DNA of 64,000 nucleotides from the NCBI GenBank assembly GCA_016875395.1, contig VGRF01000005.1, positions 62,001 through 126,000 on the forward strand, in the 5' to 3' direction. A model generated the notes under the pieces. It was not told the origin of the DNA. It saw nothing but the letters and a program-made list of their open reading frames with translations, and did no database searches. Below are positions 1 through 64,000 of this stretch, piece by piece (position 1 is the stretch's first letter; each line of letters starts with the position of its first letter). The DNA is from Deltaproteobacteria bacterium. GTDB lineage: Bacteria; Myxococcota_A; UBA9160; UBA6930. A program made the translations under genes and the position numbers.

Positions 1-536
1 GTCGCGCCGGAGCGCTGAACGAAGAACAGGTTCCCCGTCAGCGGAAACAACCTGCCCTCGGCGTCGAAGAGGCGGAACTGTGCGCCGCCGGGGCCGTCGT
101 ACGCGGCGATCTCGTCGTCGAGCCGGGGATTGGGATTCGTGCCGGTCGTCGTGCCCTTGTCGTCGATCCGCGCGCCGATGTTCACCGGCGTGAACGAGTC
201 GAAGCGTGCGCCGCGCGACTTGCGAATGCGCATGTCGATCAGGCGGCGCGGCTGAATGCGCCCCTTCTTGTTCACGCCCACGACCGCAGTGCCGAGGTGC
301 GTGGTGACGAGCGCCGCGTACTTCGCGCCGCCGCGCGTGCGCAGGCTCACGAAGCCGCCGCCGGCGAGTGAGATCTTCTTGACGCGCGCCGACTTCGGGA
401 CCGTCACGAGCGACTCGAACGGAATCGGCGTGGCGACGCCTTCGAACGTGATCGTCTCGGTCGCGGGCGTCTGGGCGAGGGCTGGGGAAGCGAGAGCCAA
501 CGCGGCGAGGAGTGCGATTCGGGACAGCTGGCGCAC
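1..536 (-). CDS. Secreted protein of unknown function (partial, C-terminus outside window)
   Basis: About 178 N-terminal residues are visible and the frame is still open at the window edge. The GTG at 536 is chosen because GGAGG lies 8 bases upstream and the first 20-21 residues form a clean signal peptide (basic MRQLSRI, hydrophobic LLAALALASPALA, then QTP). The mature part looks beta-rich with Gly/Ser stretches such as SLAGGGFVSL and FEGVATPIPF, and has no Cys in the visible part. I do not recognise the family. It is transcribed divergently from the serine hydrolase at 660 and shares its upstream region of about 120 bases. Export is a fairly safe inference; function is unknown. Confidence 0.7.
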   Translation of the reverse strand, partial: MRQLSRIALLAALALASPALAQTPATETITFEGVATPIPFESLVTVPKSARVKKISLAGGGFVSLRTRGGAKYAALVTTHLGTAVVGVNKKGRIQPRRLIDMRIRKSRGARFDSFTPVNIGARIDDKGTTTGTNPNPRLDDEIAAYDGPGGAQFRLFDAEGRLFPLTGNLFFVQRSGA

Positions 537-659
537 GCGGGCGTCCTCCGGAGGAGGGCAGGTGTTAGCTGCGCCCGAGAAAGGCTGTCAGGGGCAGCTT
601 GCAGACGCGGAGTCGCGGCACACTGCGGCTCCCGCGGCAGCGCGGCAGGAGAGGGAGCC

Positions 660-1898
660 ATGGGCGCGATTCAGCAAGACGTTCCGAACGGCCGCATCGC
701 CGGCACGTGTGACGACCGCTTCGCCGAAGTTGCGCGCGAGTTCGCGCGCAACTTCCAGGAACGCGGCGAGGTCGGCGCGAGCGTGAGCCTCGAGCTGCAC
801 GGCGAGACCGTCGTCGATCTGTGGGGCGGCGTCGCAGACCCGAGCACCGGTCGCGCCTGGGAGCGCGACACGGTCAGCATCGTGTTCTCGTGCACGAAGG
901 GCGCAACCGCGCTGTGCGCGCACGTGCTTGCGTCGCGCGGCCTGCTCGATCTCGACGCGCCGGTGAAGGAGTACTGGCCCGAGTTTGCGGTGCGCGGCAA
1001 AGAGCGCGCGACGGTGCGCATGATGCTCGACCACTCGGCGGGCGTGCCGGTGATCTCGGCGCCGCTGAAGCCGCTCGGGAGCGCGGACTGGGACTACATG
1101 GTCGCGCAGCTCGAGGCGCAAGAGCCGTTCTGGAAGCCGGGCACGCGCAACGGCTACCACATGATCAACTTCGGCTGGACCGTGGGCGAGCTCGTGCGGC
1201 GCGTCAGTAACAAGTCGCTCGGCGCGTTCTTCCAGAGCGAGATCGCACAGCCGCTCGGCATCGAGTTCTGGATCGGTGCGCCCGAGAGCGTCGAGGCGCG
1301 CGTCGCACCGATCGCGATGTACAAGCCTGCGCCTGGCGAGGCGCCGAGCGAGTTCGTCGTGAAAATGCTCAGCGAGCGCGAGTCGATTCAAGGCCTCTCG
1401 ATGCTGAACCTCGGCTTCGACGCGAACTCGCGCGAGTGCCACGCGGCCGAGATCGGCGGCGCGGGGGGCATCTCGAACGCGCGCGGCCTCGCCGGCATGT
1501 ACGCGCCCTTCGCGTGCGGCGGGAAGCTGCGCGGCAAGACCTTCGTCGACGCCGCCACGCTCGCGCGCATGGGCGAGGTCGCCGTCGCGACGCACGAAGA
1601 CGCGACGCTGCTGATTCCGTCGCGCTTCGGGCTCGGCTTCATGAAGTCGATGGACAACCGCCGCCGCCCGAGCGGCGATCGCGACAGCGCGATCCTTTCG
1701 TCCGCCGCGTTCGGCCACGTCGGCGCGGGCGGCTCGATCGGCTTCGCGGACCCGCGTGAAGAGCTCTCGTTCGGCTACTCGATGAACCGGATGGGGAAGG
1801 GAATCCTGCTCAACGAGCGCGGCCAGTCACTCGTCGACGCCGCCTACCGCGCGCTCGGCTACACGACGAACGCGCCAGGCGTGTGGACCAAAGGCTGA
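660..1898 (+). CDS. Beta-lactamase-family serine hydrolase (EstB/class C-like esterase)
   Basis: This 412-residue protein belongs to the penicillin-binding-protein/class C beta-lactamase fold, whose members of this type are mostly esterases or amidases. Visible motifs are the nucleophile S77-C-T-K80, a tyrosine motif around Y166 (NGYHMIN) and a GHVGAGGS stretch near residue 357 that stands in for the KTG box, as in EstB-like esterases. No signal peptide is seen, so it is probably cytoplasmic, which argues against a true beta-lactamase. The ATG at 660 follows GGAGAGGGAG-like purines. Its TGA overlaps the ATG of the next gene (TGATG), so the two are probably translationally coupled. Substrate cannot be told. 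Confidence 0.88.
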   Translation: MGAIQQDVPNGRIAGTCDDRFAEVAREFARNFQERGEVGASVSLELHGETVVDLWGGVADPSTGRAWERDTVSIVFSCTKGATALCAHVLASRGLLDLDAPVKEYWPEFAVRGKERATVRMMLDHSAGVPVISAPLKPLGSADWDYMVAQLEAQEPFWKPGTRNGYHMINFGWTVGELVRRVSNKSLGAFFQSEIAQPLGIEFWIGAPESVEARVAPIAMYKPAPGEAPSEFVVKMLSERESIQGLSMLNLGFDANSRECHAAEIGGAGGISNARGLAGMYAPFACGGKLRGKTFVDAATLARMGEVAVATHEDATLLIPSRFGLGFMKSMDNRRRPSGDRDSAILSSAAFGHVGAGGSIGFADPREELSFGYSMNRMGKGILLNERGQSLVDAAYRALGYTTNAPGVWTKG

Positions 1899-2539
1899 TG
1901 TCCCTCGAAATCATCGGCACCGGCTTCGGACGCACGGGCACGCTCTCGCTGAAGCACGCGCTCCAGCTGTTGGGCTGGGATCCCTGTTACCACATGCTCG
2001 AGGTCGCGCAGAACCCAGGGCACGCGGCGCTTTGGAGCGAAGCGCATCGCGGCGCGCGCACGGACTGGGACGCGCTGTTCGCGAGGTATCGCGCCACGGT
2101 CGATTGGCCGAGCACCGCGCTGTGGCGTCCGCTGGTGGATCACTTCCCGAACGCGCGCGTGATTCACACGCAGCGGCCGGCGGCCGCGTGGTACGCGAGC
2201 GTCAAGAACACGATTTATCAGGTGATGAAGCACCCGACTCCCGCGCAGGCGCCGCCCGCGTTCCACGAGCAGCTCGCGATGGCGCGCGAGGTGATCCTGC
2301 GCGGCACCTTCGACGACCGCTTCGAGGACGAGGCGCACGCGATCGCGATCTACGAGGCGCACAACGCGCGCGTGAAGCGCGAGATCGCGCCGGAGCGGCT
2401 GCTCGTCTACGAGCCCGGTCAGGGCTGGGAGCCGCTCTGCAAGTTCCTCGGCGTGCCCGTGCCTGCGCGCCCATACCCGAAGGTGAACAGCACCGAAGAC
2501 TTCCGCGCCGGCATTCGCCCGCGCGCGAGCGCGAGCTGA
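1898..2539 (+). CDS. Sulfotransferase-family protein (Sulfotransfer_4-like)
   Basis: This 213-residue protein carries the PAPS-binding P-loop near its N-terminus (GTGFGRTGTLSLKHAL, residues 7-22) and a 3'-phosphate-binding-like segment, RPAAAWYASV. The size and both motifs match the short bacterial sulfotransferase-like family often annotated beside hydrolases. The family transfers sulfate from PAPS to alcohols or amines, but many short members have no proven activity. I start it at the ATG at 1898, which overlaps the stop of the preceding gene; a GTG five codons earlier is possible. It is the middle gene of a tight trio with the serine hydrolase and the VOC protein (3-base gap downstream). 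Confidence 0.85.
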   Translation: MSLEIIGTGFGRTGTLSLKHALQLLGWDPCYHMLEVAQNPGHAALWSEAHRGARTDWDALFARYRATVDWPSTALWRPLVDHFPNARVIHTQRPAAAWYASVKNTIYQVMKHPTPAQAPPAFHEQLAMAREVILRGTFDDRFEDEAHAIAIYEAHNARVKREIAPERLLVYEPGQGWEPLCKFLGVPVPARPYPKVNSTEDFRAGIRPRASAS

Positions 2540-2542
2540 GCC

Positions 2543-3004
2543 ATGCCGCGCCGCTTCAACCACATGGAGCTGACGCTGCCGAAGGGAGCGCTCGAGGCGT
2601 CGCGTGCCGAGATCAAGGCGTTCTATGCGGACCTGTTCGGTTGGGACGCGCTCGACGTGCCGATCCTGAAGCAGACGGGGTTGTTACTGCGCAGCGACGC
2701 CGAGACGAGTCAGTTCATCCTCGTCACCGAGCAGCGCGCGCACATGACGTCGCCCGGCTTCGATCACTTGGGCCTCTTGTGCGACACGCGCGCCGAGGTC
2801 GATGCGCTGCTCGCGCGCGCGAAGGACTGGCAGCGCCGCGACGCGCGCGTCGAGATCAAGGAGTACGAGGATCTCGTCACCGGCCCCGTCACCACGCACG
2901 CGTTCTACGTGCGCTACCTGCTGCCGATCTGGTTCGACGTGCAGGTGCTCGAGTACGCCGCGGGAGCGGAGCCTGCGATGCGCTGGCGCTACGGCGCGGG
3001 CTGA
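2543..3004 (+). CDS. VOC (glyoxalase/bleomycin-resistance fold) family protein
   Basis: A 153-residue protein with the vicinal oxygen chelate layout: an N-terminal beta strand with a metal-ligand-like His (FNHMELTLP), the FYADLFGWD helix-turn, and a second FDHLGLLCDT strand. VOC proteins are metal-dependent dioxygenases, isomerases or resistance proteins, and the subfamily cannot be assigned here. It begins three bases after the sulfotransferase and probably shares its transcript. Its 3' end overlaps the convergent gene at 2989-3513 by 16 bases. Confidence 0.75.
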   Translation: MPRRFNHMELTLPKGALEASRAEIKAFYADLFGWDALDVPILKQTGLLLRSDAETSQFILVTEQRAHMTSPGFDHLGLLCDTRAEVDALLARAKDWQRRDARVEIKEYEDLVTGPVTTHAFYVRYLLPIWFDVQVLEYAAGAEPAMRWRYGAG

Positions 3005-3513
3005 GGCGCTGGCGCGGCTTCGGCAGGCGCTTCTGAGCTCGGCGCAGTGGGCGCGGGGCGGTTCGAGTTCCAGATGTCGCGGTGCATGCGCCAGCCCGCG
3101 TCGGTCTTCTTCCAGATCACGATGAACTTCGCTTCGTCCGCGATCGTGCCGTCCGCGAGCGCGAGCTGCGCGTGGCCGACCTCGCTCGCGATGTCGCCGC
3201 CGGCGTAGAACACTTCGTCGCTCGTGATGGTCGCGCTCGCGACGCCCGAAGCGCGCACCGCGCCCCAGAGCGAGGCGAGCGCGTCGGGGCCGGCGGCAAT
3301 GGCGCCGTTCGGCGGAAGCGCCGCGCCGTCGGCGGTGTAGAGCGCGGCGATCGCCGCGGTGTCTCCGCTCGCGAAGGTCTCGCCGAAGAGCGCGTTGCGC
3401 TCCTCGATCGCGGCGCGCACCTCGGCTTCCGTCGGCGCGGGCGGCGCAGGCGGTGCGGACGGGGTGCAAGCGAAGCTGAGCAGGGCGAGCGAGATCACGA
3501 GGCGGGATTTCAC
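2989..3513 (-). CDS. SnoaL/DUF4440-like secreted or lipid-anchored protein
   Basis: A 174-residue protein with a signal sequence ending LLSFAC, a plausible lipobox, followed by a Pro/Ala-rich linker. Residues from about 30 on look like a SnoaL/DUF4440 (NTF2-like) fold: EAEVRAAIEERNALF, DTAAIAALYTADG, and a C-terminal GWRMHRDIWNSN. I use the GTG at 3513 because AAGGAG lies 6 bases before it; the GTG at 3528 has no such site. The C-terminus is Ala/Pro-rich. Such NTF2-like proteins bind small ligands or act as ketosteroid-isomerase-like enzymes; no substrate is evident. Confidence 0.75.
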   Translation of the reverse strand: MKSRLVISLALLSFACTPSAPPAPPAPTEAEVRAAIEERNALFGETFASGDTAAIAALYTADGAALPPNGAIAAGPDALASLWGAVRASGVASATITSDEVFYAGGDIASEVGHAQLALADGTIADEAKFIVIWKKTDAGWRMHRDIWNSNRPAPTAPSSEAPAEAAPAPQPAP

Positions 3514-3579
3514 GGGTGGCTCCTTCACTCCGGGTGTGAGCGTGGCACGCTCCGAGCGACCTCACATCGCGGGGGGAGC

Positions 3580-4506
3580 ATGAAAGCGTGGATCGTTGCA
3601 GCCGGGATCCTTCTGGCGGGTGCTTCTCTTGCCGCAGATTCGGAGTGTCCCGCCGCGGCGCCCGCCGTGCGGGTCATGCTGCACGAGCCGGAGCTGCTCG
3701 CGGCGCGGCTCGCGGTCGTGACCGACGCGCCCGACTCGCACTCGGGCCGTCTCACCGCGGCGCGAAAGCTGTTCGCAGCCGCGGGCTGCGCCCGAGTCGA
3801 AGAGCGCGGCAAGGGTGAGCGCCGGAACCTCGAGTGCGTCGTGCCGGGCGCGTCTGCCGAGACGATCGTCGTCGGGGTCAGTCAGAGGTACGACAGCGTC
3901 GGCTCACTCGCGCTCGTGCCTTCGCTGATGGAGGCGGTGTCTGCCGCACCCCGCAAGCACACCTTTCGCTGGGTGGCGTTCTCCGCGCACGAGGGGCGGA
4001 CCGGCAAGCTCGAGGTCGGGCCCCGGCCGAGGGGAGCGATGCGGCTTCTGGATGCGCTCACGCCGAAGCAGCGCAGCGAAGTCGCGCTGATGCTCCACGT
4101 GGGGCCGATCGGGTTCGGCTCCGCCGAGACCCATCCCGACGTGCGCAGTCCATCGCTGGACTGCGCATTCTCCGCCGCCGCTCGAGCCGCCGGTTTGCAA
4201 GTGGTGGACTCGAGGGCGAGCGCAACGGAGTGTTATCAGGGCGGAACGGCCCCCAGCTCGACGAATCGCGACTACCTCACCTGCCAGCCCGATCGCGATT
4301 GGCGCGGCGGTGCAGACTGGCAGCCCTTCGAGCGCGTCGGCCTCCAGGTTTTCGGAGTGCACTCGCGCCCCGGCGAGAGGGCGCTCTCCGGCGAGATCGA
4401 CGGCGCCGCCTACGTACGCAGTTATCGCGCGCTCGCGATCTTCCTCGCGCTCGCGGACGAGGCGCTCGCCTCGCCCGCAAGCTCAGGAGCTACTTCGAGC
4501 CGCTGA
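3580..4506 (+). CDS. Exported M28-peptidase-like protein with degraded metal site
   Basis: A 308-residue protein with a signal peptide (MKAWIVAAGILLAGASLAAD) starting at the ATG at 3580, eight bases after GGGGGGAG. The mature region resembles M28 aminopeptidases: LTAARKLFAAAGC, then ETIVVGVSQRYDSVG, where active enzymes have A-H-Y-D-S. Here the metal-binding His is replaced by Arg, and the usual Glu-Glu segment reads FSAHEGRTG. It is therefore probably a non-catalytic relative. A truncated paralogue starts at 7232. Its last 17 bases overlap the aquaporin remnant on the opposite strand. Confidence 0.65.
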   Translation: MKAWIVAAGILLAGASLAADSECPAAAPAVRVMLHEPELLAARLAVVTDAPDSHSGRLTAARKLFAAAGCARVEERGKGERRNLECVVPGASAETIVVGVSQRYDSVGSLALVPSLMEAVSAAPRKHTFRWVAFSAHEGRTGKLEVGPRPRGAMRLLDALTPKQRSEVALMLHVGPIGFGSAETHPDVRSPSLDCAFSAAARAAGLQVVDSRASATECYQGGTAPSSTNRDYLTCQPDRDWRGGADWQPFERVGLQVFGVHSRPGERALSGEIDGAAYVRSYRALAIFLALADEALASPASSGATSSR

Positions 4507-4621
4507 CCGCTTCGTAGGCGACGCCTGCCGACGCGGCTCTCAGGAGCGGCGCCACAGCGCTGCCGCAGCCGCCGAACACGAGCCAGAACGTTCCGAGGAG
4601 CTCCGCCGAGGGCTTGTTCCC
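4490..4621 (-). pseudogene. aqpZ: Aquaporin Z remnant with internal deletion
   Basis: On the minus strand, residues SAELLGTFWLVFGGCGSAV match the highly conserved first helix of AqpZ. They are followed directly by APLLRAASAGVAYEAVSG and a TAG stop at 4490, which looks like the final helix and C-terminus of aquaporins. The middle (about 190 residues, including both NPA loops) is missing, and no start codon precedes the homologous part. This is what an in-frame internal deletion would leave. It lies in the 306-base gap between the M28-like gene and the HAD-acyltransferase gene; the rest of that gap shows nothing else I can name. Assignment is from remembered family sequence only. Confidence 0.6.
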
Positions 4622-4812
4622 GAGAGTCGTCGCGACTGGCCCCCACGCGCGGCGCGCCGCCCGTATCTGCTCGCGCCGGCATGGCGCGGGCTCCAGCGAT
4701 CCTGAGACTGGGCCGAAGAGAATCGCTCGGCGAAATTGCTCGCATCTTGCGCGCGTGCAGCGAGCTTCCCGCGCTGCGAAGCGGTCGGGCATACTGAGAA
4801 CGGAGCGAGAGC

Positions 4813-6234
4813 GTGAGACTTCACTCGGACTTGACGCGGGAGATTCTCGAAGGGCCGTCTGGCCCCGAGATCGGTGCGCTGTTCGATCTCGACCAGACGC
4901 TCGTCGCCGGCTTCTCCGCCACCGCTTTCCTGCGCGAGCGCGTGACCTCGGGACGCATCTCGCCCAAGGAGCTGAGCGACACGCTGGCTGGCGCGCTCTC
5001 GTTCGCGCTCGGGCGCACGGGCTTCTCGGGCATGCTCGCGGGCGTCGTCGCCACGTATCGCGGCCTCAGCGAGTCGGTGATGCGCGAGCAGGCGGAGGAC
5101 GTGTTCGAGAAGCGGCTCGCGAAGGACATCTATCCCGAGTCGCGCGCGCTCGTGGAGGCGCACCGCTCGAAGGGCCACACGCTCGGCATCGTGTCGTCGG
5201 CGCTCACTTATCAGGTGGAGCCGTTCGCACGCGCGCTCGAGATTCCGCACGTGATGTGCACGCGCCTCGAGGTCGAGGACGGCGTGTTCACGGGCGAAGT
5301 GGTGAAGCCCACGTGCTGGCAAGAGGGCAAGCTTCACTACGCGCAGATCCTCGCCGAGCGCGAAGGCTTCGATCTCGCACAGTCCTACTTCTACACCGAC
5401 AGCGCGGACGACCTCCCGCTGCTCGAAGGCGTGGGCAAGCCGCGCGCGCTGAACTCGGGCTCGCGGCTCGCGGGCATCGCGCGCAACCGGGGCTGGCCGA
5501 TCCGCCGCTTCACGAGCCGCGGCCGCCCCGACGCCGAGGCGATCGCGCGCACCGCGCTCGCGTACGGCTCCGTGATTCCGAGCGTGCTCGTGGGCATGGG
5601 CGTGGGCTTCGCGAACCGCTCGCAGCGCGAGGGCGCGAACGTCGCGGTGTCCGCGTGGTCGGAGCTCGCGACGGCGTTCGCGGGCATCGAGCTCGACGTG
5701 CGCGGCGAAGAGCACCTGTGGTCGCACCGGCCGGCGGTGTTCATCTTCAACCACCAGAGCGGCGTCGACGCGATGCTGGTCGCGAAGTTGTTACGGAAGG
5801 ACTTCGCCGGGATCGCGAAGAAAGAGATCCAGAGCGTCCCGATTCTCGGCCAGGCGTTCGAGTTCGCGGGCACCGTGTTCATCGACCGCAGCGACACGCA
5901 GGCCGCGATCGAGGCGATGGCGCCCGCGGTCGAGGCGCTGCGCGAGGGGCGCTCGATCGCGATCGCCCCCGAAGGCACGCGCTCGCGCACGCCGCGGCTC
6001 GGGCGCTTCAAGAAGGGCGCGTTCCATCTCGCGATGCAGGCGGGCGTGCCGCTCGTGCCGATCGTGTTCAAGAACACGCTCGACGTGCTGCCGCGCGGCG
6101 CGATCGTGATGCGGCCCGCGAACGTCGAGGCGGTGGTGCTGCCGCCGATCGACACCAGCGCGTGGACGCGCGACACGCTCGACGCCGAGATCGAAGCGGT
6201 GCGCAAGCAGTTCCTCGACGTCTTGGGTCATTGA
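4813..6234 (+). CDS. HAD-IB phosphatase / 1-acylglycerol-3-phosphate acyltransferase fusion
   Basis: A 473-residue two-domain protein. Residues 20-235 form an HAD-IB hydrolase (FDLDQT with D25/D27, IVSSA, and the YTDSADDLPLLE loop around 194-205), as in SerB-like phosphatases. Residues 240-473 form a PlsC acyltransferase with the catalytic N-H314-QSGV-D319 motif and PEGTRS at 386-391. Fused proteins of this type make phosphatidic acid and are thought to dephosphorylate a related substrate. It starts with GTG at 4813 after GGAGCGAGA. Its stop overlaps the gpsA start (TGATG), giving a glycerophospholipid pair: G3P supply plus acylation. Confidence 0.92.
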   Translation: MRLHSDLTREILEGPSGPEIGALFDLDQTLVAGFSATAFLRERVTSGRISPKELSDTLAGALSFALGRTGFSGMLAGVVATYRGLSESVMREQAEDVFEKRLAKDIYPESRALVEAHRSKGHTLGIVSSALTYQVEPFARALEIPHVMCTRLEVEDGVFTGEVVKPTCWQEGKLHYAQILAEREGFDLAQSYFYTDSADDLPLLEGVGKPRALNSGSRLAGIARNRGWPIRRFTSRGRPDAEAIARTALAYGSVIPSVLVGMGVGFANRSQREGANVAVSAWSELATAFAGIELDVRGEEHLWSHRPAVFIFNHQSGVDAMLVAKLLRKDFAGIAKKEIQSVPILGQAFEFAGTVFIDRSDTQAAIEAMAPAVEALREGRSIAIAPEGTRSRTPRLGRFKKGAFHLAMQAGVPLVPIVFKNTLDVLPRGAIVMRPANVEAVVLPPIDTSAWTRDTLDAEIEAVRKQFLDVLGH

Positions 6235-7235
6235 TGTCGCTGCGCGTGTGCGTGCTCGGCGCGGGCTCGTGGGGCACCACCGTCGCTTCGATCGCAGCGA
6301 AGCGAAGCCCCACCACGATCTGGGCGCGGCGCGAAGAGACGGCGCGCGAGATCAACGCCGCGCACACCAACGCGCGCCATCTGCCGAAGGTCGAGCTGCC
6401 CTACACGCTGCGCGCCACGGCCGCGCTGGAAGAAGCGGTGCGCGACGCCGACGTGATCGCGGTGGGCGTGCCGTCGCACGGGCAGCGCGCGGTGCTCGAT
6501 GAGGTGAAGAAGCACATCCGCCCCTGGGTGCCGCTCGTGTCGCTCAGCAAGGGCCTCGAGCAGGGCACGCACAAGCGCATGACCGAGGTGATCGCGGAGG
6601 TGCTGCCGAATCACCGCGCGGGCGTGCTCTCGGGCCCGAACCTCGCGCGCGAGATCATGAGTGGGATGGCGGCGGCGAGCGTGATCGCGATCGACGACGA
6701 CATGATCGCGCGCCAGCTGCAGGACGTGTTTCACGGCGGCCTGTTCCGCGTCTACACCAACCGCGATGTCGCAGGCTGCGAGTTCGGCGGCGCGCTGAAG
6801 AACGTCATCGCGATCGCGGTCGGCATGGGCGACGGCCTCGGCGTCGGCGACAACACGCGCAGCGCCGTCATCACGCGCGGACTCGCCGAGATGACGCGGC
6901 TCGGCTGCGCGCTCGGCGGCAAGCCCGAGACGTTCGCGGGCCTCGCCGGCATGGGCGATCTCGTGGCGACGTGCATCTCGCCGCAGAGCCGCAACCGGCA
7001 CGTGGGCGAGCAGTTGGGGCGCGGGCGCACGATCGAGGAGATCACCGCCGAGATGCACATGGTCGCCGAGGGCGTGAAGACGACGCGCGTGGTGCTCGAG
7101 CTCGCCGAAAAAGTCGGCGTCGCGATGCCGATCGCGCGCGAGGTGTACGGCGTGCTCTACGAAGGCCGCAGCGCGCGCGACGCGTACCGCGGTCTCGTGC
7201 GCATGCGCGCGGGCGACGAGGCGGAGCCGGGGTGA
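6234..7235 (+). CDS. gpsA: NAD(P)+-dependent glycerol-3-phosphate dehydrogenase
   Basis: A 333-residue cytoplasmic enzyme reducing dihydroxyacetone phosphate to sn-glycerol-3-phosphate for phospholipid synthesis. The N-terminal Rossmann motif VLGAGSWGTT, the LSGPNLAREI segment, the catalytic-lysine region EFGGALKNVIAIAVG and the C-terminal AGMGDLVATC and SRNRHVGEQLGRG signatures are all present, and the length is normal. The ATG at 6234 overlaps the preceding acyltransferase stop, consistent with an operon. The following reading frame (GTG at 7232) overlaps its TGA in the same way, so a third gene used to belong to this unit. Confidence 0.97.
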   Translation: MSLRVCVLGAGSWGTTVASIAAKRSPTTIWARREETAREINAAHTNARHLPKVELPYTLRATAALEEAVRDADVIAVGVPSHGQRAVLDEVKKHIRPWVPLVSLSKGLEQGTHKRMTEVIAEVLPNHRAGVLSGPNLAREIMSGMAAASVIAIDDDMIARQLQDVFHGGLFRVYTNRDVAGCEFGGALKNVIAIAVGMGDGLGVGDNTRSAVITRGLAEMTRLGCALGGKPETFAGLAGMGDLVATCISPQSRNRHVGEQLGRGRTIEEITAEMHMVAEGVKTTRVVLELAEKVGVAMPIAREVYGVLYEGRSARDAYRGLVRMRAGDEAEPG

Positions 7236-7876
7236 GGGCCGCGGCGATCGCAGCTGCAGCGCTCATCGCAGCGGCGGCGGGCGCGGAGGAACAGCCGCCG
7301 CGCGAGTCGGACTGTACGCCGTTCGGCCTCACGCTTCGCGTGCGACTCGATCCTCCGGAGCGCGTCATCGAGGCGCTCGAGCGAGTGGCGCAAGAAAAAC
7401 GGCGATCCGGAAAACGAGACGCAATCGCAGCGCTGTTCCGCGAGGCCGGCTGCGAGCAAGTCGAGCTGCAGAGCGATCGCTGGCAGAGTGAGCCCAACTT
7501 GCTGTGCCGAATCGGCAACCACGGCGGCGCGCCTGTCGTGCTCGGGCGTCAGGTAGAGCAGCGTGATCTCGCCGTGCGGCACGACGCGGTGCCAGAGGCC
7601 GCGCGGCACGATGCAGGCGCGCATCGGCTCGAGGGCGATGCGGTGGGGGTCGCCGCCGCGTTCGAGCAAGAGCTCGCAGCGCCCCGCGATCAGCAGCAGC
7701 ACCTCGTCGCCATCGAGATGACGCTCGCCCGCGTGCGGCGGCGCCTGCGACATCACCGCGATGCCGAGCGAGTGCCCATCGACGCGCGGCGGAGGCCGCG
7801 TCGTCGCGAGCGCGGAAGCGGAGCCGTCGCGCGCGATCGCGAGCGTCACGGCCGAAAGATCGAGCGAGGTGTTCAC
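7157..7876 (-). CDS. Small cupin protein whose 3' end has been lost; frame reads on into antisense sequence
   Basis: Start GTG at 7876, with GGGAGAA upstream. Residues 1-115 form a cupin: GERHLDGDEVLLLIAGRCE and a later PRGLWHRVVPHGEITLLYLTP carry the two conserved histidine motifs. Natural small cupins of this kind end soon after LYLTP. Here the frame runs on to 7157 through sequence that is clearly antisense to a truncated M28-like gene and the end of gpsA, so the last ~120 residues look like accidental coding. The rearrangement point is about 7540-7550. Function of the cupin (metal-dependent enzyme or sensor) is unknown, and the protein may be non-functional. Confidence 0.55.
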   Translation of the reverse strand: MNTSLDLSAVTLAIARDGSASALATTRPPPRVDGHSLGIAVMSQAPPHAGERHLDGDEVLLLIAGRCELLLERGGDPHRIALEPMRACIVPRGLWHRVVPHGEITLLYLTPEHDRRAAVVADSAQQVGLTLPAIALQLDLLAAGLAEQRCDCVSFSGSPFFLRHSLERLDDALRRIESHAKREAERRTVRLARRLFLRARRRCDERCSCDRRGPHPGSASSPARMRTRPRYASRALRPS

Positions 7877-7924
7877 CGCGGTTTCTCCCACTCCGACGCG
7901 CGGAATCGAGGATTCTGCGTCTGA
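7232..7924 (+). pseudogene. Truncated M28-peptidase-like gene fused to antisense cupin sequence
   Basis: The GTG at 7232 overlaps the gpsA stop and opens a signal-peptide-like start (RAAAIAAAALIAAAAGAEE). The following ~100 residues parallel the M28-like protein at 3580: AIAALFREAGCEQVE and EPNLLCRIGNHGGAPVVLG correspond to LFAAAGCARVE and NLECVVPG...ETIVVGV. After VVLG (about base 7547) similarity stops, and the frame continues through the complement of the cupin gene to a stop at 7924. The catalytic two-thirds is gone. A deletion joining two convergent genes explains both this and the cupin. Confidence 0.6.
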
Positions 7925-8002
7925 CGCTGACTCGGCGATTTTCTCGCAACAACCGCCGCAACTCTGCTCCTTTCGCCGCGGTGCACGCGCGGCGTCAGAC
8001 GC
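7917..8002. repeat. Pair of inverted GCGTCAGACGC palindromes
   Basis: The 11-base near-palindrome GCGTC-T-GACGC sits at 7917-7927 and again, in inverse orientation, at 7992-8002. The first copy is flanked by GAATCGAGGATTC, which recurs (opposite strand) next to the copy at 18980. They lie between the cupin start and the sulfotransferase start. They look like a small dispersed REP-type element. No protein-coding role is apparent. Confidence 0.5.
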
Positions 8003-8081
8003 TGGGCATGCGGATCCGCGCCCGCTTGCGTCCGGCTGCGTCCGCTCGCGACCCTCGGCGTTCGCTCTCGGGAGGCGACGC

Positions 8082-9326
8082 GTGCTGAAGAAGCTCGAGC
8101 ATCCGCAGTGGGTCCGGCGGCTGAACTTGTTCGGGCCGTCGGTCGGCGACCCGCGCCACGTCGTCTCGCTCGAGGCAGACGAGCTCGTCTCGCTCGCGCG
8201 CACGACGACGGGCCTGGCCGACTTCGGCGACGCAGGCTGGGAGACGGCGTACCGCGCCCTGATGACATCACTCGACTCCGAGGCGCAGCTGCACCTGCTC
8301 GGCCGCGTGCTCACGCGCGCGGAGGTGCTGCGCGTGCTGCAGACGAAGCTGCGCCTGCAGCACGCGCTTCGCTTGCGGCCCGCGATCCTGCGCGAGCCGA
8401 TCGCGGCGCCGATCTTCGTGCTCGGCCCGCCGCGCTCGGGCACCACGATCCTGCTCGAGCTGCTCGCGCTCGATCCGCAGCTGCGCGCCCCGATCGCGTG
8501 GGAGGCGCATCACCCGCTGCCGCTGCTCGCGGACGCGGATCGCGACATCGCGCACCGCATGGAGCTCGCGGAGTCCGAGCAGGAGCTGTGGGCGGAGATC
8601 GATCCGGCGTTCCTCACGATGCACGAGCTGCGCCACGACCTGCCGTGCGAGTGCGTGCACTTCACGCAGGTCGACTTCGCGGGCCCGTATTGGTCGATGC
8701 AATACGACGCGCCGTCGTACATGCAGTGGAAGCTCGCGACGCCGGGCCTCGACGCGCGCTTCTACGCCGGCCATCGCCGTTTCCTGCAGACGCTCCAGCA
8801 CGGCGGCGAGCCGAAGCCGTGGCTGCTGAAATCGCCCGCGCATCTCTCGACGCTGCCCGCTCTGTTCGCGGAGTACCCCGATGCGCGCGTCGTCCACACG
8901 CACCGCGATCCCACGAAGTTCGTCGGCAGCGTCGCGAACCTGATGTGCACGCTGCGCTTCATGCGCAGCGACCACGTGGACGTGGCGCAGCAGGGGCAGG
9001 TCGCGCTCGGCACGTTCAAGTACCTGCTCGAGCTCGGCATCGAGCTGCGCAAGAGCGGCGCGCTCCCTAACAAACAGATCGTCGATTCCCACTATCTCGA
9101 CCTGATGAAGGACCCCGTCTCGCAGCTCTGGCAGATCTACGATCGCCTCGGCCTGGCGTGGCCCGCCGGGCACGACGAGCGGGTTCGGACGTACCTGCGC
9201 GAGAAGCCCAAAGCGAAGTTCGGCGCGCACACGTACCGCTACGAGGAGCTCGGCCTCGACGCGAGCGCAGTGCGCGAGCAGTTCGAGCCCTACGCGCGCC
9301 ACTACGGCATCCGCAGCGAGGCCTGA
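8082..9326 (+). CDS. Sulfotransferase (Sulfotransfer_3 family)
   Basis: A 414-residue protein with the PAPS P-loop LGPPRSGTTILLELL near residues 113-127 and a downstream 3'-phosphate-binding segment around VVHTHRDPTKFVGS. Motif spacing and length match the larger bacterial Sulfotransfer_3 proteins, which transfer sulfate from PAPS to small molecules or cell-surface glycans. The GTG at 8082 is chosen because GGGAGG lies 7 bases upstream; the frame is open further upstream but without a convincing start. It is unrelated in sequence length and arrangement to the shorter sulfotransferase at 1898. It is monocistronic, followed by a ~500-base repeat-rich spacer. Confidence 0.88.
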   Translation: MLKKLEHPQWVRRLNLFGPSVGDPRHVVSLEADELVSLARTTTGLADFGDAGWETAYRALMTSLDSEAQLHLLGRVLTRAEVLRVLQTKLRLQHALRLRPAILREPIAAPIFVLGPPRSGTTILLELLALDPQLRAPIAWEAHHPLPLLADADRDIAHRMELAESEQELWAEIDPAFLTMHELRHDLPCECVHFTQVDFAGPYWSMQYDAPSYMQWKLATPGLDARFYAGHRRFLQTLQHGGEPKPWLLKSPAHLSTLPALFAEYPDARVVHTHRDPTKFVGSVANLMCTLRFMRSDHVDVAQQGQVALGTFKYLLELGIELRKSGALPNKQIVDSHYLDLMKDPVSQLWQIYDRLGLAWPAGHDERVRTYLREKPKAKFGAHTYRYEELGLDASAVREQFEPYARHYGIRSEA

Positions 9327-9330
9327 AGGC

Positions 9331-9382
9331 GCGCACCTGGGACGTACGTGCACGAAACCGCGCACCTGGGACGTACGTGCAC
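9331..9382. repeat. Two tandem 23-base direct repeats, period 29
   Basis: The 23 bases at 9331-9353 recur identically at 9360-9382, separated by GAAACC. Each copy begins GCGCACCTGGG and ends ACGTACGTGCAC, an 8-base palindrome plus flank. They start four bases after the sulfotransferase stop. Two copies are too few and too short for a CRISPR. A protein-binding site or a short mobile-repeat remnant is possible. Confidence 0.7.
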
Positions 9383-9388
9383 ATCGGG

Positions 9389-9417
9389 TCGCGCGGCCCC
9401 GAAGACTCGCCGCGCGA
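9389..9417. repeat. Hairpin with conserved loop, copy 1 (stem TCGCGCGGC)
   Basis: A perfect 9-bp stem, TCGCGCGGC (9389-9397) with GCCGCGCGA (9409-9417), encloses the 11-base loop CCCGAAGACTC. The hairpin at 28464-28492 has the same geometry and nearly the same loop but a different stem sequence. It lies downstream of the sulfotransferase and may act as a terminator or RNA-processing signal, although no U-tract follows. Confidence 0.6.
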
Positions 9418-9835
9418 GGAGCGAAGAGCATCGAGGCGGCGCGAGTGGCGGGCGGCAAGCGAAGCGCGCAGCGAGGCGAGGCCGAGCGGAGCCCAGAGAG
9501 ATCGGTCGGGACTCCGACCCTTGACCTGGCAGGCGCGCCGGGTTGGGTGGAGGCGAACACTCTGCGCTTGGGCGTGCTTTCGCGCTCACGCCGCTGGCAG
9601 TGGAAACGAGGCGCGCCGCGTTGGTCGCTAAGGACCGGGTCTCCGCTCCGACTCCGGTCCCCGCCCGCCACTCGCGCCGGCGCGGGGTCGTGGAGCCCGG
9701 TAGCGAGCGTGTGCGCTGGAAGAAGAGCGGCGAAGCTCGGCGGCCGTCGAGGCCCCCTCGCTTCGCTCTTCTGTATGGGCGTGCGGTCGCGGTGCTACAG
9801 ACGCTGCTTCAGTTTGTTCGCGAGGAAGAGTTCTC
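9418..9835. other. Repeat-rich spacer without a recognisable gene
   Basis: This stretch between the sulfotransferase and the DUF1214 gene contains the motif GCAAGCGAAGCGCGCAGCG at 9455-9473 (also at 51766) and a small perfect hairpin at 9504-9519 (GGTCGG, loop GACT, CCGACC). Open frames cross it, but they have no plausible start and are rich in Arg/Ser/Gly of the kind produced by GC-rich noncoding DNA. A promoter for the next gene presumably lies here, but none stands out. Confidence 0.5.
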
Positions 9836-10963
9836 ATGGCCGAGATCGCTGCCGAGTCTCGAGTCGCGCTGCGTGAGCTGATTGCGTTGCTGCAGGAGAT
9901 CGATCAGCGCTGGCTCTCGAACGAGTGGAACTTGATGAGTCCGGCGGACGTCGCCGAGGCGACGCGCGCGCTGATGCACATGCTGCAGGGCGGGCTCGCG
10001 CTGCAGTTCGAGCGGGCGCCCGAGCGGCCGGCGTTTCGGCGCATCGTGACGCCGACGCGGAAGTTCACCGGGGACAACGCGGACGCGATTTATTACGACG
10101 CGCCGGTGTCGGGGAAGTACGCGTATCGCGTGCGCGGGAACATCGCCGGCGCGGTGTACGTCTCGGTCACGATCGAGGCGGGCGTGGAAGATGGCGGGCT
10201 GCGCGGGCGAACTGCGGGCGTCATCAACGACACGCAGTTCGACATCGACGCGAGCGGCAACTTCGAGCTGTGGCTCGGCGGCGCCGAGCGCGCGCGCAAC
10301 TGGCTGCCGCTTCCCGACGATGCTTACGCGCTCACCACGCGCCACTACTTCGAGGAGAAGCACTGCGTCGCGGCCGATGCGTCGCGCGTGGTTCCCCTCC
10401 ACATCGAAGTTGTTGGGGGATCCCCCGCGCCCGCGCCGCCGAGCGACGCGAGCATCGCGGCTGGTGTGCGGCGCATGATGGGCTTCGTACGCGACCGCTC
10501 GATCGGGATGCCGCCGATGGCGCAGCGCGAGCAGCCCGCCTTCGTCTCGCGCATCCCGAACCAGTTCCCCGCGCCCGCGAAGCCCGGCGCGCTGGGCCTC
10601 GCCGCCTTCGACGCCGCATACTCGATGGCGCCCTACGTGATCGGCCCCGATCAGGCCCTAATCATTCGCGCGCGCTGGCCCAAGTGCCGCGCCGGCAACG
10701 TCGACCTCTGGACGCGCCACCAGATGACCTACGACTACGCCAACCGCAGCGTCACGCTGAACCGCGCGCAGACCGTGCTCGACGCCGACGGCAGCTTCCG
10801 CGTCGTGATCGCGCACCAAGACCCCGGCGTGCCGAACTGGCTCGACACCGAGGGGCGCCCGTTCGGCCTCGTGTTCTGGCGGTACATGCTGCCGGAAGGA
10901 GAGATCGAGACGCCGCGGGCGGAGGTGGTGAAGCTCGCGGACTTGATGCGATCGCCTAGCTGA
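9836..10963 (+). CDS. DUF1214-domain protein
   Basis: A 375-residue protein resembling DUF1214-containing proteins. The N-terminal half has the YDAPVSGKYAYRVRGNIAGA segment, and the C-terminal ~100 residues carry the typical QALIIRARWPKCRAGNVDLW, then ...NRAQTVLDADGSFRVVIAHQDPGVPNWLDT. There is no signal peptide. The ATG at 9836 follows GAGGAAGAG. The biochemical role of DUF1214 proteins is not established, although they are common in lipid- and steroid-degrading actinobacteria and proteobacteria. The 3' end overlaps the convergent small gene by 8 bases. Confidence 0.8.
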   Translation: MAEIAAESRVALRELIALLQEIDQRWLSNEWNLMSPADVAEATRALMHMLQGGLALQFERAPERPAFRRIVTPTRKFTGDNADAIYYDAPVSGKYAYRVRGNIAGAVYVSVTIEAGVEDGGLRGRTAGVINDTQFDIDASGNFELWLGGAERARNWLPLPDDAYALTTRHYFEEKHCVAADASRVVPLHIEVVGGSPAPAPPSDASIAAGVRRMMGFVRDRSIGMPPMAQREQPAFVSRIPNQFPAPAKPGALGLAAFDAAYSMAPYVIGPDQALIIRARWPKCRAGNVDLWTRHQMTYDYANRSVTLNRAQTVLDADGSFRVVIAHQDPGVPNWLDTEGRPFGLVFWRYMLPEGEIETPRAEVVKLADLMRSPS

Positions 10964-11132
10964 TTCGCGCCCGCCGGAAGCCGAGCTTCAGATTCGAGAT
11001 CGCAATGCCCAGGTTGAGCTGGGCCTCAATCGCCCTCGAAACCGAGATTCGCGCGGGAACGAAGGGAGTGATGTAGGCGAGTGCGGCCAACAGCAACGGC
11101 AGCCGTAGAGGCTCGGCCAGCCAGTCCGTCAT
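10956..11132 (-). CDS. Small hypothetical membrane protein (58 aa)
   Basis: An open frame of 58 codons from an ATG at 11132 that overlaps the TGA of the methyltransferase gene (ATGA), indicating translational coupling. The protein has one likely transmembrane helix (LRLPLLLAALAYITPFV, residues 9-25) and a basic C-terminus (LKLGFRRARIS). I know no homologue. Coupled start, hydrophobic helix and lack of any competing gene in the 165-base space support it as real, but it could be a chance frame. Confidence 0.5.
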   Translation of the reverse strand: MTDWLAEPLRLPLLLAALAYITPFVPARISVSRAIEAQLNLGIAISNLKLGFRRARIS

Positions 11133-11926
11133 GGCCTCACCCCCCGCACCACGAACTGCGGCAGCACTCCGAGGTACTCCCCGCTCGCGATTGCGCTCTC
11201 CACCTTCGCACCCAGCTCCGCGGCGCGCGCTTCGCTCATCGTCCCGAATTTCTTCGCGTAGCCGAGCATGTTCTCGACGATGGGGCGCATGAAGCCCTTG
11301 TCGTCGGCGCTGGCGGCGATGTCGACTTGCACGTCGCGGAAGCCGGCGCGGCGGAAGGCGGCGCGCAGCTTGCGGCCGATGAGCGGCTCGCGGAACGCGG
11401 GCGCGGCGGCGGTGAAGAGCTCGCGGGTTTCGTCTGGGGTGAGGGGCTCGATCAGCACGAACGCCCAGTCGGAGTCCATCGCGGTGAGCGTGCCGCCGGG
11501 CTTCAGCACGCGGTGCAGCTCGCGCAGCGTCGCGCCCGCGTCGGGCACGTACTCGAGCACGTTCTTGGCGAGCGCGCGATCGCAGGTCGCGTCCGCGAGG
11601 GGAAAGCGCTCGCTTGTTAGGTGGTGCACCTCGACGCGCTTCTCGACGCCGGCTTCAGCAGCCACCGCGCGAGCCCGCGCGACGAAGTCGGCATTCACGT
11701 CGAGCGCATGCACGTGGCCGCCCGGGCCCACGATGCGCGCGAGGTGCGCGGCGACGTAGCCGGGCCCGCAGCCGAGATCGAGCGCGGTCTGGCCGGGCGC
11801 GAGCGCGAGCGGCGCGAGCAGGCGGTCCGCGCGCTTGTCGTCGAGCTTGAACATCTCGTCGTAGCGCGCGAAGCGCTCGGGCTCGATCGCGAGCCAGTGA
11901 TCCTTGTAGTAGGTGGCGAGGGACAT
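11129..11926 (-). CDS. Class I SAM-dependent methyltransferase
   Basis: A 265-residue protein with the SAM-binding motif I LDLGCGPGYVAAHLA (about residues 46-60), motif II/III region LAKNVLEYVPD and LRELHRVLKPGG. It is typical of the UbiE/COQ5-like Methyltransf_11/25 group; the substrate is not predictable. The ATG at 11926 is chosen because GGAGG lies about 9 bases upstream on the minus strand. It heads a two-gene unit with the 58-residue membrane protein. Confidence 0.88.
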   Translation of the reverse strand: MSLATYYKDHWLAIEPERFARYDEMFKLDDKRADRLLAPLALAPGQTALDLGCGPGYVAAHLARIVGPGGHVHALDVNADFVARARAVAAEAGVEKRVEVHHLTSERFPLADATCDRALAKNVLEYVPDAGATLRELHRVLKPGGTLTAMDSDWAFVLIEPLTPDETRELFTAAAPAFREPLIGRKLRAAFRRAGFRDVQVDIAASADDKGFMRPIVENMLGYAKKFGTMSEARAAELGAKVESAIASGEYLGVLPQFVVRGVRP

Positions 11927-12013
11927 GAGCGGGCACCTCCGGACGGTTCCGGGCGTGTACCGCAGTGATCGGCCGCGTCGCGAGGGCGACCCCACTTCGG
12001 GAATCGTCAGGTC

Positions 12014-12026
12014 GGCGTCAGACGCC
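12014..12026. repeat. Palindrome GGCGTCAGACGCC
   Basis: A 13-base near-perfect palindrome containing the same GCGTCAGACGC core found at 7917, 7992 and 18980. It lies in the 288-base spacer between the methyltransferase and the propeller gene, which otherwise shows only an AT-richer patch (ATCAAACTTTTTACAACG, about 12149) that could be part of a promoter. Confidence 0.45.
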
Positions 12027-12214
12027 GTCACGATGCCGCGTTCTGAACCGCGCTGACCGCGCCCCGCGCGCTCGCTGAGCGGATCTCGCGCACGCAACCG
12101 GCAGCCTGCCCGCGAGTTCCCGCGCTGCACGGATGAAGCTCGCGTGAAGCCATCAAACTTTTTACAACGTGATCAGCTTCTCGATGGCATGCTGAGATCT
12201 GCACAGGGGTGCAG

Positions 12215-13336
12215 ATGACTCGTTGCGCAGGGGCTCTGTTGGGCTTGCTCGCTTGGCTGCCGCTCGCGAGCTCCGCCGCCACGCCGCGCCAGGTCACGCT
12301 CGATGTGAACGACATCGCCTGGGACGCCGCGAGCGGCCGCATCTGGGCGAGTGTTCGCGGCGGTACGACGCTCGTCGCGATCGAGCCCGTGAGCGGCGCG
12401 CTCGGGCCCTCGATCGCACTCGGCGGCGAAGGCGGGCCGATCGCGATCTCGGCAGACGGCACCACGCTCTACGTGGGTGTGCGGAGCCCCTTGCCCGTCG
12501 TGAGCCGCATCGATCTCGGGACGCGCGCCGTGACCAGCAGCTTCGCGGTCGGCTCGCACCCGCAATACGGGCCGCTGCACGCACTCGACATCGCAGTCCA
12601 GCCGGGCACGAACCATGTGATCGCCGTCGCGCGCCAGAACGGCCTCGTCTCCACGGCAGACGGCATCGCGATCTTCGACGACGGCGTGATGCGTCCGAGC
12701 ACGACTCCCAGCGGATACGTCGGCCGCCGAGTCGTCTTCAACGGCGCGGGAGATCGCGTTTACGGCTACGACACCGGCACGAGTGGATCGACGCTCGAGA
12801 CCATTCGAGTCGATGCGGCAGGCGCCACTTTGCTCAGCCAGCAGGGCGATCCGGGCGTTGGCCCACACTTCGTCGGCGGGTGGCTGATCGGCGGAAGCGC
12901 GTACGAACCGGCCGCGAACCGCATGCGCGGGAGCTACCCCGTGAGGACGATTGCGCCGGCGGGCGGCGTCGAGGTCGACCCAGCGCTGCGCGAGGTCTAC
13001 CGCGCCACCACCGCCGGGGTGTTGGTGTGGGATCTCGACACGTTCGCATCGCGTGGCCGGGTCGCGGTGCCGTTCTTCCAGGGCATCCAGGATCAGTTCC
13101 TACGCTGGGGCACTCGCTCGTTCGCGATCGCGGCGGGGAACGCCAATCAGCCGACGCTCGTGATCGTGGACGACGCCGACTACGCGCCCGACGCGGATCA
13201 CGACTTTCTCCCCGATGTGAGTGACAACTGTACGCAAGCGCCGAACGCGAATCAGCTCGACGCCGATGCCGACGGATTGGGCGACGCATGCGATCCGACG
13301 CCCCGCGCCGATCCGTTCCCCGCGCTGCAGCAGTGA
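12215..13336 (+). CDS. Secreted beta-propeller protein with thrombospondin type-3-like Ca-binding repeat, cut short by TGA
   Basis: A 373-residue product with signal peptide (MTRCAGALLGLLAWLPLASSA; ATG at 12215 after AGGGG). The N-terminal ~330 residues look like a YncE/SMP30-like beta-propeller (VNDIAWDAASGRIWASVRGG, PIAISADGTTLYVGV). Then comes a calcium-binding Asp-rich repeat (DADHDFLPDVSDNC and DADADGLGDACD) typical of thrombospondin type-3 repeats in myxobacterial surface proteins. An in-frame TGA at 13334-13336 ends it; the same frame continues open to 13660 with the expected C-terminal part. The tandem neighbour at 13645 is a paralogue with the same architecture. Confidence 0.7.
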   Translation: MTRCAGALLGLLAWLPLASSAATPRQVTLDVNDIAWDAASGRIWASVRGGTTLVAIEPVSGALGPSIALGGEGGPIAISADGTTLYVGVRSPLPVVSRIDLGTRAVTSSFAVGSHPQYGPLHALDIAVQPGTNHVIAVARQNGLVSTADGIAIFDDGVMRPSTTPSGYVGRRVVFNGAGDRVYGYDTGTSGSTLETIRVDAAGATLLSQQGDPGVGPHFVGGWLIGGSAYEPAANRMRGSYPVRTIAPAGGVEVDPALREVYRATTAGVLVWDLDTFASRGRVAVPFFQGIQDQFLRWGTRSFAIAAGNANQPTLVIVDDADYAPDADHDFLPDVSDNCTQAPNANQLDADADGLGDACDPTPRADPFPALQQ

Positions 13337-13660
13337 GCAGACGAGCTCGCAGTGCAGAACGTCACGATTTCGCAGATGCTCGCCCAGCTCGCACAGGTCC
13401 GCGCGCAGTTTCAGCAGCTTCGCGGCGAAGTGAATCAGTGCCTCGCCGTGTTCGACGCGGACGGTGACGGCGAGCCCAACGCGACGGACCGCTGCCCGGG
13501 CTCGCAGTCCTCGACGGACGAATCGGGCTGCACGCTCGCTCAATTCTGCGCCGCGCAGCCGATGTCGGTTTGCGCGCGAGCCGACTTCAACAACGACCAG
13601 CCGGGCATCAAGAAGCCAGGCGACTGCTTCAGCGTAGGGGGCGCATGCACTCCGTTCTGA
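13337..13660 (+). pseudogene. Detached C-terminal part of the first propeller gene
   Basis: The frame of the preceding gene continues without another stop after its TGA: a helical segment (ISQMLAQLAQVRAQFQQL), a second Asp-rich repeat (DADGDGEPNATDRC) and the Cys-containing tail GCTLAQFCAAQ...CARADFNNDQPG. The paralogue has the matching GCSQAQFCAAQ...CKRADFRNDEP tail, so this is the missing end of the same protein. A GTG at 13352 could restart translation but has no ribosome binding site and no signal peptide. Its 3' end overlaps the next gene by 16 bases. Confidence 0.65.
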
Positions 13661-15075
13661 CTTGCTTGGCGCTCGCCATCGGCGTGTCGGCCGCGGCGAC
13701 CGCGGCGACCACCGTGGTTCCGCTGCTCGCGAACGATCTCGCGTGGGACGCGGTGCGCGGCGTCGTGTGGGCGAGCGTTCCGGGCAACGGCGGCAGGCAC
13801 GCGAACTCCATCGTCGCGATCGACCCCACGAGCGGCGCCTTCGGTACGAGCATCTTCGTGGGCAGCGAGCCGACCGAGCTCGCGCTCTCGTGAGACGGCA
13901 CGAAGCTGTTCGTCGCGATCGATGGCGCAGCGAGCGTGGTGCGCGTCGATCTCGCGAGCTCCTCCGTCGATCTCGACATCGCGCTCGGTATCGATCCTAC
14001 CTACGGAACTTTCTTCCCGGCGGGCGACCTCGCGGCGGCCCCCGGCACCAGCGGGACGATCGCCGTCGCATCACAGGGCGTTGCGGTCTTCGACGCCGGA
14101 CTTCGGCGCCCGCAAACCGCCGGCGGCGCGGGCACGCTCGTATTCGGCGCGGACGGCACGCAACTGTTCGGTGCGGACCCGAACAGCTCGAGCTTCGAGC
14201 TACAGCGGTTCACGGTGACTGCGAACGGGGTGGCGAGTGCCGGTGCGATCTCGAACGCGCTGCTCGGCTTCGAGCACGACCTCGTGTTCGACGGCGGTTG
14301 GGTGTTCGGCAGCCGAGGCGCCGCTGTCGACGTCGTCGCGAGCGCGCGCGCTGGCATCTACCCCGACGTTTCGCTCGCGCGTGGCATCGCCGTGGACGCC
14401 TCGACCGGCGAGGTCGCGTTCGTCGCGGACCGCGCGGTGATCCTCTTCGATCGCGCGAGCTTCGCGCCGCGTGGGACGGTGCAAGTCGCGCACATGACCG
14501 GCGACGCGCGCGGCTTCGTGCGAACCGGCGCGCGGCGCTGGGCGTTCGCCACGAACGCGGGCCGCGTCTATCTCGTGAGTGCGGATGCGGGCAGCGCCGA
14601 CGGCGACGCCGACGGCATCCCCGACGCGCTCGACAACTGTCCGAGCTTCGCAAATCCGTCGCAGGTGAACTGGGACGCGGACGGTCTCGGCGACGCGTGC
14701 GACCTGCCGGGACCGAACGATCCGGTCGTGCTCGAACCGATCTGCCAGTCGAGTCTCCGGTCCGCGACCGGCTCGATCCCCGGGATTCAGACCTCGATCG
14801 ATCAGGAGCAGGCGCTGGTCGACAGCGCGAACGTCGAGCTCGCGTATTGCCAAGCGCCGACGGACGCGGATGCCGACGGCCACTTCGATCGCGACGACGC
14901 GTGCAGCGCAACCGCAGCGGGCGTGTTCACCGACGACCTCGGCTGTTCGCAGGCGCAGTTCTGCGCGGCTCAGTCCACCGCCGTGTGCAAGCGAGCGGAC
15001 TTCCGCAACGACGAGCCGCGCAGCAAGAAGCCGAGGGATTGCCGCGTCGTCGCCAACGCGTGTAGCTCGCGGTAA
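13645..15075 (+). pseudogene. Second secreted beta-propeller/thrombospondin-repeat gene, interrupted by in-frame TGA
   Basis: From ATG 13645 (after AGGGGG) one frame runs to 15075 with a single TGA at 13891-13893. It encodes a signal peptide, a propeller start (LLANDLAWDAVRGVVWASVPG) parallel to the upstream gene, the Asp-rich repeat NWDADGLGDACD and the Cys-rich tail. The TGA falls in LALS-stop-DGTKLFVAI, where the paralogue reads IAISADGTTLYVGV; the matching residue there is Ala, so selenocysteine is unlikely. A GTG at 13936 could give only an unexported fragment. It is a pseudogene unless the stop is an error or is read through. Confidence 0.65.
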
Positions 15076-15105
15076 CGGCGGAGCTACCCGCGAGGGCGCG
15101 AGAGC

Positions 15106-17682
15106 TCAGCCCGCGCCGACCGTCGCGAGCGTGTAGGCCGAGAGGTCGATCACGCGCCGCGCGACCCGTAACAAGTCGTCGGCGCTGACGGCGCGCACGC
15201 GCTCGGGGAACTCGCGGTCGGCGAGGGCGCCGAGGCCGTAGCGCGCGTCGAGCGCCATCGAGAGCGCGCGCTGGCTGCTGCGCTGCTGCGCGATCGCGTG
15301 CGTCCCGAGCAGGTAGCGGCGCGCACGTTCCAGCTCGGCCTCGCTCGGCGGGCTCTGCAGCACGCGCTCCAGCTCCTCGAACATGCCGCGCTGCGCGGTC
15401 TCGACCTTCTCCGGCGCGGTCGCGATGTACACGCTGAAGTAGCCGGGCGCGTAGCCCACGAGGTTCTGCGCGCTGACCGAGTACGCGAGGCTCTGGCGGT
15501 CGCGCAGCTCGACGAACAGGCGCCCGCCTTGTCCGGCGAGCAGCTGCGACAGCACGTCGAGCGCCTCGCGATCCGGGTCCGCCACGGTCACGCCGCGGAA
15601 GCCCAGCACGAGGTGCGCCTGCGCGCGCGCCTTGCGCTCGGCGGCGCGGCGGATCTCGCGCGGCGTGGGCTCGGCCTCGGGCAGCGCGAACAGCTTCTCG
15701 TCGCTCGGCTCGAGGTCGGCGAGCTCGCGCGCGAGTGAAGTCGCCGCCTCGTCGGGGTCGACGTCGCCGACGACGGTCACGACCAAGTTGTCCGGGCGGA
15801 CGAGCAGCGCGTGATGGGCGGCGACCGCGTCGGCGTCGAAGCGCGCGACCGAAGCCTTCGTGCCGGGCAGCGGCAGGCGGTAGGGATGGCGCTCCCAGTG
15901 CGCGCGCTGGAACAAGTCGAAGGCGAGCGCGCCGAGGCGGTCCTCGCGCCGATCGAGGGAGGCGAGCACGTCGCGCCGCTCGCGCTCCAATTCTTCTTCA
16001 TCGAACGCGGGGAACACGAGCGTTTCGGCCCAGAGCTGCAGCACCTCGCCGAACGCGTCGGACGTGCAGTCGAGCGTGAGGCCCGCGGAGCTCCGTCCCG
16101 AGAACGCGTCGATGTCGCCAGCGAGCGACTCGACGCTGCGCGCGAACTCGGCGGCGCCCCGCGCGCGCGTGCCGCGCAGCCACACGCCCGAGAGGAAGCT
16201 GCCGAGCCCCGCGGTTTCTTCCGTCTCCGCGAGCTGGCCGCCGAGCACCGCCGCGCGCACGGCGACGACCGGCACCTCCCGCCGCGGCAGCACGAATGCG
16301 CGCGCGCCGTTCGGCAGCGTGTAGGCGTGGAGCTCGTCGCCGCCGCTGTTGTTACGGACGGGCGTGGTGAAGCGGCGTGCCGTGCGCGCGGCGCCGCTCG
16401 CGACCGCCGCTTCGAGTGCAGCGTGCGAGGGCTGCGGGGCGCGCTCGGGCAGCACGGTCACCACGGCGAGCCGCGCCGGATCGAGCCAGTCCTGCGCGGC
16501 GCGTAACAACTCCTCGCGCGTCACGCCCTCGATGCGCGCGAGGTACTTCTCCTCGAAGCTCGGGTCGCCCGTCGCGAGCTGCGCGCTGCCGAGCTTGCGC
16601 GCCATCCCGGAGACGCTCTCGCGCTCCCAGGCGCGCGAGGCCGAGAAGTTGCGGCGCGCCTTGGCAAGCTCGTCCGCGCCGAGCGGCTCGCGGCGCACGC
16701 GCTCGGTCTCCGCGATCGAGGCCGCGATCGCGCTCTCGAGCTGCGCGGGATCCGTGTCGAGCGAGACCGAGAACAGGCCCGCGTCGATCGGGGAGTAGCA
16801 GCCCGCGTCGACGCCCTCGGCGAGGCCGAGCTCTTCTTTCACGCGGCGGTGAAGGCGCGAGCTGTCGCAGCCGCCGAGCGCGTAGGCGAGCAGATCGAGC
16901 AGCGGTGCGTCGGGGTGCGAGACCGCGAGCGCAGGCCACACCAGCTCCGCGCTCGCGCGCTCGAACGGGCGCGCGACCACGCGCGTGCGGAAGCCGCGCG
17001 CCGGCGGCTCGCTCGCGCGCTCGCGCCTCGCGCTGCCGCGCTTCGCGGCGCCGAAGGTGGCGCGCACGTGGGCGATGAACGCGTCCGCGTCGAGATCGCC
17101 CGCGGCGGAGACGACCATGCGCTCGGGTGTGTACCAGCGGCGGTAGAAGCCGAGCAGCTTCTCGCGCGTGAACGATGCAACGCTGTCGCTGCTGCCGAGC
17201 ACCGGGAAGCGATACGGGTGCGCCTGATAACAGAAAGCGAACACCTCGTCGTTCAGCACGTGACCCGGGTCGTCCGCGCTGCGGCGAATCTCTTCGAGCA
17301 CGACCTCGATCTCGCGCGCGACTTCCGCGGGCTCGAACAGCGAGGCCTGCACGGCGTCGGCGAGCACGTCGAAGCCGGCCAGTGCGGCGTCGGCCGGAAG
17401 CGTCGCGTGATAACAAGTCGTGTCGAAGCCGGTGAACGCGTTGATCGCGCCGCCCACGCCTTCGACGCTGCCCGCGATCTCGCCGACGCCGCGCGTCGGG
17501 GTGCCTTTGAACAGCATGTGCTCGTGGAAGTGCGCGAGGCCGCGCTCGCCGTCGCGTTCGTCGGCCGAGCCTGCGTCGATCCAGATCTGGACTTCGGCGA
17601 CTGGCTCGAGCCGGCTCTCGCGCACCAGGACGATGAGGCCGTTGTCGAGCACTTCGCGGCGGAACGATGCGGGTTGGGTCAT
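15106..17682 (-). CDS. M16 family zinc metalloprotease (pitrilysin/insulinase-like, two repeats)
   Basis: An 858-residue protein made of two M16 modules. The N-terminal module has the inverted zinc motif H51-FH-E54-H55 and the distal ligand E131 (EVVLEEIRRS), at the usual 76-residue spacing. The C-terminal module (from about 440) keeps the fold but lacks HxxEH, as in other two-module M16 proteases where it forms the clamshell partner. I see no clear signal peptide from the ATG at 17682, though a start 12 codons upstream is possible. It is divergent from hemW with only 50 bases between the starts. Likely role: degradation of peptides; location uncertain. Confidence 0.92.
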   Translation of the reverse strand: MTQPASFRREVLDNGLIVLVRESRLEPVAEVQIWIDAGSADERDGERGLAHFHEHMLFKGTPTRGVGEIAGSVEGVGGAINAFTGFDTTCYHATLPADAALAGFDVLADAVQASLFEPAEVAREIEVVLEEIRRSADDPGHVLNDEVFAFCYQAHPYRFPVLGSSDSVASFTREKLLGFYRRWYTPERMVVSAAGDLDADAFIAHVRATFGAAKRGSARRERASEPPARGFRTRVVARPFERASAELVWPALAVSHPDAPLLDLLAYALGGCDSSRLHRRVKEELGLAEGVDAGCYSPIDAGLFSVSLDTDPAQLESAIAASIAETERVRREPLGADELAKARRNFSASRAWERESVSGMARKLGSAQLATGDPSFEEKYLARIEGVTREELLRAAQDWLDPARLAVVTVLPERAPQPSHAALEAAVASGAARTARRFTTPVRNNSGGDELHAYTLPNGARAFVLPRREVPVVAVRAAVLGGQLAETEETAGLGSFLSGVWLRGTRARGAAEFARSVESLAGDIDAFSGRSSAGLTLDCTSDAFGEVLQLWAETLVFPAFDEEELERERRDVLASLDRREDRLGALAFDLFQRAHWERHPYRLPLPGTKASVARFDADAVAAHHALLVRPDNLVVTVVGDVDPDEAATSLARELADLEPSDEKLFALPEAEPTPREIRRAAERKARAQAHLVLGFRGVTVADPDREALDVLSQLLAGQGGRLFVELRDRQSLAYSVSAQNLVGYAPGYFSVYIATAPEKVETAQRGMFEELERVLQSPPSEAELERARRYLLGTHAIAQQRSSQRALSMALDARYGLGALADREFPERVRAVSADDLLRVARRVIDLSAYTLATVGAG

Positions 17683-17732
17683 GGGGCGCGGAACGTAACG
17701 GCGCGCCGAGGCCGCCACCGTATGCTCGGCAC

Positions 17733-18920
17733 GTGACGACCCCGAGCGAGCTCGAGCGGCCCAGCGTGGGCGCGTACGTGCACGTCCCGTTTTGCGAGCG
17801 CATTTGCCCGTACTGCGACTTCCCGGTCGTCGCCGCGCGTTCGCTCACACGCGCCGAGGAGGACCGCTACGTCGCCGCGCTGCTCGGCGAGCTCGCGGGT
17901 CGCGCGGTCGACTTCGCGGGGCGCGCACTCGACACGATCTACTTCGGTGGCGGTACGCCATCGCTGCTGCGCCCGGACTCGCTCGCGCGCGTGATCGAAG
18001 CGCTGCGCGGCGCGTTTCCCGGCGAACCGCGCGAGGTCACGCTCGAAGCGAATCCGAGCACGACCGAGCGCGAGCGGTTGCCGGCGTTTCGCGCCGCTGG
18101 CGTGAATCGGCTGTCGCTCGGCATCCAGTCCTTCGACGACGACACGCTGCGCCGCCTCGGCCGCGCCCACCGCGCGCGCGAGTGCCACGAAGCGATCGGC
18201 GCCGCGCGCGACGCTGGCTTCGAGAACCTCTCGCTCGACCTGATCTTCGGCGCGCCGGGGCAGACCGAGGCCGCGTTGCGCCGCGATCTCACGGCCGCGC
18301 TCGCGCGCCGACCCGAGCACGTCTCGGCCTACGCGCTCACGCTCGAGCCGGGCACACCGTTCGCGCGCGCCGTGGCGGCGGACAAGCTCGAGGTGCCCGA
18401 GGACGACGCGGCCGCCGAGATGATGCTCGCGCTCGGCGAGCGCCTCGAAGCGGCGGGCCTCGCGCGTTACGAGATCTCGAGCTGGGCGCAGCCGGGCCGC
18501 GAATCGCTGCACAACCGCCGCTATTGGCAGCGGCGGCCCGTGCTCGGCCTCGGTGTGGGCGCTCACTCGACCGAGCCCGCGCGCGAGGGCGCCCCGCACG
18601 GGGCGCGCAGTGCGAACGAGCGCGCGCTCGGGCAGTACCTCGAGCGCATCGAGGCGGGGCACAGCGCGCCGCCCGAGCGCGAGGCGCTGAGCGAGGCCAC
18701 CGCGCGCGCGGAGGCGGTGTTCCTCGCGCTGCGAATGCGCGAAGGGCTCGGCGCCGCCGCGTTCGCCGCCGAGTTCGGCGCCGCGCCGCGCGCCTACTTC
18801 TCCGCCGCGATCGAGGGCGCCCGCGCGGAGGGCCTCGTCGCCGAGAACGAGGCGGGCGACCTCGCGCTGACGGAGCGCGGCTGGCTGTTCGCGGACGACG
18901 TGGCGGCGCGGTTCGTGTGA
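17733..18920 (+). CDS. hemW: Radical SAM heme chaperone HemW (coproporphyrinogen oxidase-like)
   Basis: A 395-residue radical SAM protein with the 4Fe-4S motif C21-ERI-C25-PY-C28, then FGGGTPSLL and LEANPS. The HemN_C domain follows from about 290. It lacks the longer N-terminus of true HemN and sits directly upstream of hrcA, the classical position of hemW, a heme-binding chaperone for respiratory proteins. Starts with GTG at 17733; no strong ribosome binding site is visible. It belongs to the hemW-hrcA-grpE-dnaK-dnaJ gene string, though a 160-base spacer with repeats and a possible promoter separates it from hrcA. Confidence 0.9.
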   Translation: MTTPSELERPSVGAYVHVPFCERICPYCDFPVVAARSLTRAEEDRYVAALLGELAGRAVDFAGRALDTIYFGGGTPSLLRPDSLARVIEALRGAFPGEPREVTLEANPSTTERERLPAFRAAGVNRLSLGIQSFDDDTLRRLGRAHRARECHEAIGAARDAGFENLSLDLIFGAPGQTEAALRRDLTAALARRPEHVSAYALTLEPGTPFARAVAADKLEVPEDDAAAEMMLALGERLEAAGLARYEISSWAQPGRESLHNRRYWQRRPVLGLGVGAHSTEPAREGAPHGARSANERALGQYLERIEAGHSAPPEREALSEATARAEAVFLALRMREGLGAAAFAAEFGAAPRAYFSAAIEGARAEGLVAENEAGDLALTERGWLFADDVAARFV

Positions 18921-19079
18921 CGCGAATCGAGGGTTTCGCGTCAGGCGCGCGATCCTCGATTCGGAGAATCGGCAATCGAGCGTCAGACGCCGAATCCTCG
19001 ATTCTCCCGAGGGCCCCTCAGCACGCGTTGACCGCCCCGCACTCTCGGCGCAAGACTCGCGCTTCGGGGGAATCGCAGC
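18921..19079. repeat. Spacer with clustered GCGTCAGACGC/GATTCGAGGATTC palindromic repeats and possible hrcA promoter
   Basis: Three related units are packed here: a variant GCGTCAGGCGC at 18938, followed by GATCCTCGATTC; an inverted CGAATCGAGGG just before it; and GCGTCAGACGC at 18980-18990 followed by CGAATCCTCGATTC. The last 25 bases match, with one difference, the complement of 7903-7927. Downstream, TTGACC at 19029-19034 could be a -35 box for hrcA. A GCACTC half-site near 19040 recalls CIRCE, but the second arm is poor. Confidence 0.45.
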
Positions 19080-20135
19080 GTGCGCGCACAGCTCGGCCTC
19101 ACGTCGTCACTCGCAATCGCGCCGGCGCTCTTGTCGGAGCGGCAGTGGCGTGTGCTGCGCGAGGTGGTCACGCGCTTCGTCGCGGACGCGGCGCCGGTTG
19201 CGTCGGAGGCGATCGCGGGGCAGCTGCCGATGCATCTCTCGCCGCAGAGCGTGCGCAACACGCTCGCCGAGCTCGAGGAGCTCGGGCTCGTCGACAAGCC
19301 GCATCGCTCGGCGGGGCGCGTGCCCACCGCGCTCGGGCTGCGCGCGTTCGTGGATCAGCTGCTCGCGGTGCGCGAGCTCGGCTCTTACGAGAAGCGCGAC
19401 GTCGAGGGCGCGCTCGAAGACGGCGCGAGCCGCGACGAGAGCGCGTCGCGCCTGCTCTCGCAGCGCACGAAGCTGCTCGGCTTCGTCGCGCCGCCGCGGC
19501 TCGAGGAGGTCGTGCTGCGGCACCTCTCGTTCGTACGGCTCTCGAGCGAGCGCGTGCTCGCGGTGCTCGTCAGCGAGAGTGGGCGCACCTACCAGCGCAC
19601 GCTCGAGCACGCGGGCCACCACGATCAGGCCGAGCTCGATCGCATGGGCGCGGCGCTGTGCGAGCGGCTCGCAGGCAGGGCGCTGCGCGAGATCCGCAGG
19701 CGGCTCGTCGCGGAAGCGCAGGCGCTGCGCAGCCGCGCGGACTTGCTGCTCGAGCGCATGCTGCGAGATCTCCCGCTGGCGGCGGATGCGACCGATCAGG
19801 AGCTGGTGATCGCCACGCGCCTCGCACTGCTCGACCAGCCCGAGTTTCGCGACCCAGAGCGCTTCCGTGTGCTCGTGCGCGCCGTCGAGGACAAGGAGCA
19901 GCTGCTCGCGCTGCTCGATCAGATCCTCGGCGCGAGCGGCGTGCGCGTCGCGTTCGGCGCCGAGCTCGCGGGCGACGCGCTCGGCGAGCTCGCCTTCGTG
20001 GCCGCGCGCTACGGCCGCGGCGGCGCGAGCTCCGGCACGCTCGGCGTGATCGGCCCGCGCCGCATGGACTTCGCGCGCGTGATCCCGCTGGTCGGCTATG
20101 TGTCCCAACTCTTGTCGGAGCCGCCGCGCGCGTGA
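19080..20135 (+). CDS. hrcA: Heat-inducible transcription repressor HrcA
   Basis: A 351-residue repressor that binds CIRCE operators and is folded by GroESL, so it titrates with heat stress. The N-terminal winged helix (LSERQWRVLREVVTRFVADA ... SVRNTLAELEELGLVDKPH ... GRVPTALGLRAFVDQLL) is diagnostic, and the C-terminal GTLGVIGPRRMDFARVIPLV matches the family's end. GTG start at 19080 after GGGGG. Its TGA overlaps the grpE GTG start. The CIRCE element at 40657 in front of groES is its obvious target in this window. Confidence 0.96.
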   Translation: MRAQLGLTSSLAIAPALLSERQWRVLREVVTRFVADAAPVASEAIAGQLPMHLSPQSVRNTLAELEELGLVDKPHRSAGRVPTALGLRAFVDQLLAVRELGSYEKRDVEGALEDGASRDESASRLLSQRTKLLGFVAPPRLEEVVLRHLSFVRLSSERVLAVLVSESGRTYQRTLEHAGHHDQAELDRMGAALCERLAGRALREIRRRLVAEAQALRSRADLLLERMLRDLPLAADATDQELVIATRLALLDQPEFRDPERFRVLVRAVEDKEQLLALLDQILGASGVRVAFGAELAGDALGELAFVAARYGRGGASSGTLGVIGPRRMDFARVIPLVGYVSQLLSEPPRA

Positions 20136-20824
20136 GCGATCCCAAAAACGAGACAGAGGCTGAAGGCGGGACGCTCGAGCTGAATCCGGAGCTGGAGGCC
20201 GCGCTGCGCGAGGCGACCGAGTCTGTGGACGCGCGCCGCGCGGCGTCGTCCGAGGACGCGAAGCCCGAGGCCAAGCACGACGCCACCGAGGCGCTGATTC
20301 ACGCCTACAAGGCCGAGGCGGAGAAGCTGGGGCAGGAGCTCGAGGCGGCGAGGCAGGAGGCGGCGGGGTTCAAGGATCGCTTCGTCCGCGTGTCGGCGGA
20401 TCTGGACAACTTGCGCCGCCGCCAGCTCAAGGAGCGCCAGGAGGCGCTCCAATACGGGCATGAGAACCTCGTAAAGGACCTGCTCAACACGGTCGATAAC
20501 CTCGATCGCGCAATCGACCACGCGAAAGGAAGTGATGCCAAGGACTTGTCCGCGCTCTTGCAGGGCGTCGAGCTGGCGCAGCGAGAGCTCACGGGGGTGC
20601 TCGGCAAGCACGGCGTCGTCGTGATCGAGGCCGAGGGGGTCGCGTTCGATCCGAACGTCCACGAAGCCGTCGCGCAAATCGAGGAGGGCTCCGTACCGCC
20701 AGGACACGTCGCTCGCGTCTACCAGAAGGGCTATCGGCTGCGCGATCGGTTGTTACGGCCGGCGCGCGTGGTGGTGGCGATGGGCGTGAAGGCAAATCCG
20801 GGCAGTGAGGAGCCCGTGAACTAG
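20132..20824 (+). CDS. grpE: Nucleotide exchange factor GrpE
   Basis: A 230-residue cochaperone that releases ADP from DnaK. It has an acidic disordered N-terminus (~60 residues), a long coiled coil (about 65-120, including FKDRFVRVSADLDNLRRRQLKE) and the C-terminal beta domain with EGVAFDPNVHEAVAQIE and GYRLRDRLLRPARVVV. GTG at 20132 overlaps the hrcA stop. Slightly longer than E. coli GrpE because of the acidic N-terminus. Confidence 0.95.
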   Translation: MSDPKNETEAEGGTLELNPELEAALREATESVDARRAASSEDAKPEAKHDATEALIHAYKAEAEKLGQELEAARQEAAGFKDRFVRVSADLDNLRRRQLKERQEALQYGHENLVKDLLNTVDNLDRAIDHAKGSDAKDLSALLQGVELAQRELTGVLGKHGVVVIEAEGVAFDPNVHEAVAQIEEGSVPPGHVARVYQKGYRLRDRLLRPARVVVAMGVKANPGSEEPVN

Positions 20825-20860
20825 CCGGCGCTGTGGGGCGCCGGAGGGGGCGCGGCAGCG

Positions 20861-22681
20861 ATGGCGAAAGTGATCGGGATCGACCTCGGCACGACGAATT
20901 CGTGCGTCGCGATCATGGACAGCGACGCGCCGACGGTGATCCCGAACTCGGAAGGCGCGCGCACGACGCCGTCGATCGTCGCGTTCACCGACGCCGGCGA
21001 GAAGCTCGTCGGCCAGGTCGCCAAGCGGCAGGCCGTCACGAACCCCGGCAAGACGATCTTCGCGGTGAAGCGCCTGATCGGCCGCCGATACGACTCCGAG
21101 GAAGTGAAGCGCTTCTCGTCCGTCGCGCCGTTCGAGGTCGCGCAAGCGAACAACGGCGACGCGTGGGTGAAGGTGGGCGACAAGCTCTGCCCGCCGCAGG
21201 AGATCAGCGCCGCGGTGCTCGCGAAGATGCGCGACACCGCGCAGGACTTTCTCGGCGAGCCCGTGAGCGACGCCGTGATCACGGTGCCCGCGTACTTCAA
21301 CGACGCGCAGCGCCAAGCGACGAAGGACGCGGGCAAGATCGCGGGTCTGAACGTGCTGCGGATCATCAACGAGCCCACCGCAGCGGCGCTCGCCTACGGC
21401 CTCGGCGAAGAGGCGAACAAGACGATCGTGGTGTTCGACCTCGGCGGCGGCACGTTCGACGTGAGCGTGCTCGAGATCGGCGACGGCGTGTTCGAGGTGA
21501 AGAGCACGAACGGCGACACCTATCTCGGCGGCGAGGACTTCGACCAGCGCGTCATCGATTTCCTGATCGAGCGCTTCAAAGCCGAGACGAACATCGACCT
21601 CGCGAGCGACCAGATGGCGCTGCAGCGCCTCAAGGAAGCTGCCGAGCGCGCGAAGCACGAGCTCTCGTCGTCGGTGCAGACCGACGTGAATCTTCCGTTC
21701 ATCGGCGCCGATGCGAGCGGGCCGAAGCACCTGAACGTCTCGCTCACGCGCGAGAAGCTCGAAGCGATGTGCGCGGACCTGATCGATCGCCTCGTGAGTC
21801 CGTGCGAGACGGCGCTGGCCGACGCCGGGGTCGCGAAGGAGCAGATCCACGACGTCATCCTCGTGGGCGGCATGACGCGTATGCCGCGCGTGCAGGAGAA
21901 GGTCGCGGAGATTTTCGGGCGAGCGCCGCACAAGGGCGTGAACCCCGACGAGGTGGTGGCTGCGGGCGCCGCGATTCAGGGCGGCGTGCTGAAGGGCCAC
22001 GTCGAGAACGTGCTGCTGCTCGACGTGACGCCGCTGTCGCTCGGCGTCGAGACCCAGGGCGGCGTGTTCACGCCCATCATCGAGAAGAACACGACGATTC
22101 CGACGCGCAAGAGCCAGGTGTTCTCGACCACCGAGGATCACCAGAGCGTGGTGCGCATCCACGTGCTGCAGGGCGAGCGCGCGATGGCGGCCGACAATCA
22201 CAGCCTCGGCCGCTTCGAGCTGGTGGGCATCCCGCCGGCGCCGCGCGGCGTGCCGCAGATCGAGGTGACGTTCGAGATCGACACCGACGGCGTGGTGGCG
22301 GTCTCGGCGAAGGACCTCGGCACGGGCAAGACACAGCAGATTCGCGTCCAGGCCTCGGGCGGCCTCAGCGCCGAGCAGATCACCGCGCTCGTCGGCGAGG
22401 CCGAGTCGAACGCGCTCGACGACAAGCGCCGCCGCGACTCCGCCGAGATCAGCAACAAGGCCGACGGGCTCGTGTACTCGACCGAGCGCACGCTCGAGGA
22501 GTACGCCGAGCACGTCAGCGACGAAGATCGCCAGAGCCTGCTCGCGGCGCTCGAGAAGACCAAGGCAACCCTCGCGGCGAAGGACTACGACTCGCTCGCA
22601 GTCGCGGTCGACGAGCTGTCGGCGCTCTCCTACCAGCTGACGGAGCGGCTGTACGCGGCGCTCGGGTCGAAGACGGAGTGA
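20861..22681 (+). CDS. dnaK: Hsp70 chaperone DnaK
   Basis: A 606-residue Hsp70. Nucleotide-binding domain signatures are [14 protein letters not shown] (5-18), [14 protein letters not shown] and [15 protein letters not shown]; the linker [12 protein letters not shown] leads to the substrate domain. It is some 30 residues shorter than typical DnaK because the C-terminal lid tail stops at YAALGSKTE: the disordered tail and acidic EEVKD-like end are missing. ATG at 20861 after GGAGGGGGC. It lies 36 bases after grpE and 73 bases before dnaJ; a small GAGGC-GGAA-GCCTC hairpin at 22686-22699 separates dnaK from dnaJ and could adjust relative expression. Confidence 0.97.
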
Positions 22682-22754
22682 GGGCGAGGCGGAAGCCTCG
22701 ATGCCCCTGATGGACACGCGCTCCGCACGTCGCCCCGGCTAAGGTGCGCGCCCG

Positions 22755-23864
22755 ATGACGAAGCGCGATTACTACGAGGTCCTGGGCGTCGGCCGTAGCG
22801 CGTCGGCCGATGAGCTGAAGAAGGCGTACCGCAAGCTCGCGCTCGAGTTTCACCCCGACCGCAATCCCGACAATCCGGCGGCGGAGGAGAAGTTCAAGGA
22901 GGCGTCCGAGGCCTACGCAGTGCTGTCGGATGCGGACAAGCGCCGGCAGTACGACCAGTTCGGCCATCAGGCGATGGGTGCGGGCGGCGGCTTCCAGGGC
23001 GACTTCCAGAACTTCGGCGACATCTTCGGCGACCTGTTCGGCGATCTCTTCGGCGCGATGGGCGGCGGCGGCCGGCGCGGCGGGCGCGGCCAGCGCGGGG
23101 CGGACCTGCGGTACACGCACGAGCTCGGCCTCGAGGAAGTGCTCACGGGCGAGGAGACCACGCTCGAGCTTCCGCGCATGCTGCGCTGCGAGAAGTGCAC
23201 GGGCACCGGCGCGAAGCCGGGCACCCAGCCCGAGCGCTGCGGGCGCTGCAACGGCACCGGCCAGGCCGTGTTCCAGCAGGGCCTGTTCCGCATCAGCCGC
23301 CCGTGTGATGCATGCCGCGGCGAAGGCTCGGTGGTGCGAAATCCGTGCACGAGCTGCCGCGGCTCCGGGCGCACCGAGGGCAAGAAGACGCTGAAAGTGC
23401 GCGTGCCCGCGGGCGTCGAAGACGGGATGCGGCTGCGCGTCGCGGGCGAGGGGGAGGCGGGCCTCGCTGGGGGACCGGCGGGCGACCTCTACGTGGTGAT
23501 GGCGGTGCGCGAGCACCCGCTCTTTCAGCGCGAAGGCGCCGACCTCGTGTGCGAAGTCCCCGTGCTCTTCACACAGGCGGCGCTCGGCGCCGAGATCGAC
23601 GTGCCCACGCTCGAGGGCCGCGTGAAGCTGAAGATCCCCGAAGGCACGCAGTCGGGCCGCACGTTCCGCCTGCGCGGCAAGGGCCTCCCGAGCGTGAGCT
23701 CGCCGGCGCGCGGCGATCTGCACGTGCGCATCTTCGTGGAGGTGCCGTCACGCCTCAACGCTCGGCAGCGCGCGCTGCTCGAAGAGTTCGCCGCGGAGAG
23801 CGGCGCCGAGGGGACGCCCGTGACGAAGGGCTTCGTCGACAAGCTGCGGGACCTGTTCGATTGA
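22755..23864 (+). CDS. dnaJ: Hsp40 cochaperone DnaJ
   Basis: A 369-residue type I J-protein that delivers clients to DnaK. The J domain has the HPD motif ([10 protein letters not shown], about 31-40). A Gly/Phe-rich region follows ([14 protein letters not shown]), then four zinc motifs: [24 protein letters not shown] and CTSCRGSG. The C-terminal peptide-binding domains are complete. Its stop overlaps the start of the next gene (TGATG), so that gene is co-translated with the chaperones. Confidence 0.97.
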
Positions 23865-25954
23865 TGCGAGCGCTCCTCGCCGCGGCAGTTGTTACGGCTC
23901 TCGCATGCGCGGCGTCGGCCCAAGACGAGAAGCCGACCCCCGAGCGCGCGTACGCGGAGGCGCTGCGCATCGCGAGCGAAGACCCGGACGACGGAGCCGA
24001 GCAGCTCGCGGCGTTCGTGAAGCAGCACGCGCGGCACCCGCTCGCCGACGACGCGGGCTTGCGCCTCGCGGAGCTGCACGGCGCGGCGAAGCGGCGGCGC
24101 GAGGAGCGCGCCGTGCTGGAGCGCGTGGCTGCGATGGAGGGCGCGGACCAGGCGGAGCGCGCGCGCCTGCGCCTCGCGGTGCTGATGCGAACGACGAACG
24201 ATCTCGCCGGCGCGTACGACGTCGCGGGCGAGCTCGAATTCGCGCAGCTCTCGCAGCCCGAGCGCGAGCAGGCGCACCGCATGCTCGCCGACCTCTCGCG
24301 CGAGCTCGGCAAGAAGCGCGCGCAGCTGCGCTGGCTCGGCCAGCTACGCGGCGACGTGCGCGGGAGCGCGCGCGTCGCGGCAGTCGACGCCGAGATCGAC
24401 AGCGAGATCGCGGTGCTCACCGACACGGAGCTCGCGAAGACCGCCGCGAAGCTCGGCGCGCGCGTGCCCGCCGCGCGGCTCTGGCTGCGCAGCGCCGAGC
24501 GCGCGCTCGGGCGCGGGGATCGCGACGGCGCCCAGGCCGCGCTCGAGGAGGCGCGCCGCGCGCCGCTCGCGGGCGGCGACGCCGCGGCGCTCGCGCAGCT
24601 CGTGCGAAAGCTCTCGGGCGATCGCGGCGCGGAGGACCTGTTGGGGATGTCGGCGGCGAGCGACGGCCGCATCGACGCGAGCAAAGCGCGCGGCGTGATC
24701 GGCGTCGCGCTGCCGCTCACGGGCCCGCTCGCGCCGTTCGGCGAGGAGACGCTGCAAGGCGTGCTGGTGGCTGCAGGCTTTTTCGGCGCGCCCGGCTCGC
24801 CCGCTCCCTCGCTCGTGCTCGACGTGCGCGACACCGCCGGCTCCGCCGACGGCGCGCGCGCTGCGCTGGAAGCGTTCGCTGCGGACCCCGAGATCGTCGG
24901 CGTGATCGGGCCCCTCGCGGGCGCCGAGACTGAAGTGGCCGCCGAGATCGCGGAAGAGAACGAGCTGCCGCTCATGACGCTCTCGCGGCGCGAAGATCTC
25001 GCCGCGGGCCGCGAGTTCGTGTTTCCCCTCGCGCTTTCGCCGCGCGTCGAGGCCGAGCTCGTCGCCGAGTACGCCACGACGACGCTCGGGCTGCGCCGCT
25101 TCGCGCTGCTCTACCCGAACGACGAGTACGGGCTCGCGGTGCGCGCCGCGTTCTGGGACGCGGTGGCCGCGCGCGGCGGCGAAGTCGTCTCCGTCGTGCG
25201 CTACGCGCCCAAGACGCAGGACTTCTCGACCACGGTGCGCAAGCTCGTCGGCTTCGACTTGCTCCCGGCCGGCGTGATTGCGGCGGTGAACCAGCGCGAG
25301 GCGCTGCTGAAGCGCGCGAAGCGCCTTCCGCCGAAGCAGGCACAGGAGCTGCGGCTCGAAGCGAGCTCGCTGCTCGCGAGCGACGGCGCGCCGCTGCCGC
25401 CCTACGTCGACTTCGAAGCGCTCTTCATCCCCGACGCCGCCGAGAACGTGGGCCTGATCGCGCCGCATCTCGCCTTTCAGAACGTGCTCGGCGTGCGCCT
25501 GCTCGGGACGAGCGGCTGGCACGAGCGCAAGCTGCTCGAGCTCGCCGGCCGGCACGTGGACGGCGCGGTGTTCCCGAGCGGGTTCATCGCCGGCAGCACG
25601 CAGCCTCAGCTGATGGAGTTTCAGGCCGCGTACCAGCGCGCCTTCGCGCGCACGCCCGGCTACCTCGCGGCGCAGAGCTACGACGCGGCGCAGCTGATCG
25701 TGCGCGCGCTGCTCGAAGGCGCGGACGAGCGCGACGAGGTCGCAAAGCGGCTGCGCAAGGGCACGCTGCACGCCGGCGTTTCGGGCGTGATCGCGATCGG
25801 GCGCGAGAGCGGCGTCACGAAGCGTCCGCATCTCGTCGGCGTCGAGCGCGGCGCCTTCATGTCGGTAGACGAAGCCGGCGGTGCGCCTTTCTTGCGCGGG
25901 CGCAGCGCGCCGCCTGCTCCTTACGCCGGCGGCGAGAAGAAGCCCGAGAGCTGA
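23864..25954 (+). CDS. LppC/LpoA-like or branched-chain amino acid-binding-type periplasmic protein with N-terminal helical repeats
   Basis: A 696-residue exported protein (signal peptide [20 protein letters not shown]; the Cys at 15 might also be lipidated). Residues 25-260 are Ala-rich helices resembling TPR-like repeats. From about 285 (RGVIGVALPLTGPLAPFGEE) a type I periplasmic-binding fold follows, with VIGPLAGAETEVAAEIAEE and LRRFALLYPNDEYG. The TPR plus PBP-I order is that of LpoA/YraM-like activators of penicillin-binding proteins. It is translationally coupled to dnaJ. A role in envelope assembly or in sensing a ligand is an inference. Confidence 0.75.
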   Translation: MRALLAAAVVTALACAASAQDEKPTPERAYAEALRIASEDPDDGAEQLAAFVKQHARHPLADDAGLRLAELHGAAKRRREERAVLERVAAMEGADQAERARLRLAVLMRTTNDLAGAYDVAGELEFAQLSQPEREQAHRMLADLSRELGKKRAQLRWLGQLRGDVRGSARVAAVDAEIDSEIAVLTDTELAKTAAKLGARVPAARLWLRSAERALGRGDRDGAQAALEEARRAPLAGGDAAALAQLVRKLSGDRGAEDLLGMSAASDGRIDASKARGVIGVALPLTGPLAPFGEETLQGVLVAAGFFGAPGSPAPSLVLDVRDTAGSADGARAALEAFAADPEIVGVIGPLAGAETEVAAEIAEENELPLMTLSRREDLAAGREFVFPLALSPRVEAELVAEYATTTLGLRRFALLYPNDEYGLAVRAAFWDAVAARGGEVVSVVRYAPKTQDFSTTVRKLVGFDLLPAGVIAAVNQREALLKRAKRLPPKQAQELRLEASSLLASDGAPLPPYVDFEALFIPDAAENVGLIAPHLAFQNVLGVRLLGTSGWHERKLLELAGRHVDGAVFPSGFIAGSTQPQLMEFQAAYQRAFARTPGYLAAQSYDAAQLIVRALLEGADERDEVAKRLRKGTLHAGVSGVIAIGRESGVTKRPHLVGVERGAFMSVDEAGGAPFLRGRSAPPAPYAGGEKKPES

Positions 25955-26035
25955 GAGAGCGCGCGCTCCTTCGCCGAGCGCCGACTGACTCGTTTCCCGT
26001 CAAGTGGCGCACTCGCAGCGTCGAAACGCAGCGAA

Positions 26036-28456
<2,421 letters not shown>

Positions 28457-28463
28457 GAGAAGA

Positions 28464-28492
28464 TCGGCCGGCCTCGAAGACTCGCCGGCCGA
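28464..28492. repeat. Hairpin with conserved loop, copy 2 (stem TCGGCCGGC)
   Basis: A perfect 9-bp stem, TCGGCCGGC (28464-28472) with GCCGGCCGA (28484-28492), encloses the 11-base loop CTCGAAGACTC. Compared with the copy at 9389, ten of eleven loop bases are identical while the stem differs in a compensating way. It begins 8 bases after the lon stop and may be its terminator or 3'-end processing signal. Confidence 0.6.
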
Positions 28493-28804
28493 AGAGTCTC
28501 TCGCGCGGGCAGCAGCCGCGCTGCGGCGGGGGCTCGCGCCGCTCGGCCGCGTGGGCGCGTCTGGGTGTTGCCGTGCGCCGACCGAGGATTTTGGCGCGAT
28601 GCAGCCGAGCGTGAGCGCGCCCACGCCCGGGCACTCGCTCTGCGACCCCCGCCTCCGCGCGGCTGCTGGGGTGGACTCGAAGAGGCTCTCGGCGCGGGCT
28701 GGGAGGAGACGCGGGTGAATCTCCGCCGGCCATTGGGGCCGGGGGAGATTCACTTGGGTTCGAGGCTTGCGTCGGTTCGAGTTGGTGCGGGTACCGTGGT
28801 TTGC
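28493..28804. other. Noncoding spacer upstream of thiL
   Basis: Between lon and thiL I find no convincing gene. An open frame runs in from 28565, but it has no ribosome binding site and its composition is poor. The stretch contains the large hairpin at 28715-28753, so it is probably the thiL promoter/leader region. I looked for TPP-riboswitch signatures (CUGAGA and the conserved downstream elements) and did not find them. Confidence 0.45.
28715..28753. promoter_or_regulatory. Large inverted repeat upstream of thiL
   Basis: GTGAATCTCC (28715-28724) pairs with GGAGATTCAC (28744-28753). After one G-G mismatch, CCGGCC pairs with GGCCGG around the loop ATTGG, for a 16-bp stem in all. It ends 51 bases before the thiL start. 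It could be a dimeric repressor operator at DNA level or a leader hairpin in RNA; nothing distinguishes the two. Confidence 0.5.
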
Positions 28805-29761
28805 GTGAAGACGCGGATTCGTGACGTGGGAGAGTTCGGGCTGATCGCGCGCATCGAGGCGCTGAGTCGACGCGCCTTTGGGTCGCGGGCTCTGCCGTCG
28901 GTCGCGCTCGGGATCGGAGATGACGCGGCGCTGTTGCGGGTGCGCGCGGGCGAGCAGGTAGTCGTCACGACGGACGCGCTGGTCGAGGGTGTGCACTTCG
29001 ACTTTGCGCAGGAGTCGGCGCGCACCGCGGGGCGGCGCGCGCTCGTCGCGAATCTGTCGGATCTCGCGGCGACGGGAGCGCGGCCGCTGGGGTTCGTCGT
29101 CGCGCTGGCGGCGCCGCCGAGCTTGGAGCTGGCGCGGGCGCTCGGGATTGCGCGCGGGCTCCTCGATGTCGCGGCGCAGCTCGATTGCCCGCTCGTGGGT
29201 GGGAATCTCGCGCGCGCGTCGGAGGTGAGCGTCGCGATCACGGCCATCGGGGCGGTTCGCGCGGGGCGGGGGTTGTTACGGAGCGGGGCGCGTGCGGGGG
29301 ACCGAGTGTTCGTTACCGGCACGCTCGGCGGCGCCGCGCTGGACCGCGCGCGGAAGCGCGTCACGCGCGCCGCGGTTCCGCGCATCGGGGCGGGAATCGC
29401 GCTGGCGCGGACGCGTGGCGTGGGGGCGTGCATCGACGTGTCGGACGGGCTCGCGGCGGATCTGATGCACGTGTGCCGCGCGTCGGGTGTTCGGGCGCGG
29501 CTCGAGGTCGCCGCGATTCCGACGCCGTCCGGGTTTGCCAAGGCGTGTGCGCGGGTGCGGCGCGATCCGCTCGCGCTCGCGCTCGCGGGTGGGGAGGACT
29601 ACGAGCTGCTGTTCACCGCGCGCGGCGGCGCGGCGAAAACGGGTTTGCTGTCGCGAAGGCTCGGCGTGCGCGTGACCGAGATCGGGCGGATCGAGGCGGG
29701 GCGGGCGGCGGTGCTCGGGTTGCCGGAAGGGCTCGGGGCCGGCGGGTTCCGGCACTACTGA
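28805..29761 (+). CDS. thiL: Thiamine-monophosphate kinase
   Basis: A 318-residue enzyme phosphorylating thiamine monophosphate to thiamine diphosphate. The PurM/AIRS-type fold is clear: the metal/ATP-binding segment IGDDAALLRV (about 38-47), VVTTDALVEGVHF, the RALVANLSDLAATGARPLG helix, CIDVSDGLAADLMHV and LAGGEDYELLFT. The GTG at 28805 gives the normal family N-terminus (VGEFGLIARI), though its ribosome binding site is weak and earlier GTGs in frame exist. Composition is less biased toward C-ending codons than in neighbours. It stands alone between lon and the chemotaxis operon. Confidence 0.9.
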   Translation: MKTRIRDVGEFGLIARIEALSRRAFGSRALPSVALGIGDDAALLRVRAGEQVVVTTDALVEGVHFDFAQESARTAGRRALVANLSDLAATGARPLGFVVALAAPPSLELARALGIARGLLDVAAQLDCPLVGGNLARASEVSVAITAIGAVRAGRGLLRSGARAGDRVFVTGTLGGAALDRARKRVTRAAVPRIGAGIALARTRGVGACIDVSDGLAADLMHVCRASGVRARLEVAAIPTPSGFAKACARVRRDPLALALAGGEDYELLFTARGGAAKTGLLSRRLGVRVTEIGRIEAGRAAVLGLPEGLGAGGFRHY

Positions 29762-29867
29762 GGCGCCTTCGCGCGGCCGATCGAAGCTGAAGCGGGGCCG
29801 CGCATCCCCCGCGCGGGGAGGGGCGCCAAGCGTCCGGAATCGCTTCGGCTTCGGGCGTCAAGCCCGG

Positions 29868-29884
29868 CATCGGCAATGCCGATG
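29868..29884. promoter_or_regulatory. Short palindrome just before the chemoreceptor gene
   Basis: CATCGGC (29868-29874) and GCCGATG (29878-29884) form a 7-bp stem with loop AAT, nine bases upstream of the MCP GTG start. It could sequester the translation start or be an operator. No other promoter element stands out in the 131-base gap after thiL. Confidence 0.35.
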
Positions 29885-29892
29885 AATCGCCC

Positions 29893-31158
29893 GTGCGTCT
29901 CTCCCTCGTCCACAAGTTTGCGCTCGGTTCGGTAGCCGCTGCGGGCTCGGCGCTGATCGTGCCTCCGCTCGCGGCTTCCGTGGGTTTGCCTGCGAGCCCG
30001 GTGCTCGTGCACTCGCTCGCGGTCGTGATCGGCGCGGGCGTGGGCGTCGCGTTCGCGCGGCGCTTGTTGGGCGAACCGAGTGAGGCGGCGAAGCTGGCGA
30101 AGCGCGCAGTGCGCGGGGACTACGTGGCGCTCGACGCGATGCCGGCAGCGCCGCCGATCGAGGATGAAGCGCACGAGCTCGCGGTGGCGGCGGCGCAGCT
30201 CGGCGAGCGGCTGCGCGCGCTCTCCGGCCAGTCGCAGGCGCTGGCGGAGCGCATGCAGCGTTCGGTCGAGTCGTTCGCGCAGGGCGGCAAGCGCGCGGAC
30301 GCAAGTGCGCGCGAGATCGCCGAGACGGCGAACGGGCTCGCGAAGGGCAGCGCGAATCAAAAGCAGCTGCTCGCGGACGTGCAGCGGCTGTCGGCGGAGA
30401 TCGCGTCGGCGATCGAGGCGAACGCGTCGCGCGCGCGCGAGGCGTTCGGCTTCGCGGCCGAGGCGAATCAGAAGGCGAACGCGGGCGTAGACGTGTCGCG
30501 CCTCGCGATCGAGAAGATGCGCAGCGTGTTCGAGCGCATGGAGCACGCGGGCAAGCTGGTGTTCGATCTCGAAGCGAAGACGCGCCACGTGCACCAGATC
30601 ACGGAGCTGATCACGAGCGTCGCGTCGCGCACGAACTTGCTCTCGCTGAATGCGTCGATCGAAGCGGCGCGCGCGGGCGAGGCGGGTCGCGGTTTCGCGG
30701 TGGTCGCAGACGAGATTCGCAAGCTCGCCGAGAGCGCGCAGCGCAGCGGCGACGAGATCTCGAAGCTCGTGGGCGAGATCGAGAGCGGCACGCGCAGCGT
30801 CGCCGACGAGATGCGCCAATCGGGCCAGGTGATCGCCGAGGGCCGCGACGACGTGAACACGATCTTCCACTCGCTCGAGCAGATTCGCGCCGCCGTGGGC
30901 GAGGCCTCGACGCGTGCGGAGGAGATCTTCGAGCAGGCCGACGTGCAGGCGCAGGGCGCCGAGCGCATGGTCGCGGCGGTGAGCGAAGTCGCGGGCGTCT
31001 CGGGCGAGAACGTCGCGAGCGTCGACCTCGTCGCGGGCAGCGCGGAGCAGCAGCTCGAGACGATCGCGGAGCTGGTGGCGGGAGCGCACGAGCTGGCCGT
31101 CGTGGCGCGCGAGCTGGGTGAAGCGACCGTGCGTTCGCGCAGCGGAGCCGCGCGATGA
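29893..31158 (+). CDS. Methyl-accepting chemotaxis protein without a large sensor domain
   Basis: A 421-residue receptor. Two hydrophobic segments (about 8-30 and 36-56) are separated by only a few residues, so almost nothing is exposed to the periplasm. The cytoplasmic part is a long coiled coil with the conserved signalling tip [33 protein letters not shown] (shown in part: [19 protein letters not shown]) around residues 245-270. There is no C-terminal CheR-docking pentapeptide. It probably senses a membrane or cytoplasmic cue or relays signals from partners. GTG start at 29893. Its stop overlaps the cheW start (ATGA), beginning a tightly coupled operon. Confidence 0.9.
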
Positions 31159-31619
31159 GCGCCGCAGACGAGAGCCGCATGCTCGCGTTCGAGCTCGGCG
31201 GCGCGCTGTTCGCGCTACCGATTTCGGGCGTGGTGGAAGTCGCCGAGGCCGCGCGCATCGCGCCGGTGCCGATGCTGCCGCGCGGGAGCTTCGGCGTGGT
31301 GAATCACCACGGCGACGCGTTGCCCGTAGTGTTCGGCGGCGGGCTGCTCGAGTTCGCGGGCGCGAGCTCGCCCACGCGCTTGTTGGTGCTCGCGGGCGAC
31401 GCCGATGATCCGGATCGCTACGGGTTGCCCGTAGACCGCATCGTCGGTCTCGTGGCCGGTGAGGCGAAGATCGCGCGCGGCGAGAGCCCGGTGGCGGAGC
31501 GCCGCCAGCACGAAGGCCGCGTGATGAGCGTGATCGATCCGCGCAGGTTGCTCGCCTGCGCGCTCGCGAGGGTCGAAGAGTCGATGAGCGGCGCAAAGCC
31601 GCAGGGGGAGGCGCAATGA
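31155..31619 (+). CDS. cheW: Chemotaxis coupling protein CheW
   Basis: A 154-residue CheW-domain scaffold that links the receptor to CheA. The fold is seen in [21 protein letters not shown] (first 30 residues), the [11 protein letters not shown] strand, [12 protein letters not shown] and [11 protein letters not shown]. It overlaps both neighbours by 4 bases (ATGA at each end), so MCP, CheW and CheY are made from one coupled message. Confidence 0.88.
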
Positions 31620-31984
31620 AGAGGGTTCTCATCGCAGACGACGCATCGTTCATGCGTCAGATGATCCGCGACATCATCGAGCCGGAGGGCTACGAGGTCG
31701 TGGGCGAGGCGTCCGACGGCGTCGAAGTCGTCGACAAGTTCCGCAAGCTGCGGCCGGACCTCGTGATGATGGACATCGTGATGCCCAAGCGATCGGGCAT
31801 CGACGCCGTGCGCACGATCCGCTCCGAGGACGCGACCGCCACGATCGTGATGTGCAGCGCGCTCGGTCAGGAGACGCTCGTGATGGAGGCGATCCAGGCC
31901 GGCGCCAAGGACTTCATCGTGAAGCCCTTCAAGCCCGACGCCGTGATCGCGACGCTCGCGAAGGTGGTGGAGAAGGCCGCGTAG
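31616..31984 (+). CDS. cheY: Chemotaxis response regulator CheY
   Basis: A 122-residue single-domain receiver. The acidic pair D8-D9, phosphoacceptor D53 (VMMDIVMPK), S81 and K103 (IVKPFKP) are all in place, so it should be a working phosphoryl acceptor for CheA. No output domain is attached; it acts on a motor or other target by direct binding. A 157-base spacer containing a dispersed repeat separates it from cheA. Confidence 0.93.
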   Translation: MKRVLIADDASFMRQMIRDIIEPEGYEVVGEASDGVEVVDKFRKLRPDLVMMDIVMPKRSGIDAVRTIRSEDATATIVMCSALGQETLVMEAIQAGAKDFIVKPFKPDAVIATLAKVVEKAA

Positions 31985-32100
31985 CGGCGCCACGCGCACG
32001 TGCTCAACCCTCCCCTCCTCCTTCCTGGAACCTCCGTGCCCTTCAGCGCCTCGCGGGTCGTCGTGAGCGGCAAGCCGCCGAGTACCGCGCAAGCGGTGTA

Positions 32101-32135
32101 GGCGGCGCGCAGCGAGGCCAGCCGAGCGGAGCTCG
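32101..32135. repeat. Dispersed intergenic motif GCGCGCAGCGAGGCC..GCCGAGCGGAGC
   Basis: GCGCGCAGCGAGGC followed by CCGAGCGGAGC closely matches the stretch at 9464-9492, and its first part recurs at 51776. All three are in spacers. Such motifs are common in GC-rich genomes and their function is unknown. This copy lies just upstream of cheA. Confidence 0.4.
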
Positions 32136-32141
32136 GAAAAG

Positions 32142-32561
32142 ATGGATCTAGCCAAGTACCGCGCGCTCTTTCTCGAGGAAGCGACCGAGCACCTCGCGGA
32201 GCTTTCGCGCGCGCTGCTCGCGCTCGAGAAGAACGCCGCCGACGCGGAAGCCATCGACGCAGCGTTCCGCATGGCGCACTCGATCAAGGGCATGGCGGCG
32301 TCGCTCGACTATCAGGGTCCGACCGAGCTCGCACACAAGCTCGAGGACCTGCTCGCCGCGCAGCGCGCGGCCGGCGCCGTCGACGCGCGGGCGAGCGCGC
32401 TCTTGTTCCGCGCGCTCGAGGGCCTCGAGCGCATGGTGGCAGCGCTGCGCGCGACGGGGGAGCCGCCCGCCGCCGATCCTGCGCTGATCGCCGAGTTATC
32501 AGGGACGGCGACCGAGCCGAACGAGTCGCCGCCAAAAAAATCGTCAGCGCGGCGCCCGTAG
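32142..32561 (+). CDS. cheA: CheA N-terminal (P1/Hpt) reading frame; zero-frame product of a frameshifting cheA
   Basis: The zero frame gives 139 residues: a histidine phosphotransfer domain with the phosphorylated His46 in MAHSIKGMAA, then a Pro/Ala linker ending ESPPKKSSARRP. The kinase, dimerisation and CheW-binding parts follow in the -1 frame. The switch point is a run of seven A (32534-32540) read as CCA-AAA-AAA, the phase required for tandem -1 slippage. A -1 shift there gives a continuous 544-residue CheA (bases 32142-33775). Without a shift, translation stops at TAG 32559-32561 and yields P1 alone. The ATG follows GGAAAAG. Confidence 0.8.
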   Translation: MDLAKYRALFLEEATEHLAELSRALLALEKNAADAEAIDAAFRMAHSIKGMAASLDYQGPTELAHKLEDLLAAQRAAGAVDARASALLFRALEGLERMVAALRATGEPPAADPALIAELSGTATEPNESPPKKSSARRP

Positions 32562-32576
32562 CCGAGGCCGCCGCGC
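32534..32576 (+). promoter_or_regulatory. Candidate -1 programmed frameshift site in cheA
   Basis: The slippery heptamer A-AAA-AAA (32534-32540) is in zero-frame phase. Six bases later, GCGCGGCG (32547-32554) can pair perfectly with CGCCGCGC (32569-32576), an 8-bp GC stem with a 14-base loop that contains the zero-frame TAG. Slippery site, spacer of 6 and downstream stem match the classical bacterial -1 signal of the dnaX type. No other run of seven A was noticed in this GC-rich window. Confidence 0.6.
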
Positions 32577-33775
32577 CGCCCGAGAGGCCGCCAACGCAAG
32601 CACAAGTCGCGGTGCCGTCCGGCGCGCAGCCGCCGACCCTGCGAGTGCGCGTCGAGATGCTCGATCGCTTCATCTCCTCGGTCGGCGAGGTCGTGCTGTC
32701 GTCGAGCCAGCTGCGCGGCATGGCGCAGCGCGAGCGCGGCGCGTCCGCGGAGCTCGCGGCGGGGCTCGATCGCATGGACCGCGTGGTCGCGGACCTGCAG
32801 CGCCGCGCGCTCGGCATGCGCACCGCGCCGCTCCAGCGCGTGGTCGAGCCGTTGCCGCGCACGGCGCGCGAGCTCGCGCGCGAGCTGGGCAAGCAGGTCG
32901 AGGTGGAGATTCGCGGCGCGGAGCTCGAGCTCGATCGCTCGATTCTCGACCGCCTCGGCGATCCGCTCGTTCACCTCGTCCGCAACGCCGTCGATCACGG
33001 CCTCGAGTCGCCGAGCGCGCGCACGCAGGCGGGCAAACCGCCCGCGGGCCGCATCGTGATCGAGGCGCGCCGCGAACGCGATCACGTGCGCATCGCGGTC
33101 TCCGACGACGGCAAGGGCATCGACCTCGAGCGCGTGAAGCGCCGCGCCGTCGAGGCGGGGCTCTTGCACGCGGACCTCGCCGACGACCTCCCGCCCGACG
33201 AGATCGCGGCGCTCGTGTTCCGCCCCGGGCTCTCGACCGCGCAGGAAGTCTCGAAGATCTCCGGCCGCGGCGTCGGCATGGACGCGGTGAAGGCGACCAT
33301 CGAGGCGCTCGGCGGCGGCGTCGAGCTCGCCTCGCAGCCCGGCCTCGGCACCACGACGTTGCTGCTGGTGCCGGTGACCGCGGCCGTGCAGCGCATGTTG
33401 TTGTTAGTGGTCGCGGGCGAGATCGTGGGTCTACCGATCTCGAAGGTGGAGCGCGTCGTCGAGCTCGACACCGCTAGCATCGAAGATGCTGGCCGCGAGC
33501 GCTTCGCGATCGTCGACGACGCGCCGATGCTCGTGATCGATCTCGCCGAGCGCCTCGGCCTCGGCGAGCGCCGCCGCGCTGGGGTCGCGCCGCTCGTGAT
33601 CGTCGACGTGCGCGAGCAGCAGATCGGCCTCGTCGTGGAGCGCCTCCACGGTCAGCAGGAGATCTACGTGAAGCCGCTGCCGCGCCTGCTCGCGCGCGCA
33701 CGCGGGCTCGCGGGGCTCACGGTGCTCTCGGACGGTGCGCCCGTGTTCCTGCTCGATCTCGGGCCGCTCGCATGA
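32540..33775 (+). CDS. cheA: CheA kinase core (P3-P4-P5), read in the -1 frame after slippage
   Basis: The -1 frame opens directly at the A-run and continues for 411 residues: a short linker, the P3 dimerisation helices (VEMLDRFISSVGEVVLSSSQL), the P4 HATPase with N-box HLVRNAVDHGLE, G1 DDGKGID and G2 ISGRGVGMDAV, and a P5 CheW-like domain ending FLLDLGPLA. P2 (CheY-binding) is absent. A GTG at 32612 could start a separate protein but has no ribosome binding site, which favours frameshifting over reinitiation. It overlaps cheC by 4 bases. Alternatively a one-base deletion in the A-run broke the gene, or the run is a sequencing error. Confidence 0.8.
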   Translation: MVSAAPVAEAAAPPERPPTQAQVAVPSGAQPPTLRVRVEMLDRFISSVGEVVLSSSQLRGMAQRERGASAELAAGLDRMDRVVADLQRRALGMRTAPLQRVVEPLPRTARELARELGKQVEVEIRGAELELDRSILDRLGDPLVHLVRNAVDHGLESPSARTQAGKPPAGRIVIEARRERDHVRIAVSDDGKGIDLERVKRRAVEAGLLHADLADDLPPDEIAALVFRPGLSTAQEVSKISGRGVGMDAVKATIEALGGGVELASQPGLGTTTLLLVPVTAAVQRMLLLVVAGEIVGLPISKVERVVELDTASIEDAGRERFAIVDDAPMLVIDLAERLGLGERRRAGVAPLVIVDVREQQIGLVVERLHGQQEIYVKPLPRLLARARGLAGLTVLSDGAPVFLLDLGPLA

Positions 33776-34362
33776 CGCAGCTCGCAAATCACGACGCAGC
33801 GAGCGCGCGCCGCATCGACCGGCTGTGCGAGCTCACGAGCATCGGCGCGGGCCACGCAGCGGGCGCGTTCGCCGCGCTGCTCGGGCGCGCGTGGGAGATG
33901 CGCGTGCCGCGCGCGCGCGTGCTCGAGGCAGGCGAGCTGGACGCGCCGCTCGCGCAGCTCGGCGGGGCCGACGCCTCGGAGTGCAGCGGCGTGATTTTCG
34001 AAGTGCAGGGCGGACTCGGCGGCGTGCTCGGGTTGTTATGGCCGCCAGCGAGCCGCGACGCGCTGCTCAATGCGCTCCTCGGCGAGAACGCGAGCATCGA
34101 GGCGCAGGCGCAGTCGGCGCTCCAGGAGGTCGCGAACATCGCAGCCTCGCACTTCGCGACCGCGCTCGGGCAGATGCTCGGCGAGAGCGTGCTCATCTCG
34201 GTGCCGCAGCTCGAGACGTCGGGCGCGCCCGCGGCCTTCATCGCTCAGGTGGCTGCGAACGCCAGCCAGCGCCCGGTGCTGCGGATCGAGATCGCGCTGC
34301 GTGATCGCGCGACCGGGCACGAAGTGCTGCTCGCGTACGCGCCCAGCGAGCTCGGCGCCTAG
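33772..34362 (+). CDS. cheC: CheC/CheX-family CheY-phosphate phosphatase
   Basis: A 196-residue protein of the CheC class, which dephosphorylates CheY-P. CheC carries two active sites of the form ExxN. The first helix here reads ELTSIGAGHAAGAFAALLGR, with Ser where Asn is expected. The second, LQEVANIAASHFATALGQML, keeps E and N. It therefore probably works with one site. Its ATG overlaps the cheA stop. No cheR, cheB or cheD is nearby, so signal termination here rests on this phosphatase rather than on receptor methylation. Confidence 0.78.
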   Translation: MTQLANHDAASARRIDRLCELTSIGAGHAAGAFAALLGRAWEMRVPRARVLEAGELDAPLAQLGGADASECSGVIFEVQGGLGGVLGLLWPPASRDALLNALLGENASIEAQAQSALQEVANIAASHFATALGQMLGESVLISVPQLETSGAPAAFIAQVAANASQRPVLRIEIALRDRATGHEVLLAYAPSELGA

Positions 34363-34451
34363 AACCCATCTCGAGATTCCTCCCGTCGCCGGGCGCGCGG
34401 CGAATCCGAGCGGAGTCGAGGCGGTGGCCGCGTGATAAGTTCGCGCGCCGC

Positions 34452-35201
34452 ATGAACGCCGAACGACTCCGCGCGCTGCTCGACTCCGTGAAGGCCGGCG
34501 AGCTCTCGACCGACGACGCGCTGGAGCATTTCGCGCAGCTGCCGTTCGTGACGAGCGAGCACGCACGCGTCGACACGCACCGCGCGCTGCGCCAGGGCAT
34601 GCCCGAGGTGGTCTTCGGGCTAGGCTAGACGCCGGAGCAGATCGCGTCGATCGCGCGCACGCTGCGCGGCGCGGGCCAGCATGCGCTCGTGACGCGCGTC
34701 GAGCGGGACGCCACGCACGAGGTCCTCGCGCGCGAGCCGGGCGGCGAGTACGACGCGGGCGCGCGCCTGCTCTGGTACGGGCCCGCCGAGGTCGCCATCA
34801 CCGGCGCGGGCACGATCTGCGTCGTGTGTGCGGGCACGGCGGACCTGCCGGTCGCGCGCGAGGCGGCGGCGGTGGCGCGCGTGCTCGGCAACAAGGTCGA
34901 GCTGATCGCGGACGTCGGCGTCGCCGGGCTGCACCGCCTGCTCGCGGCGTCGGAGGCGCTGCGCGCCGCGCGCGTGCTGATCGTGATCGCGGGCATGGAG
35001 GGCGCGCTGCCGTCGGTCGTGGGCGGCCTCGTTGCGCGGCCCGTGATCGCGGTGCCGACGAGCATCGGCTACGGCGCGTCGTTCGGTGGACTCGCGGCGT
35101 TGTTAGGGATGATGTCGAGCTGCGCGTCGAACGTGACGGTCGTGAACATCGACAACGGCTTCGGCGCCGCGGTGGTCGCCTCGCTGATCAACCGGGCCTG
35201 A
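34452..35201 (+). pseudogene. larB: Nickel-pincer cofactor biosynthesis protein LarB, interrupted by in-frame TAG
   Basis: LarB carboxylates nicotinic acid adenine dinucleotide in synthesis of the nickel-pincer nucleotide of lactate racemase-type enzymes. From ATG 34452 the frame encodes the LarB N-terminus (LLDSVKAGELSTDDALEHFA ... MPEVVFGLG), then TAG at 34626-34628, then TPEQIASIARTLRG and the complete AIRC-like carboxylase domain (AGTADLPVAREAA, NVTVVNIDNGFGAA). Homologues normally have Lys before TPEQ, so a single AAG-to-TAG change would explain the stop. A restart at the GTG at 34689 would give a shortened 170-residue protein. larC follows one base later and is intact. Confidence 0.8.
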
Positions 35202-35202
35202 C

Positions 35203-36582
<1,380 letters not shown>

Positions 36583-36607
36583 AGTGCGCGCCACTTTGGA
36601 GGGCAAC

Positions 36608-36820
36608 GTGTCCGACCTACCCAACGCAGTCGTGAAGCGACTTCTGTCGAAGCACGGAGACGGAATGCGCGTCTCCGGCGACGCCATCGAGAAAGCGGTC
36701 GCCGCTGCGGAGGACTACATCGCCCGCCTCGCTCGCGAAGCGCACGCGCTCGCGGTCGCCGACAAGCGCAAGACGATCATGGAGAGCGACATCGTCCAGG
36801 CGCGCGCGCGCGTTTCCTAG
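36608..36820 (+). CDS. Bacterial histone (archaeal-type single histone fold)
   Basis: A 70-residue protein that is almost only a histone fold: helix 1 (LPNAVVKRLLSKHG), loop 1 with the M-RVSGDA motif (residues 20-26) that matches the archaeal R-V-S-x-D-A, long helix 2 (27-52), loop 2 with RKTI (54-57) and helix 3 DIVQARARV. In archaeal histones the loop Arg and Lys-Thr residues contact DNA. Start is the GTG at 36608 because TTGGAGGG precedes it; an in-frame GTG at 36584 has none. Histones of this size occur in some bacteria such as Bdellovibrio. It is expected to be a nucleoid protein binding as a dimer. Confidence 0.85.
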   Translation: MSDLPNAVVKRLLSKHGDGMRVSGDAIEKAVAAAEDYIARLAREAHALAVADKRKTIMESDIVQARARVS

Positions 36821-36859
36821 CGCCGTTCGCGCTCTCGCGGCGCGGTTCGCGCGCCTAGC

Positions 36860-38248
36860 TCATTCGCTGCGCGTGCCGCGCGCGATCGGGCTGCCGAAGA
36901 GATCGCTCAGGTAGTTGATCCAGTCGGCTTCATCGCGCTCGCCAAAGCCGCGGAAGAGAACGCCGACACCGGCGCCGCGCGCTCCAACCGCGTCGAAGCG
37001 GTAGACGGCTTCGGCTTCGACGCTCAGCGTGCGCCCGAGCTCGGGCAGCTCGATCTGGAATTGGCGGATTTCGTCGAGCGGGTCGCGCCAGCTCGCGCCG
37101 ATGAACGCGCCGAGCCGAGCAACCGACGTCGTGAACGCGCCGCGCCCGTCGGCGAGTCGCACGCCGAGCCGCCAGTCGAGGCGGCTGAAGCGTCGCTTCG
37201 CGCGCGAGCTGAGCAGGCGCAGCGCGCCCGGAGCGATCTTTTCGGGATCGAGCGGATGCACGAGGTAGCCCGAAGCGCCGACACCGCGCGCGGCCTCGCG
37301 CACGGCTTCGCGCACGTGGTCGTCGACGAGCACGACCGGCAGCTCCTCGACGCCAGGCAGCGCGTGCAGATCCGAGAGCAGCTCGATGCCCTCCGAGCGG
37401 CCGAGATGCGTGTCGGCGAACACGAGCTCGTAGCTGTGGGCGCGGAAGGCATCGAGCGCATCGTGCGCCGTGAAATCGCTGCGCACGCGCAGGCCCGCCT
37501 GCTCGAGGCGCCGCGCGAGCGCAGCGTTGCGTCCGAGGTGCGGGCCGACCAGCAGCACGCGCGCACCGGCGCGTGGCTGGCGCTCCGCCGCCGGCGGGCG
37601 CGCGAGGCGGTGCGGGAGCGCGCGCACGGGCGTGATCAGCGGCGCCGGTGCGGCAGCGAGACGATCGCGCAGGCTGTCGAGGCGCTGCGACAGCGCGAGC
37701 TCGGCGTCGGAGGCGCCACTCCACGCGGCGTCGAGCCGCGCGACGCGCTGCTCCGGAGCCGTGCAGCGCAATGACGCGAGCGCGCCGCGGCCCGGCAGCA
37801 CGACGCGATTCGGCTCGATCGCGCGCGCGGCGGCGAGCGCGTCCTCGTGCCCGAGCGAGAACGCCAGCACCTGCGCGCCGGATTCGGGCGTGTACGCGAT
37901 GCCGAGCGCGTCGAGGCGGCGCGCCGCCATGCGCAGGTTTCGCTCACGCGCCGCCCATGCCCCACGCACGCGCGCTTCCAGCTCGCTCGCGGAGCCGCAG
38001 CCGCCGAGCGCGATCATCGGGAGAAAGAAGAACGGCAGCGGCGCGAGACACTTGATGTGCGTGGTGCCAACCGCGCTGAACGAGATCGACTCGAAGCGCT
38101 TCGCGCCGGCGAGCGTGGCGAAAGGCTCGAGCGAGAGGCGCAGCTTGCCGCGCAACGTGCGGCCGCCGGGAAGCGGCGTCACCTCGACGCCCATCTCGGC
38201 AAATCGCGCTGTGAGCTCGGCGAGCGAGCGTTCGGGTAGCTCCGCCAC
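36860..38248 (-). CDS. PilZ-domain protein with degenerate receiver and an unidentified N-terminal domain
   Basis: A 462-residue protein starting at GTG 38248, 8 bases after TTTGGAGGAG. Residues 1-200 form a domain I do not recognise (it includes LRGKLRLSLEPFATLAGAKRF and a hydrophobic PLPFFFLPMIALGGCG). Residues 229-345 resemble a response-regulator receiver: VFAD279 is kept, but the acidic pair is replaced by G-P-H and the late Lys by His, so phosphorylation is doubtful. Residues 350-455 look like PilZ (RRFSR, a c-di-GMP RxxxR-type motif, then VARLGAFI). It may turn c-di-GMP into a motility or surface output. Confidence 0.7.
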   Translation of the reverse strand: MAELPERSLAELTARFAEMGVEVTPLPGGRTLRGKLRLSLEPFATLAGAKRFESISFSAVGTTHIKCLAPLPFFFLPMIALGGCGSASELEARVRGAWAARERNLRMAARRLDALGIAYTPESGAQVLAFSLGHEDALAAARAIEPNRVVLPGRGALASLRCTAPEQRVARLDAAWSGASDAELALSQRLDSLRDRLAAAPAPLITPVRALPHRLARPPAAERQPRAGARVLLVGPHLGRNAALARRLEQAGLRVRSDFTAHDALDAFRAHSYELVFADTHLGRSEGIELLSDLHALPGVEELPVVLVDDHVREAVREAARGVGASGYLVHPLDPEKIAPGALRLLSSRAKRRFSRLDWRLGVRLADGRGAFTTSVARLGAFIGASWRDPLDEIRQFQIELPELGRTLSVEAEAVYRFDAVGARGAGVGVLFRGFGERDEADWINYLSDLFGSPIARGTRSE

Positions 38249-38376
38249 GCGCGCACTCCTCCAAACAGTGCGTTTCGTCGGAGCGCGGGCGCGGCTTGAA
38301 CGCCGCGCGCGCCTTCGGGCGCACCGCCGCGTTGCGTGGCGTCCGAGCTCGCGCGCCCGGGCGAGCCCCGAAAAGT

Positions 38377-38410
38377 GAAGGCCCGGGAAGCTCGCGCCTC
38401 CCGGGCCTTC
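38377..38410 (-). terminator. Intrinsic terminator downstream of groEL
   Basis: A perfect 12-bp GC-rich stem (GAAGGCCCGGGA, 38377-38388, with TCCCGGGCCTTC, 38399-38410) and 10-base loop. On the minus strand it is followed by ACTTTTC. It closes the groES-groEL transcript, beyond the duplicated groEL end. The upstream region of the REC-PilZ gene lies just beyond it, so it also insulates that gene. Confidence 0.75.
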
Positions 38411-38429
38411 CATCAGAACTGGGGCGACC

Positions 38430-40232
<1,803 letters not shown>

Positions 40233-40267
40233 CTAATCAGTGGGAGGGAGTTGTTACGGCGAGCGGA

Positions 40268-40555
40268 CTACTCGATGACGCCGAGCACGTCCTCTTCGCG
40301 GATGATCATGTGCTCTTCGCCGTCGAGCTTGACCTCGCTGCCGGCGTACTTGCTGAACAGCACGCGGTCGCCCTTCTTCACGTCGAGGGGGCGCACCTTG
40401 CCGTCGTCGCCTGCCTTGCCGTTGCCGACGGCGACGACGCGCCCCTCTTGGGGCTTTTCCTTCGCGGTGTCGGGAATGATGATCCCGCCCGCGGTCTTCT
40501 GTTCCTCGTCGACGCGCTTGATCAGGATGCGGTCGCCAAGGGGTCGAATCTTCAT
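40268..40555 (-). CDS. groES: Cochaperonin GroES (Hsp10)
   Basis: A 95-residue lid protein of Gro[23 protein letters not shown], the mobile-loop region [36 protein letters not shown] and the end VLGVIE. ATG at 40555 is preceded by GGAGGACT. Promoter and CIRCE operator lie 100-165 bases upstream. Confidence 0.97.
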
Positions 40556-40656
40556 TGCGAGAGTCCTCCGGAGGGGCGCCGCGCGAAATGCGACGCGATT
40601 CGAGTTGCGGCCGCGCCCTTGCGCGGAAACCGCGGATCCGGCGGCGACTGCTTTGG

Positions 40657-40683
40657 TTGGCACTCGACACGCCAGATTGCCAA
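40657..40683 (-). promoter_or_regulatory. CIRCE operator for HrcA
   Basis: The inverted repeat TTGGCACTC-N9-GATTGCCAA matches the CIRCE consensus (TTAGCACTC-N9-GAGTGCTAA) with the canonical 9-base spacer. The left arm differs by one base and the right by two. It sits just downstream of the -10 box, covering the likely transcription start of groES, as in other HrcA-controlled groESL operons. Confidence 0.85.
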
Positions 40684-40694
40684 AAGGCGGGCGC

Positions 40695-40722
40695 ACTCTA
40701 TCGCGAGGCCGAACTCGGTCAA
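40695..40722 (-). promoter_or_regulatory. Sigma-70-type promoter of groES-groEL
   Basis: On the minus strand TTGACC (40722-40717) is followed after 16 bases by TAGAGT (40700-40695), with the CIRCE element starting 11 bases downstream. The arrangement supports both calls. This is divergent to lexA, whose start lies 80 bases away. Confidence 0.65.
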
Positions 40723-40801
40723 CGGAATCGCGGAGTTGCGGCTGTGCCCGGCGAAATCCTCGGTTAGCGTCCGAGCGAATCTCCAGCGAAGGAGCGCGCC
40801 G

Positions 40802-41413
40802 ATGGCGGTGCTGACGCGAAGACAGCGCGAGATCTACGACTACCTCCGCGATTTCGTCGGAACGCACGGCTACTCGCCGAGCCTCGAGGAGATCGGCGCG
40901 AAGTTCGGGCTCACCTCGGTGGCGACCGTGCATCGCCACATCGAGCTGCTCGTCGAGAAGGGCTTCGTGCGCAAAGTCGCGAACAGCTCGCGCTCGCTCG
41001 AGGCGGTGGAGGAGCGGCCCGCGGCGCCGACGATGATCGAGCTGCCGGTGCTCGGCTGCGTGGCCGCGGGCTCGCCAATCGAGGTGTTCGAGCAATCGGA
41101 GCGCGTGACGGTGCCCGCCGACATGGTGCGGCGGCGCGGCGAGACGTTCGTGCTGCGCGTGCGCGGCGACTCGATGATCGACGAGCAGATTCGCGACGGC
41201 GACCAGATCGTCGTCGAGCGCGCGCACGAGGCGCGCAAGGGCGAGATGGTGGTCGCGCTCGTGCGCGGCAGCGAGGCGACGCTGAAGCGCTTCTACCGCC
41301 GCGGCCCGAAGGTGATCCTCGAGCCCGCGAATCCCGCGTACCGCCCGATGGAGCTGCCCGCGAGCGAAGTCGAGATCAGCGGCATCGTTCGCGGTCTCCT
41401 GCGCACTTACTGA
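40802..41413 (+). CDS. lexA: LexA repressor (SOS regulator)
   Basis: A 203-residue repressor that cleaves itself when stimulated by RecA filaments. The N-terminal winged helix ([24 protein letters not shown] ... [19 protein letters not shown]) and the C-terminal S24-type protease are complete: cleavage site A89-G90 (CVAAGSP), catalytic S124 (RGDSMID) and K162 (EATLKRFYR). ATG at 40802 after AAGGAGCG. I did not find a convincing SOS box upstream; the box used by this lineage is unknown to me. Confidence 0.96.
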
Positions 41414-41457
41414 GGCGAGGTACAGTCCGCCGCCCCAATCGCCCCGAGGTCCCCCCG

Positions 41458-42036
41458 ATGGCTGAGCCTGATCCGCTGGAGAAGTACGTCCGCGGGATTC
41501 TCGAAGGGCTAGGCGAGGACCCGGACCGCGACGGCCTCGAGCGCACGCCGCATCGAGTCGCGCGCTCGTACCGGTTCCTCACGAAGGGCTACGCCGAGGA
41601 TCCGGTCACGATCCTGAACAACGCGCTCTTCGACGTGACCTACGACGAGATGGTGCTCGTCAAGGACATCGACTTCTTCAGCCTGTGCGAGCACCACCTG
41701 CTGCCGTTCTTCGGTCGCGCTCACGTCGCCTACATCCCGAACGGGAAGGTCGTCGGCCTCTCGAAAATTCCTCGGCTGGTCGAGATGTTCGCGCGGCGCC
41801 TGCAGGTCCAAGAGCGGCTCACGATGCAGATCGCCGAGACGATCGAGAAGGTGCTCGCACCGAAGGGCGTCGCGGTCGTCACCGAGTCGGTGCACCTGTG
41901 CATGATGATGCGCGGGGTCGAGCAGCAGAACGCGTTCGCAATCACGAGCTCGCTGAAGGGCCTGTTTCAGTCGGATCCCAAGACTCGCTCCGAGTACATG
42001 GAGCTGATCCGGCATCGGAAGGCGAGCTTCGCGTAG
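41458..42036 (+). CDS. folE: GTP cyclohydrolase I
   Basis: A 192-residue enzyme converting GTP to 7,8-dihydroneopterin triphosphate for folate or tetrahydropterin synthesis. The zinc ligands C77, H80 (in [11 protein letters not shown]) and C148 ([10 protein letters not shown]) are present, as is the [15 protein letters not shown] helix. Type I, bacterial length. ATG at 41458 after GAGGTCCCCCC. It follows lexA by 44 bases and might be co-transcribed, but a TACAGT element at 41421 could be its own -10 box. Confidence 0.96.
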
Positions 42037-42557
42037 GCCACCTCCAGGCCGTCCACGCGCCGGTCAAGGCGGCGACCAGTGGGGCAGGGGCCCCGATCGG
42101 CCGATCGGTCTGACGCGGTGCAGCGAGCTGCCCCGTTTGTCGCAGCGCGTCAAAGCGACCTCGAGTTGTGGGCACATCATCCGAGAAGTGAATGAATCAA
42201 AAAGATTAAATTGCGAATTGATCGCTATTGGCTTTTGCGTCACGGCGTCATACGCTGCCGCCCGTTCGGAGGTGGGAGGCGTCATTCGACTCCCTCCAGT
42301 CGGGCAAAAGTCGAGAAAAAACCGCTAGTCCGGAAGGAAGTTGCAACTTTGGCGCAGCGCGTCGAAAGCGCTGCCGAGTGCAACCGCGGAAGAGATCGAC
42401 ACGACCTCGCACCTCCGGTCGCAGGCGGGACGTCCGCCCGCGACGTCGCGGCGTTGCCGAGCACGGCGCGCCCCGACGGAAAAGAGCACATGGCCTGCAC
42501 GCGAAGAACGGCGGGACCGCAACGAGGGCAGGCAGGGCCCTAACAACAGGAGCAAAG
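42037..42557. promoter_or_regulatory. Long leader/promoter region of the sigma factor gene
   Basis: About 520 bases without a convincing gene. It holds a perfect 16-base palindrome CCGATCGGCCGATCGG at 42093-42108, shortly after folE, and a conspicuous AT-rich island at 42185-42240 (including GAATCAAAAAGATTAAATTG) that is unlike the surrounding DNA and could be an UP element or promoter. Short open frames crossing it have no start signals. The last bases carry AGGAG before the sigma-factor GTG. Confidence 0.45.
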
Positions 42558-44114
42558 GTGGAGAACAAGATCGACTTCTCCATGTCGGCGCAGCGCCGTG
42601 CGACGTGGCGCAAGATCGCGCCCGACCACGAGCTCGGTCAGGAGACCGATGCGGCGGCAGTGAAGAACGTGCGGAGCGTCGGCGGCGTGCCGATCAACCC
42701 GTCGCGCTCGAACACGAACAGCGAATCGCAGCGCTCGGGCGAGCGCGGCGCGCTCGTGTCGTACTTCAAGGACATCGCCGAGATCAAGACGCTCGGGAAG
42801 GAAGAGGAAGTCCTTCTCGCCAAGGAGATCGAGGCGTCGGTGCTCGGATTCCGCGAGGGCTTGCTCGCGATTCCGTGGACGGCTCTCGAAGCGGTCCGCA
42901 TTTGGCTGAACCTCAAGGAAGAGGGCCGCGCGACCGGCAAGATGTGCGAGCAGTTCGGCTCGGGCTCGCCGGAAGGCGAGGACCTCGGTGCGAAGGTCGA
43001 CGCGATGCTCGGCCGCGCGCACACGCTGCTGCGCAAGCGCGAAGAGGCGCTCGCGGCGGGCGACGCCGCGCTCGTCGAGAAGCACAACAAGCGCGCCGCG
43101 CGGCTGCTGAAGGAGCTGGAGCTCTCGATGCACCTGCTCGGCCGCATGCGCCGCACGCTGCTCGAGAAGAAGTCTGAAGTCGCCCAAGCCACGCGCCGCG
43201 CTGCGCCGCTCGACGCGAAGAAGGCGGCTGCGATGAGCGACACCGCGAAGCAGCGCCGCAAGGCTGACGCGCATCGCGCGGAGCAGCAACTCGCGGCGTT
43301 CGAGCGCGAGCTCGGCATGGCGCCGCCTGCGTTCCTCGAGGTGGTCGGCCGCATCGAGTACCACTGGGACCACTTGATGGAAGTGAAGAACGTGTTCGTT
43401 CAGCACAACCTCAAGCTGGTGGTCGCGATCGCGAAGGACTTCCGGAACATGGGCATTGCCTTCCAGGACCTGATCCAGGAAGGCAACATCGGCCTGATCC
43501 GCGCGGTCGAGAAGTTCGAGTACCAGCGCGGTCACAAGTTCTCGACCTACGCGGTGTGGTGGATTCGGCAGGCGCTGATCCGCGCGATCCAGAATCACTC
43601 GCGCACGATCCGCATCCCGAGCCACGTGCACGACACGCTGCTCAAGTACTACCGCGCGTACAACGCGCTCGAGAAGAAGCTCGGCCGCGATCCGACCACG
43701 CTCGAGATCGCGAACGAGATGAAGATCGACGAGGAGCGCGCGGAACAGCTGCAGCGCATGGTGCGCGAGCCGGTGAGCCTCGAGAAGGAAGTGCCGGGCA
43801 CGGATTCGAAGAAGGTGAAGGATGTCGTCGCCGACCCGAATCCGATCTCGCCCGCGAACGGCCTCGACCACTTCCGCCTCGAAGAGGCGGCGGATCTCTC
43901 GGTCGCTCAGCTGTGCGAGCGCGAGCGCAACATCCTGCGCTGGCGCTTCGGCCTGAAGGGCGAGCGCGAGCACACGCTCGAAGAGATCGGCGGCAAGCTC
44001 GGCCTCTCGCGCGAGCGCGTACGCCAGCTCGAAGCGCGCGCGCTGGCGAAGCTCCGCAACTCGGAGAATCGCCTGCGCCTCGAGGCGTTCGTGCAGGACG
44101 TCGTCGGCGTCTGA
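42558..44114 (+). CDS. rpoD: Sigma-70 family RNA polymerase sigma factor (RpoD-like)
   Basis: A 518-residue sigma factor. Residues 60-75 hold region 1.2 ([22 protein letters not shown]), a ~180-residue nonconserved helical insert follows, then region 2 ([56 protein letters not shown]), region 3 and region 4 ([41 protein letters not shown]; longest part shown in family only). Region 4 ends [13 protein letters not shown] instead of the usual RHPSRSRxLxxFL of primary sigma factors, so it may be the primary factor or a close group 2 relative. GTG at 42558, AGGAG 7 bases upstream. Confidence 0.85.
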
Positions 44115-44133
44115 CGATCGCTCGCTAGAAGGC

Positions 44134-44167
44134 AACGCCCGGCTCGGATCGCTCCGAGCCGGGCGTT
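44134..44167. terminator. Bidirectional terminator hairpin between sigma factor and PpiD-like gene
   Basis: A perfect 14-bp stem, AACGCCCGGCTCGG (44134-44147) with CCGAGCCGGGCGTT (44154-44167), loop ATCGCT. It is centred between two convergent genes. Runs of T are short on both sides, but stem stability and position make termination in both directions likely. Confidence 0.8.
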
Positions 44168-44188
44168 CTCGTCTCGGCCCTGCGCTTG

Positions 44189-46998
<2,810 letters not shown>

Positions 46999-47001
46999 GC
47001 G

Positions 47002-47026
47002 CGCGCCAAGCAGCACGTTTGGCGCG
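47002..47026 (+). terminator. Attenuator-like hairpin between mreB and mreC
   Basis: CGCGCCAA (47002-47009) and TTGGCGCG (47019-47026) form a perfect 8-bp stem with a 9-base loop, four bases after the mreB stop. A T-run (GGATTTTTC) follows some ten bases later. It may lower expression of mreC relative to mreB, the usual pattern for these genes. Confidence 0.5.
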
Positions 47027-47140
47027 TCATCGCGGATTTTTCGCGCCGGGTGCGTGACGCAGGCCGCTTCGCAGCGCGAAGCGTGAGCTAAACCTCTTCG
47101 CGGTTTTCGCGTTCCCGACGCCCCCCGCGTTGGGGAGGAC

Positions 47141-48046
47141 ATGGGCGACTTCTTTCGTCGGATCCGGCTGCCGCTCGTCTTCGTGGCGCTGGTTCTGCTC
47201 ACGACGTTCTTCATGATCGGCGACCAACGCGCCGCGCGCGGCGAACGTGTCGACGCGCCCTGGCCGCTCTCGCTCCTGCTCGAAGCGTCGCAGCCGGTGC
47301 AGCGCGCGGTGCGCTGGCCGTTCGAGCGCGCGGAGTCGAGCTGGAAGGAGTACGTCGCGCTCGTCGAGGTCGGGCGTGAGAACGATGCGCTGCGCGGGCG
47401 CGTGCGCGCACTCGAGGAGGAGAATCTCCAGCTGCGCGAGGCGCTCGTAGACAGCGGCAACCTCGCGCGCGTCGCGGCGTTGCGCGGCGAGCTCGCAGCG
47501 CAGCTCATGCCCGCGCGCGTGATCGGGCAGGACGTATCGCCGTACTTCCGCTCGCTGCTGGTCGACCGGGGCCGAAGTGCGGGCGTTCGCTCCGGAATGC
47601 CCGTCGTCTCGGATCGCGGTTTGGTCGGGCTCGTCACGGCGACGGCGCGAAGCGCGTCGCGCACCATGCTGCTCGTCGATCGGCGCGCCGCCGTCGACGC
47701 GGTGATCGAGCGCAGCCGCGCGCTCGGCATCGTGCGCGGCACCGGCACCGCCTCGCTCGAGTTCGAGTTCTTGATGCGCGGCGCGGACGTGAAGGCAGGC
47801 GACCAAGTGCTCACCTCGGGCGTCGGCGGCGTCTACCAGAAAGGCCTGCGCGTCGGCGTCGTGACCGAAGTGCACGCGCGCACGGGCGAGCTCGTGCACA
47901 CCGCGCGCGTCGCGCCCGCGGTGGAGTTCGGCGAGCTCGAAACCGCGTTCGTGCTGCTCGAGCGCGGACCCTCGATGCGCCTGCTCTACGAGGGCGACGG
48001 CGACGCAGCGGAAGACGCGCCTGCAGACGTGGCGGCCGCGCCGTGA
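47141..48046 (+). CDS. mreC: Rod shape-determining protein MreC
   Basis: A 301-residue periplasmic scaffold linking MreB to PBP2. One N-terminal membrane helix (LPLVFVALVLLTTFFMIG), a coiled coil (about 72-105, ENDALRGRVRALEEENLQLRE), then the two beta domains (ARVIGQDVSPYFRSLLVDRG, GMPVVSDRGLVGLV, GDQVLTSGVGGVYQKGLRVG). The acidic Ala-rich tail is not conserved. It overlaps mreD by 4 bases (GTGA). Confidence 0.93.
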   Translation: MGDFFRRIRLPLVFVALVLLTTFFMIGDQRAARGERVDAPWPLSLLLEASQPVQRAVRWPFERAESSWKEYVALVEVGRENDALRGRVRALEEENLQLREALVDSGNLARVAALRGELAAQLMPARVIGQDVSPYFRSLLVDRGRSAGVRSGMPVVSDRGLVGLVTATARSASRTMLLVDRRAAVDAVIERSRALGIVRGTGTASLEFEFLMRGADVKAGDQVLTSGVGGVYQKGLRVGVVTEVHARTGELVHTARVAPAVEFGELETAFVLLERGPSMRLLYEGDGDAAEDAPADVAAAP

Positions 48047-48579
48047 GGGAGGCGCTCGCGCTGCTCGCCGCAGGAGTGGTCGGCCTCGCGGTCGAGGCCG
48101 CGCTGCTCGCGCAGCTTCCCGCCGGCCTGGTCCCGGAGCTCTCGCTGCTCTTCGCGATCGCGGCAGCGCTCTTGTTGGGTCCGCTCGCAGGCCTGCTCGG
48201 GTGCGCCGCGCTCGGTTTCGGCGCCGACGCGCTCTCGGGTGCGCTGCTCGGTCAGCACGCGTTCCTGCGTCTCTTCGAGTACGCGGCCGTGCGGCTCGTG
48301 ATCGGGCAGTTCGACTTGTTACGGCCGCTGCCCTTCGCGGCCTTCGCGTTCGCCGTCGCCGTGGCCGACGCCGCCGGCTCCGCTGCGCTGATCCAGTACT
48401 TCCTCGGCGGCTTCACGCCGGACCGCGACACGCTGCTGCAGGTCGGCGCGCGCGCACTCGCCAGCGCACTCGCGGCGCCGCTCGTGCTCGCGCTCGCGCG
48501 CCGCGTGGTCGCGCTGGCGGGCGGCGATGCGGATGCGCGCCGCGAGATGCGCCTCGAGACGAAGCGGCCGGTGCTCTGA
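48043..48579 (+). CDS. mreD: Rod shape-determining protein MreD
   Basis: A 178-residue integral membrane protein with five or six predicted helices, typical of MreD, which is poorly conserved in sequence. Assignment rests on hydrophobicity (ELSLLFAIAAALLLGPLAGLLGC in part) and on its place between mreC and the PBP2 gene, overlapping both (GTGA, TGATG). GTG start at 48043. Confidence 0.85.
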   Translation: MREALALLAAGVVGLAVEAALLAQLPAGLVPELSLLFAIAAALLLGPLAGLLGCAALGFGADALSGALLGQHAFLRLFEYAAVRLVIGQFDLLRPLPFAAFAFAVAVADAAGSAALIQYFLGGFTPDRDTLLQVGARALASALAAPLVLALARRVVALAGGDADARREMRLETKRPVL

Positions 48580-50531
48580 TGGCGCACCTCGCGACCCCGA
48601 CCGGCGCCTCGCTCGAGGGGCGGCTGCGGCTCGCGGCGGCGGTCGTGGTGCTCGTGTTCGGTGGCTTCGCGATGCGCCTCTTCCACCTGCAGGTGGTGGA
48701 AGGCGAGGTGCTGCGCGAGCGCTCGCAGAAGAACTCGGTGCGCATCGTCGACCTCGACGCGCCGCGCGGCGAGGTGCTCGATCGCGAAGGGCGCGTCGTC
48801 GCGACGTGGCGTCCGTCGCGGGCGCTGCGCGTGATCCCCAACGATATCGCGAATCGAGAGCGCACCTTCGCCGCGCTCGCGGGCTTGATCGGCGCGAATG
48901 CCGCGGAGCTCGACGCGAGGGTCGGCCCGTCGACGGGCCTCGCGCGCTTCCGGCCCGTCACGCTGGTGGACGATCTCGACTGGGATCGCCTCGCGCGTGT
49001 CGAGTCGCACGGCTACGCGCTGCCCGGCGTCGAGACTTTCGAGCAATCGCGCCGCTTCTATCCGGGCGGACGGCTCGCGGCGCACTTGTTGGGAACGCTC
49101 GGCGAGATTCAGGCGCGCCAGCTCGAGAGCGCCGAGTACGCGAGCTATCGCCAAGGCGACGTGATCGGACAGACGGGGCTCGAGGCGAGGTTCGAGCCGC
49201 ATCTGCGCGGCGAGATCGGTAAGCGGCAGGTCGTGGTCGACGCCGCGGGCCGCGAGATCGAGCAGCTGCGCGAGTCGCCGCCGCAGCTCGGCGGGCGCGT
49301 CGTGCTGGCGCTCGACCGCGATCTCCAGGAGATCGCGGAGGCCGGCCTCGCGGAGCCCGCCGACGGCCAGCCGTATCGCATGGGCGCCGCAGTCGCGCTC
49401 GACGTGCGCACCGGCGACGTGCTCGCGATGGCGTCGTCGCCGACCTACGACCCCAACGTGTTCGCGACGCGCATTCAGAGCGACGTCTGGAGCGCGCTCA
49501 CGGGCGACGAGTGGAAGCCGCTGCGCAATCGCGCGGTGCAGAATCACTACCCGCCCGGCTCGGTGCACAAGGCGGTCATGGCGGCGGCCGCGCTCGCCGA
49601 GGGCGTCGCGGATCGCGGCACCCGCGTGTACTGCCCCGGTTATTACTACTTCGGTGGCAGGCGTTTCGGCTGCTGGAAGAAGGAAGGACACGGCAGCGTC
49701 GACGTCATCACGGCGCTGCAGCGCTCGTGCGACGTCTACTTCTACACCGTGGGCTCGCAGCTCGGGATCGATCGCATCGCGAAGCACGCCGCGGGGCTCG
49801 GGCTCGGGGTCGCGACCGGAGTCGATCTCCCGAACGAGTCGCGCGGGATCAATCCGAGCAGCGCGTGGAAGCTCGAGCGCTTCAAAGAGCGTTGGTACGC
49901 GGGCGAGACGATCTCGGCGTCGATCGGGCAGAGCTACAACGCCTACACCCCGATCCAGCTCGCCGTCTCGTACGCCGCGATCGCGAGCGGCGGGCGCGTG
50001 ATGAAGCCGCGCCTCGTGCTGCGGCTCGAAGATCGCGACGGGAAGACGGTGCGCGAGTTCGAGCCCGAGCAGCGCGGCACGTCGACCGTGTCGCAAGAAG
50101 TGCTCGCGATCGTGCGCGATGGCCTGACGGCGGTCGTCGAAGTTCCCGGCGGCACCGGCGGCCGCGCGCGCGTGCCGGGCGTTCGCGTCGCCGGAAAGAC
50201 CGGCACGGTGCAAGTCGTGAGCCTCGACAAGCTGCGCGGCCTCAAGGAGCTGCAGATCCCCGTGCGCTTCCGAGACCACGCCTGGTTCGCCGCCTTCGCG
50301 CCTGCGGACGATCCGCAGATTGCCGTGGCGGTGTTCGTCGAGCACGGCCTGCACGGCAGCAGCGCGGCGGCGCCGATCGCGCAGCGCATCATGGCCAAGT
50401 ACTTCCAGAAGAAGGGCATGAGCCCGCTCCCGGACGCGCCGAAGCCGCCGCCTGCGAATCCGCCGACGCGCACCGCGCAGCAGGTCGGGCCTAACAACAC
50501 GCCAGCCCCGGCGGCGGGGGAGGGCACGTGA
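48579..50531 (+). CDS. mrdA: Penicillin-binding protein 2, elongation transpeptidase
   Basis: A 650-residue class B PBP that cross-links peptidoglycan during elongation. N-terminal membrane anchor (LAAAVVVLVFGGFAMRLFHL), dimerisation domain (APRGEVLDREGRVVA), then the transpeptidase: S328-V-H-K (YPPGSVHKAVM), the SxN-type S-C-D (QRSCDVYFY) and KTG (GKTGTVQ, about 542). The C-terminus has a Pro-rich extension. Start and end overlap mreD and rodA. Inactivation by beta-lactams would be expected. Confidence 0.96.
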   Translation: MAHLATPTGASLEGRLRLAAAVVVLVFGGFAMRLFHLQVVEGEVLRERSQKNSVRIVDLDAPRGEVLDREGRVVATWRPSRALRVIPNDIANRERTFAALAGLIGANAAELDARVGPSTGLARFRPVTLVDDLDWDRLARVESHGYALPGVETFEQSRRFYPGGRLAAHLLGTLGEIQARQLESAEYASYRQGDVIGQTGLEARFEPHLRGEIGKRQVVVDAAGREIEQLRESPPQLGGRVVLALDRDLQEIAEAGLAEPADGQPYRMGAAVALDVRTGDVLAMASSPTYDPNVFATRIQSDVWSALTGDEWKPLRNRAVQNHYPPGSVHKAVMAAAALAEGVADRGTRVYCPGYYYFGGRRFGCWKKEGHGSVDVITALQRSCDVYFYTVGSQLGIDRIAKHAAGLGLGVATGVDLPNESRGINPSSAWKLERFKERWYAGETISASIGQSYNAYTPIQLAVSYAAIASGGRVMKPRLVLRLEDRDGKTVREFEPEQRGTSTVSQEVLAIVRDGLTAVVEVPGGTGGRARVPGVRVAGKTGTVQVVSLDKLRGLKELQIPVRFRDHAWFAAFAPADDPQIAVAVFVEHGLHGSSAAAPIAQRIMAKYFQKKGMSPLPDAPKPPPANPPTRTAQQVGPNNTPAPAAGEGT

Positions 50532-51646
50532 TCTCCATCGACCGCCGCTCGCTCCAGCACTTCGACTGGATGCTGCTCGCGCTGATCCTCCTCATCGTCG
50601 CGGTGGGCCTCGTGAACCTGTTCTCGACCACGCAGCCGCTGCCGCCGCCCGCGGTCGGCGTCGCGAGCGAGTTCAAGACGCAGCTCGCGGCCCTGATGCT
50701 CGGCCTCGTCGGGCTCGTCGTGATGGTCGCGATGGACTACCGGCGTCTCGAGCGCATCGCGCCGTTTCTCTATGCGCTCGTGCTGCTCGCGCTCGCGGCC
50801 ACGATCGCGTTCGGCACCGAGATCCGCGGCAACAAGTCGTGGCTGCGCATCGGGCCCGCGTCCGTTCAGCCCGCGGAGTTCGCGAAGCTCGGCCTGATCG
50901 TGATGATGGCGCGCTACTTCCACCGGCATCCGCCCGGCGAGATGCGGCGCCTGCTCGATCTCTTCCTACCGCTGCTGATCCTCGCGGTACCGGTGGGCCT
51001 CATCATCCTGCAGCGCGACACCGGCGTGGCGGTGCTCACGCTCGCCATCGGCGCGACGTACTTCTTGTTCGTGTCGCTGCCGTGGAAGACCTGGGCGCTG
51101 ATCGTCGCGCTCGCCGTCGCCGGCGCAGTGGGAGCCTGGAACGTCGCGCTGAAGCCGTATCAGCGAGAGCGCGTGCTCTCGTTCGTGAACGCGGGCAGCG
51201 GCGATTCGCTCGGCACCGATTATCAGGCGATTCAGTCGCGCATCACCGTCGGCTCGGGCGGCCTCACCGGCCAAGGTTGGCTCGAAGGCCCGCAGAATCG
51301 AGGCCAGTTCCTGCCCACCCAGCACTCGGACTTCGCGTTCTCCGTGATCGCCGAGGAGTGGGGCTTCGCCGGCAGTGCAACCGTGCTCGGCCTCTACGCG
51401 GTGCTCTTGCTGTGGGGCCTCGCGATCGCCGCGAACTCGAAGGACGGCTTCGGAGCGATGCTCGCGATCGGCGTCGTCTCGATGTTGTTGTGGCCCGCTC
51501 TCATCAACATCGCGATGGTCTTGGGCCTGGCTCCCGTGATCGGAGTGCCACTGCCCCTGATCTCGTACGGCGGATCCCAAATGCTGGCGAATTTGGTCGG
51601 GCTGGGGTTGCTACTGAGTGTGTCGATGCGGCGGTACATGTTCTGA
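50528..51646 (+). CDS. rodA: Peptidoglycan polymerase RodA (SEDS family)
   Basis: A 372-residue SEDS glycosyltransferase, partner of PBP2. About ten membrane helices; signature segments are RGNKSWLRIGPASVQPAEFAKLG, the LQRDTGVAVL loop, the LPTQHSDFAFSVIAEEWGF loop with the conserved acidic residues, and PLPLISYGGSQMLANLVGLG near the end. GTG at 50528 overlaps the mrdA stop. Last gene of the rod-shape operon. Confidence 0.96.
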   Translation: MISIDRRSLQHFDWMLLALILLIVAVGLVNLFSTTQPLPPPAVGVASEFKTQLAALMLGLVGLVVMVAMDYRRLERIAPFLYALVLLALAATIAFGTEIRGNKSWLRIGPASVQPAEFAKLGLIVMMARYFHRHPPGEMRRLLDLFLPLLILAVPVGLIILQRDTGVAVLTLAIGATYFLFVSLPWKTWALIVALAVAGAVGAWNVALKPYQRERVLSFVNAGSGDSLGTDYQAIQSRITVGSGGLTGQGWLEGPQNRGQFLPTQHSDFAFSVIAEEWGFAGSATVLGLYAVLLLWGLAIAANSKDGFGAMLAIGVVSMLLWPALINIAMVLGLAPVIGVPLPLISYGGSQMLANLVGLGLLLSVSMRRYMF

Positions 51647-51765
51647 CGCGATCGCACCGGGCCGCGAAGACACCGGACTCGTCGCACGCCGCAATGTGTG
51701 ACGCGCCGCAGCTAGCGGTGGACTGGTCTCGATGTGAGGTGTCTGCCAGTTGCGCGACCGCTCAC

Positions 51766-51804
51766 GCAAGCGAAGCGCGCAGCGGAGGCGGCGTCTTCGC
51801 CGCC
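51766..51804. terminator. Hairpin and dispersed repeat between rodA and trxA
   Basis: GCAAGCGAAGCGCGCAGCG (51766-51784), identical to 9455-9473, is followed by a perfect 7-bp hairpin GGCGGCG-TCTT-CGCCGCC (51787-51804). The pair lies between convergent rodA and trxA and may terminate both. Nearer to rodA, the stretch CGCGAAGACACCGG (51663) faintly recalls the conserved-loop hairpins but does not form a convincing stem. Confidence 0.5.
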
Positions 51805-51863
51805 GAAGCGAAGTAAACAAGGAAGAGCGCGGCCGTGCCGCGTAATGGCAGGAAGCCAGCGCA

Positions 51864-52187
51864 CTACAAGACTCGCTGGACCAGTTCCTCAAACGCTGAA
51901 CGCGGCCGCGCGCCGGTGATTTGGCCGACGACGGCGCCGTTCTTGAAGGCGAGGACGGTGGGGATGGCGCGGACGCCGTACTTGCCGGGAGTCGCGGGGT
52001 TCTCGTCGATGTTCATCTTCACGACCTTCAGCTTGCCGTCGTACTGCGCGGAGAGGTCTTTGACGATCGGCGCGATCGCGCGGCAGGGCGCGCACCACTC
52101 GGCCCAGAAGTCGATCACGGTGGGGATGCTCGACTTCAGTACCTCGGCTTCGAAGTTCGCGTCGGTCACGTCGATGATGCCTGCCAT
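51864..52187 (-). CDS. trxA: Thioredoxin
   Basis: A 107-residue thioredoxin with the redox motif W-C32-A-P-C35 (FWAEWCAPCRAIAP) and the cis-Pro segment VRAIPTVLAF. The active site reads CAPC rather than CGPC, a minor variant known in other bacterial thioredoxins. ATG at 52187 with GGAGAG upstream is preferred over a longer frame that lacks a start signal. General cytoplasmic disulfide reductant. Confidence 0.95.
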   Translation of the reverse strand: MAGIIDVTDANFEAEVLKSSIPTVIDFWAEWCAPCRAIAPIVKDLSAQYDGKLKVVKMNIDENPATPGKYGVRAIPTVLAFKNGAVVGQITGARPRSAFEELVQRVL

Positions 52188-52396
52188 CGCTGCGCTCTCC
52201 TGGGTGGGAATCGTGGTTGGCGGCGGAACGTGGCAGAGGATCGCCGCGCTCGCTCGCGAATTTGCGCAGCCGCGCGGCAAGTCGGGCGCAGCTCGCGCGC
52301 TTCGCGCGTAGCAGCGGGAGTTCGCGGCGGTTAGCTTGCGACATCTTCGATCTGCTCGATTTCGCTCGGCTTTTCGCCGCGTTCGGGGCTTCGCGC

Positions 52397-52954
52397 ATGA
52401 GCGTTCGCATCACGCTGAAGGAAGGCGACATCGCGAGCGAAACGGCCGACGCGATCGTGAACGCGGCCAACAGCGCGCTCGTGCTCGGCAGCGGCGTTGC
52501 GGGTGCGATTCGCGCGAAGGGCGGCCCCGAGATTCAAGCCGAGTGCGACCGCCGCGGCCCGATCGCAGTCGGCGAGGCGGCCGTAACAACTGCGGGGAAG
52601 CTCGCTGCGCGCTTCGTGATTCACGCCGCCACCATGCCGCCGGGCGGCGGCGCCACGGAAGCGAGCGTGCGCGCCGCCATGAAGAGCGCGCTCGCCCGCG
52701 CGCGCGAGCTCGGGCTGAAGACGATTGCGGTGCCCGCGCTCGGCGCCGGCGTCGCGGGCTTCTCGCTGCAGCGCTGCGCGGAGGTGCTGCTCGAGGAAGC
52801 GCGCGCGCACGCGGCGGGCGAAACCTCGCTCGAGGAGATCCGGTTCGTGCTGTTCGGCGAGCCGGCCTATCGCATGTTCGAGATGGTGAACGACGCGGGC
52901 CGCGTCGCGGACCAGCTCGCGAAGCTGCGCGCCCGCCCGCGCGCGACTCGCTAG
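52397..52954 (+). CDS. Macro domain protein (ADP-ribose/O-acetyl-ADP-ribose binding)
   Basis: A 185-residue protein with the macro fold: ITLKEGDIASETADAIVNAANSALVLGSGVAGAI (longest stretch shown in parts: DAIVNAANSALVLGSGVAG) matches the phosphate/ribose-binding loop 1, and PALGAGVAGFSLQRCAEVLL the second loop. Such proteins bind or hydrolyse ADP-ribose derivatives. ATG at 52397; no clear ribosome binding site. It lies 7 bases before the heme operon and may be its first gene. Confidence 0.88.
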   Translation: MSVRITLKEGDIASETADAIVNAANSALVLGSGVAGAIRAKGGPEIQAECDRRGPIAVGEAAVTTAGKLAARFVIHAATMPPGGGATEASVRAAMKSALARARELGLKTIAVPALGAGVAGFSLQRCAEVLLEEARAHAAGETSLEEIRFVLFGEPAYRMFEMVNDAGRVADQLAKLRARPRATR

Positions 52955-52961
52955 CCGCCAC

Positions 52962-53753
52962 ATGGCGACCGCGCTTCACGACGCCACCACGCTCGCGTAC
53001 TTGCTCGCGGCGGTCGCGGCGGTGCTCGGCCTCGCGCTGCGCCTTCGCGCCGCGCAGCGCGCCGGCGTGGCCCTGCTGGCGCTCGGCGCCGGGCTCCACG
53101 CCGCCGCGTTCTGGGGCATGCACGCGCTCTCGCCGACGCCGTCGCTCACCGAGGCGCCGCTCGCCGCGTCGCTGATGGCGTGGCTCGCGGTCGTCTCGTT
53201 CCTGCTCTTGTTGTTGCGCGTGCGCGGCCTCGCGCTCTCGGCGCTGGTCGCCCCCGGCGCGTTCCTCGGGGCGCTCGCCGGCGCGCTCTGGCTCCGCATT
53301 CGCACCGGCGCAGGCGAGGAGATGCATCCCGCACTCGCGCATCTGCACGTCGTGCTCGCGAGCGCGGGCTTCGGCTTGCTCGCGGTCGCGGGCGCTGCGG
53401 GTGCGCTCTATCTCGCGCATCACAAGAGCATCAAGGAGCACCGCGCAGCGCCGAACTCGGCGCTGCCGTCGCTCGAGTCGCTCGACCGCGCGAACGGCGC
53501 CGCGCTCGCGCTCGGCTTCACGCTGCTCTCGCTCGGCGTGCTCTCGGGCATGCTGTGGGTGCTCGAGAGCGAAGGGCGGCTCTGGCCCGGCGGCTTGCAC
53601 GCGAACGCGACGCTCGTGGCGTGGGTGATCTATGCGGTGATCACGCAGCTGCGGTTCTTCCGCCGGGAGAGCGCGCGCCGCGCCGCACTGCAGAGCGCGC
53701 TCGGCTTCGCGCTGCTCCTCGTCGTAGTGGTCGGCCTGCGGGTGCTGCCGTGA
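52962..53753 (+). CDS. CcsA/HemX-like cytochrome c assembly-family membrane protein
   Basis: A 263-residue protein with about eight transmembrane helices. Its histidines lie in family-typical positions (HPALAHLHVVLASAGFG and the later GLHANATLVAW). This family includes the cytochrome c synthase subunit CcsA and the HemX proteins encoded directly upstream of hemA, which reduce glutamyl-tRNA reductase levels. Position (stop overlapping the hemA start, GTGA) favours the HemX-like role. The substrate motif WxWD of true CcsA is not visible. Confidence 0.78.
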   Translation: MATALHDATTLAYLLAAVAAVLGLALRLRAAQRAGVALLALGAGLHAAAFWGMHALSPTPSLTEAPLAASLMAWLAVVSFLLLLLRVRGLALSALVAPGAFLGALAGALWLRIRTGAGEEMHPALAHLHVVLASAGFGLLAVAGAAGALYLAHHKSIKEHRAAPNSALPSLESLDRANGAALALGFTLLSLGVLSGMLWVLESEGRLWPGGLHANATLVAWVIYAVITQLRFFRRESARRAALQSALGFALLLVVVVGLRVLP

Positions 53754-55039
53754 ACTTGTTACTGCTCGGCCTCAGTCACCGCACCGCGCCGCTCGAGCTG
53801 CGCGAGCGCTACGCGGTCGACGACGCGCAGCCCGCGCTCGCGAAGCTCGTGCGCGCGGCCGAGATCGAGGAAGCGGTCGTGCTGTCGACCTGCAATCGCG
53901 TCGAGGTCCTCGTCGCGACGCGCGACCTCGACGCCGCGCGCGTGCGCCTGCGCGCGTTCTTCGAGCGCGAGCTCGCGCCCGACGAGGCGCCGCGCGCGCG
54001 TGAGCTCGAAGGCGCGCTCTACGAGCTGCACGACACGGCGGCGGTGAGGCATGCGTTCCGCGTCGCGTGCGCGGTCGACTCGCAGGTGGTCGGCGAGCCG
54101 CAGATCCTCGGGCAGGTGAAGGACGCCTACCGCGCGGCGGTCGCGAGCGGCGCGTGCGGGCCGATCCTCTCGCGCCTCTACCAGCGCGCGTTCGCGACCG
54201 CGAAGCGCGTGCGCAACGAGACGAAGATCTCGGAGCGCCCGATCTCGGTGGCGCGCGTCGCGGTGCAGCTCGCCGAGCAGATCTTCGAGTCGCTGCAGGA
54301 CAAGTCCGCGCTGCTGGTCGGCGCCGGCGAGATGATCGAGCTCGCGCTCGAGACGCTCGTGAAGAGCGGCCTCGCGCAGGTGCGCGTCGCGAACCGCACG
54401 CCCGCGCGCGCAGCTGCGCTCGCGACGCGCTTCGGCGCGAGCGCGCACGGCCTCGGCGAGCTGCCGCAGCTCCTCGCGGCGAGCGATGTCGTGCTCACCT
54501 GCATCGGCGGTCACGAGCCGATTCTCACCGCGTCGCACTTCTCGCTCGCACTGCACGAGCGCCGCGAGCGTCCGATCTTCGCCATCGACATCGGCGTACC
54601 GCGCAACATCGCGCCCGCGGCGAACGAGCTCGAAGGCGTTTACCTCTACGACCTCGACGACCTGCAGGGCGTCGCGCGCGCGAACGCCGAAGAGCGCCGC
54701 CGTGAAGTCGAGCACGCCGAGGCGATCGTTCTGGAGGAGCAGCAGCGCTTCGACGGCTGGCTCGGCGCGCTCGCGGCGGTGCCGACGATCCGCGCGCTCG
54801 TCGACCGCGGCGAGGCCGTGCGCGCGGCCGAGCTGGAGCGCGCGCTCGCGGGCCTGACGCTCGGCGAGCGCGAGCGCGAAGCGGTCGAAGCCGCGACGCG
54901 CGCGATCGTGAGCAAGCTGCTGCACGCGCCGCTCGCGAAGCTGCGCGCGGAGCAAGACCGCGAGGCGGGCCTCGCGCAGCTCGAAGCAGCGCGCGGGCTG
55001 TTCGGGCTCGATGACGCGAGCGAGGCGGAAGAGGAATGA
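53750..55039 (+). CDS. hemA: Glutamyl-tRNA reductase
   Basis: A 429-residue enzyme making glutamate-1-semialdehyde from glutamyl-tRNA, the first step of tetrapyrrole synthesis by the C5 route. The catalytic C48 lies in VVLSTCNRVEV, substrate-binding VVGEPQILGQVK follows, and the NADPH fold ALLVGAGEMIELALE begins near 185. A C-terminal dimerisation helix completes it. GTG at 53750 overlaps the preceding stop. The first N-terminal codons contain a TTGTTACTG word. Confidence 0.96.
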   Translation: MNLLLLGLSHRTAPLELRERYAVDDAQPALAKLVRAAEIEEAVVLSTCNRVEVLVATRDLDAARVRLRAFFERELAPDEAPRARELEGALYELHDTAAVRHAFRVACAVDSQVVGEPQILGQVKDAYRAAVASGACGPILSRLYQRAFATAKRVRNETKISERPISVARVAVQLAEQIFESLQDKSALLVGAGEMIELALETLVKSGLAQVRVANRTPARAAALATRFGASAHGLGELPQLLAASDVVLTCIGGHEPILTASHFSLALHERRERPIFAIDIGVPRNIAPAANELEGVYLYDLDDLQGVARANAEERRREVEHAEAIVLEEQQRFDGWLGALAAVPTIRALVDRGEAVRAAELERALAGLTLGEREREAVEAATRAIVSKLLHAPLAKLRAEQDREAGLAQLEAARGLFGLDDASEAEEE

Positions 55040-55968
55040 GCGCGCCGATTCGCATCGCCACGCGCGGCAGCGCGCTCGCGCTCGCGCAGGCGCGCATGGT
55101 CGGCGCCGCCGCGGAATCCGTAACAGGTCGCCCATTCGAGCTGCTCGTGCTCACGACCACCGGCGATCGCATCCAAGATCGCGCGCTCGCGGCGATCGGC
55201 GGCAAGGGGCTGTTCGTGAAGGAGATCCAGGAGGCGCTGCTCGACGGGCGCGCCGATCTCGCGGTGCACTCGGCGAAGGATCTGCCCTCGAAGACGCCCG
55301 ACTCGCTCACCTTCGCAGCGTTCCCGCGCCGCGCCGATCCGCGCGACGCGCTCGTGGCGCGTGACTCCGCGCTGCGCGTCGCGACGCTGCCGCGCGGCGC
55401 GCGCATCGGAACGGGCAGCGTGCGCCGCACGAGCCAGCTGCGCGCGCGGCGCCCCGATCTCGAGATCGTGCCCATCCGCGGCAACGTCGACACGCGCCTG
55501 CGCAAGCTCGACGAGCTGGCGCTGCACGGCGTGATCCTCGCGTGCGCGGGGCTCGAGCGATTGGGGCTCGGCGAGCGAATCCACGAGCGCATCGAGCCGG
55601 CCGACGTGTTGCCCGCGGTCGGACAGGGCACGCTCGCCCTCGAAGTGCGCGCGGACGATGCGCTCGTGGGCGATCTCGCCGACCTCGACCACCCGCAGAC
55701 GCGAGCGTGCCTTCACGCCGAGCGCGCCTTCCAAGCGGGGCTCGAAGGCGACTGCGCGGTGCCGATCGCCGCGTTCGCGGAGCTCGACAGCGTAGGGCGG
55801 CTGCGGCTGCGTGGGCTGGTCGCGAAGCCCGACGGCTCGCGCGTCGTGCGCGGCGAGATCGAGGCGAGCGCGAGCGATGCGATCCGCGCCGGCGATCAGC
55901 TCGCGCGCGAGCTGCGCGCGCGCGGCGGCGAGGAGATCCTCGCGGCGCTGCGCGGCTCGTCGCAATGA
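55036..55968 (+). CDS. hemC: Hydroxymethylbilane synthase (porphobilinogen deaminase)
   Basis: A 310-residue enzyme that polymerises four porphobilinogens. Signatures: IRIATRGSALALAQARMV, VHSAKDLPSKTPDS, GTGSVRRTSQLRARRPDLE (part) and the dipyrromethane-cofactor Cys C240 in LEGDCAVPIA. It overlaps hemA (ATGA) and the next gene (ATGA). Confidence 0.97.
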   Translation: MSAPIRIATRGSALALAQARMVGAAAESVTGRPFELLVLTTTGDRIQDRALAAIGGKGLFVKEIQEALLDGRADLAVHSAKDLPSKTPDSLTFAAFPRRADPRDALVARDSALRVATLPRGARIGTGSVRRTSQLRARRPDLEIVPIRGNVDTRLRKLDELALHGVILACAGLERLGLGERIHERIEPADVLPAVGQGTLALEVRADDALVGDLADLDHPQTRACLHAERAFQAGLEGDCAVPIAAFAELDSVGRLRLRGLVAKPDGSRVVRGEIEASASDAIRAGDQLARELRARGGEEILAALRGSSQ

Positions 55969-57491
55969 GCGGCAAGGTGACGCTCGTGGGGGCGGGCCCC
56001 GGCGCGCCTGACCTCATCACGGTGCGCGGCGAACGCGCGCTGCGCGAAGCCGATGCCGTCGTCTACGACGCGCTCGCCGCGGAGTCGCTGCTCGATCTCG
56101 CGCCCGAGCGCGCAGCTCGCATCGACGTCGGCCGCCGCGGCCACAGTGAGCCCGCGCGCACGCAGGAGGAGATCAGCGCGCTGCTCGTGAAGCTCGCGCG
56201 CGAGGGAAAGCGCGTCGTGCGCCTCAAGGGCGGCGACCCGTACGTGTTCGGGCGGGGTGGCGAGGAAGCTGCGGCCTGCCGCGCCGCCGGCGTGCCGTTC
56301 GAAGTCGTCCCGGGCATCACGTCCGCGATCGGCGCGCTCTCGCACGCGGGCATCCCCGTCACGGACCGCCGTCACTCCGCTTCGTTCGCCGTGGTCACGG
56401 GCCACAAGGATCCGGGCGCCGCCCGCGAGCACGTGCGCTTCGGCGAGCTCGCCCGCGCCGTCGACACGCTCGTGATCCTGATGGCGATGAAGAACCTCGA
56501 GGCGATCCTCGGCGAGGTGCTCGCGGGCGGGCGGGTGCCGGAGACGCCCGCGGCGTGCGTGATGCAGGGCGCGACCGGCGCGCAGCGCAGCGTGGTCGCG
56601 ACACTCGCGACGCTCGCGACGCGCGTGCGCGAAGCGGGCCTCGCCGCGCCAGCGGCGGTCGTGATCGGCGACGTCGTACGCCTCGCGCCCGAGCTCGCGT
56701 GGTTCGAGCGGCTGCCGCTGTTCGGGAAGCGCGTGCTGATCACACGGCAAGCGAGCCAGTCGGGTGAATGGCGCCGCGCGCTCGAAGCCGCGGGCGCCGT
56801 GCCCGTGCTCACTCCGATGATCCGCACCGCGCCGGTACGAGACGACGCGGCGCTAGCGCGTGTGTTCGGTGCGCTCGGGACCTACGACTGGCTCGTCGCC
56901 GCGAGCGCGAACGCGCTGCGCGAGCTCGGCGCCGCAGCGCGCGAGCGCGGCGCGGATCTCGCGAAGCTGCGCGCGCGCGTCGCGTGCGTGGGTGAGGCGA
57001 GCGCCGCGTCGGCCCGCGAGATCGGCCTGACACCTCTGCCCGCGAGCGGCGGCGACGCGGAGCGCCTACTCGCGTGGCTGCGCGCGAACCACGAATGGCG
57101 CGGGCGGCGCGTGCTCTTGCCTCGCGCCGCGCTCGCGAGCGAGGCGCTGCCCGCGGGCTTGCGAGCCGAAGGCGCGCTCGTCGACGAGCTCCCGCTCTAC
57201 CGCACCGAGGCCGCGCCCTTCGACCGCGACGCGCTCGTCGCGCGGCTCGCAGCGCGCGAGCTCGACGCGCTCGCGTTCGCGAGCCCGTCGGCGGTAAGGC
57301 ACTTCGCTGCTGGCGTCGGCGCCGATGGAGTCGCAGCCGCCCGCGCCTCCGCGATCGTCGCGATCGGAACGATCACCGCCGACGCGTTGCGCAGTGCGGG
57401 CTTCGCGCCGAACGTCGTGGCCGAGACGCCGAGCGCCGCGGGCCTCGTGAGCGCACTCGAAGCGCACTTCACCGTGGAGGGATCGCGATGA
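55965..57491 (+). CDS. cobA-hemD: Uroporphyrinogen-III C-methyltransferase / uroporphyrinogen-III synthase fusion
   Basis: A 508-residue fusion. Residues 1-245 are SUMT (CobA): [56 protein letters not shown]. Residues ~255-508 are Hem[21 protein letters not shown], the hinge and [14 protein letters not shown]. It both closes hydroxymethylbilane to uroporphyrinogen III and methylates it toward precorrin-2 (siroheme, B12), so the operon feeds heme and the methylated branch. HemD is weakly conserved but its place confirms it. Confidence 0.94.
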
Positions 57492-58462
57492 CGTTTCCGC
57501 GAACGCGCATGCGCCGCCTGCGCAGCAGCGAGGTGCTGCGACGCATGGTCCGCGAGACGAAGCTCTCGCGAGACGATCTCGTGCAGCCGCTGTTCGTCGT
57601 CGAAGGCAGCGGTGTGCGCGAGCCGATCTCTTCCATGCCCGGCCAGCACCGCTTCTCCGTGGACCAGCTCGTGCTCGAATGCAAGGAGCTCGCGGACCTG
57701 GGCGTGCCCGCGGTGATCCTGTTCGGCGTGCCCGACGAGAAGGACGCGCGCGGCTCGCAGGCCGATGCCGCGAGCGGCATCACGCAGCGCGCCGTCGCCG
57801 CGATCAAGGCGCAGGTGAGCGGGCTCGCGGTGATGACCGACGTGTGCCTGTGCGAGTACACCGACCACGGCCACTGCGGAATCGTCGATGGCGAACGCGT
57901 GCTGAACGATCCCTCGGTCGCCCGCCTCGCCGAGACCGCGCTCTCACACGCGCGCGCCGGCGCCGACATCGTCGCGCCCTCGGACATGATGGACGGCCGC
58001 GTCGCCGCGATCCGCACGCGCCTCGACGAGTGCGGCTTCGAGGACGTCGCGATCCTCGCCTACGCCGCGAAGTTCGCGAGCGCTTATTACGGGCCGTTCC
58101 GCGAGGCCGCCGAGAGCACGCCCGCGTTCGGCGACCGCCGCGCGTACCAGATGGATCCGCCGAACCGCCGCGAGGCGCTGCGCGAGATGCGCCTCGATCT
58201 CGAAGAAGGCGCCGACGCGCTGATGGTGAAACCCGCGACGCCGTACCTCGACGTGCTCGCCGACGCGCGCCGCGCGTTCGACGTGCCGCTCGCCGCGTAT
58301 CACGTGAGCGGCGAGTACGCGATGGTGAAGGCCGCAGCCGAACGCGGCTGGCTCGACGGCGAGCGCGCGATGCACGAAGCGCTCGTCGGCATCAAACGCG
58401 CGGGCGCGGACATGATCCTCACCTACGCCGCGAAGGAGTTCGCGCGCAAGCTGGGGGCGTGA
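57488..58462 (+). CDS. hemB: Delta-aminolevulinic acid dehydratase (porphobilinogen synthase)
   Basis: A 324-residue enzyme condensing two aminolevulinates. Schiff-base lysines K195 ([19 protein letters not shown]) and K248 ([15 protein letters not shown]) are present. The C120-x-C122-x7-C130 set ([13 protein letters not shown]) shows a zinc-dependent active site. It overlaps the CobA-HemD gene by 4 bases. hemL is not in this operon. Confidence 0.97.
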
Positions 58463-58481
58463 CGCGCCGACAAGCCCGCCC

Positions 58482-58661
58482 ATGCCGAGCACGTACAAAG
58501 TGGTCGAAACGAGCGACGTCACGGACGCCTCGCTCGAGCAGATCCTGAACGACTGGACCGCGCAGGGCTGGCGCTTCGAGTCGCTCCACTTCGCGATGCG
58601 CGAGTCCTCGCGCCGGCCGTCGATGGCGTTCGTGATGTTCGTGCGGGAAGCGCGCGAGTAG
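58482..58661 (+). CDS. DUF4177-like small protein (59 aa)
   Basis: A 59-codon frame from ATG 58482 to TAG 58661, 19 bases after hemB. The sequence (MPSTYKVVETSDVTDASLEQ, then ILNDWTAQGWRFESLHFAM) has the pattern of DUF4177 proteins: a YKVVE strand, a helix ending LNxWxxxGW, then a strand. These small proteins occur beside many genes and have no known function. Probably co-transcribed with the heme genes. Confidence 0.7.
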   Translation: MPSTYKVVETSDVTDASLEQILNDWTAQGWRFESLHFAMRESSRRPSMAFVMFVREARE

Positions 58662-58680
58662 GCGCGGACCTCTCCGCTCG

Positions 58681-59670
58681 TCACGCGATCCCCGGCATCA
58701 CCTCTTCTGCGAGCCGCTCCAGCGCCGCGTCCCTCTCGGACTCCGTCGCGCCCGGCACTTCGGTGCGCGCGACGACGAGGTCCATGCCGATGCGCTCGCG
58801 GTAGCGCACGAGCTCATCGCGCACGAACGCGACGCTGCCCACGATCGCGCGCGCGGAGATCGGCTCACTCGCAGCGCGCGCGAGTGCCGCGGGCGCGCGG
58901 CGCGCGGCGGCGAGCGCGTCGCCCGCGAGCGCATCCATCACGCGGCGCGCCTCGGCGTCACTGCCGGCGGCGTACGCGATGCGCATCACGGGCACGCGCG
59001 GCGTGCCGGGCGGCGGCTCGCCGCTGCGTTCCTCCTCCCACAGCGCGTAGTTCTCCGCGAGCGACTCGAGGCTCTCGAGCGGCGAAGCGAGATACGGGAG
59101 CGCGCGGCGCGCCGCTTGCTGTAGGCCCTTCTTCCCGAACGCAGCGACCACGAGCGGCGGATGCGGGCGCTGCACGGGCGCGAGCGCGAGCCGTAATGAC
59201 TCACCGGGCTTTGCGGCGAAGTGCGGGCCCGTGAGCGGCACCGCTTCGCCCGCCCACGCCGCGAGCATCGCGTCGAGTGACTCGTCGAAGCGGTCGCGCT
59301 TCACGCTCGTGTCGACGCCGAATGCGGCGAACACGTTGGCGCGGAAGCCGCGGCCGAGGCCGATCAGCGCGCGGCCGGCGGAGATCGCGTCGAGGCTCGC
59401 GATCTCGGCGGCGAGGCGCAGCGGGTGATGCAGCGGCAACAACAGCGAGGTCGTCGCGAGGCGAATCTGGCGCGTGCGCGCGGCGATCGCGGCGAGCGTC
59501 GCGAGCGGGGCCGAGGTGGCGCCGGGATCGAAGTGGTGCTCGGGCACCCACAGCGAGTGGAGGCCGAGCGCGTCGGCGCGCTCCGCGAGCGCGAACGCGC
59601 GCGCCCAGCCCTGCGAAGTGTTGGGCGCCCACAGCGAGAGACCGAGGCGAAGGGGCGCCGCGCGGGTCAC
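58681..59670 (-). CDS. LLM-class (luciferase-like) flavin-dependent oxidoreductase
   Basis: A 329-residue TIM-barrel monooxygenase-like protein: LGLHSLWVPEHHF near 35-47, a TRQIRLATTSLLLPLHHPLRLAAEIASLD stretch (in part), GRALIGLGRGF and a substrate loop. The family uses FMN or coenzyme F420. Bacterial members include alkanal and alkanesulfonate monooxygenases and reductases of unknown substrate, and no closer call is possible. It overlaps the upstream gene by 4 bases on the minus strand. Confidence 0.87.
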   Translation of the reverse strand: MTRAAPLRLGLSLWAPNTSQGWARAFALAERADALGLHSLWVPEHHFDPGATSAPLATLAAIAARTRQIRLATTSLLLPLHHPLRLAAEIASLDAISAGRALIGLGRGFRANVFAAFGVDTSVKRDRFDESLDAMLAAWAGEAVPLTGPHFAAKPGESLRLALAPVQRPHPPLVVAAFGKKGLQQAARRALPYLASPLESLESLAENYALWEEERSGEPPPGTPRVPVMRIAYAAGSDAEARRVMDALAGDALAAARRAPAALARAASEPISARAIVGSVAFVRDELVRYRERIGMDLVVARTEVPGATESERDAALERLAEEVMPGIA

Positions 59671-60044
59671 TCGCTCTCGGCCTTCTTCTTTTTCCTCTCG
59701 TCCTCGACGAAGCGGATCGTCGCGCTGACCTCGATCGTGCGGCCCTCGAGCAGGCGCTTCGCCACTTCGACGGGGTCCATCGCCGACAGCGCTTTGCCGA
59801 ACTCACGCGAGACGCGGTCGAGGAACTCGGCGCGCGTCTTCTCGCTCTGCGCGACGACGAACTCGATCATCTCGCGCGGCGCGGTCTCGCCGAGTGCGCG
59901 GCGTAATGCCTCTTCGGTCATGAAGAAGCCGGTGAGGCCGAGTGTCATGCCGCGCTTCAGCAGGTCCGGCAGAAGGCCTCCGCCCTCGGCAGCGGCTTCC
60001 TTGCGGTTGGGGTTCGGGCGCTTGCGGGGCTCGTCGATGGCCAT
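59667..60044 (-). CDS. Hypothetical small protein, phasin-like helical
   Basis: A 125-residue, mostly helical, charged protein (MTEEALRRALGETAPREMIE, FVVAQSEKTRAEFLDRVSRE) with a disordered basic N-terminus (RKRPNPNRKEAAAEGGG) and a Lys-rich C-terminus (DERKKKKAESE). I do not recognise a family; the heptad-like helix suggests oligomerisation, loosely as in phasins. It is coupled by a 4-base overlap to the LLM oxidoreductase. Confidence 0.65.
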   Translation of the reverse strand: MAIDEPRKRPNPNRKEAAAEGGGLLPDLLKRGMTLGLTGFFMTEEALRRALGETAPREMIEFVVAQSEKTRAEFLDRVSREFGKALSAMDPVEVAKRLLEGRTIEVSATIRFVEDERKKKKAESE

Positions 60045-60169
60045 GGGGGCGAACCTACCACGCGTTCGTTCGCACTCGTTGCCTGCCGCCCGCGCAGCGG
60101 CTGCGACAACGTGCTCACGTCTGCGAGAAAACGCGAGGGAGTCGAGCGCAGCGCGCGTAGAATCGGCCC

Positions 60170-60706
60170 ATGGCCGACCGGGTCCGCGACATCATGGAGA
60201 CGAAGCTCGTCACGATCTCGGCGAGCGAGCGGCTCTCCACCGTCGACGACCTCATGACCCTCGGCCGCGTGCGCCACATCCCGGTCGTGCAAGCCGGGCG
60301 CCTCGTGGGCGTCGTCTCGCAGCGCGATCTGCTCAAGGCCTCGCTCTCCGCGCTGTCGCAGCGCAGCGAAGACGAGCGACGCGCGTTTCTGTCGGTCGTC
60401 GAGATCGCTCGTGTGATGTCGACTCCGCCGATCATCGTGACGCCCGACGCAACGATCGAGCAGGCCGCGGCGATCATGGCGCACAAGAAGATCGGCTGTC
60501 TGCCCGTGCTCGACGACGACGAGCTGGTCGGCATGCTCACCGAGACGGACATCCTGCGCTGGGTCGCGCGCGACGCACGCTTACGGAAGTTGTTACGGGC
60601 GATCGGCGCGTGGCGCGCGGCCTGCCTCAGCGCGGAGCCTCGTGTCAAGCGCGAAGTTCATGCCGCGCAGGCGCTCGCCACAGCGCGCCACCCGCGTTTT
60701 CGTTGA
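60170..60706 (+). CDS. CBS domain pair protein
   Basis: A 178-residue protein made of two CBS motifs (RVRDIMETKLVTISASERLS ... RHIPVVQAGRLVGVVSQRDLL; ARVMSTPPIIVTPDATIEQA ... IGCLPVLDDDELVGMLTETDIL), with a basic tail. CBS pairs bind adenine nucleotides and regulate partners. TAGAAT at 60158-60163 ends only 6 bases before the ATG, so the message may be nearly leaderless. Next gene is a Usp protein, another adenine nucleotide-binding type. Confidence 0.9.
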   Translation: MADRVRDIMETKLVTISASERLSTVDDLMTLGRVRHIPVVQAGRLVGVVSQRDLLKASLSALSQRSEDERRAFLSVVEIARVMSTPPIIVTPDATIEQAAAIMAHKKIGCLPVLDDDELVGMLTETDILRWVARDARLRKLLRAIGAWRAACLSAEPRVKREVHAAQALATARHPRFR

Positions 60707-60732
60707 CTTGACCCGCGGGGCGTGCGTACCCT
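60703..60732 (+). promoter_or_regulatory. Possible promoter of the universal stress protein gene
   Basis: TTGACT (60703-60708), 18-base spacer, TACCCT (60727-60732), 45 bases before the Usp start. The -10 match is modest. The overlapping TTGACC at 60708 would give too short a spacer. Confidence 0.35.
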
Positions 60733-60776
60733 CGATCGCTGCTCGGTCGCTGCGCGATGCAGCGTCGGGAGAGTGA

Positions 60777-61598
60777 ATGCTCCAGTCGATCCTGATCGCG
60801 ACCGACGGCTCCGACGCCGCACTGGCGGCGGAGCGTTATGGCGTCGCGCTCGCGACTCGACTGAAGGCGCGCGTCGCCGCGCTCTCGGTGATCGAGGAGC
60901 GCGTGTCATTGGGGCTGCGCGCGGATGGGCTCGGCGTCGCGCCCGGGCCAGTCGCGGCGGTGGAGGCGTTCCTCAAGTCGCGCGCTGAAGCCGCGGTGAA
61001 GCGCGTCGCCGACGCGGCGCGCGCGAAGGACTGCGAATGCTCGGTCGATGCCTCGCGCGGCATCGCCGACGACCGCATCGTCGAGCGCGCTCAGAGCGTG
61101 CAGCTAATCGTGCTCGGGCGCGACGGCGATCACGCGCAGGGGCGCACCCAGCTGATCGGCTCGGTCGTGGACGGGGTGATTCGCAAGACCGGGAAGAGCA
61201 CGCTGATCGTGCCGGCAGTCTCGGAGCTCGGTGGGCCGGTCGTGCTGGCGTTCGACGGCTCCCCCGGCTCGCGCGTCGCGGCGCGCCTCGCGGTCGAGCT
61301 CGCGCAGCGCCTTGGTCAAGCGATTCACGTGTTCGTCGACTCGAAGGACAAGGGCCGCGCGACCGCGCGCTTCGACGAGGTGCGCCGCTTGTTAGGGGGC
61401 GCGCAGGTGCCGGTGCGCGAGGCGAGCTCGACGCTCGGGCGCCCCGACGTGAAGGTGGTCGACACCGCGCGCTCGGCGCGAGCGGGCTTGATCGTGATGG
61501 GCGCCTACGGGCGCAATCGCATGAGCGACTACTTCATCGGCAGCAACGCGGCGGCCGTGGTGCGCACGTCGCCGGTCGCGGTGCTGCTCGCGCGCTGA
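60777..61598 (+). CDS. Universal stress protein with two UspA domains
   Basis: A 273-residue tandem UspA protein. Domain 1 starts [20 protein letters not shown] and ends in the [19 protein letters not shown] loop. Domain 2 starts [20 protein letters not shown] and ends [20 protein letters not shown]. The second carries an ATP-binding-like G-x2-G-x9-G(S) pattern; in domain 1 [20 protein letters not shown] is less regular. The start codon at 60777 is ATG, after GGGAGAGTGA. Confidence 0.9.
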
Positions 61599-61656
61599 CG
61601 CGAGCGAGGCGCGTCGCCCGCGCCTCGGCGCTCGGGCGTCTTGGGGAGATCGGCCA

Positions 61657-62697
61657 GTGGAACTCACGCTCGCGGAGCTGGCGGCTCGGCTCGGCGGGCG
61701 CGCGATCGACGGCGACGCGACCACGCGAGTCAGCGGCGTCGCCGCGCTCGAAGCGGCTGGCGCGCGCGACCTCGGCTTCGTGCGCAGCGCTTCATTCGCC
61801 GCACAGCTCGTGGAGTCGCGCGTCGCGGCGGTGATCGCTCCACCTGGCGTAGCCACGCACGGCAAGCCCACGCTGCGTTCGCCCGCGCCGAGCCTCGACT
61901 TCGCGCGCGCTGCTGCGCTGCTCGTACCGCGTGCACGGCCCGCGGCGGGCGTTCATGCCCGCGCGTTCGTCGACTCGAGCGCGAGTGTCGACGCGAGCGC
62001 AGCGATCGGCCCGCTCGCGAGCGTGGGCGCCGGCGCGCGCATCGGCGCTCGCACGATCGTGCACGCAAACGTCGCGATCGGAGACGGCGCCGTGATCGGC
62101 GCCGACTGCGAGCTGCACGCGGGCGCGAGCGTGGGCGCGGGCTGCCAGTTGGGGGATCGCGTGATCCTCCAGCCCGGCTGCGCGATCGGCGGCGACGGCT
62201 TCGGCTACGAGCAGGGCGAGAGCGGCGCGCTCGAGAAAGTCCCGCAGCTCGGGAACGTCGTGCTCGAGGACGACGTCGAGGTCGGCGCGAACTCGACGAT
62301 CGACCGCGCGCGCCTCGGAACGACGCGTGTCGGGCGCGGCTCGAAGATCGACAACCTCGTGCAGATCGCGCACAACGTGGAGATCGGCGCGCACTCCGTC
62401 GTCGTCGCGCAGAGCGGCATCGCCGGCAGCACGAAGACGGGCGAGCGTGTGTTCTTCATGGCGCAGTCGGGAGCCTTGGGTCACCTGGAGATCGGCGCGG
62501 GCAGCTTCATCGCGGCGCGCGGTGTTGCCGACTCCAACTTGCCGCCGGGCAGCCGCATCTTCGGCTTCCCGCCGCTCGCGGGCCGCGCGTGGCATCGTGC
62601 CAACGCGTGGTTCGCGCGCTTGCCGGAGCTCGCGCGCCGCCTGCGCGCGCTCGAGCGCAGGCTCGGCGTGAGCGCGGGCGAGGAGCGCGAGAAGTGA
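61657..62697 (+). CDS. lpxD: UDP-3-O-acylglucosamine N-acyltransferase
   Basis: A 346-residue enzyme of lipid A synthesis, and the best evidence for an LPS-type outer membrane. N-terminal uridine-binding domain ([33 protein letters not shown]), then the hexapeptide left-handed beta helix from about 100 with [19 protein letters not shown], the catalytic His about 238 in [13 protein letters not shown], and [19 protein letters not shown] (part). GTG or ATG context: GTG at 61657. It overlaps rnhB by 4 bases. Confidence 0.96.
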
Positions 62698-63488
62698 CGC
62701 GCGTGGAGGACGAGCCGCTCGCGGCGCTCCGCTTGCGCGCCGCGGCGCTCGACTCTGTCGCGGACCTGCGGCGCTTCGCGGCGCGTCTCGCTCGCGACGA
62801 GCGCGCCGGCGCGCAGCAGCTGCGCGCTCTCGCCGCCGCGCGAGCGGACGCACTCGCAGCGGAGCGGCGCCGCATCGCGGGCCTGTTCTCGCGCCGCGCG
62901 CGGCTCGAGCGCGCGGGGGCACGGGCGATCGCGGGCGTCGACGAAGTGGGCGTCGGTCCGCTCGCGGGCCCCGTCGTCGCCTGCGCGGTGGTCTTCGCCG
63001 AGCGGCCGTGGCTGCCGGGTCTCGGCGACTCGAAGCAGCTCACGCGCGCGCAGCGCGAGCGCCTCGACGGCGAGATCCGCAAGCAAGCGCACGCGATCGG
63101 CGTCGCGGAGGTGTGGCCCGCGGAGATCGATCGCCTGAACGTGTATCGCGCCGCGCTCGAGGCGATGCGCCGCGCCGTGCTCGCGCTCGGCGTCGCGCCG
63201 GATCACTTGTTAGTGGACGCGCGCGTGGTGCCCGGCCTCGCGATTCCTCAGACGCCGCTCATCGGCGGCGACGCGCGCGACGGCTCGATCGCTGCGGCGT
63301 CGATCGTGGCGAAGGTGCACCGCGACGCGCTGATGCAGCGCCTCGACGCCGGGCATCCGGGCTACGGCTTCGCGCAGAACAAGGGCTACGGCACCGCAGA
63401 TCATCTCGCCGCGTTGCGCCGCCTCGGTCCGACGCCGCTGCATCGCCGCAGCTTCGCGCCGGTATCGCAGCTGAGCTTGTTCAAGTGA
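62694..63488 (+). CDS. rnhB: Ribonuclease HII
   Basis: A 264-residue type 2 RNase H that removes misincorporated ribonucleotides. Catalytic [13 protein letters not shown] (about 82-94) carries the D-E pair, with later Asp in [10 protein letters not shown] and the KVHRDALM segment. There is an unusual ~75-residue Ala/Arg-rich helical N-terminal extension before the RNase H fold. GTG start overlaps lpxD; its stop overlaps truD (GTGA). Confidence 0.93.
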
Positions 63489-64000
63489 AGCTCGGCGCCT
63501 CTCCCGAAGACTTCGTCGTCGACGAGATTCCGCTCTACGCGCCGAGCGGCGAGGGCGCGCACACGTTCGTGCGTATCGAGAAACGGCTGCGCACGACGGA
63601 GGAGGTGGCGCGCCTGCTCGCGCGACACGCAAACGTCTCGCCCGCGGACGTTGGCTACGCGGGGCGCAAGGACAAGGTCGCGGTCACGCGGCAGTGGTTC
63701 TCGGCGCCCGATCTCGATCCGGCTGCCGCGCTCGCGCTCGAAGCCGACGGCGTGCGGGTGCTCGAGGTGGCGCGGCATGCACACCGCCTGCGCGTGGGGC
63801 AGCTGCGCGGCAATCGCTTCGAGCTCGTCGTGCGCGAGCTCGCGCCCGAACAGGTCGCCGGCGCGGCGAGCGCTGCGGAGCGCATCCGCACGCGCGGGCT
63901 CCCCAACAAGTTCGGTGCGCAGCGCTTCGGGCGCGACGGCGACAACGCGGAGCGCGCCCGCGCGCTGCTGGCGGGCGCGAACCCGGGGCGCGATCGGCGC
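63485..64000 (+). CDS. truD: tRNA pseudouridine(13) synthase TruD (partial, continues beyond window)
   Basis: 172 N-terminal codons are visible from the GTG at 63485, which overlaps the rnhB stop. The start PEDFVVDEIPLYAPSGEG and the catalytic segment GYAGRKDKVAVTRQWFS, with nucleophile D63, identify TruD, followed by LRVGQLRGNRFELVVRE and GLPNKFGAQRFGRDGDN. It modifies U13 of certain tRNAs. Confidence 0.93.
   Translation, partial: MKLGASPEDFVVDEIPLYAPSGEGAHTFVRIEKRLRTTEEVARLLARHANVSPADVGYAGRKDKVAVTRQWFSAPDLDPAAALALEADGVRVLEVARHAHRLRVGQLRGNRFELVVRELAPEQVAGAASAAERIRTRGLPNKFGAQRFGRDGDNAERARALLAGANPGRDRR

Follow-up and report, generated by a model that had tools for sequence, protein, structure and literature searches.

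The cheA locus

The DNA analysed here (the window) is a stretch of 64,000 nt from a bacterium that belongs to an uncultured class within the Myxococcota; the source genome is a draft assembly of 96 contigs. It carries cheA on the forward strand at positions 32142–33775, as part of an operon (29893–34362) that contains genes for an MCP, CheW, CheY, CheA and a CheC/CheX-like protein and that in relatives is located between lon-thiL and larB-larC. No CheR or CheB gene was detected among the genes checked beside the operon. The features of the locus are as follows.

29893–31158, + strand: MCP, upstream gene of the cheA operon
31155–31619, + strand: CheW, upstream gene of the cheA operon
31616–31984, + strand: CheY, upstream gene of the cheA operon
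32142–32561, + strand: zero-frame ORF, P1/Hpt domain, 139 aa, stop TAG at 32559–32561 (Pfam Hpt, E = 2.3e-16)
32277–32279, + strand: CAC codon of the phosphorylatable His46, within MAHSIKG
32534–32540, + strand: putative slip site A_AAA_AAA, zero frame CCA AAA AAA
32540–33775, + strand: −1 frame past the slip site, coding for linker, P3, P4 and P5; stop TGA at 33773–33775; full product 544 aa
32547–32576, + strand: hairpin 6 nt past the slip site; 32547–32554 pairs with 32569–32576, with the zero-frame TAG in the loop
32612–32614, + strand: GTG, the only possible independent kinase start upstream of P3
33772–34362, + strand: CheC/CheX-like phosphatase gene, whose ATG overlaps the CheA stop (ATGA)

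The kinase part is in the −1 frame relative to the P1 part (a distance of 470 nt, which is 2 modulo 3), and its H-kinase_dim, HATPase_c and CheW domains all lie in that frame. The CheA domain set (P1 with the phospho-histidine, P3, the P4 ATPase and the CheW-like P5) is complete only when both frames are combined; no P2 domain was found in the window CheA. The conceptual 544-aa product aligns over its full length with the naturally fused CheA of relative L098 (61% identity). Since the cheC start codon overlaps the CheA stop, cheC is probably fed by shifted ribosomes; an overlap of cheA stop and cheC start of the ATGA, GTGA or TTGA type is present in most relatives.

At the junction, the zero frame reads CCG CCA AAA AAA TCG TCA GCG CGG CGC CCG TAG. 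The A7 tract is the single A7 or T7 run in the window (0.22 expected from shuffles), and 24 overlapping A7 hits, or about 20 runs, are found in the whole 4.5-Mb genome. Inspection of 18 stretches with the other A7 runs revealed no second frame junction. Locus L180 was considered as a further frameshift gene and rejected, its run lying at the start of a MoxR-type ATPase gene that adjoins another gene.

An earlier note, made from the letters of the sequence alone, had described the −1 offset between the P1 frame and the P3-P4-P5 frame, an A7 run, the only one it noticed, read as CCA-AAA-AAA, an 8-bp stem with the zero-frame TAG in its loop, and a GTG at 32612 without a ribosome binding site. The offset is confirmed by ORFs, domains and the 470-nt distance, the uniqueness of the run by count and the stem by an exact match, and no clear ribosome binding site can be seen by eye in front of the GTG. 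The statement that the −1 frame is open from the A-run on has to be corrected: the kinase frame is open already from 32102, GTG 32612 being the first start codon in it. The shift point is therefore not pinned by stop codons in the window alone.

Conservation of the frame offset among relatives

We searched the family, order and class of the window; 91 genomes yielded 71 orthologues, 66 of which (one per species, in separately assembled genomes) had a readable junction. The earlier note had held that conservation of the run, its phase and the offset in relatives would support programming, and all three are kept in 52 of the 66. In each of these 52 orthologues with a −1 offset, an in-phase A_AAA_AAA is present inside a run of 7 to 10 A (A7 in 22, A8 in 9, A9 in 4 and A10 in 17). 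The 11 nearest loci of the genome collection, with kinases 55–71% identical to that of the window, have their genes in the order Lon-ThiL-MCP-CheW-CheY-CheA-CheC-LarB-LarC, within the limits of their contigs, and the ten of them that contain the junction all show the −1 offset, with 7 to 10 A in the run. Three orthologues (A7, A7 and A10), which belong to one supported clade, have a +1/−2 offset at the A-run. The remaining 11 cheA genes are fused; ten of them lack any A-run, the eleventh being L135. Outside the class, P1 and kinase are in the same frame in all 67 CheA loci with a detectable P1. On the kinase tree, the frame state requires at least eight changes, and we conclude that the offset layout is ancient within the class, with several losses or alterations since. 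Since 11 species have a fused gene, the device can be lost and is not essential.

Two of the deviating arrangements deserve description. In the clade of L125, L131 and L149 (genomes G032, G031 and G046; A7, A7 and A10), a +1 or −2 shift would be needed, and a very strong hairpin is located 4–8 nt past the run in each gene. Possible explanations are a −2 slip, after which both tRNA-Lys would again pair with AAA, or polymerase slippage. L135 (G042) shows the inverse arrangement: the zero frame encodes the full CheA and an A10 run is retained, so that after a −1 slip on this run translation would end at a TGA a few codons on, leaving P1 as the only domain of the product.

L104 (G000:C15:73185-74336) and its counterparts in the family encode a further CheA, with about 40% identity, in one frame of 500–830 aa; these species thus have an ordinary CheA too.

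Signs of selection at the junction

The linker around the site is variable (the P1 product is about 127–177 aa long, and the distance from run to P3 is 34–239 nt), while the run and the offset are constant. The site is AAA AAA preceded by CCA (25 genes) or GCA (15 genes) in 40 of 55 genes; elsewhere in these genes, AAA accounts for 15% of Lys codons, CCA for 5% of Pro codons and GCA for 8% of Ala codons. None of the ten runless fused linkers contains Lys-Lys, which indicates that the pair is dispensable for the CheA protein. In L091 and L092, the last stop of the −1 frame and the zero-frame stop are just 16 nt apart, with the A-run in the middle, and the stops confine the shift to this interval. 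The phosphorylatable histidine (HSI/VK motif) is kept in all complete P1 domains, as HSVK in three and as HSIK in the others; one P1 cut by a contig end was left out of this check. No conserved Shine-Dalgarno-like element was seen upstream of the junctions by eye, without scoring.

Among 50 genes of the order, 35 have TAG as the zero-frame stop of P1, and the stop is most often located 9 nt past the run. The true CheA ends are TGA in 49 and TAG in 5 of 55 genes. The preference for TAG at the P1 stop could be due to shared descent or to release-factor choice.

Structure downstream of the A-run

In the minimum-energy fold of the window site, the 8-bp stem is lengthened to 12 pairs (−25 kcal/mol). 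Compared with dinucleotide shuffles, the hairpin has a z score of only −1.0 to −1.4, so the stem alone is unremarkable in GC-rich DNA. For the genes of the order, the folding of 45 nt beginning 2 nt past the run was compared with each gene's own average. All 31 genes with A7–A8 were more strongly structured past the run than on average (mean z −2.1), and there was no extra structure past the run in genes with A9–A10 (mean z +0.2). The same comparison against dinucleotide shuffles gave mean z scores of −1.9 and −0.8, respectively. When run length and hairpin were related through independent contrasts, 3.5 of 7 were concordant and none discordant (p about 0.125); with the shuffle-based measure, independent contrasts revealed no link. 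The coupling of run length with the hairpin is merely suggestive, because the contrasts are too few, the result falls short of significance and the shuffle-based measure does not reproduce it. The stems of relatives sit in the unalignable linker and differ in sequence. A downstream stem, to which the earlier note had also looked, finds support as a feature of A7–A8 genes, where the trend is strong by species though not significant on independent contrasts; in genes with 9–10 A a stem is mostly absent.

A model for expression of the split gene

We interpret the split in cheA, the gene of a chemotaxis kinase, as a programmed frameshift that has been conserved, with a probability of roughly 0.77 in our estimate and in the absence of expression data. 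According to the model, ribosomes would translate P1 and then arrive at A_AAA_AAA. Those staying in frame would terminate at the TAG close by, yielding a free P1/Hpt domain of 139 aa. A fraction, stalled by the downstream hairpin with two tRNA-Lys on AAA AAA, would slip back by one base, make the full CheA of 544 aa (P1-P3-P4-P5, without P2) and then enter the overlapping cheC. A single mRNA may in this way give two products, the phospho-acceptor domain and the receptor-bound kinase, in a set ratio that is itself inferred. It is likely, though the products are unmeasured, that the phospho-acceptor domain is in surplus over the kinase and that cheC follows shifted ribosomes only. That free P1 has a function, such as that of a phosphodonor in trans, is an inference; liberated P1 can signal in E. 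coli (Garzon and Parkinson 1996, as cited in PMC10653900). Where relatives have 9–10 A without a hairpin, the slip, by the ribosome or by RNA polymerase, would be expected to result from the length of the run.

Ribosome or RNA polymerase

Since the window has A7 plus a hairpin, ribosomal −1 frameshifting is favoured there, the slip itself and its agent being inferred. In E. coli cassettes, A_AAA_AAA with 7 A gave 10% shift, and runs of 9 A and 11 A gave 40% and 63% (PMC3711429). The genome encodes both tRNA-Lys(UUU) and tRNA-Lys(CUU). Atkins et al. tie strong slipping on AAG to a sole tRNA-Lys (PMC5009743), and we infer that the presence of two tRNA-Lys may be the reason why the site is A_AAA_AAA and never the dnaX-type A_AAA_AAG.

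Both products would also arise if RNA polymerase added or dropped A's at the run and the mixed mRNAs were translated normally. Such transcriptional slippage is rather improbable in our judgement and stays a live alternative, above all for the long runs. In at least 20 relatives the run has 9–10 A, a length at which bacterial polymerases are known to slip, and a hairpin is mostly absent; a precedent exists in dnaX of T. thermophilus (PMC5009743). Both directions of shift are present (52 genes at −1 and three at +1/−2); Antonov et al. regard constant direction as pointing to the ribosome and mixed direction as pointing to polymerase slippage (PMC3711429). Within the family of the window, however, the direction is constant. 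Slippage sites are usually of 8 or longer (same source); the window, with only 7 A, falls short of this length, which 30 of the 52 relatives (A8–A10) reach. A downstream hairpin cannot affect a polymerase that has yet to transcribe it, and slippage has no need for the A_AAA_AAA phase seen in 52 of 52 genes, though descent and changes by 3 nt could keep the phase. For A10 runs without a hairpin, the choice between ribosome and RNA polymerase is undecided, and the reversed clade is a hint of polymerase slippage or of a −2 shift.

Other explanations of the split gene

The offset could also stem from an error in sequencing or assembly, from decay of the gene, or from replication slippage that causes phase variation; A-runs are prone to all three, and the genome is a draft of 96 contigs. 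We consider this hardly tenable: the same offset recurs in 52 species with A7, A8, A9 or A10 always in the matching phase, and both gene parts are full length and conserved. Under phase variation, many run-bearing genes should be found "on", and only L135 of 56 is. Raw reads of the window aside, the 66-species census excludes error, decay and phase variation as general explanations. It is also very improbable that an independent Hpt gene is followed here by a separate gene for a CheA without P1, read from GTG 32612, in the manner of CheA3/CheA4. A start codon does lie just upstream of P3, but it lacks a clear ribosome binding site, its position is not conserved among relatives, and two separate genes would give no reason for A-run and phase to be conserved. 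Moreover, the kinase frame contains no ATG, GTG or TTG upstream of P3 in 22 of 53 relatives, so that the kinase cannot start alone in these 22 genes; the internal start is refuted for them and rejected as the general mechanism.

A more serious possibility, to which we give less than even credence, is that the shift only lowers the dose of full CheA and of the coupled CheC, free P1 being a by-product without a role. This would agree with the variable tail past the slip site, with fused relatives that live without the device, and with the overlap of cheC with the CheA stop, which would make cheC follow shifted ribosomes. A weaker start site would suffice for this purpose, however, and L135 has the inverted layout, yet a −1 slip on its A10 would still release P1. 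We regard it as an even bet that the class sets the ratio of free P1 to complete kinase by recoding, with lineages switching among solutions: a short A-run with a hairpin (ribosome), a long A-run without a hairpin (RNA polymerase or long-run slipping), the reversed +1/−2 shift, the inverted form (full CheA in the zero frame, A10) and plain fusion.

Relation to known systems and significance

Few bacterial chromosomal genes outside mobile elements are subject to conserved recoding (dnaX, prfB, copA, chlD), and we found no description of it for a signalling kinase. The short form of E. coli CheA originates from an internal start and is without the phosphorylation site, whereas the extra product of the cheA studied here would be P1 itself. 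Rhodobacter sphaeroides has a split CheA3/CheA4 pair. In these cases and in that of liberated P1, there is more than one CheA product or P1 can signal when detached from the kinase, and none of them is known to involve a frame shift. In copA/CopZ, the shift reportedly releases the domain, whereas cheA needs the shift for the full protein. As proposed for cheA, E. coli copA/CopZ yields a full protein and a free N-terminal domain as its partner protein (Meydan et al. 2017, cited in PMC12589874), from a slip site that differs from that of cheA. E. coli dnaX is similar in its Lys-Lys slip heptamer with a downstream stem and its two products in a ratio; it differs in that the full product is made in the zero frame and the shift leads to the short one, and in that the heptamer is A_AAA_AAG rather than A_AAA_AAA (PMC5009743). 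The two-ORF dnaX of Chlorobi and relatives (Antonov et al. 2013, PMC3711429) likewise has two overlapping ORFs and a −1 shift at 7–10 A, with a short product from the zero frame and a long one after the shift, as inferred for cheA. It codes for a DNA polymerase subunit instead of a signalling kinase, and its authors argue for transcriptional slippage, whereas A7–A8 cheA genes have hairpins.

The earlier note knew of no CheA made by frameshifting, and our literature search, which did not extend to the supplementary tables of Antonov 2013, likewise found no paper linking CheA or chemotaxis with programmed frameshifting. Neither chemotaxis nor histidine kinases are mentioned in the main text of the large survey of prokaryotic frameshifts (PMC3711429) or in the covered part of the 2016 review (PMC5009743). 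Mechanisms of this class are known; what appears to be new is the use of one for a signalling kinase and its conservation across a bacterial class. If the interpretation is true, free P1, known mainly as a laboratory tool, would be made naturally by the cell and at a fixed dose, and dozens of functional cheA genes have probably been annotated by pipelines as split or as pseudogenes. With A7 and a hairpin, A10 without one, both directions of shift, the inverted layout and reversions to fusion, the 66 species would then be a natural experiment on the replacement of ribosomal and polymerase slipping by one another.
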